Notes: generated from the letters alone by a model not told the origin. Shown: positions 1-64,000, numbered from the stretch's first letter. The stretch is 64,000 nucleotides of DNA from Chitinophagales bacterium (GCA_023957245.1 JAMLHJ010000005.1:64309-128308), one strand, 5' to 3'. Translations and numbers: made by a program.

Positions 1-1
1 T

Positions 2-883
2 TTCTTGTACATGGAGGGTGGTAACGGGATCAAGTCTGAAACAGAAGAATTGGTGGACGGAATTGAAGTAGCACAGAATACATTGAAAAGAGAATTTGGC
101 GATGAATGGAAAAGCTATGTAGAGGCTGCGCTTGTGATGAAAGACGAGCATTCATTCGGTTTCTTTAAGGTAAAGAAAGGTTATGAATACAAAGGACACA
201 CATTTACAACCGGATACTATGCTCAGTTTTGGGGCAGGGGGGACGTTTATAAGGTGGAATCTGAGAAAATAAAGGAAGAAGTTAATTCCAAAAACTTGAT
301 TATGACTTTTAAAGAATATAGTGAAGGAGATTACCCTCATTTTATATTTGAAGATCAAGAAAGTAAAAAAGGATACGATTTTAGGTTTATTAGTGATAAT
401 AATTTAGGTAACCTACCAATTTTATTAGATGATGATGAGGCAAGTTTCGGATTAAAAGCAAATCCTAAATTTATTGGCAAATCCTTTAATGTGAACATTG
501 TTAAGAAAGAGGTCTTGGATATGGGTTTAGATGGCAATACTATAAAATCTAAAGAGTGGGTTATTGAGAAAATATCTTTGGCAAAAGTAGAAGAACCGAA
601 ATTGGATTTGCCATTTGTTGGCGAGAAATGGGGAGGTAATAGCCGAATCGGCTACTCTGTTACTATTAATGCAAATGGTAGTATAGTAATAAAAAGCAAT
701 TATTTAGGGAAAAACGAGTATATAATATATAGTGGAAGATATGCAAGTATTATGAAAGCAGAAGATTCAGAATATTACTATAAAATAGACAGCGATAAAA
801 TGACAGCAGTAGATAAAAAAGGAAATATAGAAACAGGTTGTGATGGGATTATAGACCAACCTTGTGAGTGGATTCTTAAATAA
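2..883 (+). CDS. Hypothetical protein, 5'-partial, with duplicated C-terminal domain
   Basis: The reading frame is open to the left edge. The first possible starts (TTG at 5, ATG at 11) are not followed by a signal peptide, so the true start probably lies outside the window. I do not recognise the family. Residues about 1-190 are a charged region without a known motif. A linker (KVEEPKLDLPFVGEK, about 194-208) leads into a C-terminal domain of some 90 residues ending in a CDG...QPCEWILK motif. That domain recurs in the gene at 3598-4278, and the linker recurs at 4292-4846. By analogy with its neighbours it is likely exported, perhaps as a lipoprotein. The next gene starts 13 bases downstream. 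Confidence 0.65.
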   Translation, partial: FLYMEGGNGIKSETEELVDGIEVAQNTLKREFGDEWKSYVEAALVMKDEHSFGFFKVKKGYEYKGHTFTTGYYAQFWGRGDVYKVESEKIKEEVNSKNLIMTFKEYSEGDYPHFIFEDQESKKGYDFRFISDNNLGNLPILLDDDEASFGLKANPKFIGKSFNVNIVKKEVLDMGLDGNTIKSKEWVIEKISLAKVEEPKLDLPFVGEKWGGNSRIGYSVTINANGSIVIKSNYLGKNEYIIYSGRYASIMKAEDSEYYYKIDSDKMTAVDKKGNIETGCDGIIDQPCEWILK

Positions 884-1010
884 GCTAAAAATAAATATGA
901 AACACGTTAATATTTTAATTACAATTATTGCATTGCTCACTTCTTGCGGACAAAGTGCAGATAACGAGAGCGTTACAGAAGCAACAGAGCCTGTAGCAGT
1001 TGTTGAAGAA
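611..1010 (+). repeat. Upstream copy of an imperfect tandem-array duplication
   Basis: This block covers the C-terminal domain of the first gene, its stop codon, the 13-base spacer and the signal peptide and linker of the next gene. The same order and closely similar bases are found at about 4009-4400. Around the stop codon and spacer the two copies are almost identical, including the non-coding bases. This shows duplication of DNA rather than protein convergence. Ends are approximate because similarity fades gradually. Confidence 0.8.
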
Positions 1011-1769
1011 AATGTTGTGTCAGAACTGGTAAAGGATGAATCGCAAAAGCTTTCAGACAACGAGATAGTAGATGAGGTCAGGCAGCTTATAACAAAGTTG
1101 AACAATTTTGAAAATCATAGTTATGACCTTAAAGAAGAAATTCCAATCACTATTGTTGACCTAAATAAAGATGGCTATAACGATGCGATTGCTGTAATCA
1201 GTGGAGGCAATACCTCCGGTGGGAATTCATGGCGTGAAGATGTTGCTGTTTTTCTCAACAATCCACAAACAAATAAAATAAAGCATTATAAAGACTTGAA
1301 CGTTAAAGATGATTTGAATTATAAAACAATAGATAAAATAGAATTATCGAATGATGGCAAGTTTATAGTACACGCAAGAGGCTACAAAGATGAGGACGGG
1401 CAATGCTGTCCTTCTTTGCCAATTAAACTGCATTTTGGATTTGTAGGAAACGAGCTAAAGAAAGCAGAAGAAATTTTTAGACCAGACAAGCTAATTGGCA
1501 AATATAGAAAATGGAATGCTGATATAAATCAATATGATTTAATAGAAGTAAAGAAAAGTAAAGTAAACTATGAAGTTGATTTTTGTGTAGAGTATCCAGA
1601 GGAATTAGAGTATGGTGCCTGTTGGAGCAGTACAATGAAAGTAAAGGGAAAAGAATTGTACAAAACACCAACAGAAGATGAAATTGGTTACTCTATTTTT
1701 TGGGAAAATGGAAAATTGGCAGTTAGGTGGTCTTACGATAATACAACTGAATACTACACAAAATTCTAA
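897..1769 (+). CDS. Lipoprotein with FG-GAP/calcium-loop-like motif
   Basis: The start is ATG 897, which gives a short SPII signal peptide: MKHVNILITIIALLTSC, with lipidation expected at Cys17. An earlier in-frame ATG at 864 would bury it. A linker of the array type (ATEPVAVVEENVVSE) follows. The mature part has DLNKDGYNDAI, an Asp-rich loop of the FG-GAP/VCBS kind, and a downstream QCCPS motif seen in other secreted proteins carrying such loops. Function is unknown; an outer-membrane or periplasmic lipoprotein is inferred. It belongs to the array, with 13 bases to the gene before and 11 to the gene after. Confidence 0.75.
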   Translation: MKHVNILITIIALLTSCGQSADNESVTEATEPVAVVEENVVSELVKDESQKLSDNEIVDEVRQLITKLNNFENHSYDLKEEIPITIVDLNKDGYNDAIAVISGGNTSGGNSWREDVAVFLNNPQTNKIKHYKDLNVKDDLNYKTIDKIELSNDGKFIVHARGYKDEDGQCCPSLPIKLHFGFVGNELKKAEEIFRPDKLIGKYRKWNADINQYDLIEVKKSKVNYEVDFCVEYPEELEYGACWSSTMKVKGKELYKTPTEDEIGYSIFWENGKLAVRWSYDNTTEYYTKF

Positions 1770-1780
1770 AACCAAGCAAC

Positions 1781-2314
1781 ATGAAAAGATTTTATCTCAT
1801 CACAATCATTGCACTGCTTGCATCTTGCGGACAAAGTACAGATAACGAGAGTATTGCAGAAGCAACAGAGCCTGTCGCAGTTGTCGAAAGAAACGTTGTA
1901 ACTGAGGAGGCACCAATACTTGAATTGATAAAGGAAGAACCGAAACTGAAAGTGGGTATCATCCCTGAATCTGAATTGCCACCAATAGGGGGAGAGTCTT
2001 ATAATTTTTCTGAAAAAGAAGTAGGTGAAAAAAGCCTGATATTTTATAACGCTACTGAAAATTCAGGAAAGATTATTATCAACAATAAACCCTATCGGTT
2101 AAATAAAATGAAGCAAACAGGAGATTCTGGATATGAAATTACCGGAAACGGAATACGTATCACTATAAATAAAATCAACTGGAAAACAATAGGTGAAGAT
2201 GAACCTGTTGGCGACTGTTCTATCGCAACTGTGCCCAGTATATCAATATCTACAGATGAAAGGGAAATTGAGTTGAAAAATGTCTTTCTCCTATATTGTT
2301 ACATAGGTGAATAG
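1781..2314 (+). CDS. Array lipoprotein with unique C-terminal domain
   Basis: The SPII signal peptide is MKRFYLITIIALLASC, with lipidation at Cys16. It is followed by a linker nearly identical to that of its neighbours (ATEPVAVVERNVVTEE) and a Pro/Lys/Glu-rich stretch. From about residue 60 the sequence is unrelated to the other members, with beta-rich character, one GNGIRITINK segment and two Cys near the C-terminus. No family is recognised. The gene ends 7 bases before the start of the next, so co-transcription is likely. Confidence 0.7.
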   Translation: MKRFYLITIIALLASCGQSTDNESIAEATEPVAVVERNVVTEEAPILELIKEEPKLKVGIIPESELPPIGGESYNFSEKEVGEKSLIFYNATENSGKIIINNKPYRLNKMKQTGDSGYEITGNGIRITINKINWKTIGEDEPVGDCSIATVPSISISTDEREIELKNVFLLYCYIGE

Positions 2315-2321
2315 TAAAAGT

Positions 2322-3596
2322 ATGAAAACATTAAAATCAGTATTTGCCCTTGTGTTAGCCTTTACGGCACAAATAGCAATGGCGCAATATTCCGGAATTT
2401 CAGACGAAGAAATTTTACTGAGAAAATGGAGATCTTATGGGCACTCTTTTGAAGACGAACAGGTAATAAAAAGATGGCTTTATGAATTTGATAAGAATAA
2501 TTATTCTTCTTATTCAAAGAATGATTTTCAGTTAAGAAGCAAAATGGATCAAACCAAAAAGAGTTTGGCTCAACGTTTTTCTAATCTCAAAAGCCCTGCG
2601 ATTTTTTATTATGAAACAAACAGGAATTTTGGTGCTTATGATTTTGACAAAGAAAAGTTTGCTTTTAAGCCTTTTAAAAATATAAATTTAGAAGCTACGT
2701 ATAACCTCTTTGCTCCGTTTAGTACTCAGGTTAACAATATGTTTTTTGGAGTATTAAAGATTGTAGATCTGGATTTTGTAGATGGTATAGCTATGAATAA
2801 AGATAAAGCAGAGCGTTTTTATAATAAGAGGTTAATAAAGAACTCCTATGGTCAAGACTACAACAAAAGAGTATATCTGAAAGTATATTACACTCACTCA
2901 TTGAATGATAACTTTCCTGTAAATACAAAAGATGGAGGACTTGGATATCTAAAAGGGAGTCCGGCATTGGTTCAGGCATTCGATGATAAGGATTACAGCA
3001 GCTTTATCTGCGAATGGTGGAGTCCGGTACTATCCAATGATATAAAACAACAGCTGATTTCTAACAGAATACCGAGAGAGGGCTATCAGAACAACGCTCC
3101 AATCGGAGGCTCTCCCAGATTGGATAATAACGCTGTATGGGGATTACTGTATCCGTACAACAATACATTTGACAGCAATAAGCGTTTGGTCAGAAAAGTA
3201 AAAAAGGGCAATGAATACAATCATTACAGGACAGAGATAGGAAAAACATTTTTTTATAGTGCCGGAAGTCAGCAAAAAGCTGTTGTCATTTTATTTTCTC
3301 ATTCCTCTGACAGCGGAGGCGATATATTCGAATGTCATGCTTGTCATCCTGAGTTTGATGTTGCGACATTTATTTATTCCAATGGAATATGGATAAAACA
3401 ACGCTTTATAGAAAATTGGAGTGGCGGATCCGGATCATGGGGTAGTCCGGATAAGATAACATTGGAATATTACAACAATAAAAACTGTCTGAAAGTATCG
3501 GGAAGTTATGGCAATCATGGAAGATCTGTGGAGTACATGAGCTATTATGATATTGAGACTTTAGACAAGATTGCAAGTTTCGAGAAGGAAAATTAA
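2322..3596 (+). CDS. Secreted hypothetical protein
   Basis: ATG 2322 gives an SPI signal peptide (MKTLKSVFALVLAFTAQIAMAQ). The GTG at 2307 would overlap the previous gene and displace it. The mature protein is about 400 residues, rich in Asn and Tyr, with no family I can name. Near residue 345 is a CHACH sequence that formally matches a CxxCH heme site, but one isolated copy is weak evidence. The C-terminal part is rich in Gly/Ser and aromatic residues. Unlike the surrounding genes it has no lipobox or array linker. The next gene starts one base after the stop codon. Confidence 0.65.
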   Translation: MKTLKSVFALVLAFTAQIAMAQYSGISDEEILLRKWRSYGHSFEDEQVIKRWLYEFDKNNYSSYSKNDFQLRSKMDQTKKSLAQRFSNLKSPAIFYYETNRNFGAYDFDKEKFAFKPFKNINLEATYNLFAPFSTQVNNMFFGVLKIVDLDFVDGIAMNKDKAERFYNKRLIKNSYGQDYNKRVYLKVYYTHSLNDNFPVNTKDGGLGYLKGSPALVQAFDDKDYSSFICEWWSPVLSNDIKQQLISNRIPREGYQNNAPIGGSPRLDNNAVWGLLYPYNNTFDSNKRLVRKVKKGNEYNHYRTEIGKTFFYSAGSQQKAVVILFSHSSDSGGDIFECHACHPEFDVATFIYSNGIWIKQRFIENWSGGSGSWGSPDKITLEYYNNKNCLKVSGSYGNHGRSVEYMSYYDIETLDKIASFEKEN

Positions 3597-3597
3597 T

Positions 3598-4278
3598 ATG
3601 AAACACGTCATTATTTTAATTACAGTCATTGGACTACTCGCGTCTTGCGTAGAAAATGCAGATAACGAGAACAGGGAAGAAGTTTCAGTTGTTGAAAAAG
3701 ATATTATTAAAGATACAACCATAGCACCAGAACAAATAACGGAATCAATTCAAGCAGAAAATACAAAAGGTCGCTATCGAATTACGGCAGAGAAAGTATT
3801 TTTCCATCATCAGCCTGATAAAAATACTATCAGGAAATCTTATGTGATAAGAAATGATGAAGTAGATGTGCAAATGCAATCAGGGGCTTTTGTTTTGGCA
3901 GTTTATACTTCGTCCAAAGGCAAAAAGACAGAGGGGTGGTTATTGTTAGATGATTTGCAACTTATAACAAACAAATTGAATACTTCTGAATTTAGAGAGG
4001 TTTCTTTACCATTTGTTGGCGAGAAATGTGGAGGTAATAGTAGAATGGGGTACTGTGTTACTATTAAAGCAAATGGCAGTGTAATTATAAGACACCTTTA
4101 CTTAGGAAGTGGGACAATAGAATATAACGGAAAATATGCAAGTATTATAAAAACAGAAAGTAAAGATTTTAATTATAAAATATACAGCGATAAAATGACA
4201 ATAGTAGATAGAAACGGAAATATAGAAACAGGTTGCGATGGGATTGCAGACCAACCTTGTGAGTGGATTCTTAAATAA
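3598..4278 (+). CDS. Array lipoprotein with the duplicated C-terminal domain
   Basis: ATG 3598 gives a lipoprotein signal MKHVIILITVIGLLASC (Cys17); the in-frame start at 3571 would overlap the previous gene. Residues about 55-125 resemble an SH3-like fold: they contain a short ligand-type region with YRITAEKVFFHHQPD and a Trp-containing GWLLLDDLQL, but this is inference. The last 90 residues (LPFVGEKCGGNSR ... QPCEWILK) are paralogous to the end of the first gene in the window. Here two extra Cys (in GEKC and GYC) appear that the first copy lacks. Confidence 0.7.
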   Translation: MKHVIILITVIGLLASCVENADNENREEVSVVEKDIIKDTTIAPEQITESIQAENTKGRYRITAEKVFFHHQPDKNTIRKSYVIRNDEVDVQMQSGAFVLAVYTSSKGKKTEGWLLLDDLQLITNKLNTSEFREVSLPFVGEKCGGNSRMGYCVTIKANGSVIIRHLYLGSGTIEYNGKYASIIKTESKDFNYKIYSDKMTIVDRNGNIETGCDGIADQPCEWILK

Positions 4279-4400
4279 GCTAAAAACAAATATGAAACAC
4301 ACCATTTTTATAATTACAATCATTGCACAACTTGCTTCTTGCGGACAAAATGCAGATATCGAGAACATTGCAGAAGCAACAGAGCCTGTCGCAGTTGTCG
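4009..4400 (+). repeat. Downstream copy of the array duplication
   Basis: This is the second copy of the block at about 611-1010: C-terminal domain, stop codon, 13-base spacer, then ATG and signal peptide of the next lipoprotein. Conservation of the non-coding spacer supports recent duplication or gene conversion within the array. Confidence 0.8.
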
Positions 4401-4846
4401 AAAGAAACGTTGTAACTGAGGAGGTGATTCCAGTGCCTGAACCAATAAAGGAAGAATCGCCACAGTCAAAAGTAGAAGAACCGAAATTAGATTTGCCGTT
4501 TGTGGGGAAGAAAGAATTTGAAACAATGCCCGGAATTTCAGGTAGAGGAACACCACAAAAGTATATTGAAATAATGAACAACGGAGATGTCTATTTTGGA
4601 TTTGTACAAGAAAATCAGGCGGATAATAGTATAACTAAAGAAAGGTATTACTCAGGAAAGTTTACAACATATATGAAGTCTGTTTTTAAGAAATGGGGAA
4701 ATGAAGTCAATTATTATAAAATCACCAAAGACAAAATCTATGAAGTTGATAAAAACAACAAACAACTTACCGGAATGGAATGTTGCCGTTACTACGATAA
4801 TGTTGACTTAGAAGAAGAATGCCTTTGTGTCGACAAATTCGATTGA
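4292..4846 (+). CDS. Array lipoprotein, chimeric linker
   Basis: ATG 4292 gives MKHTIFIITIIAQLASC with lipidation at Cys17. The linker looks composite: its first part (ATEPVAVVERNVVTEE) matches the gene at 1781. The following part (KVEEPKLDLPFVG) matches the first gene of the window. The C-terminal domain is again different, with a GTPQKYIEIMNNGDVYFG segment and five Cys in the last 30 residues, two adjacent. It looks like a recombinant member of the family. Function is unknown; a cell-envelope location is inferred from the lipobox. Confidence 0.7.
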   Translation: MKHTIFIITIIAQLASCGQNADIENIAEATEPVAVVERNVVTEEVIPVPEPIKEESPQSKVEEPKLDLPFVGKKEFETMPGISGRGTPQKYIEIMNNGDVYFGFVQENQADNSITKERYYSGKFTTYMKSVFKKWGNEVNYYKITKDKIYEVDKNNKQLTGMECCRYYDNVDLEEECLCVDKFD

Positions 4847-4896
4847 AATAAATAAAACACTGTTATTCATTTATTTAACTCAGAAAGCTAACAAGA

Positions 4897-5294
4897 ATGA
4901 TGGAAACAATTCCCATCACAATCATTACACTGTTTGCATCTTGCAGCCAAAATGCAGATAACGAGAACATTGCAGAAGCAACAGAACCTATCACTGTTGT
5001 CTAAGGAAACGTTGCAGCTGAAGACTCAACAATGTCTGAAGCTGTTGAAGCAGAAGATATAGTACCTGAGCAACTGACTGTAATATTAGAGCAACTGAGT
5101 ACCAAAGATGAATTAAGGAATGTGTATTTCAAAAAATTAAAGGAGACATTTGATAAAAAGATAAACAAAAAATTAAAAATCTGACGGCTGATGACTTTAT
5201 GACCTATGAAGGTAAATATATTGAGGAATGGCTATCTGAAGTTGCTTTTCAGGTCTCAACTTGCCGATTAAAAAAGGTCTCAAAAGAGGTTTAA
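4897..5294 (+). pseudogene. Decayed array lipoprotein (nonsense codon plus frameshift)
   Basis: From ATG 4897 the frame reads a signal peptide ending in FASC, then QNADNENIAEATEPITVV. At 5002 a TAA replaces the GAA present at the matching place in the intact copies (one base change). The same frame then stays open to a TGA at 5182. From about 5172 a neighbouring frame carries a coding-like continuation (KNLTADDFMTYEGKYIEEWL) that ends at 5294. This indicates a second lesion, an indel in the A-rich run at 5164-5179. It is the last member of the array. Confidence 0.75.
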
Positions 5295-5353
5295 AACCCT
5301 AACTTCGCCATTAATTATCCCCTTCTAATTGTTTTTCTAGTGTATTGAATGTT

Positions 5354-6592
5354 CTAATCCTTGCCTGGCACAATAGAAGACAGTTGATTCATTGCTCTAT
5401 GAGCGGGTAGCCATGACATGACCAAACTGATGAAAATAATTACAAAAACAATTAAAATGATATCTGTACGATAAATTTCAACTGGATAATATTCTATCAT
5501 GAAGGAGGTGCCTGGCATCTTGATAAGACCAACATTTATCTGTAAAAGACAAAATCCAAGTCCTATCACTAGTCCCGATATGGCTCCTAATAATGAAATC
5601 AATAAACCTTCTATCAAAAAGATATTTCTTATAGTATTTCTATTCGCACCCAATGCAATTAAAGTAGCAATATCTTGTTTTTTCTCAATTACTAACATAG
5701 AGAGAGAACTGATGATATTGAATGCTGCTATTAGAACTATAAAACTCAAAATCGTAAAAACCGCCCACTTTTCTGTGCGCATGACCTTATAAAGTGTTTC
5801 GTTCTGTTCGTATCTCGTCTTGATAATAAAATCTTTTCCCAATGATTGAGCTAATTGTTTTTTAACAGCATCAGGATTTGTCATAGAACGAAGTCTGATT
5901 TCTATCTTAGAAATTTTATTGCCTGCTCCCATTAAATTCTGAGCAAAATCAATAGGCACCAATATATAATTATCATCAAAATCTTGTTGGACAGAAAAAG
6001 TTCCTTGAGCATATATCTGACTATTTCGAAATGCATTGGCAACATCACTCACATTGGACTTATCATTACGAGGTAAATACAGATTAAGTAAAGTATTGGG
6101 TAGGTTGAGATTAACTCCTAATTTATAAGCAACACCCACACCTAATACAGCCAATGGGACATCTTCTTCATACAATTTTGAATTTCCGCTATAAATATGA
6201 TCCAACAATTCCCAGACGACTTCATAGTAGTTTTGATCTACACCTTTCATAGTGAAAATATGCTGCCTTCCTCCATATTCAGCCAGTACATTTTCTTCTA
6301 TCACCTGAGAATAACTGATGATATTTTCATTGTTTTCTAATAGTTGAAGGATATTTTCTTCTGGAACAAAAAATTTCCCTTCGGCAGGTTGTATCAATAA
6401 GTCTGTATAAAATACTCGATAAAGAGATTTGACTAAGTCTTCAAAACCATTAAATGTGGACATGACAATAATCAATGCTGCAGCTCCTATTGCCATTGCA
6501 AAAGCTGTCACCATCGAAATTACATTAATCACTCTGGTAGATTTGCGAGAGAAAAGATATCTTCTCGCTATGGAAAGAGCGGGAAATCTCAT
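5354..6592 (-). CDS. FtsX/LolC-E family ABC transporter permease
   Basis: 412 residues. The topology is that of the MacB/LolCE class: one N-terminal membrane helix (about 22-45), a periplasmic domain of some 220 residues, then three helices (about 276-300, 325-350, 373-395) forming the FtsX domain. In Bacteroidota such permeases are usually annotated as lipoprotein-releasing (LolC/E-like). That fits an organism with many lipoproteins, but the cognate ATPase is not in this window. It lies 11 bases downstream of rbfA, so the two are likely co-transcribed. Confidence 0.85.
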   Translation of the reverse strand: MRFPALSIARRYLFSRKSTRVINVISMVTAFAMAIGAAALIIVMSTFNGFEDLVKSLYRVFYTDLLIQPAEGKFFVPEENILQLLENNENIISYSQVIEENVLAEYGGRQHIFTMKGVDQNYYEVVWELLDHIYSGNSKLYEEDVPLAVLGVGVAYKLGVNLNLPNTLLNLYLPRNDKSNVSDVANAFRNSQIYAQGTFSVQQDFDDNYILVPIDFAQNLMGAGNKISKIEIRLRSMTNPDAVKKQLAQSLGKDFIIKTRYEQNETLYKVMRTEKWAVFTILSFIVLIAAFNIISSLSMLVIEKKQDIATLIALGANRNTIRNIFLIEGLLISLLGAISGLVIGLGFCLLQINVGLIKMPGTSFMIEYYPVEIYRTDIILIVFVIIFISLVMSWLPAHRAMNQLSSIVPGKD

Positions 6593-6603
6593 TCCATGAT
6601 ATT

Positions 6604-7020
6604 TTATTCTTCTTTATATGGATTTGTATCCACAAAATCACTGTTATCTCTCAACTCTTTAATCTTATCATCTTGTTCTTTGATATCTTTCAAAAGTCCT
6701 TCCAATTTAATCACTTCATCCATTGTATCATCTCTGTAAAATACCAATTCTGGAATGCTACGCATTTTATTTCTTATTCTATTTCCTAGCAGACCTCTAA
6801 TCTCTTTGGTATTATGTTGAATCACAGCAAGTAACTCATTGGGATTAGCCACGTTGTAAATGCTCAAATTTACTCGTGCAGTATATAAGTCAGGAGTTAT
6901 TCTAATAGACGCTACAGTGACCAATGCACTTCCCAAAATCTCTCTAGCTTCCTTCTGAAAGATATCACTCATTGCCACTTGTATCAACTTATTAACTTGT
7001 TGCTGTCTTTTTGATTCCAT
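6604..7020 (-). CDS. rbfA: Ribosome-binding factor A
   Basis: 138 residues from the second Met (MESKRQQQVNKLIQ). It has the RbfA KH-like fold: an N-terminal QVNKLIQVAMSDI helix, a VTVASIRITPDLYTARVNLSI strand pair and the IRNKMRSIPELVFYRDD block. It acts in 30S subunit maturation. A start at 7041 is also in frame, but 7020 has an AAAGGG stretch just before it and matches the usual N-terminus of the family. The C-terminal tail is acidic. The ABC exporter gene is divergent. Confidence 0.9.
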   Translation of the reverse strand: MESKRQQQVNKLIQVAMSDIFQKEAREILGSALVTVASIRITPDLYTARVNLSIYNVANPNELLAVIQHNTKEIRGLLGNRIRNKMRSIPELVFYRDDTMDEVIKLEGLLKDIKEQDDKIKELRDNSDFVDTNPYKEE

Positions 7021-7061
7021 CACCCTTTCTATTTCTGCCATAAAAGTAAGAAAAGTATAGA

Positions 7062-7069
7062 TATATTTG
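7062..7069 (+). promoter_or_regulatory. TAnnTTTG -7 element before the ABC exporter
   Basis: TATATTTG lies 11 bases before ATG 7080 and matches the Bacteroidota -7 consensus TAnnTTTG. No TTG is seen at the usual spacing upstream, so this rests on one element. Confidence 0.4.
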
Positions 7070-7079
7070 TTGTCAGCAA

Positions 7080-8897
7080 ATGAACAAGGTACAATTACTA
7101 TTAAGAATCGTCAAAAAGTATCGGACACGAATGGCATTAAATATTGTTTTCAATATTCTTTCTGCCTTCTTCTCTGTATTTTCTCTACTGATGATGATTC
7201 CTTTCTTACAAGTATTGTTCTATCAAGGAGAAAACATAAGCGACCTTAGCAAGTTGCCTAAAATACCGTTTATAGATATTGTTTATTTGAAGTGGGTTTC
7301 CCTATTGAGCAGTCATGGTCGGCAATATGCATTATTGATACTTTGTATTGCACTTATAGTTGCATTTATTTTAAAAAATAGCACTCGATACTTAGCTGCC
7401 TTTTTCTTAGTGTCAGTACGGACAGGACTTATGAGAGATTTGCGTATTCAGATATATGACAAATTACTCTCTTTGGATTTTAGTTTCTTTCAGAATAAAA
7501 GGAGAGGAGATATCTTGACAAGATTTGGAAGCGATGTGCAAGAAGTGGAATATGGTATTATCAACTTTATAGAAACAGGTATTAAAGAGCCTTTAACAAT
7601 AGCTATTACGTTGACTAGCTTGGTGATAATGAGCCCTTATCTTACTATATGGGTTTTGGTATTATTACCCGTTTCAGCATTGATTATTGGGAAAATTGGC
7701 AAACAATTAAAAAGAGACTCCTTCAAAGCACAATATCAACTTTCATTATTGCAAATGATGGTGGATGAAGTCATGCATGGAATAAGAGTTATACAATCAT
7801 TTAAAAATGTAACTATTCTTGCCCAAAAATTTCAGAAAATCAATCAAGAATATAAAAATCTGCATACTGAAATGCTCAGTCGCAAGGAGCTCGCCTCACC
7901 ACTTTCAGAAGTGTTGGGGATAGTAGTTGTAGCAGCTATTTTACTCATTGGTGGCAGTACTATATTGAATGGTAGCAGTACACTATCACCAGAAGTATTT
8001 ATCACCTATATAGTCGTGTTTTCTCAGATAATATCTCCTGCAAAAGCTTTTTCCAATGCTTGGTATTTTATCCAAAAAGGAGCTGCTTCGCTCAATAGAA
8101 TTCAAGAATTATTGGAAGAAAAATCTTTTTATGACCAAAAGAAAGGAACCATTTCCAAATCGACGTTTGACAAAGACATCACTATACAAAATCTCAATTA
8201 TTCTTTTGGCGACAAAACTGTTCTAAATAATATACAATTAAAAATTCAAAAAGGTCAAAAAGTTGCACTTGTTGGACCATCGGGTGGTGGAAAAACGACT
8301 TTGTTGAGGCTTCTTTCTAGAATTTATGACCTTCCTGACAATCAGATATTAATTGATGGAGAATGTATTAACAACATCAGAATAGAAGATTACCGAAGTC
8401 TATTTGCTTTAGTTACACAAGACCCTATCTTATTTTTTGGAACTATTGAAGAAAATTTGAGAGTAGCCAAACCTCAAGCCAGTTTTGAAGAGATGATTGA
8501 TGCGTTGCGACATGCCGATGCTTTAAATTTTGTTCTTGAATTGCCAGAAACTCTCGCTACAAATATTGGAGAGAGAGGAGTAAGTCTCAGCGGTGGACAA
8601 CAACAGCGGATAGCCTTAGCTAGAGCCTATTTAAAAAATTCACCCATTCTTTTTTTAGATGAAGTGACTTCTTCATTAGATGGTGTTTCTGACCTTAGTA
8701 TTCGCAATGCTTTAACAAAAATCACTCAAGGGAAAACTGTCATTTCTATCGCACATAGATTGGCTTCTATTTCTGATTTTGACCAAATTATATTTTTAGA
8801 AGAAGGTAAAATTACAGGAATAGGAACTCATGAAGAGTTGTTGGAACAACATTTTTTATATCGTCAGATGGTCAATTCACAACTTATACAGCAGTAG
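7080..8897 (+). CDS. ABC exporter (MsbA-like, fused membrane and ATPase domains)
   Basis: 605 residues: six-helix transmembrane domain (about 1-330) followed by an ATPase domain. Walker A is GPSGGGKTT, the signature is LSGGQQQR, Walker B is PILFLDEVTSSLD and the H-loop is SIAHR. The D-loop region reads DEVTSSLD instead of the common DEATSALD, which keeps the catalytic Glu. It is a homodimeric or half-transporter in the inner membrane. Lipid A or other lipid export is typical of the group, but the substrate cannot be told from sequence. Confidence 0.85.
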   Translation: MNKVQLLLRIVKKYRTRMALNIVFNILSAFFSVFSLLMMIPFLQVLFYQGENISDLSKLPKIPFIDIVYLKWVSLLSSHGRQYALLILCIALIVAFILKNSTRYLAAFFLVSVRTGLMRDLRIQIYDKLLSLDFSFFQNKRRGDILTRFGSDVQEVEYGIINFIETGIKEPLTIAITLTSLVIMSPYLTIWVLVLLPVSALIIGKIGKQLKRDSFKAQYQLSLLQMMVDEVMHGIRVIQSFKNVTILAQKFQKINQEYKNLHTEMLSRKELASPLSEVLGIVVVAAILLIGGSTILNGSSTLSPEVFITYIVVFSQIISPAKAFSNAWYFIQKGAASLNRIQELLEEKSFYDQKKGTISKSTFDKDITIQNLNYSFGDKTVLNNIQLKIQKGQKVALVGPSGGGKTTLLRLLSRIYDLPDNQILIDGECINNIRIEDYRSLFALVTQDPILFFGTIEENLRVAKPQASFEEMIDALRHADALNFVLELPETLATNIGERGVSLSGGQQQRIALARAYLKNSPILFLDEVTSSLDGVSDLSIRNALTKITQGKTVISIAHRLASISDFDQIIFLEEGKITGIGTHEELLEQHFLYRQMVNSQLIQQ

Positions 8898-8991
8898 TTT
8901 AATTAAGAGATAGTTGCGTATTATTTTGCAACATTATTTCATACTTTTTAAGTCTGCTAATGAAATTGATTTGAAAACTATACTCAATAGT

Positions 8992-11547
8992 TTACTCTAT
9001 CAAATACTGCTTTAAAATTTGAGATTTAGAGGATGATAAACCTCCTTTACTTCCCACTTGCAATCGAGATAAATTTCGCAGCAATTCTCTCGCATATTGC
9101 ACCCTTTCATTGGGATATTCATTTTGAATGATATTGGTCAATAATTCCATACCTTTTTGAAAAACACTATCATCTAATGCCAATAGATAGGTTTGAAATG
9201 AAGTATAAATTTGTCTTGAAAAATATCTATTCATTGTAAATATCAATTCTTCAAAAAAACTAAAGTCTTTACTTTCAGGATGTAAAGAAAAAACATGCGC
9301 AATAGCTGTTCTGAGATAAATATTCTTAGCTGGTAATAATTGACTTGCATAAGGATAAGTATTCTCTGCTCCTAGGGAATCTAAAATGATATTCAAGCAA
9401 ATATATTTCATGTATTCTGAGCTATCTTCTGCTAGATGTTTTTTTGCTATTTCAAAATAATCACTATCTCTAAGAACTTTCAACTGTACAATCGCAGCTG
9501 ACCTATCACCAGGGAAATCAGAATTTAGCATGAATTTGAGTAATCTGAGCACCTCAGACCTATATTCATTGCTAAACCCACCTACAATATCTACAATCTT
9601 TTCTTGAATAAACCAATGCTGTTGCTCAAATCCCGGTATTAAAATCTGAGCTGCTAAATCAAATTCTTTGTTTTTTGTTAAAACATCGATGACATAAGCC
9701 TTGTCCAATATTTTAGAAGATTTTTGATAAATATATTTCAATTCTTCTATTGGTGAATGGTTCACTATTTCCCATAATTGTAACTTTCCTGGATCTATAT
9801 TTATAGCCAAAGGTACACGCTCTGAAGGAAAATTGAGATGTGTCTGCTTACCTGTCAATGTGATAGAATGTGTTATTGTAGTGTCCTCATAAATAAAATC
9901 AACATTGAATAAAATCTTATGAATGGGAACTTCTGTATGATAATTAACATCTTGTTTCTGATAGAAAGAAAGCAGTACTTCATGGTTAAGGGAGTCATAT
10001 TTTTGCTCTATTTCTATATAAGGGTGACCTGCTTCAAAATACCATTGATTGAAGAACCAATTCAAATCTTGACCTGTTACTTTTTCAAAAGCAGTTCTCA
10101 GTTGTGACACTTCGGTAGAAGAGAAAGCATTTTGGTGCAAATAATATTTCAAGCCTTCAAAAAAAGCTTCATCACCAATATATTGACGCAAAAGATGAAG
10201 CACCATGCCTCCTTTTTCATATCTATGTCTATTAAAAACTTCTTTAGGTGTATCATAATAATATTGGACGATAGGCTCTGCTCCTCTATTTGTAAATTCA
10301 TTCATATACCTTTGTAAATTTTCATACCAATGAACTTCAGCATCTTCTCGACCTTTCCATTTTTCTAGCCATAAAAACTCACTATAATTGGCAAAAGATT
10401 CATTCAAGGTCAGATTTGCCCAACTCTCACTTGTCACTAAATCTCCAAACCAATGATGCACCAATTCATGAGCGATAATCAAATCATCATTCCATCTGCT
10501 ATATTCGCCAATACTATTTTTATCTTTCATCAATCCCTCATGGAATACAGAAATTGAGGTATTCTCCATCGCTCCACTGATGAAATCATAAACTGCTACC
10601 TGCGCATATTTGTCCCAAGGGAAATCGTAGGAAAATAAATTAGAAAAATATTCTATCATCTCAGGAGTGCGACCATATACAAGTTGCACGTCTTTATAAA
10701 ATTCCTGCAAAGCATAATAATCCACATCTTTGTTCTTCCATTTGTCCTGATATTTTTTGAATGGGCCGATGACCAGCGCAAATAAATAAGGCGAATGTGT
10801 CAAATCTTGTTTCCAATAATCGGTCTTCGTGCCATCTGAATGAAAGACTTCTTCCATCAATTTACCATTGGAAATACTTACTAAAGTATCTGGAATTGTC
10901 ACAAAAATTTCTTGAGAACACCTTTGATTAGTAGCTTCAATCGTAGGAAACCAAAACGAAGATGATTCTGGTTCGCCCTGAGTCCAAAACATTATTTTTC
11001 TGTATGGATTGGTTTGATTGCCATTGATAAAATAAGCTCCTTGACCATCCCCTTTCAATACCGAACTCACTTCATCTGGTCGAGCGACATATTGAATTTT
11101 GACTTCAAACGTATCTTTCCTTGAGACTGATTGAGGTAACTCAATTGATAATAACCTACCGTTATAATTATATTTAGCTGGAGAGTTAAACTGGTCAAAG
11201 CTCAATAAAATAGAATCAAAACTCATTCCCACAGCATTAAGTACCAATTCAGATTGAGGGTAAAAATGAGAAGTCAATTTCAATGTTGCTATTCCTTTGA
11301 TGGCCTTGTCCTTAAAAGAAGGAGTAAGCTCCAAGCGTGTATGAAGCAGGTCAAAATATTGAGTATAAGAACCTTTGTAATCCAATATTTCATCTAAAGG
11401 ATAGATATCTAGCGTATCTGCAACGATATATTCTACTTTATTTTTATGCTTAATTTTCTTTTTGGGTCGAGCTTCAACTTTGTAAAATGATAGAGAAAAA
11501 ATCAATAAAAATAGGAATAGAGAGAAAAAGCGTTTATTTAAAATCAT
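8992..11547 (-). CDS. M1 family metallo-aminopeptidase, secreted
   Basis: 851 residues from ATG 11547; a TTG four codons upstream is less likely. The N-terminal signal or anchor is hydrophobic (FFSLFLFLLIFSLSF). M1 hallmarks are present: the exopeptidase motif GAMENTS, the zinc site HELVHHWFG and the third ligand Glu in NESFANY. The long C-terminal part (about 560-851) is helical and HEAT-like, as in larger M1 enzymes. It should release N-terminal residues from peptides in the periplasm or at the surface. It is convergent with the ABC exporter. Confidence 0.9.
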   Translation of the reverse strand: MILNKRFFSLFLFLLIFSLSFYKVEARPKKKIKHKNKVEYIVADTLDIYPLDEILDYKGSYTQYFDLLHTRLELTPSFKDKAIKGIATLKLTSHFYPQSELVLNAVGMSFDSILLSFDQFNSPAKYNYNGRLLSIELPQSVSRKDTFEVKIQYVARPDEVSSVLKGDGQGAYFINGNQTNPYRKIMFWTQGEPESSSFWFPTIEATNQRCSQEIFVTIPDTLVSISNGKLMEEVFHSDGTKTDYWKQDLTHSPYLFALVIGPFKKYQDKWKNKDVDYYALQEFYKDVQLVYGRTPEMIEYFSNLFSYDFPWDKYAQVAVYDFISGAMENTSISVFHEGLMKDKNSIGEYSRWNDDLIIAHELVHHWFGDLVTSESWANLTLNESFANYSEFLWLEKWKGREDAEVHWYENLQRYMNEFTNRGAEPIVQYYYDTPKEVFNRHRYEKGGMVLHLLRQYIGDEAFFEGLKYYLHQNAFSSTEVSQLRTAFEKVTGQDLNWFFNQWYFEAGHPYIEIEQKYDSLNHEVLLSFYQKQDVNYHTEVPIHKILFNVDFIYEDTTITHSITLTGKQTHLNFPSERVPLAINIDPGKLQLWEIVNHSPIEELKYIYQKSSKILDKAYVIDVLTKNKEFDLAAQILIPGFEQQHWFIQEKIVDIVGGFSNEYRSEVLRLLKFMLNSDFPGDRSAAIVQLKVLRDSDYFEIAKKHLAEDSSEYMKYICLNIILDSLGAENTYPYASQLLPAKNIYLRTAIAHVFSLHPESKDFSFFEELIFTMNRYFSRQIYTSFQTYLLALDDSVFQKGMELLTNIIQNEYPNERVQYARELLRNLSRLQVGSKGGLSSSKSQILKQYLIE

Positions 11548-11638
11548 CTTAATTAACAATTAGGTATATTAAAGCCTAAAATTAGGACAGAATAATTTTC
11601 TATCTTGCCCTAGAATTTACAGACCAACAATAATATTC

Positions 11639-12142
11639 ATGAAATATAAGGTTAATGACTCAAAAGAACATACAATAGACATTTCTTTTGAAGGAGAAAA
11701 GATAATATTGAACAATGAAGAGGTAAAATTGGATTTTGGAAGTCTTTCTAAAGGGAAATACCATGTCATCAAAGACAATCAATCCTACAACCTTGAAGTT
11801 ATTTCTTCCAATATTGCCGATAAAACATTTTCCATTAAAGTCAATGGACAAATATTTCAACTCTCTGTTGAAGATGCATTAGATCAACAGTTGAGAGCAA
11901 TGGGAATGTCCAAAGCTAATGAAGATAAAGTAGATAAAATCATTGCTCCTATGCCTGGTCTTGTCCTTAAAATACTCGTTGTTCCAGGTCAAACTATCAG
12001 CAAAGGTGATTCTTTAATCATCTTGGAAGCTATGAAAATGGAAAATGTGATTAAAAGTAGTGGTGATGCTGTTGTGAAGGCTATTCATATCAAAGAAAAA
12101 GATGCCGTTGAAAAGAACCAGTTACTAATAGAAATGGAATAA
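11639..12142 (+). CDS. Biotin/lipoyl carrier protein (acyl-CoA carboxylase type)
   Basis: 167 residues. The C-terminal half is a biotinyl domain with the attachment motif EAMKMEN (modified Lys in the middle) after IIAPMPGLVLKI. The N-terminal half resembles the beta-rich region before the carrier domain in propionyl- or methylmalonyl-type carboxylases. Bacteroidota often encode this carrier apart from the carboxylase subunits, and none of those is in the window. It is followed after one base by the methyltransferase gene. Confidence 0.85.
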   Translation: MKYKVNDSKEHTIDISFEGEKIILNNEEVKLDFGSLSKGKYHVIKDNQSYNLEVISSNIADKTFSIKVNGQIFQLSVEDALDQQLRAMGMSKANEDKVDKIIAPMPGLVLKILVVPGQTISKGDSLIILEAMKMENVIKSSGDAVVKAIHIKEKDAVEKNQLLIEME

Positions 12143-12143
12143 G

Positions 12144-12782
12144 ATGTCAGAATTACTGAGTAATGAGATAGAAGATTATATCCATAATCATTGTTCGGAA
12201 GTTTCTAGTGCTTTACAGCAACTAGAGAGGAAAACTCATACCGATATTTTAATGCCTCGAATGTTATCGGGAAAAGTCCAAGGAACATTCTTATCTATCA
12301 TCAGTCGATTGATGCAGCCAAAAAGGGTATTAGAGATTGGAACTTTCACAGGTTACTCTGCTATATGCCTTGCGGAAGGCCTTCAAGAAGATGGTATTTT
12401 GATTACAATAGATATCAATGAAGAAAGAGAAGACATTGTCAATGAAGCTATTCATGCAGCGGGAATGGACGGTAAAATCAAGCCACTTATTGGAAATGCA
12501 TTAGAACTTATACCTACTATTGACGAAAAACTAGATATTGTTTTTATTGATGCAGACAAAATCAATTATAGTCAGTATTTTGATTTGGTGATTGACAAAG
12601 TGCGTCCTGGAGGAATCATCTTAGCTGATAATGTGTTGTGGAGCGGAAAAATAGTCGCTGATAAAAAAGACAAAGACACTGTCGCATTAAAAATATTTAA
12701 TGAAAAAGTTCAACAAGATTCCAGAGTGGACAACGTTATTCTTTCAATAAGAGACGGGATTACTTTAATTTACAAGAAATAA
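12144..12782 (+). CDS. SAM-dependent O-methyltransferase (class I, caffeoyl-CoA type)
   Basis: 212 residues. SAM-binding motif I is VLEIGTFTGYSA; motif II follows as TIDINEE. A metal-binding IDADK and an ILADNVLWSG segment are typical of the cation-dependent catechol/caffeoyl-CoA O-methyltransferases. It is cytosolic. The natural substrate in this bacterium is unknown. The start codon is one base after the carrier gene's stop, so the pair is likely translated together. The next gene follows after 12 bases. Confidence 0.88.
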   Translation: MSELLSNEIEDYIHNHCSEVSSALQQLERKTHTDILMPRMLSGKVQGTFLSIISRLMQPKRVLEIGTFTGYSAICLAEGLQEDGILITIDINEEREDIVNEAIHAAGMDGKIKPLIGNALELIPTIDEKLDIVFIDADKINYSQYFDLVIDKVRPGGIILADNVLWSGKIVADKKDKDTVALKIFNEKVQQDSRVDNVILSIRDGITLIYKK

Positions 12783-12794
12783 AAACTAAAATAT

Positions 12795-14159
12795 ATGAAA
12801 AAAATATTGTCGATACTTTCATTCATTTTTATCATGAATGCCTCTATCGTATCAATATTTGCTGATACAGAAGCGACTGCTGAAGAATATATACAAATGT
12901 ATAAAGGAGTAGCTATATCAGAAATGAAGAAATATGGTATTCCTGCGAGCATTAAATTGGCACAAGGTCTTTTAGAAAGTGGTATGGGAACAAGCCGACT
13001 TGCTGTTCAAGGCAATAACCACTTTGGGATAAAATGTCATGAAACATGGAACGGACCAACTATGAAGCACACAGATGACGCTCCAAACGAATGTTTCAGA
13101 GTATATAATGACCCTCGTCAATCTTATATGGACCACTCTCAATTTCTATTGACACGACCAAGATATGCTGGGCTATTTCAATTGAAAACCAATGATTATA
13201 AAGGCTGGGCTGTTGGATTGAAGAAAGCAGGTTACGCTACTAATCCCAAATATGCAGAAATGCTCATTGATGTCATCGAACGTCATCAATTATTTGTTTA
13301 TGACATGGATATTTCTGAAAGAGAAATGGAAGTATATCGCCAAAAACTCATTGGCGAAGAAAAAGAACATTTAATTGCACTTCAAAAACAAAATACAACT
13401 ATTGGCAAAAATGGGACAGATGTTACACTTCCTGCAAGTAATAAACCTTCAATCGCACACAACCAGAAAGGTGTAGATTTTTACAACAATAAGGTCAGAG
13501 TTATCAGATTGAAAAAAGGAGAATCTTTAAAAGATATCAGCAAAAAATACAATATCTCTAGCAATCAACTTAGAGAGTTTAACGATTTGACACCAAAACA
13601 AGAATTGAAAGAAGGACAGCTTGTCTATTTGGCTCCTAAGAAGAATAAAGCTAAGGCAAAAACTCACCTTGTACTTTCTCATGAATCATTGTGGAGTATC
13701 TCTCAAGATTATGCAATAAAGCTCAGTAAGATTTTAGAAAAAAATCATCTAAAAGCAGGTGAAGAACCAGCAGTAGGAACGACATTATATTTAAGGAAGA
13801 AAGCTCCTAAAAAACCCAATTTGAGAAACCCTAAAGAAATTACCCCTTCTCAAATATCTATTTCAGTACCGACCAATGGAGAGATTGTCCTCCCAGCAAA
13901 ACCTGCACCCGAGTTCAAAAATCCTGAAATTGAAACCAAACAACCCATCTTCAATCCTCGACCATTTAATGAGCCTTATAATACAACTTCTCAAACTTCT
14001 ACAGCGACAGATAATCGCATCTATCACACTGTAAAGCAAGGAGATACATTATACAATATCTCTAAAAAATACAATGTAGATATTGAAAACATTAAAAAAT
14101 GGAATGGAATATCTGACAGTGGTATTCAATTGGGTCAACAATTAATTATACTTCAATAA
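12795..14159 (+). CDS. Secreted glucosaminidase with LysM repeats
   Basis: 454 residues: signal peptide (1-23), a GH73-type N-acetylglucosaminidase domain (about 30-170, general-acid Glu61 in LLESGMGTS) and a spacer. LysM repeats lie at about 235-280 and 409-454, with a degenerate one at about 291-333. It should cut glycan strands of peptidoglycan, with the LysM units holding it to the wall. In Bacteroidota it is commonly found near hpt, as here. Confidence 0.9.
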   Translation: MKKILSILSFIFIMNASIVSIFADTEATAEEYIQMYKGVAISEMKKYGIPASIKLAQGLLESGMGTSRLAVQGNNHFGIKCHETWNGPTMKHTDDAPNECFRVYNDPRQSYMDHSQFLLTRPRYAGLFQLKTNDYKGWAVGLKKAGYATNPKYAEMLIDVIERHQLFVYDMDISEREMEVYRQKLIGEEKEHLIALQKQNTTIGKNGTDVTLPASNKPSIAHNQKGVDFYNNKVRVIRLKKGESLKDISKKYNISSNQLREFNDLTPKQELKEGQLVYLAPKKNKAKAKTHLVLSHESLWSISQDYAIKLSKILEKNHLKAGEEPAVGTTLYLRKKAPKKPNLRNPKEITPSQISISVPTNGEIVLPAKPAPEFKNPEIETKQPIFNPRPFNEPYNTTSQTSTATDNRIYHTVKQGDTLYNISKKYNVDIENIKKWNGISDSGIQLGQQLIILQ

Positions 14160-14169
14160 TCTTTTAATT

Positions 14170-14712
14170 ATGAATAATATTCAAATTGACGGAAAAGAAT
14201 TTCAAGTATTTATCTCCGAAGAGCAAATTCAGAAGAGAGTGAAAGAAATGGCGTTAAAAGTCGAGAAAAAATACAAAGACAAGAATCCTGTATTTATTGT
14301 CATCTTAAATGGTGCTTTTGTATTTGCTGCCGATTTCTTCAAAACTTATAATTCTCCTTGTGAAATAGAATTTGTCAAACTTATCTCTTACATAGAGAAA
14401 GAAAGTTCAGGCGAAGTGATTAACTGTATCGGTATTACCGAAGAACTAGTTAAAAATCGTCAAGTAATCATCTTGGAAGATATTATTGAATCAGGTTTGA
14501 CGATGGAATATTTTATTGATTATCTTAATCATTTTACACCTAAATCAATAGAAATCATTTCCTTGCTATTTAAGCCAGATTGTTTACGCAAAGACCTTAA
14601 TCTGAATTGCTTTGGATTCAGTATAGATTCTGGTTTTGTTGTTGGATATGGTTTAGATTATAACAAACAAGGAAGAAACCTAAACAATATTTATCAAATT
14701 GTTAATCCATAA
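14170..14712 (+). CDS. hpt: Hypoxanthine phosphoribosyltransferase
   Basis: 180 residues. The type I phosphoribosyltransferase PRPP loop is VIILEDIIESGLTM. The N-terminal VFIVILNGAFVFAADF strand and the GYGLDYNKQGRNL end block are typical of the purine-salvage enzymes. It converts hypoxanthine or guanine with PRPP to IMP or GMP in the cytosol. It sits ten bases after the glucosaminidase gene and before adk. Confidence 0.92.
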   Translation: MNNIQIDGKEFQVFISEEQIQKRVKEMALKVEKKYKDKNPVFIVILNGAFVFAADFFKTYNSPCEIEFVKLISYIEKESSGEVINCIGITEELVKNRQVIILEDIIESGLTMEYFIDYLNHFTPKSIEIISLLFKPDCLRKDLNLNCFGFSIDSGFVVGYGLDYNKQGRNLNNIYQIVNP

Positions 14713-14727
14713 GAACGGAGATTATCT

Positions 14728-14735
14728 TATTTTTG
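14728..14735 (+). promoter_or_regulatory. TAnnTTTG -7 element before adk
   Basis: TATTTTTG lies 22 bases before the adk start codon in the 45-base gap after hpt. Only the -7 element is evident, so adk may have its own promoter besides read-through. Confidence 0.4.
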
Positions 14736-14757
14736 TAAAAATATTCTTTCATATAAC

Positions 14758-15336
14758 ATGCTGAATCTAATACTATTCGGACCTCCAGGAAGCGGGAAAG
14801 GCACTCAAGCTCAATACTTAGTGGAGAAATATCAATTATTGCATATCTCTACAGGAGATTTATTAAGAAGTGAATTGAAAAATGAAACTCCTTTAGGCTT
14901 GGAAGCCAAAAAATTTATTGACAAAGGTGAGCTAGTACCTGATGAAGTTGTCATTGGTATGATTAGCAAACAATTGGATTTGAATATTGGCAAAGTAAAA
15001 GGATTTATTTTTGATGGTTTTCCTAGAACGAAAGCACAAGCTGAAGCCTTGGACAAATTATTAGACTTTAAAGAAACTGCTATCAGTCAAGTATTGGCTT
15101 TAGATGTTTCTGAAGAAGAAGTAGTCAACCGTATCTTAAATCGTGGGAAAACTTCAGGCAGATCTGATGATAACAATCAAGAGATTATTAAAAACCGTTT
15201 TAATATCTATTTGAAAGAAACAACTGCTGTTGCTGAACACTATAAAGAGTTTGATAAATTCACACTGATTCCTGGTGAAGGAACAATAGAAGAAGTGTTT
15301 CAGGCTCTTCAAGATGCTATTGACGCATTGATATAA
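14758..15336 (+). CDS. adk: Adenylate kinase, short form
   Basis: 192 residues. The P-loop is GPPGSGKGTQ at residues 7-16, followed by STGDLLR and the DGFPRTKAQA block. The LID region is short (RGKTSGRSDDN) and has no zinc Cys, which fits the short bacterial form. It interconverts ATP, AMP and ADP. A strong terminator lies 22 bases after the stop, so transcription of the hpt/adk unit should end here. Confidence 0.95.
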   Translation: MLNLILFGPPGSGKGTQAQYLVEKYQLLHISTGDLLRSELKNETPLGLEAKKFIDKGELVPDEVVIGMISKQLDLNIGKVKGFIFDGFPRTKAQAEALDKLLDFKETAISQVLALDVSEEEVVNRILNRGKTSGRSDDNNQEIIKNRFNIYLKETTAVAEHYKEFDKFTLIPGEGTIEEVFQALQDAIDALI

Positions 15337-15357
15337 AAAATCTTTTATCAGAGATAT

Positions 15358-15388
15358 AAAGGAGTTGTGAGATGCAACTCCTTTTTTT
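15358..15388 (+). terminator. Rho-independent terminator after adk
   Basis: A ten-base-pair stem (AAAGGAGTTG with CAACTCCTTT), a seven-base loop and a run of seven T. This is the clearest terminator in the window and sits directly after adk. Confidence 0.85.
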
Positions 15389-15751
15389 ATTTGCAAAGTA
15401 TTGGTTTATAGCATTATAAAAAGCAATAATTTTCTACTTGAGCTACGTATTTTTGAAAGAGTATGGGAAAGATTTTTTTACAGGTTGGCGTTGAGTGTCA
15501 TTTCAGCAAAATAACCCAAAAGAAAAAAACTATTTTTATAAAATTCAATTAAATAGTATGTTCAGAAGAAAGAAAAACGCCCTATAACATAAGGGTTTCT
15601 GTGATAGTTTAAGCGTTCTATCCCACTCTAACTTCAGTGTAGCCTTATTTCAGATATTGACTCACTATTATTTCCTGAGAAAAAGAAGAAGAAATCCCTA
15701 AATAAAAAAAACTTATCAAAACTGAAGAATTATATTTTTTAAATTTACTCT
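15389..15751. other. Gene-free gap at the start of the adk-obg insertion
   Basis: About 360 bases with many stops in all frames. I see no RNA gene, repeat or coding remnant. It is the left flank of the accessory DNA between adk and obg. Confidence 0.5.
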
Positions 15752-16591
15752 ATGAGCAGTATTAAATTATTTGAGAGTAAAAAAATTCGTTCTACCTGGA
15801 ATGAGGCAGAAGAAAAATGGTATTTTTCTGTTCAAGACGTAGTTGAAGTTCTAACTGACAGTGTTGATGTAAAACAATATATCAAAAAAATGTTAAGCCG
15901 TGATGAACAGCTTAAAAGCAACTGGGGTACAATTTGTACCCCAGTTGAAATGATAGCGGCAGACGACAAAAAACGTAAAATTCAAGCATCTGATACTAAA
16001 GGATTATTACGTATTATTCAATCTATTCCCTCTCCAAAAGCAGAACCATTTAAACTTTGGTTGGCACAGGTAGGCGCTGACCGTTTGGAAGAAATAGAAA
16101 ATCCTGAATTAGCTACACAACGTACAAGAGAATTATACAAACTTAAAGGCTATTCTGACGATTGGATTGAAAAACGTATGCGAAGCATTGCCATTCGGGA
16201 AGAATTAACAGAGGAATGGAAAAACAGAGGAGTAAAAGAGCAAATGGAATATGCAATTTTAACTGCTGAAATTTCAAAAGCTACATTTGGACTAACGCCA
16301 TCAGAATACAAAAAAGTAAAGGGTTTGAAGAGCCAAAATCTTCGTGACCACATGACCGACCTTGAATTGATTTTTTCAATGCTTGGCGAAGCATCTACAA
16401 CAGCAATTGTAAAGACTCAAAACCCAAAAGGATTTCAAGAAAATAAAAAAGCTGCCAAACAAGGTGGAGCAGTTGCTGGAAATGCAAGAAAAGAATTAGA
16501 AACAAAAACTGGGGAGAATGTAGTATCCAACCAAAACTATCTACCAGAAGAGAAGAAAAAACAAATTGATAAAAACGACAATAACAAATAG
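15752..16591 (+). CDS. Bro-N domain protein, DinD-like
   Basis: 279 residues. The N-terminal Bro-N domain (about 1-110) has WYFSVQDVVEVL and the block LLRIIQSIPSPKAEPFKLWL. The C-terminal domain (about 165-260) has ILTAEISKATFG, LRDHMTDLELIFSMLGEA and GNARKELETKTG, as in DinD-type damage-inducible proteins. Bro-N proteins bind DNA and are common in phages and mobile DNA; what this group does is unsettled. The gene is alone, with a 360-base gap before and a 407-base gap after. Its coding sequence holds a 27-bp palindrome. Confidence 0.85.
   Translation: MSSIKLFESKKIRSTWNEAEEKWYFSVQDVVEVLTDSVDVKQYIKKMLSRDEQLKSNWGTICTPVEMIAADDKKRKIQASDTKGLLRIIQSIPSPKAEPFKLWLAQVGADRLEEIENPELATQRTRELYKLKGYSDDWIEKRMRSIAIREELTEEWKNRGVKEQMEYAILTAEISKATFGLTPSEYKKVKGLKSQNLRDHMTDLELIFSMLGEASTTAIVKTQNPKGFQENKKAAKQGGAVAGNARKELETKTGENVVSNQNYLPEEKKKQIDKNDNNK
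15920..15946. repeat. 27-bp palindrome inside the Bro-N gene
   Basis: Two 13-base arms (AACTGGGGTACAA and TTGTACCCCAGTT) flank a single T. The arms are perfect. It lies about 170 bases into the gene and encodes the residues NWGTICTPV. It could act as a protein-binding site or as a hairpin in the mRNA. Confidence 0.85.
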
Positions 16592-16998
16592 CTACACTAA
16601 AGCAAGCACATTTGCAATTACTCACAAAGCTTTAATATCTTATAAGGTGTTAGTGACCTTCGTTTCTCACAAGCCAATCGTACAAAGCTAAAATTGCAAA
16701 AGAACCACCAAGACAAACCACAAATGAAAGGATAACCTCTTAACGAATAGTAAAAGCCACGAACACAGTTTTCTTATACAAAGACTATGAGATTTTTGGC
16801 TAGTAGTTGTACTTCATCAATACAAATTATTGAAGGTCTTTTACTCAGTATTTATTGCTTTTAAATATCAATGATATTTTGAAAGATTTCTTTTTATAGA
16901 CTGGCGATGTCCCACATCTTACCAAACTAGAATTATAAATAGTATTTTAATTCAAATCCAGTTTTTTTCATAATTTTATCAAGGAATACTACAATATT
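16592..16998. other. Gene-free gap between Bro-N gene and toxin-antitoxin pair
   Basis: About 400 bases with no open frame of note. It contains the left copy of a 46-base imperfect direct repeat (16741-16786) and a small AAGGT/ACCTT hairpin at 16644-16660. Otherwise I see nothing. Confidence 0.5.
16741..16786 (+). repeat. 46-base direct repeat, left copy
   Basis: It begins TAACGAATAGTAAAAGCC and ends AAAGACT. It matches 17534-17579 at 37 of 46 positions by hand alignment, without gaps. The two copies flank the toxin-antitoxin pair. Confidence 0.6.
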
Positions 16999-17232
16999 AT
17001 GAGTACATCTGATTTAAAAATTGATTTAATTACACAAATTACTAGTATAACTGATAAAGTTAGACTTAAGGAATTGTTGCAAATTTTAAAATTTGAATCA
17101 GAAAGTTCAATTTATGTTACCAATAATGAAGAAAAGGAAGCAATTTCTATTGCTCAAAATCAAATAAAAAATGGAGAATATATTTCTCACGAGGATTTTC
17201 AAAAAGATATAAAAAAATGGCTAAGCAAATAG
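16999..17232 (+). CDS. Antitoxin of a ParE/RelE-type module
   Basis: 77 residues, mostly helical and charged, beginning MSTSDLKIDLITQITSI. The C-terminal part (EKEAISIAQNQIKNGEYISHEDF) resembles the toxin-wrapping tail of small antitoxins paired with RelE/ParE toxins. Its last 16 bases overlap the toxin gene, which is typical of such pairs. It would neutralise the toxin and probably repress the shared promoter, though no operator is evident. Confidence 0.75.
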   Translation: MSTSDLKIDLITQITSITDKVRLKELLQILKFESESSIYVTNNEEKEAISIAQNQIKNGEYISHEDFQKDIKKWLSK

Positions 17233-17510
17233 TTTGGTCTAAAAGAGCTCAAAATGAGTTAATAGAAATTTTTGAATATTGGATAAATAGAAATAAATCT
17301 AACTCATTTAGTTTAAAATTGAACTCATTAATTGAGGAACAATTAAATTTACTTCAAGAAAATCCAAAAATTGGGCGGAAAACTGACTTCGAAAACGTTC
17401 ATATAAAAGTCATTCACAAATATCTTCAGTATTACGAGTTTACAGATAACCAACTTTATATCTTAACAATTAGACATGGAAGTAAAAATCCAAAAACATT
17501 GAAATTATAA
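17217..17510 (+). CDS. ParE/RelE superfamily toxin
   Basis: 97 residues. The N-terminus is IVWSKRAQNELIEIFEYW, followed by LQENPKIGRKTDF and a C-terminal YILTIRHGSKNPKTL, the usual order of the RelE/ParE fold. RelE-like members cut mRNA on the ribosome and ParE-like members poison gyrase; I cannot say which applies. The gene overlaps its antitoxin by 16 bases and appears intact. Confidence 0.82.
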   Translation: MAKQIVWSKRAQNELIEIFEYWINRNKSNSFSLKLNSLIEEQLNLLQENPKIGRKTDFENVHIKVIHKYLQYYEFTDNQLYILTIRHGSKNPKTLKL

Positions 17511-17533
17511 TAGATAGACATCGTCAAACATCA

Positions 17534-17579
17534 TAACGAATAATAAAAGCTATGAATGCAGTAATCTAATACTAAGACT
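17534..17579 (+). repeat. 46-base direct repeat, right copy
   Basis: It begins TAACGAATAATAAAAGC and ends TAAGACT. It is the partner of 16741-16786. It starts 23 bases after the toxin stop codon. Confidence 0.6.
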
Positions 17580-17695
17580 GCAATTCATTATACTTGCAAG
17601 TTCGGTCACCCCACTTCTCAATTCATATATCTTACATTAAAGTTACCATTCTATAGCTTCCTTTTGATGCCGTAAAAAATCTCCTATGCTTTAAC

Positions 17696-17703
17696 TACCT
17701 TTG
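17696..17703 (+). promoter_or_regulatory. TAnnTTTG -7 element before obg
   Basis: TACCTTTG lies five bases before ATG 17709. If used, the obg mRNA would have almost no leader. The nearest TTTG upstream is 29 bases away, longer than the usual 17-23 spacing. Confidence 0.4.
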
Positions 17704-17708
17704 CACTT

Positions 17709-18719
17709 ATGGAAGGAGGCAATTTTGTTGATTATGTGAAGATTTTTATGCGTTCAGGCAATGGAGGAGCAGGAGCTGTTTCTTTTTGGCGTGAAAAATT
17801 TGTAGCTCAAGGAGGACCTGACGGAGGGAATGGAGGACGTGGAGGGCATATTATCCTCAAAGCCAATCAACAACTTTGGACTTTATTACACTTAAAATAT
17901 CGCAAACATATTCACGCAGATAATGGTGGTAGAGGCGAAGGAGGAAGACGTTCTGGAGCCAATGGTGAAGATATCATTTTAGAAGTGCCATTAGGAACTG
18001 TCGTCCGTGACGCTGAAACAGGAGAAAAGAAAGCTGAGCTATTAGAAGATGGTCAAGAAGTTATCTTAATGCCTGGAGGTCGTGGAGGACTAGGTAATGA
18101 AAATTTTAAAAGTGCTACGAATCAAGTTCCTCATTACGCCCAACCTGGAGAGGCAGGTATCGAAGCTTGGATGATATTAGAGTTGAAAGTATTAGCTGAT
18201 GTTGGATTAGTAGGATTTCCTAATGCGGGAAAAAGCACTCTCCTATCTGTCATCAGTGCCGCCAAACCAGCTATCGCAGATTATGCATTTACTACAATAG
18301 TCCCAAATTTGGGCATGGTCTATTATCATGACAATCAGTCATTTGTAGTAGCAGATATTCCAGGAATTATTGAAGATGCACACAAAGGAAAAGGTTTGGG
18401 TGCAAGATTTTTAAGGCATATCGAGAGAAATGCTGTTTTATTATTCTTAGTGCCTGCAGATAGTGATGATATCAAAAGAGACTATACCGTATTGCTCAAT
18501 GAACTTAAAGAATACAATCCTGAATTGCTACATAAGGATAGAATATTAGGTATCAGTAAAAGTGATTTATTAGATGATGAGTTAAAAGAATTGATAAAAG
18601 CAGAGTTGCCAAAAGATGTTCCTATAGTATTTTTCTCTTCTCTTACTCAAACCAATCTCAATCAATTGAAAGATACGCTCTGGAAAGCTATTCAACATAC
18701 GCATCAAGCTGAAAACTAG
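17709..18719 (+). CDS. obgE: GTPase Obg/CgtA
   Basis: 336 residues. The N-terminal glycine-rich Obg fold (about 1-160) has [12 protein letters not shown] and [11 protein letters not shown]. The G domain has G1 [10 protein letters not shown]3 DIPG and a G4-like SKSD. The C-terminal OCT domain found in some firmicutes is absent, as usual in Bacteroidota. It acts in 50S assembly and stress control. In relatives obg commonly follows adk closely; here about 2.4 kb separate them. Confidence 0.95.
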
Positions 18720-18747
18720 TCACTGAATTTTTATTGAGCCAAAATCA

Positions 18748-20493
18748 TTAGGACTGCACTTTCCATAATTGAGCATAAGTACCACCTCGTGCTATCAATT
18801 CATCATGATTGCCTTTCTCAATAATTTTCCCATGATCGAGAATAATAATTTGGTCAGCTTTTTTCATTGTTGACAGTCTATGTGCGATAATGATTGCAGT
18901 CTTCCCTTGTGTCAATAATTGTAGATTGTCCTGAATAATTTTTTCGGTTTCTGTATCGACTGCACTTGTTGCCTCATCCAGAACGATAACAGGAGCATCT
19001 TTTAAAATAGCTCTTGCGATACTCAGCCTTTGTCTTTGACCTCCACTAAGCTTAATACCTCTTTCTCCTACAATCGTATCATATTGTTGTGGTAATGAAA
19101 TAACAAAATCATGCATAGCAGCCTTTTTTGAAGCTTCATGAATTTCTGACATAGAGGCATTTTCTTTTCCATAAGCTATATTTTCTGCAATAGTACCATG
19201 AAAAAGATATACATCTTGACTGACTAAAGCGATGTGTTTTCTCAATGAATGTGTATTGAGCTTAGAAATCGGTGTTTTGTCAAAAAATATCTCTCCACTA
19301 TTCAATGGATAGAAACCTAAAATTAATTTCACTAATGAACTTTTCCCAGCACCAGTTGGACCTGCGATCCCTGTTACTTTTGAAGAAGGAAAATTCAATG
19401 ATAAATTTTCAAAAACGGGTAAGCCATCTTTATGATATTGAAATGAAACTTTATCAAAAGAGATTCCTGAGCTTAAATTTTCAATTAGCTCAACTTCCCC
19501 TTTGTTCTGCTCCTCTGGTTCATCAATCAATTGAAAAATACGACTTATGCCAGCCAATGAACGCTGCCATTCATCAAAAACTTTTCCAAGACGGGTCAAA
19601 GGCCACAACAATCGCTGTATCAACATTCCAAATAATGCCAATTGCCCTACACTTATATCATTGAGTCCATTAAGCACCCAATAAGAAGCTATCAGCAATA
19701 CACCTGCAAATCCAACTGCTACCAACATTCTGATGATTGGCGTATATAAAACTTGATAAGAAATTGCTTTTTGATTGGCAGCTAAATAATCCTTTGAAGC
19801 AGTTTCTACTCTTACTTTCTCAAATTCTTCTGTAGCAAAACTTTTGATAACCTGAATACCTGACACATTATTTTCCAATCGAGCATTGAGTACACCTGCT
19901 TGGTTTCTGATATTTTTATAATATTTCCCTATCCATTTCTGGTAAAAAATACTTCCACCAATAATAAAAGGAATAGGTATTAATGCAAAAAGTGCCAATT
20001 GCCATGAAACACTGAAAAAAGCAATAGTAGAAAAGATAAGCAATACAGCAATTTGCACCATTTCATTATAGACATCATACAAAAATCTTTCTAGCCTATT
20101 GACATCATCATTGACGATAGATAAGATATTGCCAGTACGATTATTCTCAAAAAAAGATAAAGGTTTGCGTTGGAGTTTTTCATAAGTATCTACTCTCAAA
20201 CGATGTTGTACATCTTGTGCAATGGACAAAAAACCTTTTGAATACAACCATTCAGTAAAGCTCTCAAAGAAAAAGATAACAAATGTTGCGATTCCAATAA
20301 AAATAGCTCCTTTCCATGGGTCATTGTCTGTATATGGAGCTAGCCAAGATGGTGAATGACCACTGACAATATCTACCAGCCAGCCGACTAAAAGAGGAGG
20401 CATCAAGTCCAAAACTTTATTGAGGATACTAGATAAGGTAGAAAAATAAAATTTAGCTCTGTAGTATTGAAGATATTTGACAAGTCGAAACAT
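18748..20493 (-). CDS. ABC exporter (MsbA/MdlB-like)
   Basis: 581 residues with six transmembrane helices (about 1-320) and an ATPase domain. Walker A is GPTGAGKSS, the signature is LSGGQRQR, Walker B is VIVLDEATSAVD and the H-loop is IIAHR. It is closer to the usual consensus than the exporter at 7080. The substrate is unknown (lipid, peptide or drug are all seen in the group). It ends 28 bases from the convergent obg gene and starts 22 bases after the outer-membrane protein gene on the same strand. Confidence 0.87.
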   Translation of the reverse strand: MFRLVKYLQYYRAKFYFSTLSSILNKVLDLMPPLLVGWLVDIVSGHSPSWLAPYTDNDPWKGAIFIGIATFVIFFFESFTEWLYSKGFLSIAQDVQHRLRVDTYEKLQRKPLSFFENNRTGNILSIVNDDVNRLERFLYDVYNEMVQIAVLLIFSTIAFFSVSWQLALFALIPIPFIIGGSIFYQKWIGKYYKNIRNQAGVLNARLENNVSGIQVIKSFATEEFEKVRVETASKDYLAANQKAISYQVLYTPIIRMLVAVGFAGVLLIASYWVLNGLNDISVGQLALFGMLIQRLLWPLTRLGKVFDEWQRSLAGISRIFQLIDEPEEQNKGEVELIENLSSGISFDKVSFQYHKDGLPVFENLSLNFPSSKVTGIAGPTGAGKSSLVKLILGFYPLNSGEIFFDKTPISKLNTHSLRKHIALVSQDVYLFHGTIAENIAYGKENASMSEIHEASKKAAMHDFVISLPQQYDTIVGERGIKLSGGQRQRLSIARAILKDAPVIVLDEATSAVDTETEKIIQDNLQLLTQGKTAIIIAHRLSTMKKADQIIILDHGKIIEKGNHDELIARGGTYAQLWKVQS

Positions 20494-20515
20494 CTTACAA
20501 AACTATGAATTAGTC

Positions 20516-21184
20516 TTAATCTTTTCTTCGATTTCCACCAAAGCCAAAGCCAAAACCCATTTTTAAAATCAAAGGAAATGAGCCAAAAGTTCCACTATAA
20601 ATAGATTCATCTGAATCCAAAACATTAAATAGGGCTGAAATATAAAAATTTCCAGTCTGTCCTATAGGTTGAATATAACCTCCACCCAAAAGCAGAGAAG
20701 AGACATTGACTCGGTCTGTACTGAAATAAGATTCTTTATTGACTAATTCATATTCACCATGAGCAAATATGCCATTCCAGATGACATAATCTACATAAGC
20801 TCCACCACCATACAAAAAGCTTTTCCATTTTTGACCATTATCGTATTTGACACTTTGGTAAATAGATTTCGTACTTAATCCTACTTGTAATTTTTCAGGA
20901 ATAATCCAATATCCAAAAGTCGGAGACAACTCTACAAAAGTGATACTACCAAAACTCAAACCAAAATTTCCTCCTACTCTAAATAGATTCCATTTCCATT
21001 TTTTGTCATCATCTTGTTCTTTTACCTTCTTACTTTCCTTTTCATTAGATGAATCTTTCAACTCTTGAGGTACTACTTGCTCCGCTTTATTAATACTCTG
21101 ATATTCTTGTTCCTGAGCATTTAATGTCTGCCCCGACAAATTAAATACACAGAAAAAAATAATTGAAAAAATAAACTTTTGCAT
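20516..21184 (-). CDS. Predicted outer-membrane beta-barrel protein
   Basis: 222 residues. The signal peptide ends in QTLNAQ (about 24), followed by an acidic, Lys/Glu-rich stretch (about 25-65). Alternating strands rich in Gly and aromatics follow, such as GGNFGLSFGSITFVELSPTF and FYISALFNVL. It ends in GFGFGFGGNRRKD. The architecture suggests a small eight-stranded barrel. No specific family is certain. It precedes the ABC exporter in a likely operon. Confidence 0.65.
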   Translation of the reverse strand: MQKFIFSIIFFCVFNLSGQTLNAQEQEYQSINKAEQVVPQELKDSSNEKESKKVKEQDDDKKWKWNLFRVGGNFGLSFGSITFVELSPTFGYWIIPEKLQVGLSTKSIYQSVKYDNGQKWKSFLYGGGAYVDYVIWNGIFAHGEYELVNKESYFSTDRVNVSSLLLGGGYIQPIGQTGNFYISALFNVLDSDESIYSGTFGSFPLILKMGFGFGFGGNRRKD

Positions 21185-21283
21185 ATTGGGTCGTACTATT
21201 TAGGTTTGCAAGTATTTCTATTGTAAAATAAAACGATTATAAGATAACTTCGTATTTATAAGTCAATAAATTTTGGTTTTCAA

Positions 21284-23440
21284 ATGATAATAATTGGTAA
21301 AATAGTACAGAATTTTGTTTTTTTCATGTTGATAGCTTTGGCTACAATGGACGCAAAGGCTCAATCTACTTTCAATTTGGAAGATATTTTTATCCATCAA
21401 AAGTTTCAAGCTAAACAATTGCCTCAAATGCAATTCATTGATACTGCGAACTATATTACTATTGACCATCAGCCAGACAAAATGACTAGCTATGTTTACA
21501 AAGAGAATATTTCTACCCATCAGAAAGAGATGATTTTTGATAGCAAACATCTAAAAGATTTATTCTCATTGAAAGATGCACTCATTCAACGATTTGATTT
21601 TATTGATAGCTCACATTTTTTAATTGGAATTCAAACTGAAAAAATCTATCGTAGATCTTCTAAAGCAATGTTTTTTTATGTGGATTTAAGCAAAGCAAAT
21701 ATTACCCAAATTGGAGGAAATGAAAAAATCATGTATCCAACAATAGCTCCAGACCAAAGTAAAATCGCATATATTAAAAATAATAACATCTTTATTTTTT
21801 ATACAAAAAATGAAAAGACTGTACAAATTACTAAAGATGGGCAAAAAAACTTCATCATCAATGGTGCTTGTGATTGGGTATATGAAGAAGAATTTGGAAT
21901 GACAAATACCATGTCTTGGTCGCCTGACAGTAAAAGTCTTATGTATTTAAAAACAGATGAGTCAAAAGTCAAACAATATTCTTTTGACCTTTATTATCAA
22001 GATTATCCTATTACTTTTCAATATAAATATCCACGTGCTGGTGAAGATGTTTCCACTGTATCCTTATGGGTATATCAAAGCAAGAAAAAACATTTTAAAC
22101 TCGATTTGGACGACACTTATATTCCCTTATTTAGATGGAAAGATAATAAGACTGTCGCAGTATTGACAATAAATAGGTTACAGAATGATATGAAAGTTTT
22201 TGTTTTTGATATCAAAAAGAAAGCAAAGCAATTGTGGTACAGAGAAGAGGACAAAAGGTATGTTGAGCTTCCAAGTCTTTTTACTTTTTTACCTACAGGC
22301 GAATTGGCTATTACCTCTGAAAAAATGGGGTATAATCATTTGTATTTTGTCAATTCTAATGCAAATATTCAACAGATTACTCAAGGTAATTTTGACGTTT
22401 CTGAGATTTTGAGAATAGATTTAGAAGATAGCATCATCCTATTTTCTGCTCATTTACCTCAACCTGAATGTAAAAGTTTATTGTCATGGAATATGAAAAA
22501 TCAATCTTTGGCATATCTTTCAGATACTACAGGAACTGTCAATACAACAATGCTAGGCAATGGCTATTTTCTTGAAAAATATAGTAGCTCTTATACTAGG
22601 AATAAAGTTTCACTCAAATCAATAAAAAATCTAAGCACCATTACACTTATCAATGATCAGCGAGAAGAAGACTCTGTTCTGATAAAAAAAGATTTTTTCT
22701 GGTTGCCCATAAACAACTACCTTTTACGTGCATGGAAAATGTTACCTCCAGGTTTTGATAGTAAAAAAAGTTATCCCGTTTTATTCTATGTCTATGGTGG
22801 TTCTGGCTCAAGTACTGTCAATAATGAATGGGACAGAAACTTAATACTATGGCTCAATTATATGGCTCATCAAGGATATATTGTTGTTTCTGTAAACAAT
22901 AGAGGAACGGGTCGCAGAGGTACTGAATTTAAAAAAATAAGCTATTCTAAACTGGGATATTATGAAGTAGAAGACCAACTCGAATCCATAAAATATTTCT
23001 CACAATTGCCTTATGTGGACAAAAACAGAATAGCTATGATGGGATGGAGTTATGGTGGCTACATGACTTTAATGAGCATGATGAGTGACACTCTTATTCA
23101 AAAAGGGATAAGTATTGCACCTGTAACTGATTGGAAATATTACGATGCGATATACACAGAAAGATATATGCGTACACCCATAGGAAATCCTACAGAGTAC
23201 ATCAAAAGCTCACCTATAGAGCAGGCGGAAAAATTATCAGGAGATTTACTGTTGATTCATGGGACTGCTGACGACAACGTTCATTATCAAAACAGTATGG
23301 AGCTTGCTAAAAAGCTGATTCAATACAATAAAAAATTTCAGATGCTCTCCTATCCCAATAGTAATCATGGCATTGGAGGCTCAAAAACCCAATTGCATTT
23401 ATTTGAAACACTAAGCAATTTTTTACTCCAAAAAGAATAA
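21284..23440 (+). CDS. Dipeptidyl peptidase IV (S9B)
   Basis: 718 residues. The signal peptide is about 1-26. The N-terminal beta-propeller holds the double-Glu motif WVYEEEFG that binds the substrate amino end. The C-terminal alpha/beta hydrolase domain has the triad Ser589 (GWSYGGY), Asp663 (HGTADDN) and His695 (NSNHGIGG). It removes X-Pro or X-Ala dipeptides in the periplasm or at the surface. Convergent with the nuclease gene, with a four-base gap. Confidence 0.93.
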   Translation: MIIIGKIVQNFVFFMLIALATMDAKAQSTFNLEDIFIHQKFQAKQLPQMQFIDTANYITIDHQPDKMTSYVYKENISTHQKEMIFDSKHLKDLFSLKDALIQRFDFIDSSHFLIGIQTEKIYRRSSKAMFFYVDLSKANITQIGGNEKIMYPTIAPDQSKIAYIKNNNIFIFYTKNEKTVQITKDGQKNFIINGACDWVYEEEFGMTNTMSWSPDSKSLMYLKTDESKVKQYSFDLYYQDYPITFQYKYPRAGEDVSTVSLWVYQSKKKHFKLDLDDTYIPLFRWKDNKTVAVLTINRLQNDMKVFVFDIKKKAKQLWYREEDKRYVELPSLFTFLPTGELAITSEKMGYNHLYFVNSNANIQQITQGNFDVSEILRIDLEDSIILFSAHLPQPECKSLLSWNMKNQSLAYLSDTTGTVNTTMLGNGYFLEKYSSSYTRNKVSLKSIKNLSTITLINDQREEDSVLIKKDFFWLPINNYLLRAWKMLPPGFDSKKSYPVLFYVYGGSGSSTVNNEWDRNLILWLNYMAHQGYIVVSVNNRGTGRRGTEFKKISYSKLGYYEVEDQLESIKYFSQLPYVDKNRIAMMGWSYGGYMTLMSMMSDTLIQKGISIAPVTDWKYYDAIYTERYMRTPIGNPTEYIKSSPIEQAEKLSGDLLLIHGTADDNVHYQNSMELAKKLIQYNKKFQMLSYPNSNHGIGGSKTQLHLFETLSNFLLQKE

Positions 23441-23444
23441 TCAA

Positions 23445-24656
23445 CTAAGGCTGATATAGGCTGAATTGTTTTTCATTGGTAGCCACAATCTGAGGTTTAC
23501 CCTTATATAACTGTACCAAACCTTTTATACATATCAATTTGCCATTGAGATAAACCTCTGGTTCGTAAGTAAAATTGACTCTGTCTTTACCAAAAACTAC
23601 GACAGAAAAAGGAGAATTGGGATATGGTTCATCAAAATTGACATAGGTAATTCCTGTGCTAGTATTCTTATTATATCTTGTACCTACCACCTTGCCACAT
23701 ACATTACATTCTGTCCCTACAAAATATATAGCTTGCTTAGTAGGGATATGATTGAGGTCATATTTGAAATTAGGAGCTTCAGAAATTTTAGTTTTAGAAA
23801 ATTGCCAATTTTGAATATCTATATCTTTTTCAAAAGATACAGCATCAGGAATATTGGGAAAAAAATTAATTCCTGTCAGTGCTTCTATACTATCTATTGA
23901 CACCATATACTTGGCAACTGGGCCAGTCACAGGAGTATTAGGATACAAAAATGCAATCGCATGAGGAGTGGGAGTATTGATATCCAAAATAATTTTATAA
24001 TAAGCTTCTGGAATACTCAATCTGTATGAGCCTTGTTGAACTTTAGGCAAACCATCCTTCAATACTGGTCCAGTAATCACTAGCAAATCTCCATGTTCAA
24101 CCACCCATTCTCTCACTTGAATTTCTAGATTATTCCATCCATTTCTATTCAAGTCAGGATTTTGAGGACTCATATTGCTATAATAGTAAGATTCGCTCAA
24201 TGCATTCCTACTCCATCTAAAATCTGCTGACGGAGCCAAGTGTCCACGGTCATAGCCACTATCCCAATAATCAGTAACATCTGCCGAACCAGTACTGACA
24301 GATGAGTCTATTCTGAAATCATTTGTTCGAGTGATAGTTCCAGTAATCACATCTTTAGGGATAATATGCATCACCCAATTGGCTTGTTCGTGCTCTTCAT
24401 TATAACTCAACATCATAGCTGAGTGAGTAATCAATTCATATTTTTTATTCTCTTGAGGAATATAATTTTGCAATAGCTCTCTAATTTTCTTCAGCTTTAA
24501 AGCTTCAATTTCATCTATAATATTTTGAACTTGGCTTTGCTGTTCGCTCAGTTTTTCTTGCTGAATTTCAATCAATTCATTAGTGACTTGTGCATTACAA
24601 TGCAAAGAATTTATAAGGAAAACGATACTAAATAAAACGATTGAAAAATATTTCAC
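23445..24656 (-). CDS. Secreted DNA/RNA non-specific endonuclease with C-terminal OB-like domain
   Basis: About 403 residues. GTG 24656 is chosen because it gives a signal peptide (KYFSIVLFSIVFLINSLHCNAQ). An upstream start at 24752 would add 32 residues. A Glu/Gln-rich helix (about 25-60) follows, then the nuclease domain with the beta-beta-alpha metal motif YDRGHLAPSADF and SNMSPQNPDLNRNGW. The last 95 residues, after a CNVCGKVVG segment, look like an OB-type nucleic-acid or carbohydrate fold. It should degrade nucleic acid outside the cytoplasm. Confidence 0.85.
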   Translation of the reverse strand: MKYFSIVLFSIVFLINSLHCNAQVTNELIEIQQEKLSEQQSQVQNIIDEIEALKLKKIRELLQNYIPQENKKYELITHSAMMLSYNEEHEQANWVMHIIPKDVITGTITRTNDFRIDSSVSTGSADVTDYWDSGYDRGHLAPSADFRWSRNALSESYYYSNMSPQNPDLNRNGWNNLEIQVREWVVEHGDLLVITGPVLKDGLPKVQQGSYRLSIPEAYYKIILDINTPTPHAIAFLYPNTPVTGPVAKYMVSIDSIEALTGINFFPNIPDAVSFEKDIDIQNWQFSKTKISEAPNFKYDLNHIPTKQAIYFVGTECNVCGKVVGTRYNKNTSTGITYVNFDEPYPNSPFSVVVFGKDRVNFTYEPEVYLNGKLICIKGLVQLYKGKPQIVATNEKQFSLYQP

Positions 24657-24788
24657 TGAGACAATTTTGTAGCTTATATATCTAATTATGTGCCAATATA
24701 CCAAATTATCATTAGAAGAAAAACCATTATAGAAAGAGTAAAAAAGCGGCAATCATCAAAGATAGCAGCGATTATTCCCAGAGATTTT

Positions 24789-25469
24789 CTATCTCATCAA
24801 GGCTTCAATATCTTTCATTTCTCCAAATAAAACTAAAACATCATCTTTCTCCATGACAATTTCAGGAACAGGAGTGTCAATGACAATAGGCTTAGATTGT
24901 ATATTTCCTAAAATACTTTTTTCATTTTCTTTTCGGATAATTGCCAATAGTGTCACTTTATACCTATTTAATAAATCAGCTTTCTCAACAGAAAAACCAA
25001 TATATCTAGCTGGTAAAGTGATTTCCATAATTCTATAATTTTCAGAAATTTGAAAAGAATCTATCACATTCTTAATATCTAAAGTATTTGCCAATCTATT
25101 AGCTGTTTCAGTTTCTGGATCCACAAATTCGGTTATTCCCATCGCTTCCAAAACGTTTTTCTGTAAAGGTGAAGTAATCCGTCCAATAATCCTTTTTACA
25201 TTCAATTTCTTTAGCAAAGCAGTCGTCATAATAGAAGCTCCTTCATTTTCTCCGATAGCAATTATTACAGCATCTGCATCTTTCAAAGGAAGACCTCTAA
25301 CAGACATTTGGTCGGTACCATCCATACAAATAGTGTGAGAAATATCTTCTTTGAAAGCCTCTACCCGATTCATATTATTATCAATCCCCAATACTTCATG
25401 TCCCATATTGGTCAACCTACTCGCTAGAGCATATCCAAAATGACCTAAACCAAAAACGATAAATTTCAT
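24789..25469 (-). CDS. TrkA/KtrA-type potassium channel regulator
   Basis: 226 residues. The RCK-N Rossmann domain has GLGHFGYALASRL and EVLGIDNN; an RCK-C domain follows from about 140. A single RCK unit is the KtrA form rather than the doubled TrkA of Escherichia coli. It binds nucleotides and gates the membrane subunits encoded just upstream. It starts 12 bases after the second TrkH gene, so all three genes form one operon. Confidence 0.9.
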   Translation of the reverse strand: MKFIVFGLGHFGYALASRLTNMGHEVLGIDNNMNRVEAFKEDISHTICMDGTDQMSVRGLPLKDADAVIIAIGENEGASIMTTALLKKLNVKRIIGRITSPLQKNVLEAMGITEFVDPETETANRLANTLDIKNVIDSFQISENYRIMEITLPARYIGFSVEKADLLNRYKVTLLAIIRKENEKSILGNIQSKPIVIDTPVPEIVMEKDDVLVLFGEMKDIEALMR

Positions 25470-25481
25470 ACTACTAATTTA

Positions 25482-27314
25482 TTAAAAGATTATTTCCTGA
25501 CTAGGGTACTTTAATTTCTTTTTGCTTCTTTTATAAAGAAAAGCAGTGAATAATGTAAGCGAACCTACCCGACCTCCAAACATAGCGATAGTCAATACAA
25601 CCTTACTCTCTGGAGAAAATGAAGCTGTATTAATCAGACTCAGACCACAATTATTAAATGCCGAAAATACCTCAAAAACAATATTCATTAACGCTAATTC
25701 TCCATCAAAGCTATAAACTAAAAATGTAAAAACTCCCATCAATACAATTGAGATAGACAATACAGCATAGATACGCTTCATTGATTCGGCTCCAACCTCT
25801 CTTCCAAATATTACAAGCGTTTCATTTCCTTTAGCAATATTCCAAACATTTAAAAATGCAACAGCAAATGTTGTCGTTTTGATTCCTCCTCCTGTACCCG
25901 CTGGAGAAGCGCCTATCCACATCATCAACATATAAAACAAAGCAGTAGGATATGTGATAAGTTCCATATCTACAATCGTGATACCTGCCCCTCTAGGTGT
26001 AGTCGCTAAAAAAAATACGCCTATTATCTTCTCAATAAAAGTTTCTTGGACTAAGGTATTGTTCCATTCTAATAAGACAATAACAACAGCACTTAACACC
26101 GTCAAGATGAAAGTTGTCCATAATGCAATCTTAGGATTTACACCAAATGAATGTGCTGGAAATGAATAATGTTGCCTCAAAAAGATTTTATTATAGATAT
26201 TTCTAATGAAATTTTTTATCTGAGAATAAAAGGCAAATACAATTGGGAACCCTATTCCTCCAATGATATACAAAAAGGCAATTATTAATTGATACCAATG
26301 ATTAGTCTCTATTATTCTTCCATCTGAACTCAAGGTTATTCCCACATTACAGAAAGAAGAAATGCTATGAAATAAGGAAAAAAATATTCTGTCCCAAGCA
26401 CTATCAAATGCATACTCCAATGAAATAAGATATAAGCAAAATGCACCTATCCCTTCCACCAATAAAGTCACAAAAACAATCTTGTAAATTGTCCCCATCA
26501 CTTCACTGAGCTTATCCCCCAAATCTATGATCTCACTCATTTTCTCACCCATAATAGTATCTTGCAAGAGCATTTGCTGCTGAAAAGATATACCCGACGA
26601 GAACATTCTCCCCAAAATACCTGCAAAGGTCATCACGCCCAATCCTCCGAATTGCATCAACAACATGATTATCCAAAGCCCAAAACCTGTAAAGGTGGAT
26701 GAGGTATCCACAACCGTGAGTCCTGTCGTACATACTGCACTTACAGATGTCAGTAATGCATCTATAAACCCAATCCCATCATGAGTTGACTTGGGCAAAA
26801 GAAGACCTACTGTGCCTAATCCTGACAATAGAAAAAAGGTAGAGAAAAGCAAGAAAGAGGCATTGGCCTTTTTACTATAAAAACTTGCAATATTCTTTGA
26901 TATAGAATATAAAAAAGCAAGAAAAAATACTGGATAAATATAATAAATATAGCTTTCATACAAGAAGCTTATACCTTGCCAATTTTGTCTTTGTGTCAAC
27001 AATTCATATCCACCAGCAAATAAAACAAGTAATACAAATTCAATAATTTTTTGTCGCAATGGTTTGCCCAAATAGAATATATTAAAAAATATCCTTATTG
27101 CACCAATAATCAAACATGCAATTATGTATAGTAAATAAAACGACCTAAACTCCTCAACATCATCTCCACTATCTTCAAATCCTATATCATAGATTACTCC
27201 CAAAATCGCAATAATCCCCAAGAAGAATAATATTCTGTCTGATACTTTGACCACTATTCTACATATTGGCTGAATCCAATCTTGTACCTTCTGATATGTA
27301 TTGATGACATTCAT
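25482..27314 (-). CDS. TrkH/KtrB-type potassium transporter subunit (second of two)
   Basis: 610 residues. The N-terminal region has about four additional helices (about 25-155), then the four-fold membrane-pore-membrane repeat of the TrkH/KtrB superfamily. Filter-like segments are visible as TTGLTVVD, FCNVGITL, ATTPRGAGI and FNNCGLSL. The GGGIKTTT motif follows the third filter. It is the ion-conducting part of the potassium uptake system. It overlaps no gene; 3 bases separate it from the paralogue upstream. Confidence 0.9.
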   Translation of the reverse strand: MNVINTYQKVQDWIQPICRIVVKVSDRILFFLGIIAILGVIYDIGFEDSGDDVEEFRSFYLLYIIACLIIGAIRIFFNIFYLGKPLRQKIIEFVLLVLFAGGYELLTQRQNWQGISFLYESYIYYIYPVFFLAFLYSISKNIASFYSKKANASFLLFSTFFLLSGLGTVGLLLPKSTHDGIGFIDALLTSVSAVCTTGLTVVDTSSTFTGFGLWIIMLLMQFGGLGVMTFAGILGRMFSSGISFQQQMLLQDTIMGEKMSEIIDLGDKLSEVMGTIYKIVFVTLLVEGIGAFCLYLISLEYAFDSAWDRIFFSLFHSISSFCNVGITLSSDGRIIETNHWYQLIIAFLYIIGGIGFPIVFAFYSQIKNFIRNIYNKIFLRQHYSFPAHSFGVNPKIALWTTFILTVLSAVVIVLLEWNNTLVQETFIEKIIGVFFLATTPRGAGITIVDMELITYPTALFYMLMMWIGASPAGTGGGIKTTTFAVAFLNVWNIAKGNETLVIFGREVGAESMKRIYAVLSISIVLMGVFTFLVYSFDGELALMNIVFEVFSAFNNCGLSLINTASFSPESKVVLTIAMFGGRVGSLTLFTAFLYKRSKKKLKYPSQEIIF

Positions 27315-27317
27315 TGA

Positions 27318-29129
27318 TTAAAATTGAATTTCTTGTTGAGGATATTTGACCAACTGAGAACGTGGATTCCTTATAAATGCTGATAGAAAAACAATAGCTC
27401 CTACTCGACCTATAAGCATTAACACTATCAACACTAATTTACTATCACCTGAGAGTCCTTTTGTAATTCCTTGCGTTAATCCTGCTGTACTAAATGCCGA
27501 AAAAGATTCAAAAACAATCTGTTCCAATGAAAACTGAGGATCAAAATAACTTATCATCGAAACAGCCAATCCTATCAGCAATAAAGATAATGTCACGATA
27601 GCAAATGACTTATTGATAGAATAAGGAGTAATTCTTCGATTTTGAATGATTAAATAATTTTCACCTTTAGATAAAGTAAAAAAATTGAGCACCATTATGG
27701 CAAAAGTTGTTGTCTTTATTCCTCCTCCTGTACTTCCTGGCGAAGCACCTATCCACATCAACAGTACGACCAAAATATATGTAGGAAAATGAACTGCTGA
27801 AAAATCTATTACACTGAAACCTGCTGTTCTAGTGGTAGCTGATGTAAAAAAAGATACAACGACTTTCTCAAAAAAATTAAACTCCCTCAAAACACCATTA
27901 TATTCAAATACAAAAACACCTAATGTACCTACTACTAAAAGTACTCCTGTCACAATCAATATAATTCTCGAATTGAGATTGAACAAATATGGAACATGAA
28001 CAAATCTCTTCTTATGAACAAAATAGTTCCATATATTTTTTACCTGTAATTGAATATACTCATAAAAATTGAGCATTATCGGAAATCCTATACCTCCAAG
28101 AACAATCAAAAAGCTCATGCTCAAAAGAAAGAAAGGATTAAATCTTAAATCTACATGCTGCAACCCTTCCGGATAATTGGAGAATCCTGAATTACAAAAA
28201 GCAGAAACACTATGGAATATTGAGAAAAAGATTTGGTCAAATTGATTATCAAACATTGTTTGAGGAACTAATTGATATATCATTAATGCCCCCAAAATCT
28301 CAATGACTAACATCATCGCAATAATTTTATACACTGCGCTTATCACATCATTCATTCTTTGACTATTGGCAATCTCTCTCAAAAGCAATCGCTGCTGAAA
28401 AGATACATTAGTCCCAGAAAACATGAATCCAATAAAACTTGCAAAGGTCATAATGCCAAGACCTCCAATCTGAATCAAAATCAATATCACCAACTGACCC
28501 AGCAAAGTCAAATCTTGTGAAATATCTATTACTGTCAAGCCTGTCACACAGACAGCTCCTGTTGCAGTAAACAAGGTGTCAATAAATGAGAGTGGACGAA
28601 TTGCAGAGTTGGGCAAAGAAAGAAGGATAGTCCCAATAAACACAATCAATACAAAGCTCAATACCAATATCAATGCTGGATTGAGTCGTGGAGAATAATA
28701 ACTGACTGCATTCCTAGAAAATTCAATGAAAAATATCAATGAAAAAATAGGAGTGATAAAATATTTATAAGAAGGAAGAAAAGACAAATACTCATTGAAA
28801 GTGCCTTCAAGAGAATACAGTTGTGTCAAAAAGACCAAAATCAATAAGATGAAAAAGTCTAAAATCTTTATCCTTAAACTCTTACTATCATTAAAAATAT
28901 TGAGAATATTTCTTCCTAAGAAGAAAAGAGTTAAAGACCATTTGACAACTCTATAAAAGTTTCGAAGATATTGTTCTCCTTGAATATTTTGAGCAAATCC
29001 TAAATCATATACAAATACAAAAAAAAAGACGATTCCTAGATATAGAATAAAACCACTAATAGATTCAGATATCCTTTTTCTATAAAAAAGAGTCCAATCT
29101 AAAAATTGCTGATAGTGCTTTTTATCCAT
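27318..29129 (-). CDS. TrkH/KtrB-type potassium transporter subunit (first of two)
   Basis: 603 residues, a paralogue of the next gene over its whole length. The filter-like segments are VTGLTVID, FCNSGFSN, TTRTAGFSV and FSTAGLTQ, and GGGIKTTT is conserved. Some filters differ from the neighbour, so the two may differ in ion affinity or selectivity. It has the same additional N-terminal helices. It should pair with the TrkA-type regulator at the end of the operon. Confidence 0.9.
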   Translation of the reverse strand: MDKKHYQQFLDWTLFYRKRISESISGFILYLGIVFFFVFVYDLGFAQNIQGEQYLRNFYRVVKWSLTLFFLGRNILNIFNDSKSLRIKILDFFILLILVFLTQLYSLEGTFNEYLSFLPSYKYFITPIFSLIFFIEFSRNAVSYYSPRLNPALILVLSFVLIVFIGTILLSLPNSAIRPLSFIDTLFTATGAVCVTGLTVIDISQDLTLLGQLVILILIQIGGLGIMTFASFIGFMFSGTNVSFQQRLLLREIANSQRMNDVISAVYKIIAMMLVIEILGALMIYQLVPQTMFDNQFDQIFFSIFHSVSAFCNSGFSNYPEGLQHVDLRFNPFFLLSMSFLIVLGGIGFPIMLNFYEYIQLQVKNIWNYFVHKKRFVHVPYLFNLNSRIILIVTGVLLVVGTLGVFVFEYNGVLREFNFFEKVVVSFFTSATTRTAGFSVIDFSAVHFPTYILVVLLMWIGASPGSTGGGIKTTTFAIMVLNFFTLSKGENYLIIQNRRITPYSINKSFAIVTLSLLLIGLAVSMISYFDPQFSLEQIVFESFSAFSTAGLTQGITKGLSGDSKLVLIVLMLIGRVGAIVFLSAFIRNPRSQLVKYPQQEIQF

Positions 29130-29200
29130 TTAAAATGACTGCCAATAAATTTCAAAGATATTATTTTGAAGCTTAAAGTTACCTTTCCATATAAAACAAT

Positions 29201-29226
29201 ATAGGCTATCCCAAAGAACAGCCTAT
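29201..29226 (-). terminator. Possible terminator after gatB/yqeY gene
   Basis: Seven-base-pair stem (ATAGGCT with AGCCTAT) and a twelve-base loop, followed on the minus strand by ATTGTTTTAT. The T run is broken, so it is a moderate candidate. It lies between the yqeY-like gene and the potassium operon. Confidence 0.5.
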
Positions 29227-29252
29227 CATTTTATTAAAGTTGAACTTAATTT

Positions 29253-29702
29253 TTAAGCTAATAAAGCCTTTACAGTAGCCGAAATACGACCACCTTCAGC
29301 TTTTCCTGCAAGAGTTTTGCTAGCGACACCCATTACTTTGCCCATATCTGCAGGACTTTTTGCTCCTACTTGTTCAATAATGGCACTCAATACCGCTTTC
29401 AACTCCTCATCATCCATTTGCTTAGGCAAGAATGACTCCAAGATGTCCATCTCTTCCTTTTCTGTTTTTGCCAACTCTTCTCTTCCTTGTTGTAAGTACA
29501 CTGTGTAAGATTCTTTTCTTTGGTTGAAAAGTTTTTGGATGATTTTCACTTCTTGCTCATCTGTCAGCGTTCCAGTAGAACCTTTTTCAGTTTTTGCCAA
29601 CATGAAAGCAGATTTAATAAATCTTAAAGTTCTCAATCGAGCTTCATCTTTTGCCAGCATTGCCTCTTTAATGGCACTCATTATATTGCTATCTATAGCC
29701 AT
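29253..29702 (-). CDS. GatB/YqeY domain protein
   Basis: 149 residues, the usual size for YqeY. It has the opening ALKEAMLAKDEARLRTLR-like helix (here IKEAMLAKDEARLRTLRF), then LESFLPKQMDDEEL and the GatB-tail block DMGKVMGVASKTLAGKAEGG. The domain is shared with the tRNA-binding tail of amidotransferase subunit GatB; the role of the free protein is not well defined. It starts 11 bases after the small membrane protein gene. Confidence 0.92.
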   Translation of the reverse strand: MAIDSNIMSAIKEAMLAKDEARLRTLRFIKSAFMLAKTEKGSTGTLTDEQEVKIIQKLFNQRKESYTVYLQQGREELAKTEKEEMDILESFLPKQMDDEELKAVLSAIIEQVGAKSPADMGKVMGVASKTLAGKAEGGRISATVKALLA

Positions 29703-29713
29703 GGCTTTAAATT

Positions 29714-29911
29714 TTATTTTACTTCTTCGTAATCTATATATTCTTCTCCTGATTTACGAGGTTTTTCTTTAGAAATATCCATTTTATTTACATCTTTTGG
29801 CGTTTGTGGAGCAGAATATGGAGGATTTGTCTTTTTGATAATTATGACTCTCCCAAACAATCTGGACAATACAAAATAGCCTATCAGTGCAATAAATAAT
29901 ATTTTAAACAT
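29714..29911 (-). CDS. Small membrane protein, DUF4834-like
   Basis: 65 residues: one N-terminal membrane helix (FKILFIALIGYFVLSRLF), basic residues, a Pro/Ser spacer and the end block GEEYIDYEEVK. This plan, with a YxDYEE-type tail, is what I know for the Bacteroidota DUF4834 family. The assignment is from memory of the family, not a search. It sits between carB and the yqeY-like gene on the same strand. Confidence 0.65.
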   Translation of the reverse strand: MFKILFIALIGYFVLSRLFGRVIIIKKTNPPYSAPQTPKDVNKMDISKEKPRKSGEEYIDYEEVK

Positions 29912-29927
29912 CTCCTATACCTTAACC

Positions 29928-32741
29928 TTATTTGCTCAAGAACATAGATTTCTCTTTATATAGCTCTCTGAAATATGGATCTTTCAAATCTTTTATAAAA
30001 CGAATTGTTTCACCAGTAGATTTCATTTCAGGCCCCAATTCTTTATTGACTCCAGGGAATTTGTTGAAAGAAAACACTGGCTCTTTAATTGCAAAGCCTG
30101 TCAATTTCTCCTCAAATGTATAATCTTTCAACTTCACAGTACCTAACATCACTTTTGTCGCTACATTCAAATAAGGAATATTGTACGCTTTACAGATAAA
30201 AGGAGTAGTTCTGGAAGCTCTTGGATTGGCCTCAATAACATATACATTATCATTTTTGATAGCAAACTGTATATTGATTAATCCTCTAATATTCAGAGCT
30301 TTACATAATTTTTCAGTATGTTCTTTCATCGTTTCAATAATGAAAGGACCTAAGCTATATGGAGGTAATACAGCAAAACTATCTCCAGAGTGAATACCTG
30401 CAGGTTCGATATGCTCCATTACACCCATGATTTGAACTGTCTCACCATCATAGATAGCATCAATTTCTGCTTCTTTTGCACGATCTAAGAAGTGGTCAAT
30501 TAATATCTTATTATCACCTACATGCTTCAATAAATCTATCACAGAACGCTCTAACTCATCATCATTGATAACGATTCTCATTTTTTGCCCTCCTAATACA
30601 TAAGAAGGTCTTACAAGTACTGGATAACCAATTTTATTAGCAACAACTAATGCTTCATCAGCAGAATAAGCTGTACCATAATTTGGATAAGGAATATCCA
30701 ATTCTTTCAACAAGTCAGAGAAACGCCCTCTATCTTCTGCAAGGTCAAGACTGTCATAAGATGAACCAATAATCTTCACACCTCTTGCAGATAATTTTTC
30801 AGCCAATTTTAAAGCTGTTTGACCTCCCAATTGAACGACAACACCTTCTGGTTTTTCAAATTCGATAAGTTCCCAAAGATGTTCCCAGAATACTGGTTCG
30901 AAATATAATTTATCAGCAATATCAAAATCTGTAGATACTGTCTCTGGGTTACAATTGACCATTATAGCTTCGTATCCTTCTTCTTTTATCGCTAAAATAC
31001 CATGTACGCAACAATAGTCAAACTCAATGCCTTGACCAATTCTATTCGGTCCAGCACCTAAAACGATAATTTTTTTCTTATCTGAACGAACACTTTCATT
31101 TTCTACGTCAAAAGATGAATAGAAATAAGGAGTTGCAGCTTCAAATTCTGCAGCACAAGTATCTACCATCTTATATGAGCGAACGATACCCAATTGTTTA
31201 CGTTTTTCATAGACTTCATCTTCAGTCGAGTTGACACACCATGCAATCTGTGCATCTGAGTATCCATTAACCTTAGCAGATAATAACAAATCTCTACTGA
31301 TATTATCAAGATGATGTTTTTTCAATTCCTTCTCAAGATTCACCATAGATTTGATTTGGTCCAAGAACCACATATCTATACGAGTCAGTTTATGAATAGA
31401 TGATAAAGGAACACCTAGGCTGATAGCATCACGAACTTTGAATATTCTATCCCATGATGGACGTTCAAGGCTATCAAGAATATCTTGAGTCCTTGTCCAA
31501 CTCTTTCCATCAGCTCCTAATCCTATCTTATTATTTTCCAATGATTGACATGCTTTTTGCAATGCCTCATTAAATGTCCTTCCTATACCCATTACTTCAC
31601 CTACAGATTTCATTTGAAATCCTAGAGTAGCATCACAACCAGGGAATTTTTCAAAATTCCATCTTGGAATCTTTACAATTACATAGTCTAACGCAGGTTC
31701 AAAGTAGGCAGATGTTGTTTTTGTGATTTGGTTTTTTAGTTCATCTAAAGTATAGCCAATTGCCAATTTCGCTGCAATCTTTGCGATGGGATATCCAGTC
31801 GCTTTAGAAGCCAAAGCAGATGAACGAGAAACTCTTGGGTTGATTTCAATAACGATAATTTGTTCCGTTTCTGGATCTACTGCAAACTGTACATTACAAC
31901 CTCCTGCAAAATTTCCTAAATTTCTCATCAGGGTAATAGATTGACTTCTCAATCTCTGAAACACAGTATCAGGAAGTGTCATAGCTGGTGCTACAGTGAT
32001 AGAATCTCCTGTATGCACTCCCATTGGATCAAGATTTTCAACAGTACAGATAATGACAACATTATCATTAGTATCTCTCAATAATTCCAATTCAAATTCT
32101 TTCCAACCAAGTACTGCTTTATCTATCAACACCTCGTGAATAGGAGATGCTTTTAATCCTCTTGAAAGTAATTGTTCGAACTCTTCCGCTTTATATACGA
32201 TACTTCCCCCAGTCCCTCCAAGTGTAAATGAAGGTCTAATCACTAATGGGAATCCTAATTTTTGAGCTGCATCTTTCCCCTCCAACATAGAGTTGGCAAC
32301 AATAGATGGAGCCACTTCAAGTCCTAAGTTGATACAATACTCTCTAAACAACTCTCTATCTTCTGTAGTGTCGATAGTCTTTAGATCTACGCCTATCACA
32401 CGCACACCATATTTTTCCCAAAGACCTACTTCAGCAGCTTCCATACATAGATTTAGCGCAGTTTGTCCTCCCATCGTTGGAAGAACACTGTCAATATTGC
32501 GTTCTTGCAATATTTGCTCTATGGATTCTATTGTCAATGGCAATAAATAGATATGATCCGCTGTCACTTCATCGGTCATAATAGTAGCCGGATTGGAGTT
32601 GATTAACGACACCTCTATCCCCTCTTCTCTTAAAGATCTTGAAGCTTGAGAGCCTGAATAATCAAATTCACAGGCCTGACCTATAACAATAGGACCGCTA
32701 CCTATTATAAGTACGGATTTTATTGAGTTATCTTTTGGCAT
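29928..32741 (-). CDS. carB: Carbamoyl-phosphate synthase large chain, short form
   Basis: 937 residues. Two homologous ATP-grasp halves are clear: [17 protein letters not shown] near the N-terminus and [16 protein letters not shown] in the middle. It makes carbamoyl phosphate for pyrimidine and arginine synthesis together with CarA, which is not here. The protein stops soon after the second ATP-grasp domain, so the C-terminal MGS-like regulatory domain of about 130 residues found in the Escherichia coli enzyme is missing. The last residues are [18 protein letters not shown]. Confidence 0.95.
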
Positions 32742-32878
32742 GGGTATAAAATGAGAAAGAATTAGACTTGAATAAATCGGCGCAAATATAATGTATTCTT
32801 ACAAGAATCTGAATTATTTCCTATTAGAATTGCTACTTTTTCTGTTAAAGTTATATTACCTACTTTTATGAATATCTT

Positions 32879-32906
32879 TTGATACTCTAATTTTCTCTTA
32901 ACTTTG
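32879..32906 (+). promoter_or_regulatory. Bacteroidota-type promoter before the PKD protein gene
   Basis: TTG (32879-32881), a 17-base spacer and TAACTTTG (32899-32906), 23 bases before ATG 32930. Both elements and the spacing fit the TTG-N17-23-TAnnTTTG pattern of the phylum. Confidence 0.6.
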
Positions 32907-32929
32907 AAGAAAAAACTAATAGATTATTA

Positions 32930-35900
32930 ATGAGGAAATCCTTGCATTATATATTATTAATTATCTCTTGTCTTATTTTTTCTACAAAACCAACATTTGC
33001 AGAACATCTGACAGGAGGAGAGATGAAGTACGAATATATTTCTTCTCTACCTGGTAATAAGCAAGTTTATGCCATTATTATCACAATATATCGAGATGCC
33101 TTAGGTATGGGAGCAGATTTTGACAATCCACTGTATCTCACAAGGTATAATATGGATAACTATTTCACAAAAAACATTGAAGTCTATTTGGACAGAGCCA
33201 ATGTAAGCACATTACCATTAAACGATCTAGGCCCTTGTGCTCGCAATATTCCTAATGTGAGAATTGAAAAAGCCATATATACTACTTATGACACTGTTAG
33301 TATTAACAATTATGGATACACATACGCTCATCAAAGATGTTGCCGTCCTTCTAATATCTCCAACTTATATTTTCCTGGAGAGCAGGGTTCGACTTATTCT
33401 GTATTTCTAACACGTACAGCTATGATGGAGAAAAATTCTAATGCTGAATTTCTCCAAGACCCACCTTTGCTTGTCTGTATTCAATCCAATTTTCAATATC
33501 AGTTTACAGCTTCCGATAAAAACAACAATAAGCTCAAATATTACCTATGCGAACCTACCATTGGAGGGAATAACATAGATGACAATGGTATTCGTCCCAT
33601 CACAGCATCTGCCCCTCCATACTCTTCTGTTCAATATGGTAACAATTATTCCGCTTTACAACCATTTGGTCAAAAAGTAGATGTAGAACTTGATGCCAAT
33701 AGTGGATTGCTTTCTTTTCGACCTGATAGAGTGGGGATTTACACGGTGGCAGTATGTATAGAAGAATTCGACTCAAAAAATCAATCTTTAGGATTTACAA
33801 AAAGAGATATACAGTTTAATGTTGCCAATTGTATAGTTGCTTCTGCCGTTGCTTCTATTGATGCTCATCAACCAATAGAAGGAACCTTTGCCACTTGTAG
33901 AGGGAGAGAAGTTCAGTTTAAAAATAATAGTACAGATGCCAAAACCTATTATTGGGATTTCGGTGTCAAAAACACAACTAATGATACATCGACATTAAAA
34001 GAACCTTCTTTTACATATCCTGATTCAGGTTCATACCCAGTTACTCTCATCATCAACAAAGGAGAATCTTGTGCAGACACAGCTAAAATTACAGTCAAAA
34101 TTTATCCAACACTCACTCCAAATTTTGATTTTAATATCTTATGCGAGAACAAACCTGTCTCTTTCAAAAGTACATCTACTTCAAGCATTGATCCTATTGT
34201 AAAATATACTTGGCTCAATAAGAAAGATACTTTATCTCAAAGCCAAAATCTTGCTCATACCTTCTCTGGTAAAGGGCCATTTCCTGTTCAACTATTAGTA
34301 GAAACTAAGCAAGGGTGTCAAGATACAATTACAAAAATGGTAATACTTCCTGCTTTTAGCCCTTCCAATTTTGACATTGTCGGAATACAACCTAATGCTC
34401 AAGATATTTATGTCGTATGTAATACCCAGTCTAAAATATCTTTTAAAAATAAAGCTAATAATAATATTCCTGCTTTATGGAAAGTAGATAACAAGCAATT
34501 CACAGACAATTCTATTGATTACACATTTTCTAATATCGGAGATTATAGCGTTCAACTCATCCTTAATCCCAATACTCCTTGTGCAGACACTTCTACTAAA
34601 TGGATAAAAGTTGCTCCTTTGCCTTCTCCCTCATTTTCAAGCCCTCCAATCTGTTTGCACACACCTCAACTCCTACAGAACACTTCAAGTATTTCGCAAG
34701 GAACTATCAACAGCTATTCTTGGAATATCCCCAATGTCGGCACTTTCACTAATATTTCTCCAACATTTACTTTTATAACAGCGGGTACATACAATGTCAC
34801 ATTGAAAGCTACAAGCGATATGGGATGTACAGCGAGTATTACTCAGCCTATTGAAGTTCTCAAACCATCCATTGTAGATTTCGAGCACAACAATGTCTGC
34901 TTCAAAGCACCTGTTTTCTTTACCGACAAAACCAATTCTCCGTATTCAGACATCAAAAAATGGACGTGGACATTTGACAATTCAATAGTAAAAAATGGGA
35001 AAAACACATCTTATACATTTTCTTCACCAGGCTCACATACAGTTAAATTATTAGTAGAATCATCCAATGGTTGCAAAGATTCGATCATTAAACAAATAGA
35101 TATCGCTCCAGCTCCAGTTGCAGATTTCATTTTAGATGGCAATGATTTGGGCAATCACAAATTTGTAAAATGTGATGATACTTATAAAATTAATTTTTCA
35201 AATACTAGCCTTTATAATACTTCCAACTCATGGACTTTTGATAAATATGGAACATCAAAAGATGATTCTCCATCTTTTACTTTTCCAGATACGGGGCGAT
35301 ATTTTGTTCAATTGACTATCAATGAAGGTTCTGTTTGCAGTGATAGCCAAAAAATACAATTAGAAATTTTACCTGATTTAAAACCCGATTTTTCATATTC
35401 AACAGCTTGTGAGAAAAGCGAAGTTCAATTGAAAAATATTTCACAAAGTGCTCTAAATGACATCATTAATTCAAATTGGACGATTGACAACCAAGATAAA
35501 AAATCTGGAAATTTAATTTCTTATATCTTTAATAGTGATGGACAACACTCTGTCCAACTCCATATTCAATCTCAAAGGGGTTGTATAGATTCTATCAAAA
35601 AAACAATAGATGTATTTCCTCTACCCATCGTTAATTTTGATTTTCCTGAAGCATGTTTAAACCAATCCATGACCATCAAGAACACCTCAAAAGATGTTGG
35701 TGTCGGTCAGATTCAATCCTATTTCTGGACACTCAACAATTCGACTTCCATAGAAAGAGACCCTAGCGTAACTTATAATAATCCTGGGATTTACCCTATA
35801 TCACTTATTGCTACAACAATACAAGGATGCAAAGATAGTATCACGAAAGATGTACTTGTCAGAGAAATAGTCGTTCCAGTTATTGAGCAATCAAGTATTT

Positions 35901-36604
35901 CAGGTTGTGAAAATGATTGGATTGTTTTTAATGGAGTCAGCTCAACGGGCAATTATCAAGATTATAGTTGGGACTTTGGCGATGGACAGATATCTACTTT
36001 AGCCATAGATAGCATACAATATTCATCTGGAGGGGATTATGATATTCAACTTACGTTGACAGATAAGCTTTGCGGTCAATTTGAAAGTTATTCTTCTATC
36101 AATATCACTACTGCTCCAGATATTGAAATCGGAAATGACTTTGCATTATGCCCATTATTGACCAAACCTATCTCTTTATCAAGCAATATTTCTGCTCTGG
36201 ATAGTATAAAATGGAATACCGGAGAAAAAAACATTTGGGAAATTATCGCCAATGGCAATTCTGGAACTATCGTAGTAGAAACTTTCTATAAAGAATGTCA
36301 TATTTCAGACACTCTTCAAGTCATTCCTAAATGTGATGTCAATGCGCCGCAAGCGTTTACACCCAATGGAGATGGTCAAAATGATTTTTTCAATTTGATT
36401 CCTGACAATGTTCAAACTTTTGAGCTATTTGTATATAACAGATGGGGAAAATTAATTTTCCAGACCAATACACTTTCTCAATCGTGGGATGGGAATTATT
36501 TGGGACAATCTCAACCAATGGATAATTATACTTATTATGCCAAAGGTGTGAAGACAGACGGCAATGATTTTGAAATACAAGGAGCCGTTCTGCTCATTAG
36601 GTAA
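32930..36604 (+). CDS. Large secreted PKD-repeat protein with type B T9SS sorting domain
   Basis: 1224 residues. The signal peptide ends near FAEHLTGGEMKY. The N-terminal region (about 25-300) is of the kind common in gliding-associated proteins. About nine PKD-like repeats of 85-90 residues follow, each with a G.Y.V.L strand (for example SGSYPVTLIINKG) and many with a GC.D turn. The end (about 1135-1224) opens with PQAFTPNGDGQNDFF and VYNRWGKLIF, the gliding-motility C-terminal domain used by the type IX secretion system. An adhesin or surface role is inferred. Confidence 0.9.
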   Translation: MRKSLHYILLIISCLIFSTKPTFAEHLTGGEMKYEYISSLPGNKQVYAIIITIYRDALGMGADFDNPLYLTRYNMDNYFTKNIEVYLDRANVSTLPLNDLGPCARNIPNVRIEKAIYTTYDTVSINNYGYTYAHQRCCRPSNISNLYFPGEQGSTYSVFLTRTAMMEKNSNAEFLQDPPLLVCIQSNFQYQFTASDKNNNKLKYYLCEPTIGGNNIDDNGIRPITASAPPYSSVQYGNNYSALQPFGQKVDVELDANSGLLSFRPDRVGIYTVAVCIEEFDSKNQSLGFTKRDIQFNVANCIVASAVASIDAHQPIEGTFATCRGREVQFKNNSTDAKTYYWDFGVKNTTNDTSTLKEPSFTYPDSGSYPVTLIINKGESCADTAKITVKIYPTLTPNFDFNILCENKPVSFKSTSTSSIDPIVKYTWLNKKDTLSQSQNLAHTFSGKGPFPVQLLVETKQGCQDTITKMVILPAFSPSNFDIVGIQPNAQDIYVVCNTQSKISFKNKANNNIPALWKVDNKQFTDNSIDYTFSNIGDYSVQLILNPNTPCADTSTKWIKVAPLPSPSFSSPPICLHTPQLLQNTSSISQGTINSYSWNIPNVGTFTNISPTFTFITAGTYNVTLKATSDMGCTASITQPIEVLKPSIVDFEHNNVCFKAPVFFTDKTNSPYSDIKKWTWTFDNSIVKNGKNTSYTFSSPGSHTVKLLVESSNGCKDSIIKQIDIAPAPVADFILDGNDLGNHKFVKCDDTYKINFSNTSLYNTSNSWTFDKYGTSKDDSPSFTFPDTGRYFVQLTINEGSVCSDSQKIQLEILPDLKPDFSYSTACEKSEVQLKNISQSALNDIINSNWTIDNQDKKSGNLISYIFNSDGQHSVQLHIQSQRGCIDSIKKTIDVFPLPIVNFDFPEACLNQSMTIKNTSKDVGVGQIQSYFWTLNNSTSIERDPSVTYNNPGIYPISLIATTIQGCKDSITKDVLVREIVVPVIEQSSISGCENDWIVFNGVSSTGNYQDYSWDFGDGQISTLAIDSIQYSSGGDYDIQLTLTDKLCGQFESYSSINITTAPDIEIGNDFALCPLLTKPISLSSNISALDSIKWNTGEKNIWEIIANGNSGTIVVETFYKECHISDTLQVIPKCDVNAPQAFTPNGDGQNDFFNLIPDNVQTFELFVYNRWGKLIFQTNTLSQSWDGNYLGQSQPMDNYTYYAKGVKTDGNDFEIQGAVLLIR

Positions 36605-36684
36605 ATTTATAAAGATTGAATAGTTATAAATTTTAGCTATCTAGTTATCTATTTAATCAATTTTTTAATTCATAAGCGATTTAG

Positions 36685-36692
36685 TAATTTTG
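36685..36692 (+). promoter_or_regulatory. TAnnTTTG -7 element before cytochrome c peroxidase gene
   Basis: TAATTTTG, 10 bases before ATG 36703. No clear upstream TTG at normal spacing. Confidence 0.4.
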
Positions 36693-36702
36693 TGACAATT
36701 AT

Positions 36703-37773
36703 ATGACTATGAAAAAAACATACGCCATCCTAGCAATATCATCTTTCCTGCTTTATGCTTGTGGAAATTTTGATGAACAAAAGAGACAAGATGAAGAAAA
36801 GCTTCAAAGTGCTCAATATGATGTGAGTTTAGAAAAAGTAATGGGCAATTTTTTCAAACCTATTCAAGGGGATAAAGATTTGAAATTAAGTACAGATCCT
36901 AAAGTCAATTTAGGCTATCATTTATATTATGACCCAAGATTATCAAAAAATAGCACTATAAGCTGTAATTCTTGCCACAACCTAAATACTTATGGAGTAG
37001 ATAATGAAGCTACATCTTTGGGTGATGATGGAGTTACTCGTGGAGGTAGAAATTCACCTACGGTATTGAATGCTGGAGATCATATAGCGCAATTCTGGGA
37101 CGGAAGAGCTGAGACCATTGAAGATCAAGCAGGTATGCCTATCACTAATCCAGTAGAAATGATGATTCCAAGTGAAGATTTTCTTGTACAAAGATTAAGA
37201 GAAATTGATTTGTATAAAAAATTATTCAAAAGGGCTTATCCTAAAGAAGAACAACCAATCACTTACACAAATATTAGAAATGCAATTGGTGCATTTGAAC
37301 GCAAATTAACGACTCCTTCTCGTTTTGATGAGTATTTGAGAGGCAATAAAGAAGCGTTGACATTACAAGAGAAAAAAGGAATGTTATCATTTATCAATGT
37401 TGGATGTACGACTTGTCATACTGGGCCATTATTGGGAGCTACTATGTTCCAAAAATTTGGTGTATTCCACAATTACTGGGCATTGACAAAATCTCCAAAC
37501 ATTGACAATGGAGTCTTTGATGTAACTAAAGAAGAAGATAAGAAATTTGTATTCAAAGTACCTTCTTTAAGAAATATTGAGCATACAGGCCCTTATTTCC
37601 ATGACGGACATGTCAAAAAGCTAGAAGATGCAGTAAAAATCATGGCGACTGTACAATTGAATTATAAGCTTAGCGATGAAGAAATCGGAAATATAACTGC
37701 TTTCTTAAAATCTCTTACAGGCGAGATTCCTACTGCAGCTCAACAAGTGCCTTATGCTTTAGCACAGAAATAA
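36703..37773 (+). CDS. Cytochrome c peroxidase (di-heme, MauG/CCP type), lipoprotein
   Basis: 356 residues. A lipobox FLLYACG follows the signal segment, so the protein is probably anchored at Cys20. Two heme sites are seen: CNSCH near residue 87 and CTTCH near 236. GPYFHDGHVKKLEDAV near the end matches the family. It reduces hydrogen peroxide in the periplasm using electrons from cytochromes. ATG 36709 is an alternative start. A terminator lies 23 bases downstream, so it is a single-gene unit. Confidence 0.92.
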   Translation: MTMKKTYAILAISSFLLYACGNFDEQKRQDEEKLQSAQYDVSLEKVMGNFFKPIQGDKDLKLSTDPKVNLGYHLYYDPRLSKNSTISCNSCHNLNTYGVDNEATSLGDDGVTRGGRNSPTVLNAGDHIAQFWDGRAETIEDQAGMPITNPVEMMIPSEDFLVQRLREIDLYKKLFKRAYPKEEQPITYTNIRNAIGAFERKLTTPSRFDEYLRGNKEALTLQEKKGMLSFINVGCTTCHTGPLLGATMFQKFGVFHNYWALTKSPNIDNGVFDVTKEEDKKFVFKVPSLRNIEHTGPYFHDGHVKKLEDAVKIMATVQLNYKLSDEEIGNITAFLKSLTGEIPTAAQQVPYALAQK

Positions 37774-37796
37774 TATTATTAAACAGCATATTATCG

Positions 37797-37826
37797 AAGC
37801 CTCCAAAAGTTTTGGGGGCTTTTTTT
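37797..37826 (+). terminator. Rho-independent terminator after cytochrome c peroxidase gene
   Basis: Stem of about 11 pairs (AAGCCTCCAAA with TTTGGGGGCTT, one G-T pair) with a three-base loop and a T7 run. Confidence 0.8.
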
Positions 37827-37918
37827 ATTAATTCATAAGACTATATACTCAGAAAAAGACATATAGCACTTTAAAAGTTTAATATATTTTTTTAGAATTG
37901 TAGAAACATTTCAATCTT

Positions 37919-39205
37919 ATGCAATCTTCTTCTCAAAAGGTATGGCTTTTAGTATTAGTGGCCTCTCTGGGATATTTTGTCGATATCTATGATTTGATAT
38001 TATTCAACGTCATCAAAAAAGAGAGTATAATGGACTTGTTTGGACATTTACCTATTGAAACTTTGATTGAATACGAGATGAATCTTTTCAGCTATCAGAT
38101 GATAGGTATGTTGGTAGGTGGTATTCTCTGGGGGATATGGGGTGACAAAAAAGGTAGAGTCTCTGTCATGTTTGGTTCTATCACCTTGTATTCATTAGCT
38201 AATATAGCCAATGCTTTTGCTACAGATTTTACAACATACAGCGTTTTGCGATTTGTTGCAGGATTGGGATTGGCAGGAGAATTAGGAGCAGGTATCACAT
38301 TGGTAGTAGAATCAATGAGTAAGAAAAATAGAGGTTGGGGAACTATGATAATTGTAACAGTGGGTGTATGTGGTGCTGTTGTTGCTTCTCTGATAGGTAC
38401 AGAAGGTCATGTTATTGCAGACTGGATATATCCATTGACAGGTGTTAAATTTTTAAGTTGGCAAGTAGCCTATTTAATGGGAGGAATAATGGGGCTAATG
38501 CTATTAGTGATGCGAGCAGGAGCTTTAGAGTCTGGAATGTTCAAAAATATCCAATCTAAAGATGCAATTTCAAAAGGGAATATTGCCTTATTTTTTAATG
38601 ACAAAAGGAGATTTTTCAAATACCTCAATTCAATTTTGATTGGACTTCCGATATGGATGGTTGTAGGCATATTGGTGGCACAATCAGACAAAATTGCTAT
38701 TGCTCTAGGAGTAGAAGGAGAAGTGAAAGTGAGTGATAGCATTATGTTTGCATATATTGGATTGTCACTTGGCGATTTTTCTAGTGGATTTTTTAGTCAA
38801 ATCTTTAAGACACGTAAAAAGATTATTTTAGCATTCCAAGCTCTTTTATTTACTATCTGTATAGTCTATCTGTTCAATAAAAATGTAAGTGTTACCTATT
38901 TCAAAGTGATGTGTTTGCTTTTGGGCTTCGCTGCAGGTTATTGGGCTTTATTTGTTACCAATGCAGCAGAACAATTTGGAACTAATATCAGATCTTTGGC
39001 TTCCAATACTGTCCCAAATTTTGTTCGAGGAGCGGTATGGCCAATTTCGGAATTATTTAAAGCTATGCTTCCACAGCATGACCCTATTTCAGGAATTTTA
39101 TCTGCAGCTATCTCTATCACGATTGCAGTATTTATAGTAGCATTTATCGCTACTTACTACACAGAAGAAACTTTTGGGAAAGACCTTAATTATATTGAAG
39201 AATAA
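37919..39205 (+). CDS. MFS transporter
   Basis: 428 residues with about twelve membrane helices. The loop between helices 2 and 3 reads GGILWGIWGDKKGRVSVMFG, the MFS motif A. The N-terminus (YFVDIYDLILFNVIKKESI) and the block LAGELGAGITLVVESM resemble the metabolite/proton symporter (sugar or organic acid) branch. The substrate cannot be assigned. It is convergent with the yaaA gene, with a 16-base gap. Confidence 0.85.
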   Translation: MQSSSQKVWLLVLVASLGYFVDIYDLILFNVIKKESIMDLFGHLPIETLIEYEMNLFSYQMIGMLVGGILWGIWGDKKGRVSVMFGSITLYSLANIANAFATDFTTYSVLRFVAGLGLAGELGAGITLVVESMSKKNRGWGTMIIVTVGVCGAVVASLIGTEGHVIADWIYPLTGVKFLSWQVAYLMGGIMGLMLLVMRAGALESGMFKNIQSKDAISKGNIALFFNDKRRFFKYLNSILIGLPIWMVVGILVAQSDKIAIALGVEGEVKVSDSIMFAYIGLSLGDFSSGFFSQIFKTRKKIILAFQALLFTICIVYLFNKNVSVTYFKVMCLLLGFAAGYWALFVTNAAEQFGTNIRSLASNTVPNFVRGAVWPISELFKAMLPQHDPISGILSAAISITIAVFIVAFIATYYTEETFGKDLNYIEE

Positions 39206-39221
39206 ATAATTCGATTTTCAA

Positions 39222-39980
39222 TTATCCTCTAATAAATGCCCAATGCGCACCCTTACTCATTGGCTCGCTATAACTATAGCCTTCTATGTCAAAACCTTTC
39301 AACTTTTCAGGTTGATTCAATTTCCTATCTATAATATATCTAGCCATTAATCCACGAGCCTTTTTAGCATAAAAACTAATGATTTTATATTTCCCATTTT
39401 TGAAATCATAAAACATCGGCGTAATTACTTGAGCTTTTAATGAATGATTGGGAATCACCTTAAAATATTCTTCAGAAGCCAAATTAATGAGATAGTCTGT
39501 TTCACTTATTTCTTTATTCAATTGATCAGCTACTTGATTATCCCAAAATTGATAAAGATTTTTTGTAGCTCCAACTGCCAGCGATGTTCCCATCTCCAAG
39601 CGATAAGGATGTATCAAATCCAATGGACGCAACATCCCATATAACCCAGACAATATCCTTAAATGCTTTTGTGCAAAATCAATACTCTTTTTATCGAGAG
39701 AATAAGCATCAAGTCCTGAATAAACATCCCCATTGAAACTATATATCGCAGGACGAGTATTTTCTTGATGATTGACAGACCAAGACTGATATCTATCCAT
39801 ATTCAATCGAGCCAAATTGGGAGAAATACCCATCAATTGCTTAATCTCATCCTCTGTCTTTACTTTAAGCGTATCCATCAAAATTTCTGCCTGAGCTATC
39901 CATTGCGGTTGAGTATATTGATGAGCAATAAATTTAGAATTCCAATCTAAAGATTTGGCCGGTGATAAAACAAAATGCAT
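39222..39980 (-). CDS. yaaA: Peroxide-stress protein YaaA
   Basis: 252 residues from ATG 39980. This start is chosen because the family begins with a short strand followed by SPAK (here MHFVLSPAKSLDW); the longer frame to 40070 adds an unconserved tail. It has SGLYGMLRPLDLIHPYRLEMG and the FYAKKARGLMARYI block. Escherichia coli YaaA limits DNA and protein damage by free iron during peroxide stress and binds DNA. Here it lies near a cytochrome c peroxidase but is not in its operon. Confidence 0.92.
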   Translation of the reverse strand: MHFVLSPAKSLDWNSKFIAHQYTQPQWIAQAEILMDTLKVKTEDEIKQLMGISPNLARLNMDRYQSWSVNHQENTRPAIYSFNGDVYSGLDAYSLDKKSIDFAQKHLRILSGLYGMLRPLDLIHPYRLEMGTSLAVGATKNLYQFWDNQVADQLNKEISETDYLINLASEEYFKVIPNHSLKAQVITPMFYDFKNGKYKIISFYAKKARGLMARYIIDRKLNQPEKLKGFDIEGYSYSEPMSKGAHWAFIRG

Positions 39981-40217
39981 AATTGAAGATATAATAAAAA
40001 GATGGTAAGGTACAATTTTGATGAATGTTTTAAGACATCTTTCAGTCATTATAGGTATAGAAAAAGACAAATAAAATTGGTAAATTTGAATGAAACTGAT
40101 TAAAAATGGGCAATTCTAAGTTAAAACTATCTCCTTTTATTTAAACTACTGTTATAAGATAATTTGTTCAATTGGCATTAAAAGAAAACTATTTTAAAAT
40201 TTGAGAAAAGAGCTTAG

Positions 40218-40463
40218 ATGGATACGGAATTACAAATTCAAAATAAAAAAATAGAATTGATACAGCGTGTATCAGTTATTGAAGATTTAAGTTTTCTAGA
40301 AAAAATATCAGATTTAATTTCGAGAGAAAGTAAAAAAGATTGGTCAGATGAAATTTCTGCTGCAGAAAAAAAGTCTATAAAAGAAGGTATTGCTCAAGCC
40401 AATGCAGGAAAATTGAATCCTCATTCAAAAGCAAGAGAAATTTGTTGTTCAAGAGAAAATTGA
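40218..40463 (+). pseudogene. Antitoxin gene fused out of frame to a deleted toxin
   Basis: 81 codons. Residues 1-72 look like an antitoxin of the addiction-module type (helical, then IKEGIAQANAGKLNPHSKARE). The last residues (ICCSREN) are not antitoxin-like: they are the wrong-frame reading of a toxin tail, described in the next entry. An internal deletion has therefore joined the end of the antitoxin to the end of the toxin. The antitoxin fold may still be made, but its toxin is gone. Confidence 0.7.
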
Positions 40464-40515
40464 GATAATTTCATTTTTTTCAAACAGACAAAATCCAGAA
40501 AGAAGAAAAATATAG
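40438..40515 (+). pseudogene. C-terminal remnant of a RelE/ParE-type toxin
   Basis: Read one frame away from the antitoxin, this stretch gives KFVVQEKIEIISFFSNRQN followed by PERRKI and a stop at 40513. That is the usual last strand and RQNP tail of RelE/ParE toxins. About 70 residues that should precede it are absent. No start codon remains, so it is not expected to be made. Confidence 0.7.
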
Positions 40516-40657
40516 AAATATCATTGCCAATATCATAACAAATAATTGATTCAAAAATCAGTATCCTTTAGTAAGATTAAAGACTAACAACGTTCTTTCT
40601 AGCTTCCAATGTGAAAAAAATATTCAAAAATTGCTGTATTTTCATACACTAATAGCA

Positions 40658-41221
40658 ATGAGTAAGAATAGAATCCATATCCATATTCAAAATCAAAGAA
40701 TGGTTATTCTTGTTCCTGTCAAGAAGCACAAGAAACAATTATTATTGATACTGCTTCTTGCATTGCCTTGGGTGCTGGGATTGTGGTCTATTATTGAGCT
40801 ATTATATGCTACATCTGCCTCCTTTTGGCATAAAGTGCTGACGATATTAGTCATTATATCTTGGTCGGCTATAGGAGTAGTCGGCTATGCTCTACTTACT
40901 TTTATGTTTTTTGGTAGGGAAAAAATCTTAATTACACCTCAACAAATACTCATTGAAAAACCACTCGTTTTTTACAATAGAAGAAATTATTATTTAGTTC
41001 AAGATATTTCCAAACTCAGAGTAGGCATAGAACAATATAAAGCGAGGGAAAACAAAGTATGGGTCGATAGGGAACGAAGTATCCTTCAACTAGAATACCC
41101 TGGCAAGTCTGTATCATTTGCTCGTGGAACTTCTCCTGAAGAGGCGCAATGGATTCTCTTAAAGATTGCACAAAGTGGATTATTGCCTAATCAAGCATTT
41201 GCAACTTTTCACCATGTTTGA
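40658..41221 (+). CDS. Membrane protein with PH-like C-terminal domain
   Basis: 187 residues from ATG 40658; a TTG at 40631 is in frame but less likely. Two membrane helices (about 33-58 and 68-92) are followed by a soluble domain with strands such as ILITPQQILIEKPLVF. The order resembles small bacterial PH-like membrane proteins, but I cannot name the family. It is convergent with the CorC-like gene, 23 bases away. Confidence 0.65.
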   Translation: MSKNRIHIHIQNQRMVILVPVKKHKKQLLLILLLALPWVLGLWSIIELLYATSASFWHKVLTILVIISWSAIGVVGYALLTFMFFGREKILITPQQILIEKPLVFYNRRNYYLVQDISKLRVGIEQYKARENKVWVDRERSILQLEYPGKSVSFARGTSPEEAQWILLKIAQSGLLPNQAFATFHHV

Positions 41222-41244
41222 AATAAATACGAAAGCGTAGAAAA

Positions 41245-42516
41245 TTAATTTCTCGTCACCATGATTTTGTCAATACGCACTCCGTCCATATCGACAATCT
41301 CAAATTCATAATTTTCCCAAGTGAATTTTTCTCCTGTTGATGGTATATGTCCAAGCTCTTGCAATACAAATCCTCCCAATGTATTAAAGTTACCTTCAAT
41401 GGCATCTTCGTCGATTTCAAAATATTCACAAAACACATAATAAGGAATCTGGGCATCTATCAACCATGAATTTTCATTTCTTTCTACAATCTGAAACTCA
41501 TCTTGGTTGTATTCTGTCATATCTCCCAATAATGCATCTAATACGTCATCCATAGCCACCAAACCTTCTAATGCACCATATTCATCTACAACAATACCAT
41601 AATGAAAACGATTTTCTTTGAATTTTTCAAGGACTTTATAAACTGGTGTATTCTCTGGGAATATGATAGGTTTGCGTATAAAATTTTCTACCTTAAAAGG
41701 TGTATTCTCAAATTGAACAGGGAAAAGTTCTTTTACAAATACCAATCCTTTCCAATCATCTATCTGTTTGTCACAAACTAAATATACAGAATGGAGTTCA
41801 TCTTTGATTTTTTCTTTGATTTCTTCCATACTGTCTTGAATGTCCACCCACAGAATATCGCTACGATGGGTCATGATTTCATCCACCTTTCTATCTCCCA
41901 TTGAGAATACTCTTGCAACAATATCTTGTTCAATCTCTTGAATCTCACCCGCTGTAGTACTTTCTTGAATGATAGCTTTGATTTCTTCTTCACTCACATG
42001 CTCTGTTTGCTGATTGTCTAATCCCAAAATTGAAAGTACAAATTCATTAGTAGTTGTCAATAACCAAATAAAAGGTCTTGCAATCGTAGATAAGATTTTC
42101 ATAGGAGCAGCCACGACTGACGCTATAGATTCAGGAAACATCATACCAATCCGTTTAGGTATTAATTCTCCGAAAACGATAGAAAAGAAAGTAATAATAA
42201 CAACTATAATTGCCACTGCTAAAGGATGAGAATAAGGTGCAATAGCAGGGAAAATAGACAGCCAGTTTTGTAATGGCTGAGTGAGATTGTCTCCAGAATA
42301 GATACCTGTCAATATACCGACAAGAGTGATTCCTATTTGTACTGTAGATAAAAATATATTGGGACGTGCAGCCAATTCCAATGCTTTCTCTGCATTGCCA
42401 TTGCCTTTTTTGGCAAGCATCTCTAGTTTATATTTTTTAGAAGAAACTAAAGCAATTTCACTCATAGAGAAAAGCCCGTTGACCAATATTAAAATGATAA
42501 TAATTAAAATTTCCAT
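41245..42516 (-). CDS. CorC/HlyC family transporter-associated protein (CNNM DUF21, CBS pair)
   Basis: 423 residues: DUF21 membrane domain (about 1-185, opening EILIIIILILVNGLFSMSEIALVSS), two CBS domains (about 205-330, with VFSMGDRKVDEIMTHR) and a C-terminal CorC_HlyC domain (about 345-423, with FNTLGGFVLQELGHIP). Such proteins are linked to magnesium or cobalt efflux and regulation; the old name haemolysin is misleading. ATG 42516 is well placed at the first membrane helix. Confidence 0.92.
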   Translation of the reverse strand: MEILIIIILILVNGLFSMSEIALVSSKKYKLEMLAKKGNGNAEKALELAARPNIFLSTVQIGITLVGILTGIYSGDNLTQPLQNWLSIFPAIAPYSHPLAVAIIVVIITFFSIVFGELIPKRIGMMFPESIASVVAAPMKILSTIARPFIWLLTTTNEFVLSILGLDNQQTEHVSEEEIKAIIQESTTAGEIQEIEQDIVARVFSMGDRKVDEIMTHRSDILWVDIQDSMEEIKEKIKDELHSVYLVCDKQIDDWKGLVFVKELFPVQFENTPFKVENFIRKPIIFPENTPVYKVLEKFKENRFHYGIVVDEYGALEGLVAMDDVLDALLGDMTEYNQDEFQIVERNENSWLIDAQIPYYVFCEYFEIDEDAIEGNFNTLGGFVLQELGHIPSTGEKFTWENYEFEIVDMDGVRIDKIMVTRN

Positions 42517-42663
42517 CGAATGGGATAAGTATCCTTTTTTGTATTATAGTTTGATATTCAAATAAAATATAGCGTAAAAATATATTAAAAACCAATCTTT
42601 AGATATATTTCATAGGTTTCAATACTACAAAAATATAATAGTTAATCTATTCTTATTCTGTAA

Positions 42664-43596
42664 TTAACGTTCCCAATAATCTACAGAACGAATATTATCA
42701 AGGATTGCTATATAGGATTCATACCTTGACTCTGAAATATCACCATCAATTACTGCCCTTTTTACAGCACAATTAGGTTCATTTTCATGAAGACAATTGT
42801 TGTATTGACAACCACTGCTATAAGCTCTAATTTCTTTAAAATATCCACTCAACTCCTCTGGTTCTATCTCGATTACAAATAATTCTTTTATACCAGGAGT
42901 ATCTATAATATAGCTGTCTTTAAAGATTTCATACATAGTAGCAAATGTGGTCGTATGCGTACCTTTGTTCCATTTATTAGAGAGTTGGGCTGTCTTTAGA
43001 TTCAATTGAGGATTAATAGCATTTACGATTGAAGATTTCCCCACACCAGAATGTCCAATAAGCAGAGTTGTCTGCTCGTTCATCAATGACTGAATGGCAT
43101 CAATTCCCTTTTTCTCTTTTGCAGAAACTCCAATTACTTTATAACCAATGCTTGGATAAATCTCCACAATTTTATCAAAGATGATCTTATCTTTTGGCTG
43201 AAGTATATCTATTTTATTGATAACGATAGTGACAGGAATATGATATGCCTCTGCAATTACTAAAAATCGATCGAGAAATCCCAAAGATGTTCTTGGCTGA
43301 GAGATTGTTATTACCACTAATGCATTATCAATGTTTGAAGCGATAATATGTTTCAGATGTTTTTGTCTTGGTGATTGTCGAACGATATAGTTCTTTCGCT
43401 TTAAAATTTCATCAATAATAAAATCTCTAGACTCAATATCTTGTCTGACTATCACTTCATCACCAACCGCAATAGGATTTGTAGAGGAAATATTTTCTTG
43501 CTTAAATTTACCTGGCAATCGACAATTCAAGAGTTGCCCAGCATCAGATTTTATTTGATACCAACTACCTGTTGATTGCAAAACTTTAGCCTTCAT
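42664..43596 (-). CDS. rsgA: Ribosome small subunit-dependent GTPase RsgA
   Basis: 310 residues. An N-terminal OB domain (about 1-65) precedes a circularly permuted G domain in which G4 (VINKID) comes before G1 (GHSGVGKSS) and G3 (DTPG). A C-terminal zinc site is CQYNNCLHENEPNC. It matures the 30S subunit. It starts seven bases after the pcrB-like gene and should be co-transcribed with it. Confidence 0.95.
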   Translation of the reverse strand: MKAKVLQSTGSWYQIKSDAGQLLNCRLPGKFKQENISSTNPIAVGDEVIVRQDIESRDFIIDEILKRKNYIVRQSPRQKHLKHIIASNIDNALVVITISQPRTSLGFLDRFLVIAEAYHIPVTIVINKIDILQPKDKIIFDKIVEIYPSIGYKVIGVSAKEKKGIDAIQSLMNEQTTLLIGHSGVGKSSIVNAINPQLNLKTAQLSNKWNKGTHTTTFATMYEIFKDSYIIDTPGIKELFVIEIEPEELSGYFKEIRAYSSGCQYNNCLHENEPNCAVKRAVIDGDISESRYESYIAILDNIRSVDYWER

Positions 43597-43603
43597 AGCT
43601 TCA

Positions 43604-44314
43604 TCAAATATCTAATGATGCCAAAAGATGAGGGTACTGTTCAATAGCCGTCCCAATCACAGCAATATTGGCTCCAGCCTCAAATACCTTTTTTAATTGT
43701 TCTGCATCTTTAATACCTCCACCGACCATTATTGGAATATCAACAGATTTTTTCACTCTTTCAATTACCGGAATAGGTACAGCATTCAATGCACCACTTC
43801 CCGCTTCAAGATATATCAATTTTAAGCCAAGCAATTCTCCAGCAATAGCAGTTGCAGCGGCAATATCTGGTTTGTCAGAAGGGATAGGCGTTGTATTACT
43901 AATATATGAAACAGAAGTATTTTTTCCTCCATCTATCAAAATATAACCAGTAGGTATCACTTCCAAGCCACTTTGTTTTATCAATGGAGCTGCTTCTACA
44001 TGACGACCAATCAACAAATCGGGATTACGTCCAGAAATAAGTGAAAGCAAAAGCAATCCATCTGCACCTTCATCAATCTGAGAAGGATTGCCTGGGAAAA
44101 TTACCACAGGAGTATTACATCGAGATTTTAAATAATCTACAATGAATTTCATCTGATTTTTAAACACCAAACTTCCTCCTATCAAGAAAAAGAGAATCTT
44201 CCCTTCTTTTGCATATTCGACAAGCAATGAGAGACGCTCTTCAGAACACTTATCTGGGTCGATTAGGACAGCAAGTTGTTGAGTGGCTTGAGTTATTTGA
44301 GATAAAATCTTCAA
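43604..44314 (-). CDS. PcrB-type geranylgeranylglyceryl phosphate synthase
   Basis: 236 residues, a TIM barrel with VLIDPDK-like opening (AVLIDPDKC), VIPTGYILIDGG, LEAGSGA and the phosphate site MVGGGI followed by GANIAVIGTAIE. It couples a polyprenyl diphosphate to glycerol-1-phosphate by an ether bond. In archaea this builds membrane lipids. Bacteroidota members are known to have the activity, but the fate of the product is less clear. It precedes rsgA. Confidence 0.9.
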   Translation of the reverse strand: MKILSQITQATQQLAVLIDPDKCSEERLSLLVEYAKEGKILFFLIGGSLVFKNQMKFIVDYLKSRCNTPVVIFPGNPSQIDEGADGLLLLSLISGRNPDLLIGRHVEAAPLIKQSGLEVIPTGYILIDGGKNTSVSYISNTTPIPSDKPDIAAATAIAGELLGLKLIYLEAGSGALNAVPIPVIERVKKSVDIPIMVGGGIKDAEQLKKVFEAGANIAVIGTAIEQYPHLLASLDI

Positions 44315-44411
44315 TATCTATTCATTTGTGTCAAAGTTATGATTTTCATCAATATAATTAACAATTGCGTTTCATTAAAGATTTTGAATTTTATCTATCT
44401 TTCGCCTCGCA

Positions 44412-44900
44412 ATGAAAGAGAAAAGAACAATCATACAATGGTCTAATGAAGTTATTTGGATAGTAGCATCCATTGTTATAGCCATTTATTTTACATGGAA
44501 TATTCAATCTAGAATTAGCACTACTTATTTAATTTATTTGTATTTAGTTATCATATTAGCAATCAATTATCTGAGATGGATCATCTTTCCTAGAAATTCA
44601 CCTTTAATGTATTCCTTTTGGTTCAAAGCAGTACTTACATTGCTGAATATCCCTTTGTTTATTGTAATTATAAAATATTTTTTGTCAGTATTGGAAGTGT
44701 TTGATTCTTTCAATTTTTCGTATGGAAATCATGCCCAAAATTTGATTTTACAAGACACTCCTTTCCAAATGATTATGTATATCCGAACACTTTCGATAGC
44801 TGCAGTATCCTCACTTTTAGTATTAATTGTTATATTTGAATTCAGGGCATTGCAACTTATATTCAAATGGAGACAAGTCCCTCAATCTATTTTAAAATAA
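44412..44900 (+). CDS. Hypothetical four-helix membrane protein
   Basis: 162 residues with four hydrophobic segments (about 12-30, 38-55, 68-92 and 122-146). I recognise no family. It starts 97 bases from the divergent pcrB-like gene and ends four bases before the GIN-domain gene, so the two downstream genes likely share a transcript. Confidence 0.7.
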   Translation: MKEKRTIIQWSNEVIWIVASIVIAIYFTWNIQSRISTTYLIYLYLVIILAINYLRWIIFPRNSPLMYSFWFKAVLTLLNIPLFIVIIKYFLSVLEVFDSFNFSYGNHAQNLILQDTPFQMIMYIRTLSIAAVSSLLVLIVIFEFRALQLIFKWRQVPQSILK

Positions 44901-44904
44901 AATT

Positions 44905-45618
44905 ATGAAAATAAAATTCAGCTTAGTTCTTGTCCTGATTGGCTTTTTGATAGTGTCTTGTTCTGGAGATTGCAAAAAATGCAAAGGAGGATTTATTGAA
45001 TCACCTATTCCTCTAGATCCAGTAGAAAGTGTCAATGTTAATTTTCAAGGCACATTATATCTCTATCAAGATACTTTTCAATTTGCTAGTGTATTAGGTC
45101 CTGAAGCTACTATTTTGGATATCAATCGCACTGTCAGAAATGGCGTATGGGATCTTTCCTATCCAGATTGTTTTGCTTGTGAAGATAAAATAGAAGTTGT
45201 TCTAGTCGTACCAAATATTAAAGAAGTAAAATTACTTGGTTATGGTAATGTGATTGCTGAAGAAAAATTTCAGCAAAACCATATTTCTATCGTCAATCAA
45301 GGTTCAGGAAATATTCAGTTTGCTCAATTATCTGTTGACTCTCTCAATTGTTCCGCAGAAGGAAGTGGAAATGTCAGCTTGAATGGAGCTGGTGCTCGTA
45401 TTGCTAATGTCGCAGTCAGTGGAGCTGGAGAAATAGAATTGTATCAATTCCCAATTATAAATTTATTTGCACAGAACTCTGGAAGTGGAAATATCTATTC
45501 AACTGTCATTGAATATCTCAATGCAAAAATCACTGGCAGCGGAAGTATTTATTACAAAGGCTCACCTTCAGTAGATGAGTCAAATATAGGTAGTGGCACC
45601 GTCATTAAACAACCTTAA
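44905..45618 (+). CDS. GIN-domain (DUF2807) lipoprotein
   Basis: 237 residues. The lipobox is FLIVSCSG (Cys19 lipidated). From about residue 40 it is a right-handed beta structure with the recurrent turn GSGNI or GAGEI (GYGNVIAEE, GSGNIQFA, GSGNVSLNG, GSGSIYYKG). These repeats define the putative auto-transporter adhesin, head GIN domain family. The role is unknown. The stop codon overlaps that of the convergent pssA by three bases. Confidence 0.88.
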   Translation: MKIKFSLVLVLIGFLIVSCSGDCKKCKGGFIESPIPLDPVESVNVNFQGTLYLYQDTFQFASVLGPEATILDINRTVRNGVWDLSYPDCFACEDKIEVVLVVPNIKEVKLLGYGNVIAEEKFQQNHISIVNQGSGNIQFAQLSVDSLNCSAEGSGNVSLNGAGARIANVAVSGAGEIELYQFPIINLFAQNSGSGNIYSTVIEYLNAKITGSGSIYYKGSPSVDESNIGSGTVIKQP

Positions 45619-46358
45619 CCTTTAACTAATCTTGCTTTTTGAATCATGTTATTGATGATAGAAGCAAAAATATAAAGGATGACGACAACACTCAATCCTA
45701 ATTCCTCCATTGTGAATAAGGTAATGATTGAAGCAACTATAAAAAGTATTTTTATCTCATTGCCCTTCCATCTGAAAATACCGCCTTTCAAGGCAAACAT
45801 AGGAATTTCACTGACCATCAAATAGGATAACAATCCTACGATTGTAAATAATGTCAATGTCTGGAATAATAGCCTAGAAATAAATGAAGGCAATGCATCA
45901 AATTCTTGAGCAAAGAAATATAAGTATAAGCCCAATACAAATATGGTAGCAGCTGGCGTAGCTAAACCAATAAAAGTTTCTGACTGACGTGTGTCGATAT
46001 TAAATTTAGCCAATCTCAAAGCAGCAAATAGTGTAAAAATAAATCCTAAATAGGAAATATGACCCACTTCATAAGAGCCACCTCCGCTCATATTGGACAT
46101 GCCTATTATTTGAACAAGCATCATTCCTGGAAGCAAACCAAAACTGACCATGTCTGCCAAAGAATCTATTTGCGCCCCCAATTCAGATTTCACTTTCAAT
46201 AATCTAGCTGAAAGACCATCTAAAAAATCTGCCGCTAATGAGATTATAATACAAATAGGAACAAGCTTCCAATTGGCTGTGGCACAAGCATATACCCCTA
46301 TGCTACCTGAAAACAAATTAAGTAGGGTAAGCATATTTGGAACATATTGACGAATCAT
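45615..46358 (-). CDS. pssA: CDP-diacylglycerol--serine O-phosphatidyltransferase
   Basis: 247 residues with about seven to eight membrane helices. The CDP-alcohol phosphotransferase motif is present as DFLDGLSAR then eight residues, GAQIDSLADM, keeping the three Asp that hold the metal. It makes phosphatidylserine, the precursor of phosphatidylethanolamine. Its tail overlaps the convergent GIN-domain gene. Confidence 0.92.
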   Translation of the reverse strand: MIRQYVPNMLTLLNLFSGSIGVYACATANWKLVPICIIISLAADFLDGLSARLLKVKSELGAQIDSLADMVSFGLLPGMMLVQIIGMSNMSGGGSYEVGHISYLGFIFTLFAALRLAKFNIDTRQSETFIGLATPAATIFVLGLYLYFFAQEFDALPSFISRLLFQTLTLFTIVGLLSYLMVSEIPMFALKGGIFRWKGNEIKILFIVASIITLFTMEELGLSVVVILYIFASIINNMIQKARLVKG

Positions 46359-46481
46359 ATTAGAATGCTGATAGAGTTGAAAAATGATTTTTTAGCTTAA
46401 AATCCAATTATAGGACAAAGATTAATCTTTAAAATGAGCTATTCAAGATTTTTTATCAAAATATTAGCATACTCTACAAAC

Positions 46482-46512
46482 AAAAAAAGGATAATGATAT
46501 TTCACATTATCC
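46482..46512 (-). terminator. Rho-independent terminator after small lipoprotein gene
   Basis: On the minus strand: eight-base-pair stem (GGATAATG with CATTATCC), eight-base loop and a T7 run. It is 40 bases after the stop codon of the gene at 46552. Confidence 0.75.
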
Positions 46513-46551
46513 CTTAAAAACACGAACCTTAAAATAAATACTTTCAGTACA

Positions 46552-47007
46552 TCAATATTTACTGTACTTACTGATAAATTCTCCTGATATATTTTCCTTC
46601 TGATTGACAGAAGATAGATTTACAATATTTACATTAAAATTTCCAGAGATAGACCTTTTATCAGTATTCACTTCTGTAATAGATACTATTCCATCTGTAG
46701 AAATCATTTTAGAAGTCTTATCTTCTCCTCCTTTATCAAAAATCACTATCGACTTCATATCACTAACTGAAAAAGGATAATCTCCTACTTTATAACTTTC
46801 AACTACTATTGAAATAGAAGATTTGTCATCATTTTCCCCTACAATCATTAATGAATCGTTTAAGATTATCGCTTCAACATCTTCAGACTCCCATGTATAA
46901 GAACTACTTTTACTAGTACTCTCAAACTTTACTTTATAATCAGTATCGTCTTTCGAGCAACTTATAAATAATAAAAAAACTAAACTATAATAAAAATATC
47001 TAGACAC
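46552..47007 (-). CDS. Small lipoprotein of unknown function
   Basis: 151 residues. The lipobox is LVFLLFISCSK (Cys17). The mature part is beta-rich, with SYTWESEDVEAIILNDSLMIVGEN and a C-terminal VNIVNLSSVNQKENISGEF strand pair, a pattern common in Bacteroidota DUF-type lipoproteins (for example those resembling DUF6252). I do not claim a family. It is a single-gene unit with its own terminator and a 300-base region upstream. Confidence 0.65.
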   Translation of the reverse strand: MSRYFYYSLVFLLFISCSKDDTDYKVKFESTSKSSSYTWESEDVEAIILNDSLMIVGENDDKSSISIVVESYKVGDYPFSVSDMKSIVIFDKGGEDKTSKMISTDGIVSITEVNTDKRSISGNFNVNIVNLSSVNQKENISGEFISKYSKY

Positions 47008-47307
47008 TAAATGTATTTTAATAGAAAACGAATATCTATTTATATCCGTTGCATGACTCTATTTCGATTAACAATACTTTAACCTTTTCAGGTGCAATCA
47101 TAAATTATAGCATTAGATTATTGAATTGCAAAACATATCAATTTGCTAAAAAATATTAGACATTTACTTTTAAAAATCTTTACTCAGCAAGAGAAAGGGT
47201 TCTTCTATTGATAAAAAAACATATTACCCAAAATTCACCTTCCTTAGTTAAACATATTTTTGTATTTTTGGGAGTTTTTTACTCAAAACTCGATTGAACA
47301 GTAACTC
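47008..47307. other. Intergenic region with promoter-like motifs
   Basis: Three hundred bases without a coding frame, between divergent genes. Apart from the two TAnnTTTG motifs near its right end I see nothing. Confidence 0.5.
47255..47270 (+). promoter_or_regulatory. Two adjacent TAnnTTTG motifs before the MBOAT gene
   Basis: TATTTTTG occurs at 47255-47262 and again at 47263-47270, 38-45 bases before ATG 47308. Either could be a -7 element. The upstream element is not clear. Confidence 0.4.
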
Positions 47308-48813
47308 ATGCTTTTTAATTCCATAGAATTCCTGATATTTTTTCCGGTATTTCTAAGTATATATTTTATACTTCCACAAAGGCATAGATGGTTCTTCACT
47401 TTACTATCCAGTTTGTTCTTTTATATGAATTACGACCCCAAATATGTCGTATTATTGATGTTTAGTACTGGAATATCATGGTATAGTGCAAAAAAAATAT
47501 CAGAAAGCAACCAAGAAAATATCAGAAAAAATTGGCTGGCTATCGGTTTGATTTTAAATATCTTACAACTTGTCATTTTTAAATACCTCAACTTTTTTGA
47601 TGACAATTTCAGAGAAGTATTTGAATTGATAGGATTAAGTTACCCAGTTCCAGAACCTTGGTTCAACAATATTATTCTTCCCGTCGGGATTTCATTTTTC
47701 ACCTTTCACTCACTCGCTTATACCATTGATGTCTATAAAGGAATCACACCAGTGGAACGCAGTTTTGCTTTTTACACTTTATTTGTTTCCTATTGGCCTC
47801 AGTTATTGGCTGGACCTATTCCTAGAGCCAATCAGCTTATTCCAGAGCTTCGCAAACCAGTAGAAGTCGATTATGAAAGAATGAAGAGCGGACTTATTCG
47901 TATGGCGATAGGGATGTTCAAGAAAGTAGTTATTGCAGATAGATTGGCAATATATGTCAATCATGTCTTTGACAATTACACTCACGTATCTGGTTGGACG
48001 ATAGTTTTTGGTGCTTCTTTATTTTTCATTCAAGTATATTGTGATTTTTCAGGTTATTCAGATATTGCAATTGGAGCCTCTAGGATGATGGGGATTAAAT
48101 TGATGGAAAACTTCAAACGTCCATTTTTCGCTAAAAACCTTGCTGACTTCTGGACGAGATGGCATATTTCCTTATCTACTTGGCTTACAGATTATGTCTT
48201 CTTCTTCTTAGGAGCCTATAAATCTTCTGGATTAAAAGTTGTCTTTAACGTAATTTTTGTGCTGACGATTTGTGGTTTGTGGCATGGAGCTAACTGGCCT
48301 ATGGTATTGTCCTTTTCTATTATTGGAGTCATGATGGCTATCAGATATCTATGGCAATTTAATATTGTAAGACAGATAAAACCCAGCAACCTATTTCGTT
48401 GGTCAGAAATTGTCCTTACAGATAATGTTCATAGAGTCATTACATTTTCTGCTCTTATGGTTGGATTTCTACTCTTCAGAGTTCAGACAGTAGTAGAGCA
48501 CATGACGGCAAAGGGGCTAGATGTTTCTTGGACTCATATAGCTGGAAAATTGTATGGCAATATTTTCAAATTGTGGGAAGCCAATTTCTTTGGTGAAGTG
48601 ATAGAACACAAAGGAGAAACCAATTTTATTTTGGCAGTTCTTTCAATTTTGTTTTTATTTCTAGTAGAGGCATTGTGCGGAGATACACCTATTGAAGATA
48701 TTATTGTCAAAAAGAAAAAAGCATTCAGATGGACTGTATATGTTTTTATAGCTATCAGTATCGTTTGGTTTGGAGTATTTAACGAAACAGAATTTGTTTA
48801 CTTCCAGTTTTAA
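47308..48813 (+). CDS. MBOAT family O-acyltransferase (AlgI/DltB-like)
   Basis: 501 residues, polytopic (about eleven helices). It has GISFFTFHSLAYTIDVY, FSGYSDIAIGASRMMG and the catalytic-His motif LWHGANW near residue 330. Proteins of this type move acyl groups across the inner membrane for transfer to surface polysaccharides or other acceptors. The next gene, three bases downstream, encodes an SGNH-like partner, as in the alginate and similar acetylation systems. The acceptor is not evident. Confidence 0.92.
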   Translation: MLFNSIEFLIFFPVFLSIYFILPQRHRWFFTLLSSLFFYMNYDPKYVVLLMFSTGISWYSAKKISESNQENIRKNWLAIGLILNILQLVIFKYLNFFDDNFREVFELIGLSYPVPEPWFNNIILPVGISFFTFHSLAYTIDVYKGITPVERSFAFYTLFVSYWPQLLAGPIPRANQLIPELRKPVEVDYERMKSGLIRMAIGMFKKVVIADRLAIYVNHVFDNYTHVSGWTIVFGASLFFIQVYCDFSGYSDIAIGASRMMGIKLMENFKRPFFAKNLADFWTRWHISLSTWLTDYVFFFLGAYKSSGLKVVFNVIFVLTICGLWHGANWPMVLSFSIIGVMMAIRYLWQFNIVRQIKPSNLFRWSEIVLTDNVHRVITFSALMVGFLLFRVQTVVEHMTAKGLDVSWTHIAGKLYGNIFKLWEANFFGEVIEHKGETNFILAVLSILFLFLVEALCGDTPIEDIIVKKKKAFRWTVYVFIAISIVWFGVFNETEFVYFQF

Positions 48814-48816
48814 AAG

Positions 48817-49902
48817 ATGTTTAAGCTCGTCAGAAATATAATTTTAGTTATCGCGATATCCGCCGCAATAGGAATCCCATTAGGAAATGCGCTATCTTCT
48901 TTTGGTTGGGGAGATAGTACTTTTTATACCAAATCAAAATATTTTCTTGACCATCCAGAAAAGTTCAATGGTGTTTATGTTGGTGGCTCATTAGAATATA
49001 GACATATTGACCCATTTGTCATTGATGCTATTGCTCAAAGTAAAGGTGTAGATTTAAGATCTTTTAATCTAGGCAATGACGGATATAATCTTCCTTTGCA
49101 AGTATGGGTGACTGAAAATCTGATGAAAAAAAATCAAGGGAATATCAAGTATATTTTTCTGAGTTTGTCTTCTGATCCCTTATTCTATAAGGGTATTTTA
49201 CATACAAAAGAGTGGAATTATTGGCAAAATGTTAAAAGTGTCATCTTTTCCATTAGAGTTTTGTACCAAATGGATATTCCTAGCAACTTAAAACGTCAAT
49301 TTTCTAAATTCTATCTTAACTCTTTGGCAGAAAATATGTTGAAAGTCGAAATGATGGATGATTTGATACAATTTCATATCAAACCGATTGTTGCAGACTC
49401 AATATATCTAGGACATAACAAGAATGGATATTTCCCTTATGATGAAGAAGAAAAATATCTATCGCTCAGAAAAGATTTGCCTGACGAGATTGTCAGTAAA
49501 ATGCAAAACAATGAGCTTTCAAAAATAGATTATCAAAAAAATCAAGCTAAAAGAGATAGTCTAGAATTATTGTGGGCCAACCAATTTGCTACTTATGTTC
49601 CTGGTACCGCTCCTATTCCTTTATATTTAGCCACCTATTTGGACTTATATAAGAGATGTGAAGAGCAGGGAATCAAATTGATATTTGTCATGCCGCCAAA
49701 AGGAAGGACAGACTACCAATTGCTTTCTGCCATCTATGAGCATCTTCCTGAGAATAGCAAAATAAACCTTGCCGACCCTCGTGTATATCCAGAGTTTTTT
49801 ACTTTAGAAAACGGATATAATTACCATCACATGAATGCCAAAGGTTCTGAAATATATAGCAAAAAGCTAGGAATGCAGATTGCTAATTTGCTTTCCAAAT
49901 AA
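48817..49902 (+). CDS. SGNH-like periplasmic partner of the MBOAT acyltransferase
   Basis: 361 residues with one N-terminal membrane helix (about 7-26). YVGGSLEYRHIDP stands at the position of the first SGNH block, and HHMNAKGSEIYSKKL near the end fits the last block (His before a small-residue turn). GxSxE in place of GDS suggests a divergent member of the AlgX/AlgJ or DltD type. It should receive acyl groups exported by the MBOAT protein and pass them to the acceptor. Confidence 0.7.
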   Translation: MFKLVRNIILVIAISAAIGIPLGNALSSFGWGDSTFYTKSKYFLDHPEKFNGVYVGGSLEYRHIDPFVIDAIAQSKGVDLRSFNLGNDGYNLPLQVWVTENLMKKNQGNIKYIFLSLSSDPLFYKGILHTKEWNYWQNVKSVIFSIRVLYQMDIPSNLKRQFSKFYLNSLAENMLKVEMMDDLIQFHIKPIVADSIYLGHNKNGYFPYDEEEKYLSLRKDLPDEIVSKMQNNELSKIDYQKNQAKRDSLELLWANQFATYVPGTAPIPLYLATYLDLYKRCEEQGIKLIFVMPPKGRTDYQLLSAIYEHLPENSKINLADPRVYPEFFTLENGYNYHHMNAKGSEIYSKKLGMQIANLLSK

Positions 49903-50041
49903 CATCTTGACTAGTAACAACGCTAATAAAACTCAGCTTTTATATCTTCTGTTTTGAAATGAATTGACATTATTCGCCACTAGCAATTCTATCATTTCAA
50001 TAAATCCCGTATCTTAGATAAATTCCTAAAATGATTTACCC

Positions 50042-52423
50042 ATGAAAATGTTGTGCAATATTAAAGGTCTATTATTATCAATTGGAGTCCTTGCAACTTT
50101 GTCCTTACAAGCACAGATTGCAACGCTTCCTCATACTGAAACTTTTGATAAAAAATTTATTACAGGAAATAATGTGGACTTTATTCCTAATTGGTTAGGC
50201 AATGAAGTAGATGTCAATTCTAGAATTTTCCAGACAGCAAACAATGAATTGGGTATGATTCCTACTAGTTCATTTGCACCTGAAATTCAAGTACGCCTTA
50301 ACCTCAGTAGCTATGAAAATGTCGCAGTTACTTTCAAAGCTAAAAGTCTAGAAAATGGGGAAGGAGATAGAAGTAGCACCTTATATATAGAAACTTCTTA
50401 TGATGGTGGTTTTACTTGGAATACTCAAAAGAAAATTCATGAATTTGAAAATGATGATACTCCATTTGCAACATATAAATACAATTTGCCTGGAATTGTT
50501 GATTTTAAGAAAAATATACTGCTGAAAATATTTTTGAGAAGAGGAGAAGAAGGTGACGGCACTTCTGCAAAAGTTATTATTGATGATTTTAAAATTGATG
50601 TACAACCTACAGATAATATACCTCCAGAAGTAATAGGTGCTAGTGTCATCAATTCCAGAAGTATTCGTGTAAAATATAATGATAAAATGGGGCCATCCGC
50701 CTCACTTATTAGCAACTATAAAGGCTTACCAAATTTATCTTCTATTACGACATCACCAGACAGCACTTCATTTACTTTAGTCTTCTCCGAGCCATTTGGC
50801 ATAGGAAAATCTCTTGATTTGACTATCAGTAATGTATTTGACAAAGTAGGAAATAAAATTGCAAGCCCTTACACTCAAAACATTATCTACAATGACACTA
50901 GACCCAATCTCTTCATCACGGAAATCATGTTTCACTCACCTGCTGAAGTTGAGAATTTGGAGTTTTTAGAGATTGTAAATAAAGGCTCTGAACCAGCATT
51001 GCTAGGTGGTTTATTTTTTTCAGCAGGATTGACTTATACATTGCCAGAATACACACTAGGTGTAGGAGAATATTTTCTGATAGCCTCCAATGCAGCAGCA
51101 GCAAAAGCTCTTTTTGGTAAAACTTTTTATCAATGGACTGCAGGTTCATTGGATAATTCAGGTGAAAAGATTGAAATCAAAAACGCACTTGACCAAGTTA
51201 TTACTTCAGTGAAATATGAAAGAAGCTGGGGAGGCGATGGCAATGGACATTCTATCTCTTACTGTTATCCCATATTACAAACTGACAATAACAATCCATT
51301 GAACTGGAGTTCTACTCAAGATGTAACAGGGAAATCTGTTAATGGGACACCTATATTTGCTTCCCCTGGCAAGGGCTGTAGTGATATCGTTCCAGAAATC
51401 AGATTTGAGTCTTTATCGACTTATGCTTTTGAAGGAGCTACCAAAGTTAAAATTGCCATGACCTTACTTAATCCTAATAGCAATACAAGTAGTATTACAT
51501 TGGCTATTGATAATGCATCTTCAGCGACATTAGGCTCTGACTATACCTCATCAACAAACTTTCCTGCAAATATTCAATTTCCAACTAATACCGTTAAAAA
51601 AGAAGTAGAAATACAGATTTTAGATGATACTAAAAGAGAAGGGCTTGAAGTAGCCATTTTCAATCTTATCAATCCTACAAATGCAATCATCGGAGGTCAA
51701 GGATATTTTAATCTTAATATTTTAGACAATGATGCTGCTATTACTCAAGTATGTATCAACGAATTGAGCGCATCCAATAATTCTCTAAGTGGAATAAAAG
51801 ATGAAAATGGTGATGCAGATGATTGGATTGAGCTAAAAAATGGCAGTGATTCTCCTATTACACTCGCAGGATATTTTGTTACAGATAATCTTGACAATCT
51901 CACTAAGCACCAGCTTCCTTTTGAAGATGTTGAAGCCATCACCATTCCTGCTAATGGATATCTCATTTTATGGGCAGATAATGAACCCGATCAAGGTTCA
52001 AATCATCTGAGTTTTGCTTTGAGTTCTTCTGGAGAACAATTTGCCTTGGTCATGCCTGACGGCAAAACTATCATTGATGATATCAGTTTCTCAGCAATTA
52101 GTACCAATCAAAGCTACGGAAGGGCTGAAGACTGTAAAGATTCATGGAAAATATTTGAAACACCTACCTTCAAAGCCAATAACAAACCTACTTCTGTTAT
52201 CTATCAGACCAATAAAAGCCCAATTGTAATTTATCCCAATCCCAATCAAGGAGATATTTTATACCTCACCGAACCTATTGACTATTTTATCTATAATCAG
52301 ATAGGTATTTTATTAAAAAGTGGGCAAAAAGAACAACAAATTGACATCCAATCCTTACCAAATGGTTTATACATTATCTCTACAAAGGAAGGATCATCTA
52401 CAAAATTTATCATCAATAGATAA
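50042..52423 (+). CDS. Secreted lamin-tail/Calx-beta protein with type A T9SS signal
   Basis: 793 residues. Signal peptide (1-25), a beta-sandwich N-terminal region (about 28-185), an Ig-like segment (about 190-285, opening NIPPEVIGASVINSRSIRV), lamin-tail domain 1 (about 290-440), a Calx-beta-like domain (about 450-565, with LDDTKREGLEVAIF), lamin-tail domain 2 (about 570-700) and a T9SS type A sorting tail (about 715-793, IVIYPNPNQGDILYL). Likely a surface or extracellular protein. The guaD-like gene starts two bases after the stop. Confidence 0.88.
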   Translation: MKMLCNIKGLLLSIGVLATLSLQAQIATLPHTETFDKKFITGNNVDFIPNWLGNEVDVNSRIFQTANNELGMIPTSSFAPEIQVRLNLSSYENVAVTFKAKSLENGEGDRSSTLYIETSYDGGFTWNTQKKIHEFENDDTPFATYKYNLPGIVDFKKNILLKIFLRRGEEGDGTSAKVIIDDFKIDVQPTDNIPPEVIGASVINSRSIRVKYNDKMGPSASLISNYKGLPNLSSITTSPDSTSFTLVFSEPFGIGKSLDLTISNVFDKVGNKIASPYTQNIIYNDTRPNLFITEIMFHSPAEVENLEFLEIVNKGSEPALLGGLFFSAGLTYTLPEYTLGVGEYFLIASNAAAAKALFGKTFYQWTAGSLDNSGEKIEIKNALDQVITSVKYERSWGGDGNGHSISYCYPILQTDNNNPLNWSSTQDVTGKSVNGTPIFASPGKGCSDIVPEIRFESLSTYAFEGATKVKIAMTLLNPNSNTSSITLAIDNASSATLGSDYTSSTNFPANIQFPTNTVKKEVEIQILDDTKREGLEVAIFNLINPTNAIIGGQGYFNLNILDNDAAITQVCINELSASNNSLSGIKDENGDADDWIELKNGSDSPITLAGYFVTDNLDNLTKHQLPFEDVEAITIPANGYLILWADNEPDQGSNHLSFALSSSGEQFALVMPDGKTIIDDISFSAISTNQSYGRAEDCKDSWKIFETPTFKANNKPTSVIYQTNKSPIVIYPNPNQGDILYLTEPIDYFIYNQIGILLKSGQKEQQIDIQSLPNGLYIISTKEGSSTKFIINR

Positions 52424-52425
52424 TT

Positions 52426-52905
52426 ATGACAAAAAATCAACATATACAATTTATGAAAAGGGCCGTTGAACTTTCTAAACAAGGAATGCTCAACGACAAA
52501 GGGGGCCCTTTTGGCTGTGTTATTGTAAAAGACAACCAAATCATTGCAGAAGGATATAATTCTGTCACCTCCACCAATGACCCTACAGCTCATGCAGAAG
52601 TCGTCGCCATAAGAAATGCATGTAAAAATCTCAATTCATTTCAACTAGACAATTGTATCATATACACCTCTTGTGAACCTTGTCCCATGTGCCTCGGTGC
52701 AATATATTGGGCTAGACCACAGAAAGTATTTTATGCCAATACTCGAACCGAAGCTGCAGAAATAGGGTTCGATGACGAATTTATTTACAAAGAAATTCCT
52801 TTACCACTTCAAGAAAGACAAATCCCTTTTGAACATCTTCAATTAGAAGAAGCTAGAGCAATTTTTGAATTGTGGGACAATAAAGAAAACAAAAACAGAT
52901 ATTAA
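52426..52905 (+). CDS. guaD: Guanine deaminase (cytidine-deaminase fold)
   Basis: 159 residues. The zinc site is HAEVVAIR with CEPCPMC. The stretch CPMCLGAIYWARPQKVFYA and the C-terminal GFDDEFIYKEI resemble Bacillus subtilis GuaD more closely than TadA. It should convert guanine to xanthine and ammonia. A tRNA adenosine deaminase role is the alternative. The short gap to the preceding secreted protein gene suggests read-through, though the two functions are unrelated. Confidence 0.85.
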   Translation: MTKNQHIQFMKRAVELSKQGMLNDKGGPFGCVIVKDNQIIAEGYNSVTSTNDPTAHAEVVAIRNACKNLNSFQLDNCIIYTSCEPCPMCLGAIYWARPQKVFYANTRTEAAEIGFDDEFIYKEIPLPLQERQIPFEHLQLEEARAIFELWDNKENKNRY

Positions 52906-52957
52906 TATCAAGTAAAAGTCTTTACTCATACATTATTGATTTTTAATATTTTAGTAA

Positions 52958-52990
52958 CAAAATTTAAAATTTTGCCTTTCACAAATTTTG
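52958..52990. promoter_or_regulatory. Palindrome and half-site upstream of the metal-binding protein gene
   Basis: A perfect 17-base palindrome (CAAAATTT-A-AAATTTTG, 52958-52974) is followed by another ACAAATTTTG at 52981-52990, which repeats one arm. It lies 54-87 bases before the gene at 53045. It may be a regulator site, but AT-rich palindromes also occur by chance. Confidence 0.3.
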
Positions 52991-53044
52991 TATCTTTATT
53001 ATACTTCTAGGCATAGAAATTGATTAACATTTAAAAACAAAACT

Positions 53045-53422
53045 ATGAAAATGAAAAATTGGATATTGGCAATTGTATCTGTCTTGTTAGTTTCAAGTGT
53101 AACATTTGCAGCAGAGCCTCAAAAAGAAACTGTCAACCTAAAAATCACTGGGATGAAATGTATGGGTTGCGAAAAGAAAGTAAAATCTATCTTAAAAGAC
53201 ACAAAAGGAGTACTGAGTACAGAAAGTGTAGATGCTGCTAGCGGAACAGCTGTTATCGTTATTGATAAAAATGTGACTTCTGAAAAAGAAGTAACAGAAA
53301 AATTAGCAGAAAAATCTGGCTACAAAGTATCTTCTACTACTTCAGGAGCAAAAAACAAAAGTAGCAAAGCAAAAAGTTCTTGTTGCGTAGGAAAAGCTCC
53401 TTCATCTTGCGAGAAGAAATAA
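53045..53422 (+). CDS. Exported heavy-metal-associated (HMA) domain protein
   Basis: 125 residues. The signal peptide ends in VTFAAEP (about 23). An HMA domain (about 28-95) has the metal motif GMKCMGC and GYKV at its end. A Lys/Ser-rich linker leads to a Cys-rich tail (SSCCVGKAPSSCEKK) with three more Cys, a possible second metal site. It would bind copper, mercury or a similar metal in the periplasm. No P-type ATPase or regulator gene is nearby. Confidence 0.85.
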   Translation: MKMKNWILAIVSVLLVSSVTFAAEPQKETVNLKITGMKCMGCEKKVKSILKDTKGVLSTESVDAASGTAVIVIDKNVTSEKEVTEKLAEKSGYKVSSTTSGAKNKSSKAKSSCCVGKAPSSCEKK

Positions 53423-53445
53423 ATTTTCAAGCCTGATTAATACTT

Positions 53446-53475
53446 AAAGTCTGTGATTTTTCATAGGCTTTTTTT
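53446..53475 (+). terminator. Rho-independent terminator after the HMA gene
   Basis: Eleven-pair stem including two G-T pairs (AAAGTCTGTGA with TCATAGGCTTT), TTTT loop and a T7 run. Confidence 0.75.
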
Positions 53476-53614
53476 ATTTGTATGATTCAAAACACTCCAT
53501 AAACAATAGATATTCAGCCTTTATATATTGAAATAAAATTGTTTTCAATAGATGTGGATATTTAAGATTTGAAACAATGCTTGGAAATTCAATTGAAGTA
53601 GTTAAATTCAATGC

Positions 53615-54733
53615 ATGGTTATCGGATTTGATGCAAAACGTATTTACGACAATACTACAGGATTGGGCAGTTATAGCCGAAGTCTGATGCACAATCTATT
53701 GAGATGGTTCCCTCAGTATGATTATAAATTATTCGTACACGAGAAATATTACCGTCCAAGTCCATTTAAGTATCAAAATTTTGTTGACAAGACTATCGTT
53801 TCCAATCATTATATACCTGATTTGTGGCGAAGCATAGATATCGTTCAGGACATTAAGGCCAATGGAATAGAAATATTCCATGGTCTAAGTAATGAATTGC
53901 CTTTGAATATGCCCGATAATATCAAATCGATAGTTACCATTCATGACATCATTTTTCATAAATTTCCTGACTATTTTCCCTTATTGGATAGAAAGCTATA
54001 TCGTTATAAAGTCAAAAAATCTTGTGACCAAGCCAAAGCAATTGTTGCAGTCAGTTCGAATACAAGAAAAGACCTAATAGAAGATTTTAAAGTTCCAGAG
54101 GAAAAGATTTTTGTAATCCCTCCAAGCTGGGGGCGTGAGTTTGAGTATGAATACACCAACTGGTTCTCTGAACTATTAAGACAAAAATATAAGATACCAT
54201 TTCATTTTGTCCTTTTTGTAGGTTCAACTTCTCAACGGAAAAATCTTAAAGTCGTCATTGATGCATTGGAATATCCAGAAAATAGTGAATTTCCTTTGGT
54301 TGTGGTCACCAATGGTGGAGATACATTGGAAGAAATGGAAAACTACATTTACAATAAAGAAATTCGTCATAGAGTATTTTTTTTGAAAAATGTTCCTTGG
54401 TATGAATTGCCAGGTATCTATAAAATGGCAAAATGTGTTGTCTATCCTTCTTTTTATGAAGGATTTGGTTTGCCGATTATTGAAGGGCTTAAAATGGGCA
54501 TTCCTGTAGTCGCTGCAGACAATTCATCTTTACGAGAAGCTGGAGGTTCTGGAGCAACCTATGTAGATGCTTCTGACACAGATGGATGGGTGGACGCTAT
54601 CAATAAAACGATACTGGATACCGCTTATGCCAACCAATTAATTATCAATGGTAAAAATCATATCCAAAAATTCACTCCACAAGTAGTCACTTCTGCCCTA
54701 ATAGATTTATACTCTTGGGTGTATGAAAACTGA
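53615..54733 (+). CDS. Glycosyltransferase family 4-type
   Basis: 372 residues with a GT-B fold. The N-terminus is VIGFDAKRIYDNTTGLGSYSR, the usual donor-side glycine loop. The C-terminal half has LFVGSTSQRKNLKVVIDAL and the E-x7-E segment YPSFYEGFGLPIIEGLKMG. It moves a sugar from a nucleotide donor to a glycan acceptor in the cytoplasm, probably for surface polysaccharide. ATG 53615 is preferred to the out-of-frame ATG at 53611. Confidence 0.9.
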   Translation: MVIGFDAKRIYDNTTGLGSYSRSLMHNLLRWFPQYDYKLFVHEKYYRPSPFKYQNFVDKTIVSNHYIPDLWRSIDIVQDIKANGIEIFHGLSNELPLNMPDNIKSIVTIHDIIFHKFPDYFPLLDRKLYRYKVKKSCDQAKAIVAVSSNTRKDLIEDFKVPEEKIFVIPPSWGREFEYEYTNWFSELLRQKYKIPFHFVLFVGSTSQRKNLKVVIDALEYPENSEFPLVVVTNGGDTLEEMENYIYNKEIRHRVFFLKNVPWYELPGIYKMAKCVVYPSFYEGFGLPIIEGLKMGIPVVAADNSSLREAGGSGATYVDASDTDGWVDAINKTILDTAYANQLIINGKNHIQKFTPQVVTSALIDLYSWVYEN

Positions 54734-54788
54734 GCTCAATAAACTATTTAGCATTATCTTACGTTAATCACTATAAAATAGACAAAAC

Positions 54789-55448
54789 GTGATTGCTTAT
54801 TCTCTCATAGACGACACTATCAAAAGTGTTCATATACAAGATACTGTAGCAGATGTTCTTTCTGTTATGGCAGATTGTATGATGGAATCACTTCCTGTGA
54901 TTGATAATGAGAAAAAGTATATAGGCAATATTCAGGAAGGTGATCTTTTGGATATAGCAGATACAGATAAAAGCATTGAGCAATATGTCATTGAAGAAAC
55001 TGGTGTTTCTAGAGATGAACACTTTCTAAATATTTTAAAAAAGCCTAGCTTACTCAATTATCAATTCATTGCTATTGTCGATAGAGAAGGATTGTTTTTA
55101 GGATCTATAAGCATCAAAACTATCATTAATTTCTTAGCACAGACACGGTCTATTGAAGAACAAGGAGGAGTAATAGTATTAGAACTCAAATCCATCAACT
55201 ACTCTTTAGCAGAAATATCAAAAATTGTTGAAAGTAACAATGCAAGTATCATTCACTCATTTATTACTAATAGTCCACAATCTGAGAATATCTATGTTAC
55301 GATTAAAATCAACAAGACAGATTTAAAAGAAATTGTATTGAGTTTTGAAAGATTTAATTATCAAGTGCATGATGTTTTCCATAGTTCTGAATATGAAAAA
55401 GACCTTCAAGAAAGATATGACTCTTTGATGGTGTATCTCAATGTTTAG
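54789..55448 (+). CDS. CBS-pair protein with C-terminal ACT-like region
   Basis: 219 residues with a GTG start at 54789, since no ATG is suitably placed. Residues about 5-135 form two CBS motifs (DVLSVMADCMMESLPVIDNEKKY, then IAIVDREGLFLGSISIKTI). Residues about 145-219 read like an ACT domain (GGVIVLELKSINYSLAEISKIVE). CBS pairs bind adenine nucleotides and ACT domains bind small ligands; a sensing role is inferred. Confidence 0.78.
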   Translation: MIAYSLIDDTIKSVHIQDTVADVLSVMADCMMESLPVIDNEKKYIGNIQEGDLLDIADTDKSIEQYVIEETGVSRDEHFLNILKKPSLLNYQFIAIVDREGLFLGSISIKTIINFLAQTRSIEEQGGVIVLELKSINYSLAEISKIVESNNASIIHSFITNSPQSENIYVTIKINKTDLKEIVLSFERFNYQVHDVFHSSEYEKDLQERYDSLMVYLNV

Positions 55449-55623
55449 GTATTATCAGAAACTTTCTATCTTTAATAAAATTTCAAATAGTATCTTTTTA
55501 AGATTCATAACACCAAATTATAAACAAATACTTCGGATATTGATTATTTGTTAGAAACAGGGGAATAATTTAAAAACTACCATTTAGTAATAATTAGTGA
55601 TAAATTGAATATTAACTATATAA

Positions 55624-55911
55624 ATGGCAAAAAGAGATTATAGCAACCTGACAAAAAACCAGTTGCTGAAAGGCAACCAATATATCGCTCTTACAGACCA
55701 CTTTAACTATTTTATTTATCTTATTCCTTGGTTTGACAACCAAGGCAACAAATATATCGCTCTTACAGAGCTACCAAGCAAAACATCTAGTAGTTATACA
55801 TCAACTATTGGAATATCATATATTGAGCCGCATAGCGGCGTAGTGTCGGTAACATGGAGCGTTAGCTCCGTGCATAACAAAACCAAGCCACAGCGTGGCG
55901 AAATAACTTAA
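55624..55911 (+). repeat. Hairpin cluster (REP/IS200-end-like) before the transposase gene
   Basis: This 290-base stretch contains at least six short perfect or near-perfect hairpins. They are GTTGC/GCAAC (55662-55677), CCTTGGTT/AACCAAGG (55726-55745), GCTCT/AGAGC (55759-55771), GCCGC/GCGGC (55827-55839), CATGGAGC/GCTCCGTG (55853-55872, loop GTTA) and GCCAC/GTGGC (55887-55899). A 26-base direct repeat (25/26) occurs at 55672-55697 and 55744-55769. An open frame of 95 codons crosses it, but I regard that as a by-product. The cluster ends five bases before the transposase gene. Confidence 0.7.
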
Positions 55912-55916
55912 TAAAA

Positions 55917-56378
55917 ATGGCAAATAGTTACACTCATCTATACATTCAGTTTGTCTTTGCTGTAAAATACAGAAATGCACTCATCTCAGAACATTGGGAA
56001 GCTGATTTATATAAATACATTACTGGCATTGTGCAGAATAATCATCATAAACTAGTTTGTATCAATGGCATGCCAGACCATATACATATTCTCGTTGGAC
56101 TTCATATTACTCAATCAATTGCAGATTTAATGAGAGATGTAAAAGCCAACTCATCTAAATGGATCAATGAAAACAATCTTACCAAAGAAAAATTTGAATG
56201 GCAAACTGGTTATGGGGCATTCAGTTATTCTAAATCTCATGTGCAAAATGTAATTAACTACATCAATAATCAAAAAAGACATCATCAAAAACAAACATTT
56301 ACTCAAGAATATATTACTTTCTTAAAAAAATTTGAAATTGAATATAAAAAAGAGTTTAGCTTTAAAGAATTAATATGA
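55917..56378 (+). mobile_element. IS200/REP-type tyrosine (HUH) transposase gene
   Basis: 153 residues, complete. It has the Y1 transposase fold: N-terminal THLYIQFVFAVKYRN, the HUH motif MPDHIHILV, GYGAFSYSKSHVQNVINYI with the presumed nucleophile Tyr, and NQKRHH. This family (IS200/IS605 TnpA and its REP-associated relatives, RayT) cuts and joins single-stranded DNA at hairpin-flanked sites. The hairpin cluster just upstream fits a substrate. No accessory gene (tnpB) follows. Confidence 0.85.
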
Positions 56379-56449
56379 CTATAAATTTAAAAGAATATCA
56401 AGTCAAGGCAATTAACCAATTATGGGAGGATTTTGACAACAATATTTAG
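56375..56449 (+). pseudogene. Truncated N-terminus, SF2 helicase/Res-like
   Basis: ATG 56375 overlaps the end of the transposase gene (ATGA). It reads 24 residues (MTINLKEYQVKAINQLWEDF then DNNI) before a TAG at 56447. LKEYQ.KAI resembles the Q-motif start of type III restriction Res subunits and related helicases. Nothing recognisable follows. It may be a gene stump or chance. Confidence 0.35.
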
Positions 56450-56534
56450 CCCCTCATTTCCAATAGGCTAACAGAATTTGCCTATCATAACATAACAATC
56501 ATCAAAAACGCTTTCTTACATTATCACATATCTA

Positions 56535-56542
56535 TACCTTTG
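56535..56542 (+). promoter_or_regulatory. TAnnTTTG -7 element before the Omp85-like gene
   Basis: TACCTTTG, 21 bases before the proposed TTG start at 56564. No upstream TTG at normal spacing. Confidence 0.4.
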
Positions 56543-56563
56543 CATGGATAATCCTTACTTGTT

Positions 56564-58003
56564 TTGAAGATTTTAAACACCATTATCTTTTTCTGCATGG
56601 CTATAAATGTTATGATGGCTCAGCCTGAACTGAGAGCACCGTCATTAACAAGTATCCTTAAAGACTCAGGAACAAAAGCTTATCTTAAAGATGTAGATAT
56701 CACAGGCAATAAAATCACTAAAAAGAGTGTGATTGTTTGGGAAATGGGATTTGCTATCGGAGATTCTATTCCTATTTCAAATATAACAGCCACTCTTGAA
56801 AGAATAAAACTCAACCTCCTTAATACCAAACTATTTACACAAGTACAGATAAATGTAAAAGATTGGGATGACCAAGGCTTAGTACTATCTGTAGCCGTTT
56901 CAGAAAAGTGGTATATCATTCCTATCCCAATATTTCAATTGGCAGACCGAAATCTCAACGAATGGTGGGTGGATAGAAATAAAGATTTTAAACGTATTCA
57001 ATATGGGCTTACCCTTAACTGGTCCAATTTCAGAGGTCGAAATGAAAATCTCATTATTTCTGGTTCTTTAGGATTTGCTCAACTATTGGACATCCAATAT
57101 GTCATGCCCAACTTGTCCAAAAATGAGAAAATCGGTGCCGCTTTCAGAGTTTCTATGATGCAAACCAAAAGAATGCCTTATAACACGATGAAAGATAAAC
57201 TAAAGTTTTATTATAGTGATGATATCATCAAAAGGGCAATAGATGTCGCTCCTCGAGTTATTTTTCACAGAAATATCAATACCCAATTTTTCATTGAAGC
57301 TCAATATAGTTATAGATGGGTGGACAATATTATCAGGGATTTGAATAAAGATTATTTTTTGGATAGTAATAACTCCCAATCTGTAATATCATTGGAATAT
57401 GGCTTCGATATTGACAAGCGAACATTAAAAGCGTATCCAACTAGTGGTTTTCAAGTCAAAGGTTCCTTCAAAAACTATGGATTGGGCTTGCAGAGAAATA
57501 CTAATCTGACAACTGCCGAAATCATGGGAAGCAAATTTTTCACCTTAGACAAAAGAGGCAAACATTCGACAGGGCATTCGCTTCAACTCAAAGGTTCATT
57601 TCCTAAAAAACAACCTTACAACCTTCAAAGCGGATTGGGTTATGAGCAAGATTTTGTCCGTGGATATGAATACTATGTGATTGATGGACAGAGTTATGCA
57701 CTATTTAAAAATGAATATAGATTTCATTTTGCTTCATGGAAATGGAGTATCAATAAAAACAAAAAGTCTGCTAATCTCAAACCTGTTTTGCCTTTTGATT
57801 TTTATATCAAAGCATTTTTTGACGGTGGATATGTAGATGATGATTTTTTCACAAAGAACAATACTTTGCGCAATCAATGGATGCTGGGTTCAGGTGTTGG
57901 CTTGGATATCTTGCTCATGTACGACAAAGTTATCCGAATGGAATATTCTGTCAATCGAAGGAAAGAACATGGATTTTTCGTGCATTTGGAAATGCCTTTT
58001 TAG
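56564..58003 (+). CDS. Omp85/BamA-like outer-membrane protein with one POTRA-like domain
   Basis: 479 residues. The start is TTG 56564, because it gives a signal peptide (KILNTIIFFCMAINVMMAQ) and no ATG does so without cutting into it. A POTRA-like domain (about 35-110: YLKDVDITGNKITKKSVIV, then LLNTKLFTQVQINV) is followed by a barrel that ends in YSVNRRKEHGFFVHLEMPF, with an aromatic last residue. FVRGYEYYVIDG resembles the VRGF/Y latch motif. Much shorter than BamA; a TamA- or surface-antigen-type relative is likely. Confidence 0.82.
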   Translation: MKILNTIIFFCMAINVMMAQPELRAPSLTSILKDSGTKAYLKDVDITGNKITKKSVIVWEMGFAIGDSIPISNITATLERIKLNLLNTKLFTQVQINVKDWDDQGLVLSVAVSEKWYIIPIPIFQLADRNLNEWWVDRNKDFKRIQYGLTLNWSNFRGRNENLIISGSLGFAQLLDIQYVMPNLSKNEKIGAAFRVSMMQTKRMPYNTMKDKLKFYYSDDIIKRAIDVAPRVIFHRNINTQFFIEAQYSYRWVDNIIRDLNKDYFLDSNNSQSVISLEYGFDIDKRTLKAYPTSGFQVKGSFKNYGLGLQRNTNLTTAEIMGSKFFTLDKRGKHSTGHSLQLKGSFPKKQPYNLQSGLGYEQDFVRGYEYYVIDGQSYALFKNEYRFHFASWKWSINKNKKSANLKPVLPFDFYIKAFFDGGYVDDDFFTKNNTLRNQWMLGSGVGLDILLMYDKVIRMEYSVNRRKEHGFFVHLEMPF

Positions 58004-58158
58004 AAGATTGTAAAAAGTAAAATGGGAGATGAACAAGAGGTATTTATTCCTCTCCTGATTTAATAGACATGTATGCACAATGTGATTTGGACATTCGTCA
58101 TAAATTCATCCATCTCGAAAAAAATCATAAAATTCTTTCTCAATTCAAAAATATAAAT

Positions 58159-58180
58159 TAAATTTGTCAATAAATGACAA
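58159..58180 (+). promoter_or_regulatory. Promoter with overlapping palindromic operator of the restriction operon
   Basis: TAAATTTG (58159-58166) is a -7 element. The palindrome TTGTCA-ATAAA-TGACAA (58164-58180) overlaps its end and lies five bases before ATG 58186. This is the expected arrangement for self-repression by the XRE regulator encoded next. Confidence 0.55.
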
Positions 58181-58185
58181 GTCTA

Positions 58186-58500
58186 ATGAAAGAAACTTTT
58201 GGGGAATATATTAAGCGACTTAGAACTAAAAACGGTTTAACGCTTACTCAATTGGCAGCTAAATTAGATTTAGACTCTGCCAATCTTAGCAAAATAGAAA
58301 ATAACAAAAGAGAGTTTGACGAAAGGAGATTAACTCTTTTGTCTGAAGTTTTTAATTTAAATATTGACAAATTAAGAACTGAGTATTTTAGTGACTTAAT
58401 AGCTAAAAAAATCTATGAAAACAATTGCGATGAAGAAACTTTGACTTTAGCAGAAGAAAAAGTTGCTTACTTAAAATCTAAAAAAGACTTATTGATATGA
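58186..58500 (+). CDS. XRE-family controller protein of the restriction operon
   Basis: 104 residues from ATG 58186. The upstream ATG at 58174 lies inside the palindrome and is less likely. The helix-turn-helix (about 6-60) has [20 protein letters not shown] and [15 protein letters not shown]. The C-terminal part (about 65-104) is helical. It resembles regulators that accompany C5-methyltransferases and should time their expression. Its stop codon overlaps the methyltransferase start as ATGA. Confidence 0.85.
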
Positions 58501-59537
58501 ATATAGTATCTTTTTTTGCGGGTGCAGGCGGACTTGACCTTGGTTTCCAAAATGCAGGATTTAACGTTATTTGGGCAAACGAATACGACAAAGAAATTTG
58601 GGAAACTTATAAAAAAAACCATCCAAACACTATTTTGGACAAACGAAGTATTGTAAATATTCCGTCTGACGAAGTCCCCGAATGTGATGGAATCATTGGA
58701 GGGCCACCTTGTCAGAGTTGGAGCGAAGCTGGTGCAATGAAAGGGATTGCAGACAAAAGAGGTCAATTGTTTTATGACTTTATCCGAATTTTGGAAGCCA
58801 AACAACCTAATTTTTTTTTGGCAGAGAATGTAAGCGGAATGTTATTAGATCGCCATTCAGAAGCATTAGAAAATATCAAAGAACTATTTAGAAATGCTGG
58901 GGTTGGTTATGAACTTTCTTTTGAAATGGTAAATGCTTGTGATTACAATGTTCCACAAGATAGAAAAAGGGTGTTTTTTGTCGGCATCAGAAAAGATTTA
59001 GGTTTTACTTATCAATTTCAAAAGCCAAATTTCAAAAAATTAACTTTACAAGATGTTATTTGGGATTTAAAAGACAACGTCCTTCCTGCAAAAATAAACA
59101 ACAAAACTAACGGAAACAACTGTAAAATTCCAAATCACGAATATATGACAGGTGGTTTCTCTACTATTTTTATGTCACGAAATCGTGTTAGAAGTTGGGA
59201 CGAACAATCTTTTACTATTCAAGCTGGTGGTCGCCACGCTCCTATTCATCCACAAGCTCCAAAAATGAAATTTATAGAGCAGAATATTCGTGTTTTTGTC
59301 CCAGGAAAAGAAGAGTTATATAGAAGATTAAGCGTAAGAGAATGTGCAAGAATTCAAACATTTCCAGACGACTTTATTTTTCATTATGATAATATTTCTG
59401 CTGGTTATAAAATGATTGGAAATGCTGTACCAGTAAATTTAGCTTACTTTCTTGCTAATAGCATAAAAGCTCAACTATTGCAAAACGAAATAAAAAATCA
59501 AACTAAAATCATCAATAAAGAAGCTGTAGCCGTATGA
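58497..59537 (+). CDS. DNA (cytosine-5) methyltransferase, NgoPII-like
   Basis: 346 residues. Motif I is [12 protein letters not shown]; motif IV is [12 protein letters not shown] with catalytic Cys72; motif VI is ENV (110-112); motif VIII is [10 protein letters not shown] (154-163); motif X is [10 protein letters not shown]. The regions around these, such as [11 protein letters not shown], look like M.NgoPII, so the target is probably GGCC. It protects host DNA from the next gene's product. It overlaps both neighbours by four bases (ATGA), giving translational coupling. Confidence 0.93.
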
Positions 59538-60382
59538 CAAATATTTTAGAAGCCATTGTAAACATTTCAGATAATCCAGTTTATGAAATCAAAAACCATT
59601 ACTCTGGCAGAAACAGAATGAACAATGTAGGTGAAGCATTGGAAACATTTATTAAAGATGCATTTGCAAATACGATACAAACTGATAATGAAACACAAAG
59701 AATACGTAAATACAACGAGAAATTCTCTTGGCTAGGCAATGAAAATCATCCACCTGATATTTTGATAAAAGGAGGAGATGCTATCGAAGTTAAGAAAACT
59801 CAAAGTGCAAATTCCGATTTGGCATTAAATAGTTCATATCCAAAATCCACTGTTCAAGCAAACAGTACGATGATTACTCAATCTTGCCGAACTTGTGAAG
59901 ATTGGACAGAGAAAGATTTGATTTACTGCGTTGGACACACAACAGATGACAGTATAAAATCTTTGTGGATGGTCTATGGCAATATTTATACTGCAAACCA
60001 CGAAACTTATCAAGTAATTAAACAAAAAATTTCGGAGGGGATAAACGAAATTCCAAATGTAGAATTAGCAGAAACAAACGAATTAGGGCGAGTAAATCGA
60101 GTTGACCCATTGGGAATCACAAATTTGCGTATTCGTGGGATGTGGCAAATACAAAATCCAAGACGAGTTTTTAATTATTTGTATGCATCTTCTGAAAGTA
60201 GGTTTGAAGTTGTTGCATTAATCCCAACTTCTAAATATGATAGCTTTCCAAAAGAAAGTAAATCTAGAATAGAAACTATGGGAAACACGAATTTAACTAT
60301 ACAAAATGTACAAGTTAAAAACCCGAATAATCCTGCAGATTTAATTGATGCAAAACTCATAATATTTAAAATACTGGAATAG
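59534..60382 (+). CDS. Type II restriction endonuclease, NgoPII family
   Basis: 282 residues. The PD-(D/E)XK nuclease site reads PPD (73-75) and AIEVKK with Glu85 and Lys87. [17 protein letters not shown] and [21 protein letters not shown] match NgoPII-type endonucleases as I remember them. It should cut unmodified GGCC DNA. Overlap of four bases with the methyltransferase gene makes methylase come first in the transcript. The frame is intact, so it is probably active. Confidence 0.88.
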
Positions 60383-60484
60383 TTCGCATAGTACATAACT
60401 TCAGCTTTACAAGAGAATGGATTCCCGTCTCAGTTCAAAGATTTTCACTAAATTTGAAGTGTCGTCTTCGTTTTGAAGTTTTAG

Positions 60485-60607
60485 ATTAAAATCCGCTCCC
60501 TCTCAAAGCTGCTGGGCGTTGATTATAATCAAAACAAAGCTGTCGAACTTGTCAAAACCAAACTATTCAAAGTCTTCTTAGAAGAAGAAATAATTCATAA
60601 ACACTAG
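60485..60607 (+). pseudogene. Orphan coding fragment after the restriction operon
   Basis: Frame open after a TAG at 60482: it reads IKIRSLSKLLGVDYNQNKAV and continues with ELVKTKLFKVFLEEEIIHKH to a stop at about 60605. The amphipathic, Lys/Glu-rich composition looks like a genuine protein C-terminus but no start codon or rest of gene is present. I do not recognise the family. It may be the stump left when the restriction operon or an older gene was inserted or deleted. Confidence 0.4.
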
Positions 60608-60634
60608 GAAGAGTCTATTTCAAATAAAGCACAA

Positions 60635-61396
60635 TTAAATTTCTTCGATAGGAAAAGTATCAACAGATTTTAATACTGCTGACTTCTGAAAATAATCTTC
60701 AACTGGAGCATAAATAAAAAATAAACTCCCTCCAGATATAGCCTTAATGATAGCTTGGTTCTTCTCTTTAGGCAATGCTGGGCAACCTTGGCTTCTTCCC
60801 AATCGTCCATGAGCTTGAGCAAAACTGTTACTGACATAGTCAGCAGCATGAACGACAATTCCTCTTTCTCTAGCTAAATGATTAATCTGAGGTTCCAATC
60901 CATCTAATTTCATTGAAAAACCTTTAGAACCGTTATATATTTCTGCTGTCTTATAAAATCCTAAACTTGACTGATAAGACCCTGAACGATTTGAAAAATT
61001 TTTAGCCCAATTTTCACCAGTGTTCTGTCCATGTGCCACTAAAGATTTAAAAAGAATTGTTGAAGTTGCCAAATCAATTACAAATAACCTTTCTTGAGTA
61101 GAAGCTTTAGAAAAATCTATCACCGTAATGATATCTGAGTTTTCAAATTGAATTGACTCTTGCAAAATTTGCCTTCCCAACATCGCATCTCTGAATGCCT
61201 CCCAACTCAATTCATTATTTGAAAGTTGAGTATAGGCCACTCGGATTGAATCTTTTTTATTCAAAACAGGAAGAGTCGCTTTCTCCACATCAATAGATAC
61301 CAATGGAGTATTAGCAGTATAAGATTCGGTTTCAAAAGGGCGAAAAGAGGTAAAAAAAAGTATCGCCACCAATAACCCAAAAAAACGTTTCATCAA
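60635..61396 (-). CDS. YkuD-type murein L,D-transpeptidase-like protein
   Basis: 253 residues. The signal peptide is about 1-20 (KRFFGLLVAILFFTSF). The C-terminal catalytic-type domain has VVHAADYVSNSFAQAHGRLG followed by RSQGCPALP, the His-x-GRxGRSxGCP signature with Cys nucleophile. Such proteins form or break cross-links of peptidoglycan, or attach proteins to it. It lies 238 bases after the fragment on the opposite strand. Confidence 0.85.
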   Translation of the reverse strand: MMKRFFGLLVAILFFTSFRPFETESYTANTPLVSIDVEKATLPVLNKKDSIRVAYTQLSNNELSWEAFRDAMLGRQILQESIQFENSDIITVIDFSKASTQERLFVIDLATSTILFKSLVAHGQNTGENWAKNFSNRSGSYQSSLGFYKTAEIYNGSKGFSMKLDGLEPQINHLARERGIVVHAADYVSNSFAQAHGRLGRSQGCPALPKEKNQAIIKAISGGSLFFIYAPVEDYFQKSAVLKSVDTFPIEEI

Positions 61397-61464
61397 ATAA
61401 CTTCTCTTTGTTGAATCACAAAGAAAAGCAAGAAGTTCTTTTTAGAAAAAAGATTAACAGAGTT

Positions 61465-62082
61465 TTATGCATTAACATCGACCACAACATCAACTGAAGA
61501 TTCCATCTTATCTCCAGTAGTCGAAACCAATTTTAATGTGAAATTTATTTTCTCACCATTCAAAGGTCTCAAAAAGTCTATTGAAACAGATACGGGAATT
61601 TCTATTCCTGCATGCATATCGACATTGGAAGTAATATCTTTCAACAATGTTCTTTTTAACTCAGTATTGTCTAACAGATTTTGTCCTTTCAACACAAATC
61701 CTTCCAATCCATAAATAGATAAATCTAAATCTCTGTCTATTGAAAGTGAAGTTCTCGAAGCATCAAAACTCGTCAATGATGTCTCAACAACAATGCAATC
61801 TCTTGCATAAGCACTTGGAAATAAATCAAATCCAATCGTCCTTTTGTTATTGGAAGCAATAAAAGATTTCTCAGGAACGAAAACAAACTGATTGCGTGTA
61901 CTTCCTATTGTCGTCTCAGTATTATGTCCCTCACCTTTAAAGAGTCCTCTATTATTACTATTGATTTTAAAAGAAAATTGGTGAACTAAATAGTTCCCTT
62001 TTGAATCACAAATACTTTCCTTTTTACATGCTATTGAAAGCACCAGCATCATCGAAAATAGTATAGAAATTTTTTTAATCAT
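61465..62082 (-). CDS. Lipoprotein of unknown function
   Basis: 205 residues. The lipobox is LVLSIACKK (Cys19). The mature protein is beta-rich and ends SSVDVVVDVNA; NFTLKLVSTTGDKMESSVDV near the end has the look of an Ig-like strand pair. No family is recognised. It starts two bases after the stop codon of the glycosyltransferase gene, so they are likely co-transcribed. Confidence 0.65.
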   Translation of the reverse strand: MIKKISILFSMMLVLSIACKKESICDSKGNYLVHQFSFKINSNNRGLFKGEGHNTETTIGSTRNQFVFVPEKSFIASNNKRTIGFDLFPSAYARDCIVVETSLTSFDASRTSLSIDRDLDLSIYGLEGFVLKGQNLLDNTELKRTLLKDITSNVDMHAGIEIPVSVSIDFLRPLNGEKINFTLKLVSTTGDKMESSVDVVVDVNA

Positions 62083-62084
62083 AA

Positions 62085-63005
62085 TTACATTTTTAATCCT
62101 TCAAAATAGGAGGTGTTTAATAGTTTCCAAGTACTGAAATTTACATGATATTTTCCACTAAACAAAAATCTCAAATTCATTCTAAAGAAAAAATAAATCA
62201 CATTCCAATATCCGATAAAGCTCTTTTGTTTCATCAAATAATATACCTTATTTCTTGTTGTCAGATGAATATGAAAATTTCCAAACTTAAATTTTGTAAC
62301 TGTACCTGACTTAGACTGAGTAAGACCTCCGACTTTGTGATAAAATTTTACAAATGGATAGTATAAAATCTTATGCTCTCCATGCTGGGTTATTCGATAA
62401 AAATAATCTGTATCATCAAAATAGGCAAAGTATTTTTCATCCATATATCCAATATCTTCAATGACTTCCCTTTTCATCATCACTAAGCATGTAGGCGCAT
62501 AGTCCACATCTATAATTTGATCATATTGTCCTTTGTCTTGCTCTTTTTGTCCTGTATGTGGAGCCATATATCCTCCCTTCACATCCCATTGACAACCAGC
62601 GTACCAGATTTTATCCTTTTCACTATCATACATCATTTTGCAAGTGACCAAAGAATGGGCACTCTCTTGCATTGCATTGAGCAATTTTTCAAACAATGTA
62701 CTTTCAAATTCAACATCATTATTCAACAACATAACCAATGGAAGTTGAGCTTCCATCGCCATTACCATTCCTTGATTATTGCCAGTAGCAACGCCTACAT
62801 TCGTGTCATTTTTCACCACTCTAATTCTTGAGTCAGAATATTGAGCAATTAATTCCAAGGTATTGTCCTGAGAAACATTATCTATGATGTAAAGAATAAA
62901 ATCTCGATGCGTCTGAGCCAAAACACTCTCTAAAAATGGAACTATCACTTTCCCACTATTATATGTAATAGTTACTATCCCTATTGTTTGATTTGAGTGG
63001 TTCAT
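62085..63005 (-). CDS. Glycosyltransferase family 2 (rhamnosyltransferase-like)
   Basis: 306 residues from ATG 63005 (MNHSNQTIGIVTITYNSG). The GT-A fold is shown by VTITYNSGKVIVPFLESVL, the DXD-like LLNNDVEF and KYFAYFDDTDYFYRI. The C-terminal part has a hydrophobic segment. It transfers a sugar to a surface glycan or lipid carrier. The GTs of this family with a FDDTDY motif are usually rhamnosyltransferases, but the donor is not proved. Confidence 0.88.
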   Translation of the reverse strand: MNHSNQTIGIVTITYNSGKVIVPFLESVLAQTHRDFILYIIDNVSQDNTLELIAQYSDSRIRVVKNDTNVGVATGNNQGMVMAMEAQLPLVMLLNNDVEFESTLFEKLLNAMQESAHSLVTCKMMYDSEKDKIWYAGCQWDVKGGYMAPHTGQKEQDKGQYDQIIDVDYAPTCLVMMKREVIEDIGYMDEKYFAYFDDTDYFYRITQHGEHKILYYPFVKFYHKVGGLTQSKSGTVTKFKFGNFHIHLTTRNKVYYLMKQKSFIGYWNVIYFFFRMNLRFLFSGKYHVNFSTWKLLNTSYFEGLKM

Positions 63006-63065
63006 CTGAACGCCAAAGATACATTTATGAATCGTCAAAAAAATGTTCTTTCTATTATTATAGTT

Positions 63066-63572
63066 CTACTTATTCAAAAAGTAGCTATTTATCCATTGCA
63101 TAACAAGATGCGATTCATATCCTTTTTGAATGGCATATCGATACAATTTTCCTTTCATTGTGAAAATATCTTCTTCCTTCATCATAGCCACTTTACTTTC
63201 CAAAAGTTGATGCAACCTATCGGTATAATTATTCTCATCAATTCCTTCTAGTGAAGACTCAATAATATTTTCATCGATTTGTTTGGCAATCAATGCCGCT
63301 TTAATCTTTTGTTTGCCCCAGTTTTTGATTTTAAACTTACCATTGACAAACAACTGACCATATCTAGATTCAAGGATATATTTATTCTCTTTAAGGAAAT
63401 TAATTGTTTCAGCAAATAAATGTTCAGGAACATTCCAAGATTTCATTTTCTTTATGACATCACTTTCGCAACGTTCCGTATAAGCACAATATCTTTCTAA
63501 CCTACTAATTATCTCTTTCTCGTGTCCTTCTTTAAACTGATATGGCTGCACTTGCTTCTTTAAATGTCCCAT
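63066..63572 (-). CDS. recX: RecX family regulator of RecA
   Basis: 168 residues. Three-helix repeats are typical: RLERYCAYTERCESDVIKKM, then FLKENKYILESRYGQLFVNGKF, and ALIAKQIDENIIESSL. RecX restrains RecA filaments in the cytoplasm. It overlaps the PspC gene upstream by 13 bases; recA is not in this window. Confidence 0.88.
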   Translation of the reverse strand: MGHLKKQVQPYQFKEGHEKEIISRLERYCAYTERCESDVIKKMKSWNVPEHLFAETINFLKENKYILESRYGQLFVNGKFKIKNWGKQKIKAALIAKQIDENIIESSLEGIDENNYTDRLHQLLESKVAMMKEEDIFTMKGKLYRYAIQKGYESHLVMQWINSYFLNK

Positions 63573-63802
63573 ACTGGATTTCTTTGAGTTTTGACCATAT
63601 ATCTAAGATTGAGGACAAATGCTAAGGATAGATATATAATCACAGGAGAGCCTAATGCCAAAAAGGATGCATAAACGAAAAATAATCGTACTTTCTTAGA
63701 TGGAATATCTAACTTTCGACCTAAATACGCACAAACTCCATAGATATTGGTTTCTATAAAAGTTCGAGATTTCTCAATAGGTGAATAGTCAAATTTCTTC
63801 AT
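63560..63802 (-). CDS. PspC-domain membrane protein
   Basis: 80 residues. It has one to two membrane helices (about 38-66) after a PspC-type opening (GVCAYLGRKLDIPSKKVRLFF). In this domain the helix region is followed by a short basic tail. PspC proteins respond to membrane stress; here the protein is only the core domain. It overlaps recX by 13 bases, so both are likely translated from one mRNA. Confidence 0.82.
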   Translation of the reverse strand: MKKFDYSPIEKSRTFIETNIYGVCAYLGRKLDIPSKKVRLFFVYASFLALGSPVIIYLSLAFVLNLRYMVKTQRNPVWDI

Positions 63803-63847
63803 ATAGCTAATATAATAAAAAGAAATTAGCTAATAAATACAAAAACT

Positions 63848-64000
<153 letters not shown>

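What the first reader, a model, noticed from the sequence alone, without database searches (positions are those of the whole stretch)
1..5294. Modular lipoprotein array with shuffled parts
Four intact genes and one decayed copy share a lipoprotein signal and an acidic linker (ATEPVAVVERNVVTEE type) but have different C-terminal domains. The gene at 4292 joins linker pieces from two neighbours, and one block (C-domain, stop, spacer, next signal peptide) is duplicated at about 611 and 4009. Such N-conserved, C-variable arrays are known for immunity-protein and surface-antigen loci. Which applies here is open. The array starts before the window, so its left neighbours may hold a toxin or effector.
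Basis: partly seen in the sequence, partly recalled or inferred. Interest (0 to 1): 0.6.

Follow-up and report, generated by a model that had tools for sequence, protein, structure and literature searches.

The report
Mosaic lipoprotein operon behind a protease
A stretch of chromosome that this bacterium's close relatives lack carries a run of small membrane-anchored proteins built by copying and mixing each other's parts; they probably bind or block something in the cell envelope, but what they act on is not known.

Summary
Four intact lipoprotein genes (897-1769, 1781-2314, 3598-4278, 4292-4846) and one broken copy (4897-5184, stop at 5002) share a signal-plus-linker module. A block running across a gene boundary (C-domain, stop, spacer, next signal, linker) is duplicated: 607-1018 against 4005-4413, 82% over 412 bp, E 2e-117. 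Gene 4292 is a mosaic of neighbouring pieces. The run is the tail of a tightly packed operon inside an 11.5 kb segment that the nearest congener lacks. To the left lie another lipoprotein and a 609-aa lipoprotein with papain-family (C1) protease and FISUMP domains: an exported enzyme, but no toxin with a delivery domain. Three genes share an NlpE/lipocalin-like barrel whose relatives stand alone in Chryseobacterium; gene 897 looks weakly like XAC2610/PliI-type inhibitors of wall-cutting enzymes. No immunity family matches, and no T6SS sheath gene (VipB) was found. Best reading: a lineage-specific set of outer-membrane lipoproteins diversified by segmental duplication and recombination, most likely envelope-protective binders or inhibitors. 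A protease-inhibitor operon is a serious rival. Module exchange between strains could not be tested.

The parts
1..883 (+). 3' part of a 356-aa lipoprotein (P3; begins 188 bases left of the window, C19:64121). N-terminal ~230-aa domain of unknown kind, C-terminal NlpE-like domain
578..883 (+). NlpE-like C-domain of P3 (with linker AKVEEPKLDLPFVG)
   Evidence: 64% identical to the C-domain of gene 3598; Pfam NlpE E 0.0017, below cut-off
607..1018 (+). copy 1 of the block that straddles a gene boundary (C-domain, stop, spacer, next signal, linker)
   Evidence: 412 bp, 82.3%, E 1.9e-117 with 4005-4413
897..1769 (+). lipoprotein g2, 290 aa: shared signal and linker, then a domain with a DLNKDGYND calcium-type loop and CCPS motif (weak XAC2610/PliI-like), then a second unknown domain
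   Evidence: NCBIfam NF047539 E 0.0024 whole protein, 0.00023 domain alone, below cut-off; 4QTQ E 0.017 by profile
1781..2314 (+). lipoprotein g3, 177 aa: shared signal and linker, unknown C-domain
   Evidence: no relatives of the C-domain found
2322..3596 (+). g4, 424 aa: secreted, not a lipoprotein; DUF4852 at residues 45-169
   Evidence: Pfam PF16144 E 1.3e-10
3598..4278 (+). lipoprotein g5, 226 aa: shared signal with diverged linker, a module also found at the C-termini of protein kinases in other Bacteroidota, then the NlpE-like C-domain
4005..4413 (+). copy 2 of the boundary-straddling block
4292..4846 (+). lipoprotein g6, 184 aa: mosaic signal and linker, NlpE/lipocalin-like C-domain
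4463..4843 (+). C-domain of g6, predicted beta-barrel
   Evidence: AlphaFold2 pLDDT 77, pTM 0.70; best folds 3LHN lipoprotein and E. coli NlpE
4897..5184 (+). decayed copy: signal and linker, TAA at 5002-5004, unrelated tail
1..5354 (.). right part of an ~11.5 kb segment (C19:58175-69662) absent from the nearest congener
   Evidence: flanks are contiguous in G001 with ~30 bp between

Best explanation
This is the tail of a lineage-specific operon of lipoproteins that grew by segmental duplication and recombination. Shown: a lipid-anchor cassette (signal, Cys, acidic linker) is repeated in front of different small domains; one copied segment spans a gene boundary, so the copying joined the tail of one gene to the head of the next; gene 4292 then has a linker that matches gene 1781 rather than gene 897, as an overwrite would leave. 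Inferred: the proteins are exported, lipidated, sit in the outer membrane and, lacking the known surface-export motif, face the periplasm, where their domains bind and block or buffer envelope-damaging enzymes (wall hydrolases or proteases). That is, they work like immunity or lysozyme-inhibitor lipoproteins without being shown to belong to any such family. The target is not known.
For: Duplication and mosaic structure. Operon-like packing, 1-13 bp between genes from P2 to g6. Segment absent from the congener. NlpE/lipocalin-like barrel for the P3/g5/g6 C-domain: the profile reaches true NlpE-domain lipoproteins, and the predicted model matches NlpE and lipocalin-like lipoproteins. g2 and its relatives give XAC2610-related as a repeated weak curated match (3 of 4 domains on their own), and the profile finds the XAC2610 structure at E 0.017; XAC2610 is a lipoprotein that blocks a wall-cutting effector and shares its fold with PliI and Tsi1 (PMC10933484). 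dN/dS of the duplicated C-domain pair is 0.66 against 0.29-0.59 for signal/linker pairs, all below 1, so the frames are under some constraint (few sites, rough).
Against: All function calls are below curated cut-offs or rest on fold similarity, which shows no function. The XAC2610 match centres on a calcium-type loop also found in integrin FG-GAP repeats. The closest relatives of the g6 domain are single secreted proteins at a fixed place in Chryseobacterium, with no toxin beside them. No T6SS sheath (VipB) in the genome.
Confidence: 0.35

Rival explanations
1. Protease-inhibitor operon: the lipoprotein papain-family protease at the head of the operon is held in check by the downstream lipoproteins, as Bacteroides C10 proteases are paired with staphostatin-like inhibitors of lipocalin-like fold.
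For: The leader (C19:61589-63418) has a Peptidase_C1 domain with Gln, Cys, His and Asn of the papain site in place as read from the sequence (QGREGSC, GNHAMVIMGYD, NSWG), is a lipoprotein, and is followed by the run on the same strand. The barrel domain resembles lipocalin-like folds. In B. fragilis the proteases and inhibitors are co-transcribed, several are predicted lipoproteins, and two protease genes sit on genomic insertions (PMC2873492).
Against: 112 bp separate the protease gene from the start taken for P2, and in congener G002 the P2 relative sits next to a lipase-FISUMP protein instead. No sequence link to staphostatin was shown. C1 is not C10. So many different domains for one protease would be excessive.
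Confidence: 0.2
2. A lineage-specific set of NlpE-type envelope sensors or housekeeping lipoproteins that expanded by near-neutral duplication, with no shared target.
For: The g6 C-domain family occurs as single envelope proteins; the last copy is already a pseudogene; no recombinase or toxin nearby.
Against: Four intact frames are kept with dN/dS below 1, and the genes are packed as one operon.
Confidence: 0.25
3. Surface antigen or phase-variable array in which modules are swapped to change the exposed protein.
For: Conserved N-part and variable C-part; recombination within the locus.
Against: The lipoprotein genes are intact and packed as one operon, with no silent cassettes apart from the decayed copy, no invertase and no long inverted repeats. 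Residues after the lipid Cys (GQSADNES type) do not fit the known export signals with acids close to the Cys. The export signal of this order is not known, so this is not decisive.
Confidence: 0.1
4. True polyimmunity locus: a bank of immunity genes against toxins of rivals.
For: Tandem, co-directional, heterogeneous domains in one operon without a toxin partner, as described for polyimmunity loci (PMC3482391).
Against: None of the known immunity families is matched; in that survey only one immunity family was a lipoprotein.
Confidence: 0.1

Closest known systems
NlpE N-terminal domain (PF04170), E. coli NlpE
   Same: Small lipocalin-like barrel behind a lipoprotein signal; profile of the g6/P3/g5 domain reaches true NlpE-domain lipoproteins
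   Different: Below Pfam cut-off in all window proteins; NlpE has a second (OB-fold) domain and a fixed Cpx role (from general knowledge)
XAC2610 / PliI / Tsi1 type inhibitors of wall hydrolases
   Same: g2 has a weak but repeated match, a lipoprotein anchor and a calcium-type loop
   Different: No effector partner next to it; extra C-terminal domain; score under the curated cut-off
Bacteroides C10 protease with staphostatin-like inhibitor genes (bfp/bfi)
   Same: Papain-like lipoprotein protease followed by small exported proteins, on a variable genomic segment (PMC2873492)
   Different: Different protease family, many more downstream genes, no sequence similarity shown
Heterogeneous polyimmunity loci
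   Same: Run of small genes with different domains in one operon (PMC3482391)
   Different: No known immunity family; proteins are lipoproteins sharing one anchor cassette

Membership tests
NlpE (PF04170) | Score above the Pfam gathering cut-off (22 bits) | tested here: not met
   P3 19.6 bits, g5 13.8 bits, g6 none
NlpE (PF04170) | NlpE/lipocalin-like barrel fold | tested here: inconclusive
   Model of moderate confidence; best matches 3LHN Z 7.2 (rmsd 4.2, 99 aligned) and NlpE Z 5.8 (rmsd 4.7, 95 aligned)
XAC2610/PliI-type inhibitor | Score above NCBIfam NF047539 cut-off (35 bits) | tested here: not met
   g2 18.3 bits whole, 21.6 bits domain
XAC2610/PliI-type inhibitor | Inhibitory loop entering the active site of a wall hydrolase | not testable with these tools
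   g2 model has pLDDT 39.5, unusable
Polyimmunity locus | Four or more tandem genes of recognised immunity families | tested here: not met
   No immunity family in Pfam, NCBIfam or PADLOC
Polyimmunity locus | Tandem co-directional operon without toxin partner | tested here: met
   Spacing 1-13 bp from P2 to g6, one strand; transcription itself not tested
Protease-inhibitor operon | Papain-like protease with catalytic residues present | tested here: met
   Peptidase_C1 E 2.3e-14; active-site motifs read in the sequence
Protease-inhibitor operon | Downstream product inhibits the protease | not testable with these tools
   needs biochemistry
Surface-exposed Bacteroidetes lipoprotein | Export signal with acidic residues close to the lipid Cys (K-(D/E)2, SDDDD or SDDFE) | tested here: inconclusive
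   GQSADNES, GQSTDNES, VENADNEN and GQNADIEN do not fit, but the signal of this order is unknown

The most novel reading that the evidence does not exclude
The locus is an inhibitor bank that grows by moving one lipid-anchor cassette in front of new envelope-inhibitor domains, through duplications that run across gene boundaries; that is, bacterial domain shuffling used to build envelope protection against many hydrolases.
Probability: 0.12. Interest if true: 0.65.

Novelty: new variant of a known kind. Interest (0 to 1): 0.35.

Why it matters
It is a readable case of domain shuffling in bacteria: the duplicated unit is not a gene but a segment across a gene boundary, and a later overwrite of one linker can be traced. 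If the domains prove to be inhibitors, it would show how envelope-protection genes are assembled from a reusable anchor.

Tried and rejected
Viral contigs and plasmids gave no relatives. The G036 hit to g6 lies inside an unrelated 222-aa reading frame and was dropped as chance. The structure of g2 without an alignment was unusable, so no fold search was run on it. Promoter scans: TANNTTTG matches around the island are at chance level, and sigma-70-like sites and terminators were no more frequent than in shuffles. No target-site duplication was seen at the island ends and no tRNA. The PADLOC match of g5 (E 0.005) covers mainly the linker and is taken as chance. Phage families gave nothing meaningful. 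Other FISUMP genes of the genus have no lipoprotein array beside them.

Full report
Location and context. The window lies at C19:64309-128308 of a 3.09 Mb genome. Sequence to the left was fetched (L005 = C19:50001-69700). Reading rightwards on one strand are: a 609-aa lipoprotein with a papain-family (C1) protease domain and a FISUMP domain (L005 11589-13418), a small lipoprotein (P2, L005 13531-14109), a 356-aa lipoprotein (P3, cut by the window start), then g2 (window 897-1769), g3 (1781-2314), g4 (2322-3596), g5 (3598-4278), g6 (4292-4846) and a decayed copy (4897-5184). From P2 to g6 the gaps between genes are 1-13 bp, so they look like one operon; the protease gene ends 112 bp upstream of the start taken for P2. 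Transcription was not tested.

The observation. Self-comparison of window 1-5300 confirms each claim. The boundary-straddling block 607-1018 / 4005-4413 aligns over 412 bp at 82.3% (E 1.9e-117). The signal+linker module recurs in g2, g3, g6 and the decayed copy, and in a diverged form in g5. A windowed alignment shows g6 is a mosaic: spacer and first codons match g2 at 92-100%, the linker matches g3 at 95-100%, and the start of the C-domain (SKVEEPKLDLPFVG) matches P3 (47 bp, 89%). So at least one segmental duplication and at least one later overwrite, most simply gene conversion, are needed (inference). The decayed copy has TAA at 5002-5004 within the linker.

Age and origin. Searching 60 related genomes with g6 and with P3 found no array in the two congeners or the rest of the family. 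In congener G001 the genes that flank the segment are directly adjacent, with about 30 bp in place of 11.5 kb (L005 8175-19662). Congener G002 lacks the array as well, but on contig 34 it has a P2 relative (56% identical) next to a FISUMP lipoprotein whose enzyme domain is a lipase rather than a protease, and a relative of the 496-aa secreted protein of the island. No recombinase, tRNA or target duplication was seen at the ends. Whether this is a gain here or a loss in G001 is not proved; absence from the searched members of the family favours gain.

What the domains are. The C-domain shared by P3, g5 and g6 scores just under the cut-off for the NlpE N-terminal domain in P3. A profile of it reaches lipoproteins that are clear NlpE members, and 78 relatives of the g6 form were found in named genomes, almost all Chryseobacterium, mostly as single exported proteins of about 137-140 aa, usually (60 of 74) beside the same lipoprotein gene. 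A model of the g6 domain built with these relatives (pLDDT 77, pTM 0.70) matches small lipoprotein barrels and NlpE best (Foldseek E about 0.01; Z 7.2 and 5.8). These values are modest and show a fold, not a function. g2 carries a domain with a DLNKDGYND loop and a CCPS motif; it and its relatives give XAC2610-related as a repeated curated match, all under cut-off, and a profile of the four finds the XAC2610 structure 4QTQ at E 0.017 alongside integrin FG-GAP loops. XAC2610 is a lipoprotein that blocks a wall-cutting effector and shares its fold with PliI and Tsi1 (PMC10933484). g4 has DUF4852. g3 and the first domain of P3 have no recognised relatives. The first domain of g5 has weak relatives in another lipoprotein and at the C-termini of protein kinases and no Pfam match.

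Function. The proteins carry lipoprotein signals. Residues after the Cys do not fit the surface-export motifs described for Bacteroidetes (PMC5080379), so a periplasm-facing place is more likely, though the motif of this order is unknown. Small domains on lipid anchors facing the periplasm, one of them resembling wall-hydrolase inhibitors, point to envelope-protective binding or inhibition as the most likely work (inference). The leading mechanistic rival is that the downstream proteins control the operon's own protease, as in the Bacteroides C10 protease loci, where staphostatin-like (lipocalin-like) inhibitors are co-transcribed with lipoprotein proteases, some on genomic insertions (PMC2873492). 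Near-neutral expansion of NlpE-type lipoproteins is the leading plain rival. A true polyimmunity locus is less likely since no known immunity family is present, and a surface-antigen array lacks inversion machinery. The own genome has no hit to the T6SS sheath family VipB, so a T6SS of its own is unlikely to be the partner.

Verdict. Real, well-supported mosaic structure; ordinary parts (envelope lipoproteins); uncertain function. Interest moderate.

Noticed in passing
L005 4684-5923 (C19:54684-55923): A second small insertion relative to congener G001: a 258-aa protein of unknown kind followed by a PIN-domain protein, which looks like a toxin-antitoxin type pair.
   Followed up: partly
L063 1076-17711 (congener G002, contig 34): A related locus with a P2-like lipoprotein, a lipase-FISUMP lipoprotein, a 1032-aa Tubulin_2 (PF13809) protein and a large PKD-repeat M43 metalloprotease; FISUMP is joined to different enzymes in different congeners.
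   Followed up: partly
L038, L039, L041, L048: Relatives of the P2 lipoprotein sit among what look like conjugation genes in other members of the order, so P2 may travel on conjugative elements.
   Followed up: no
L005 8501-9763: The left end of the island holds an Xre-type regulator and a small exported protein (possibly an outer-membrane barrel) before the operon.
   Followed up: no
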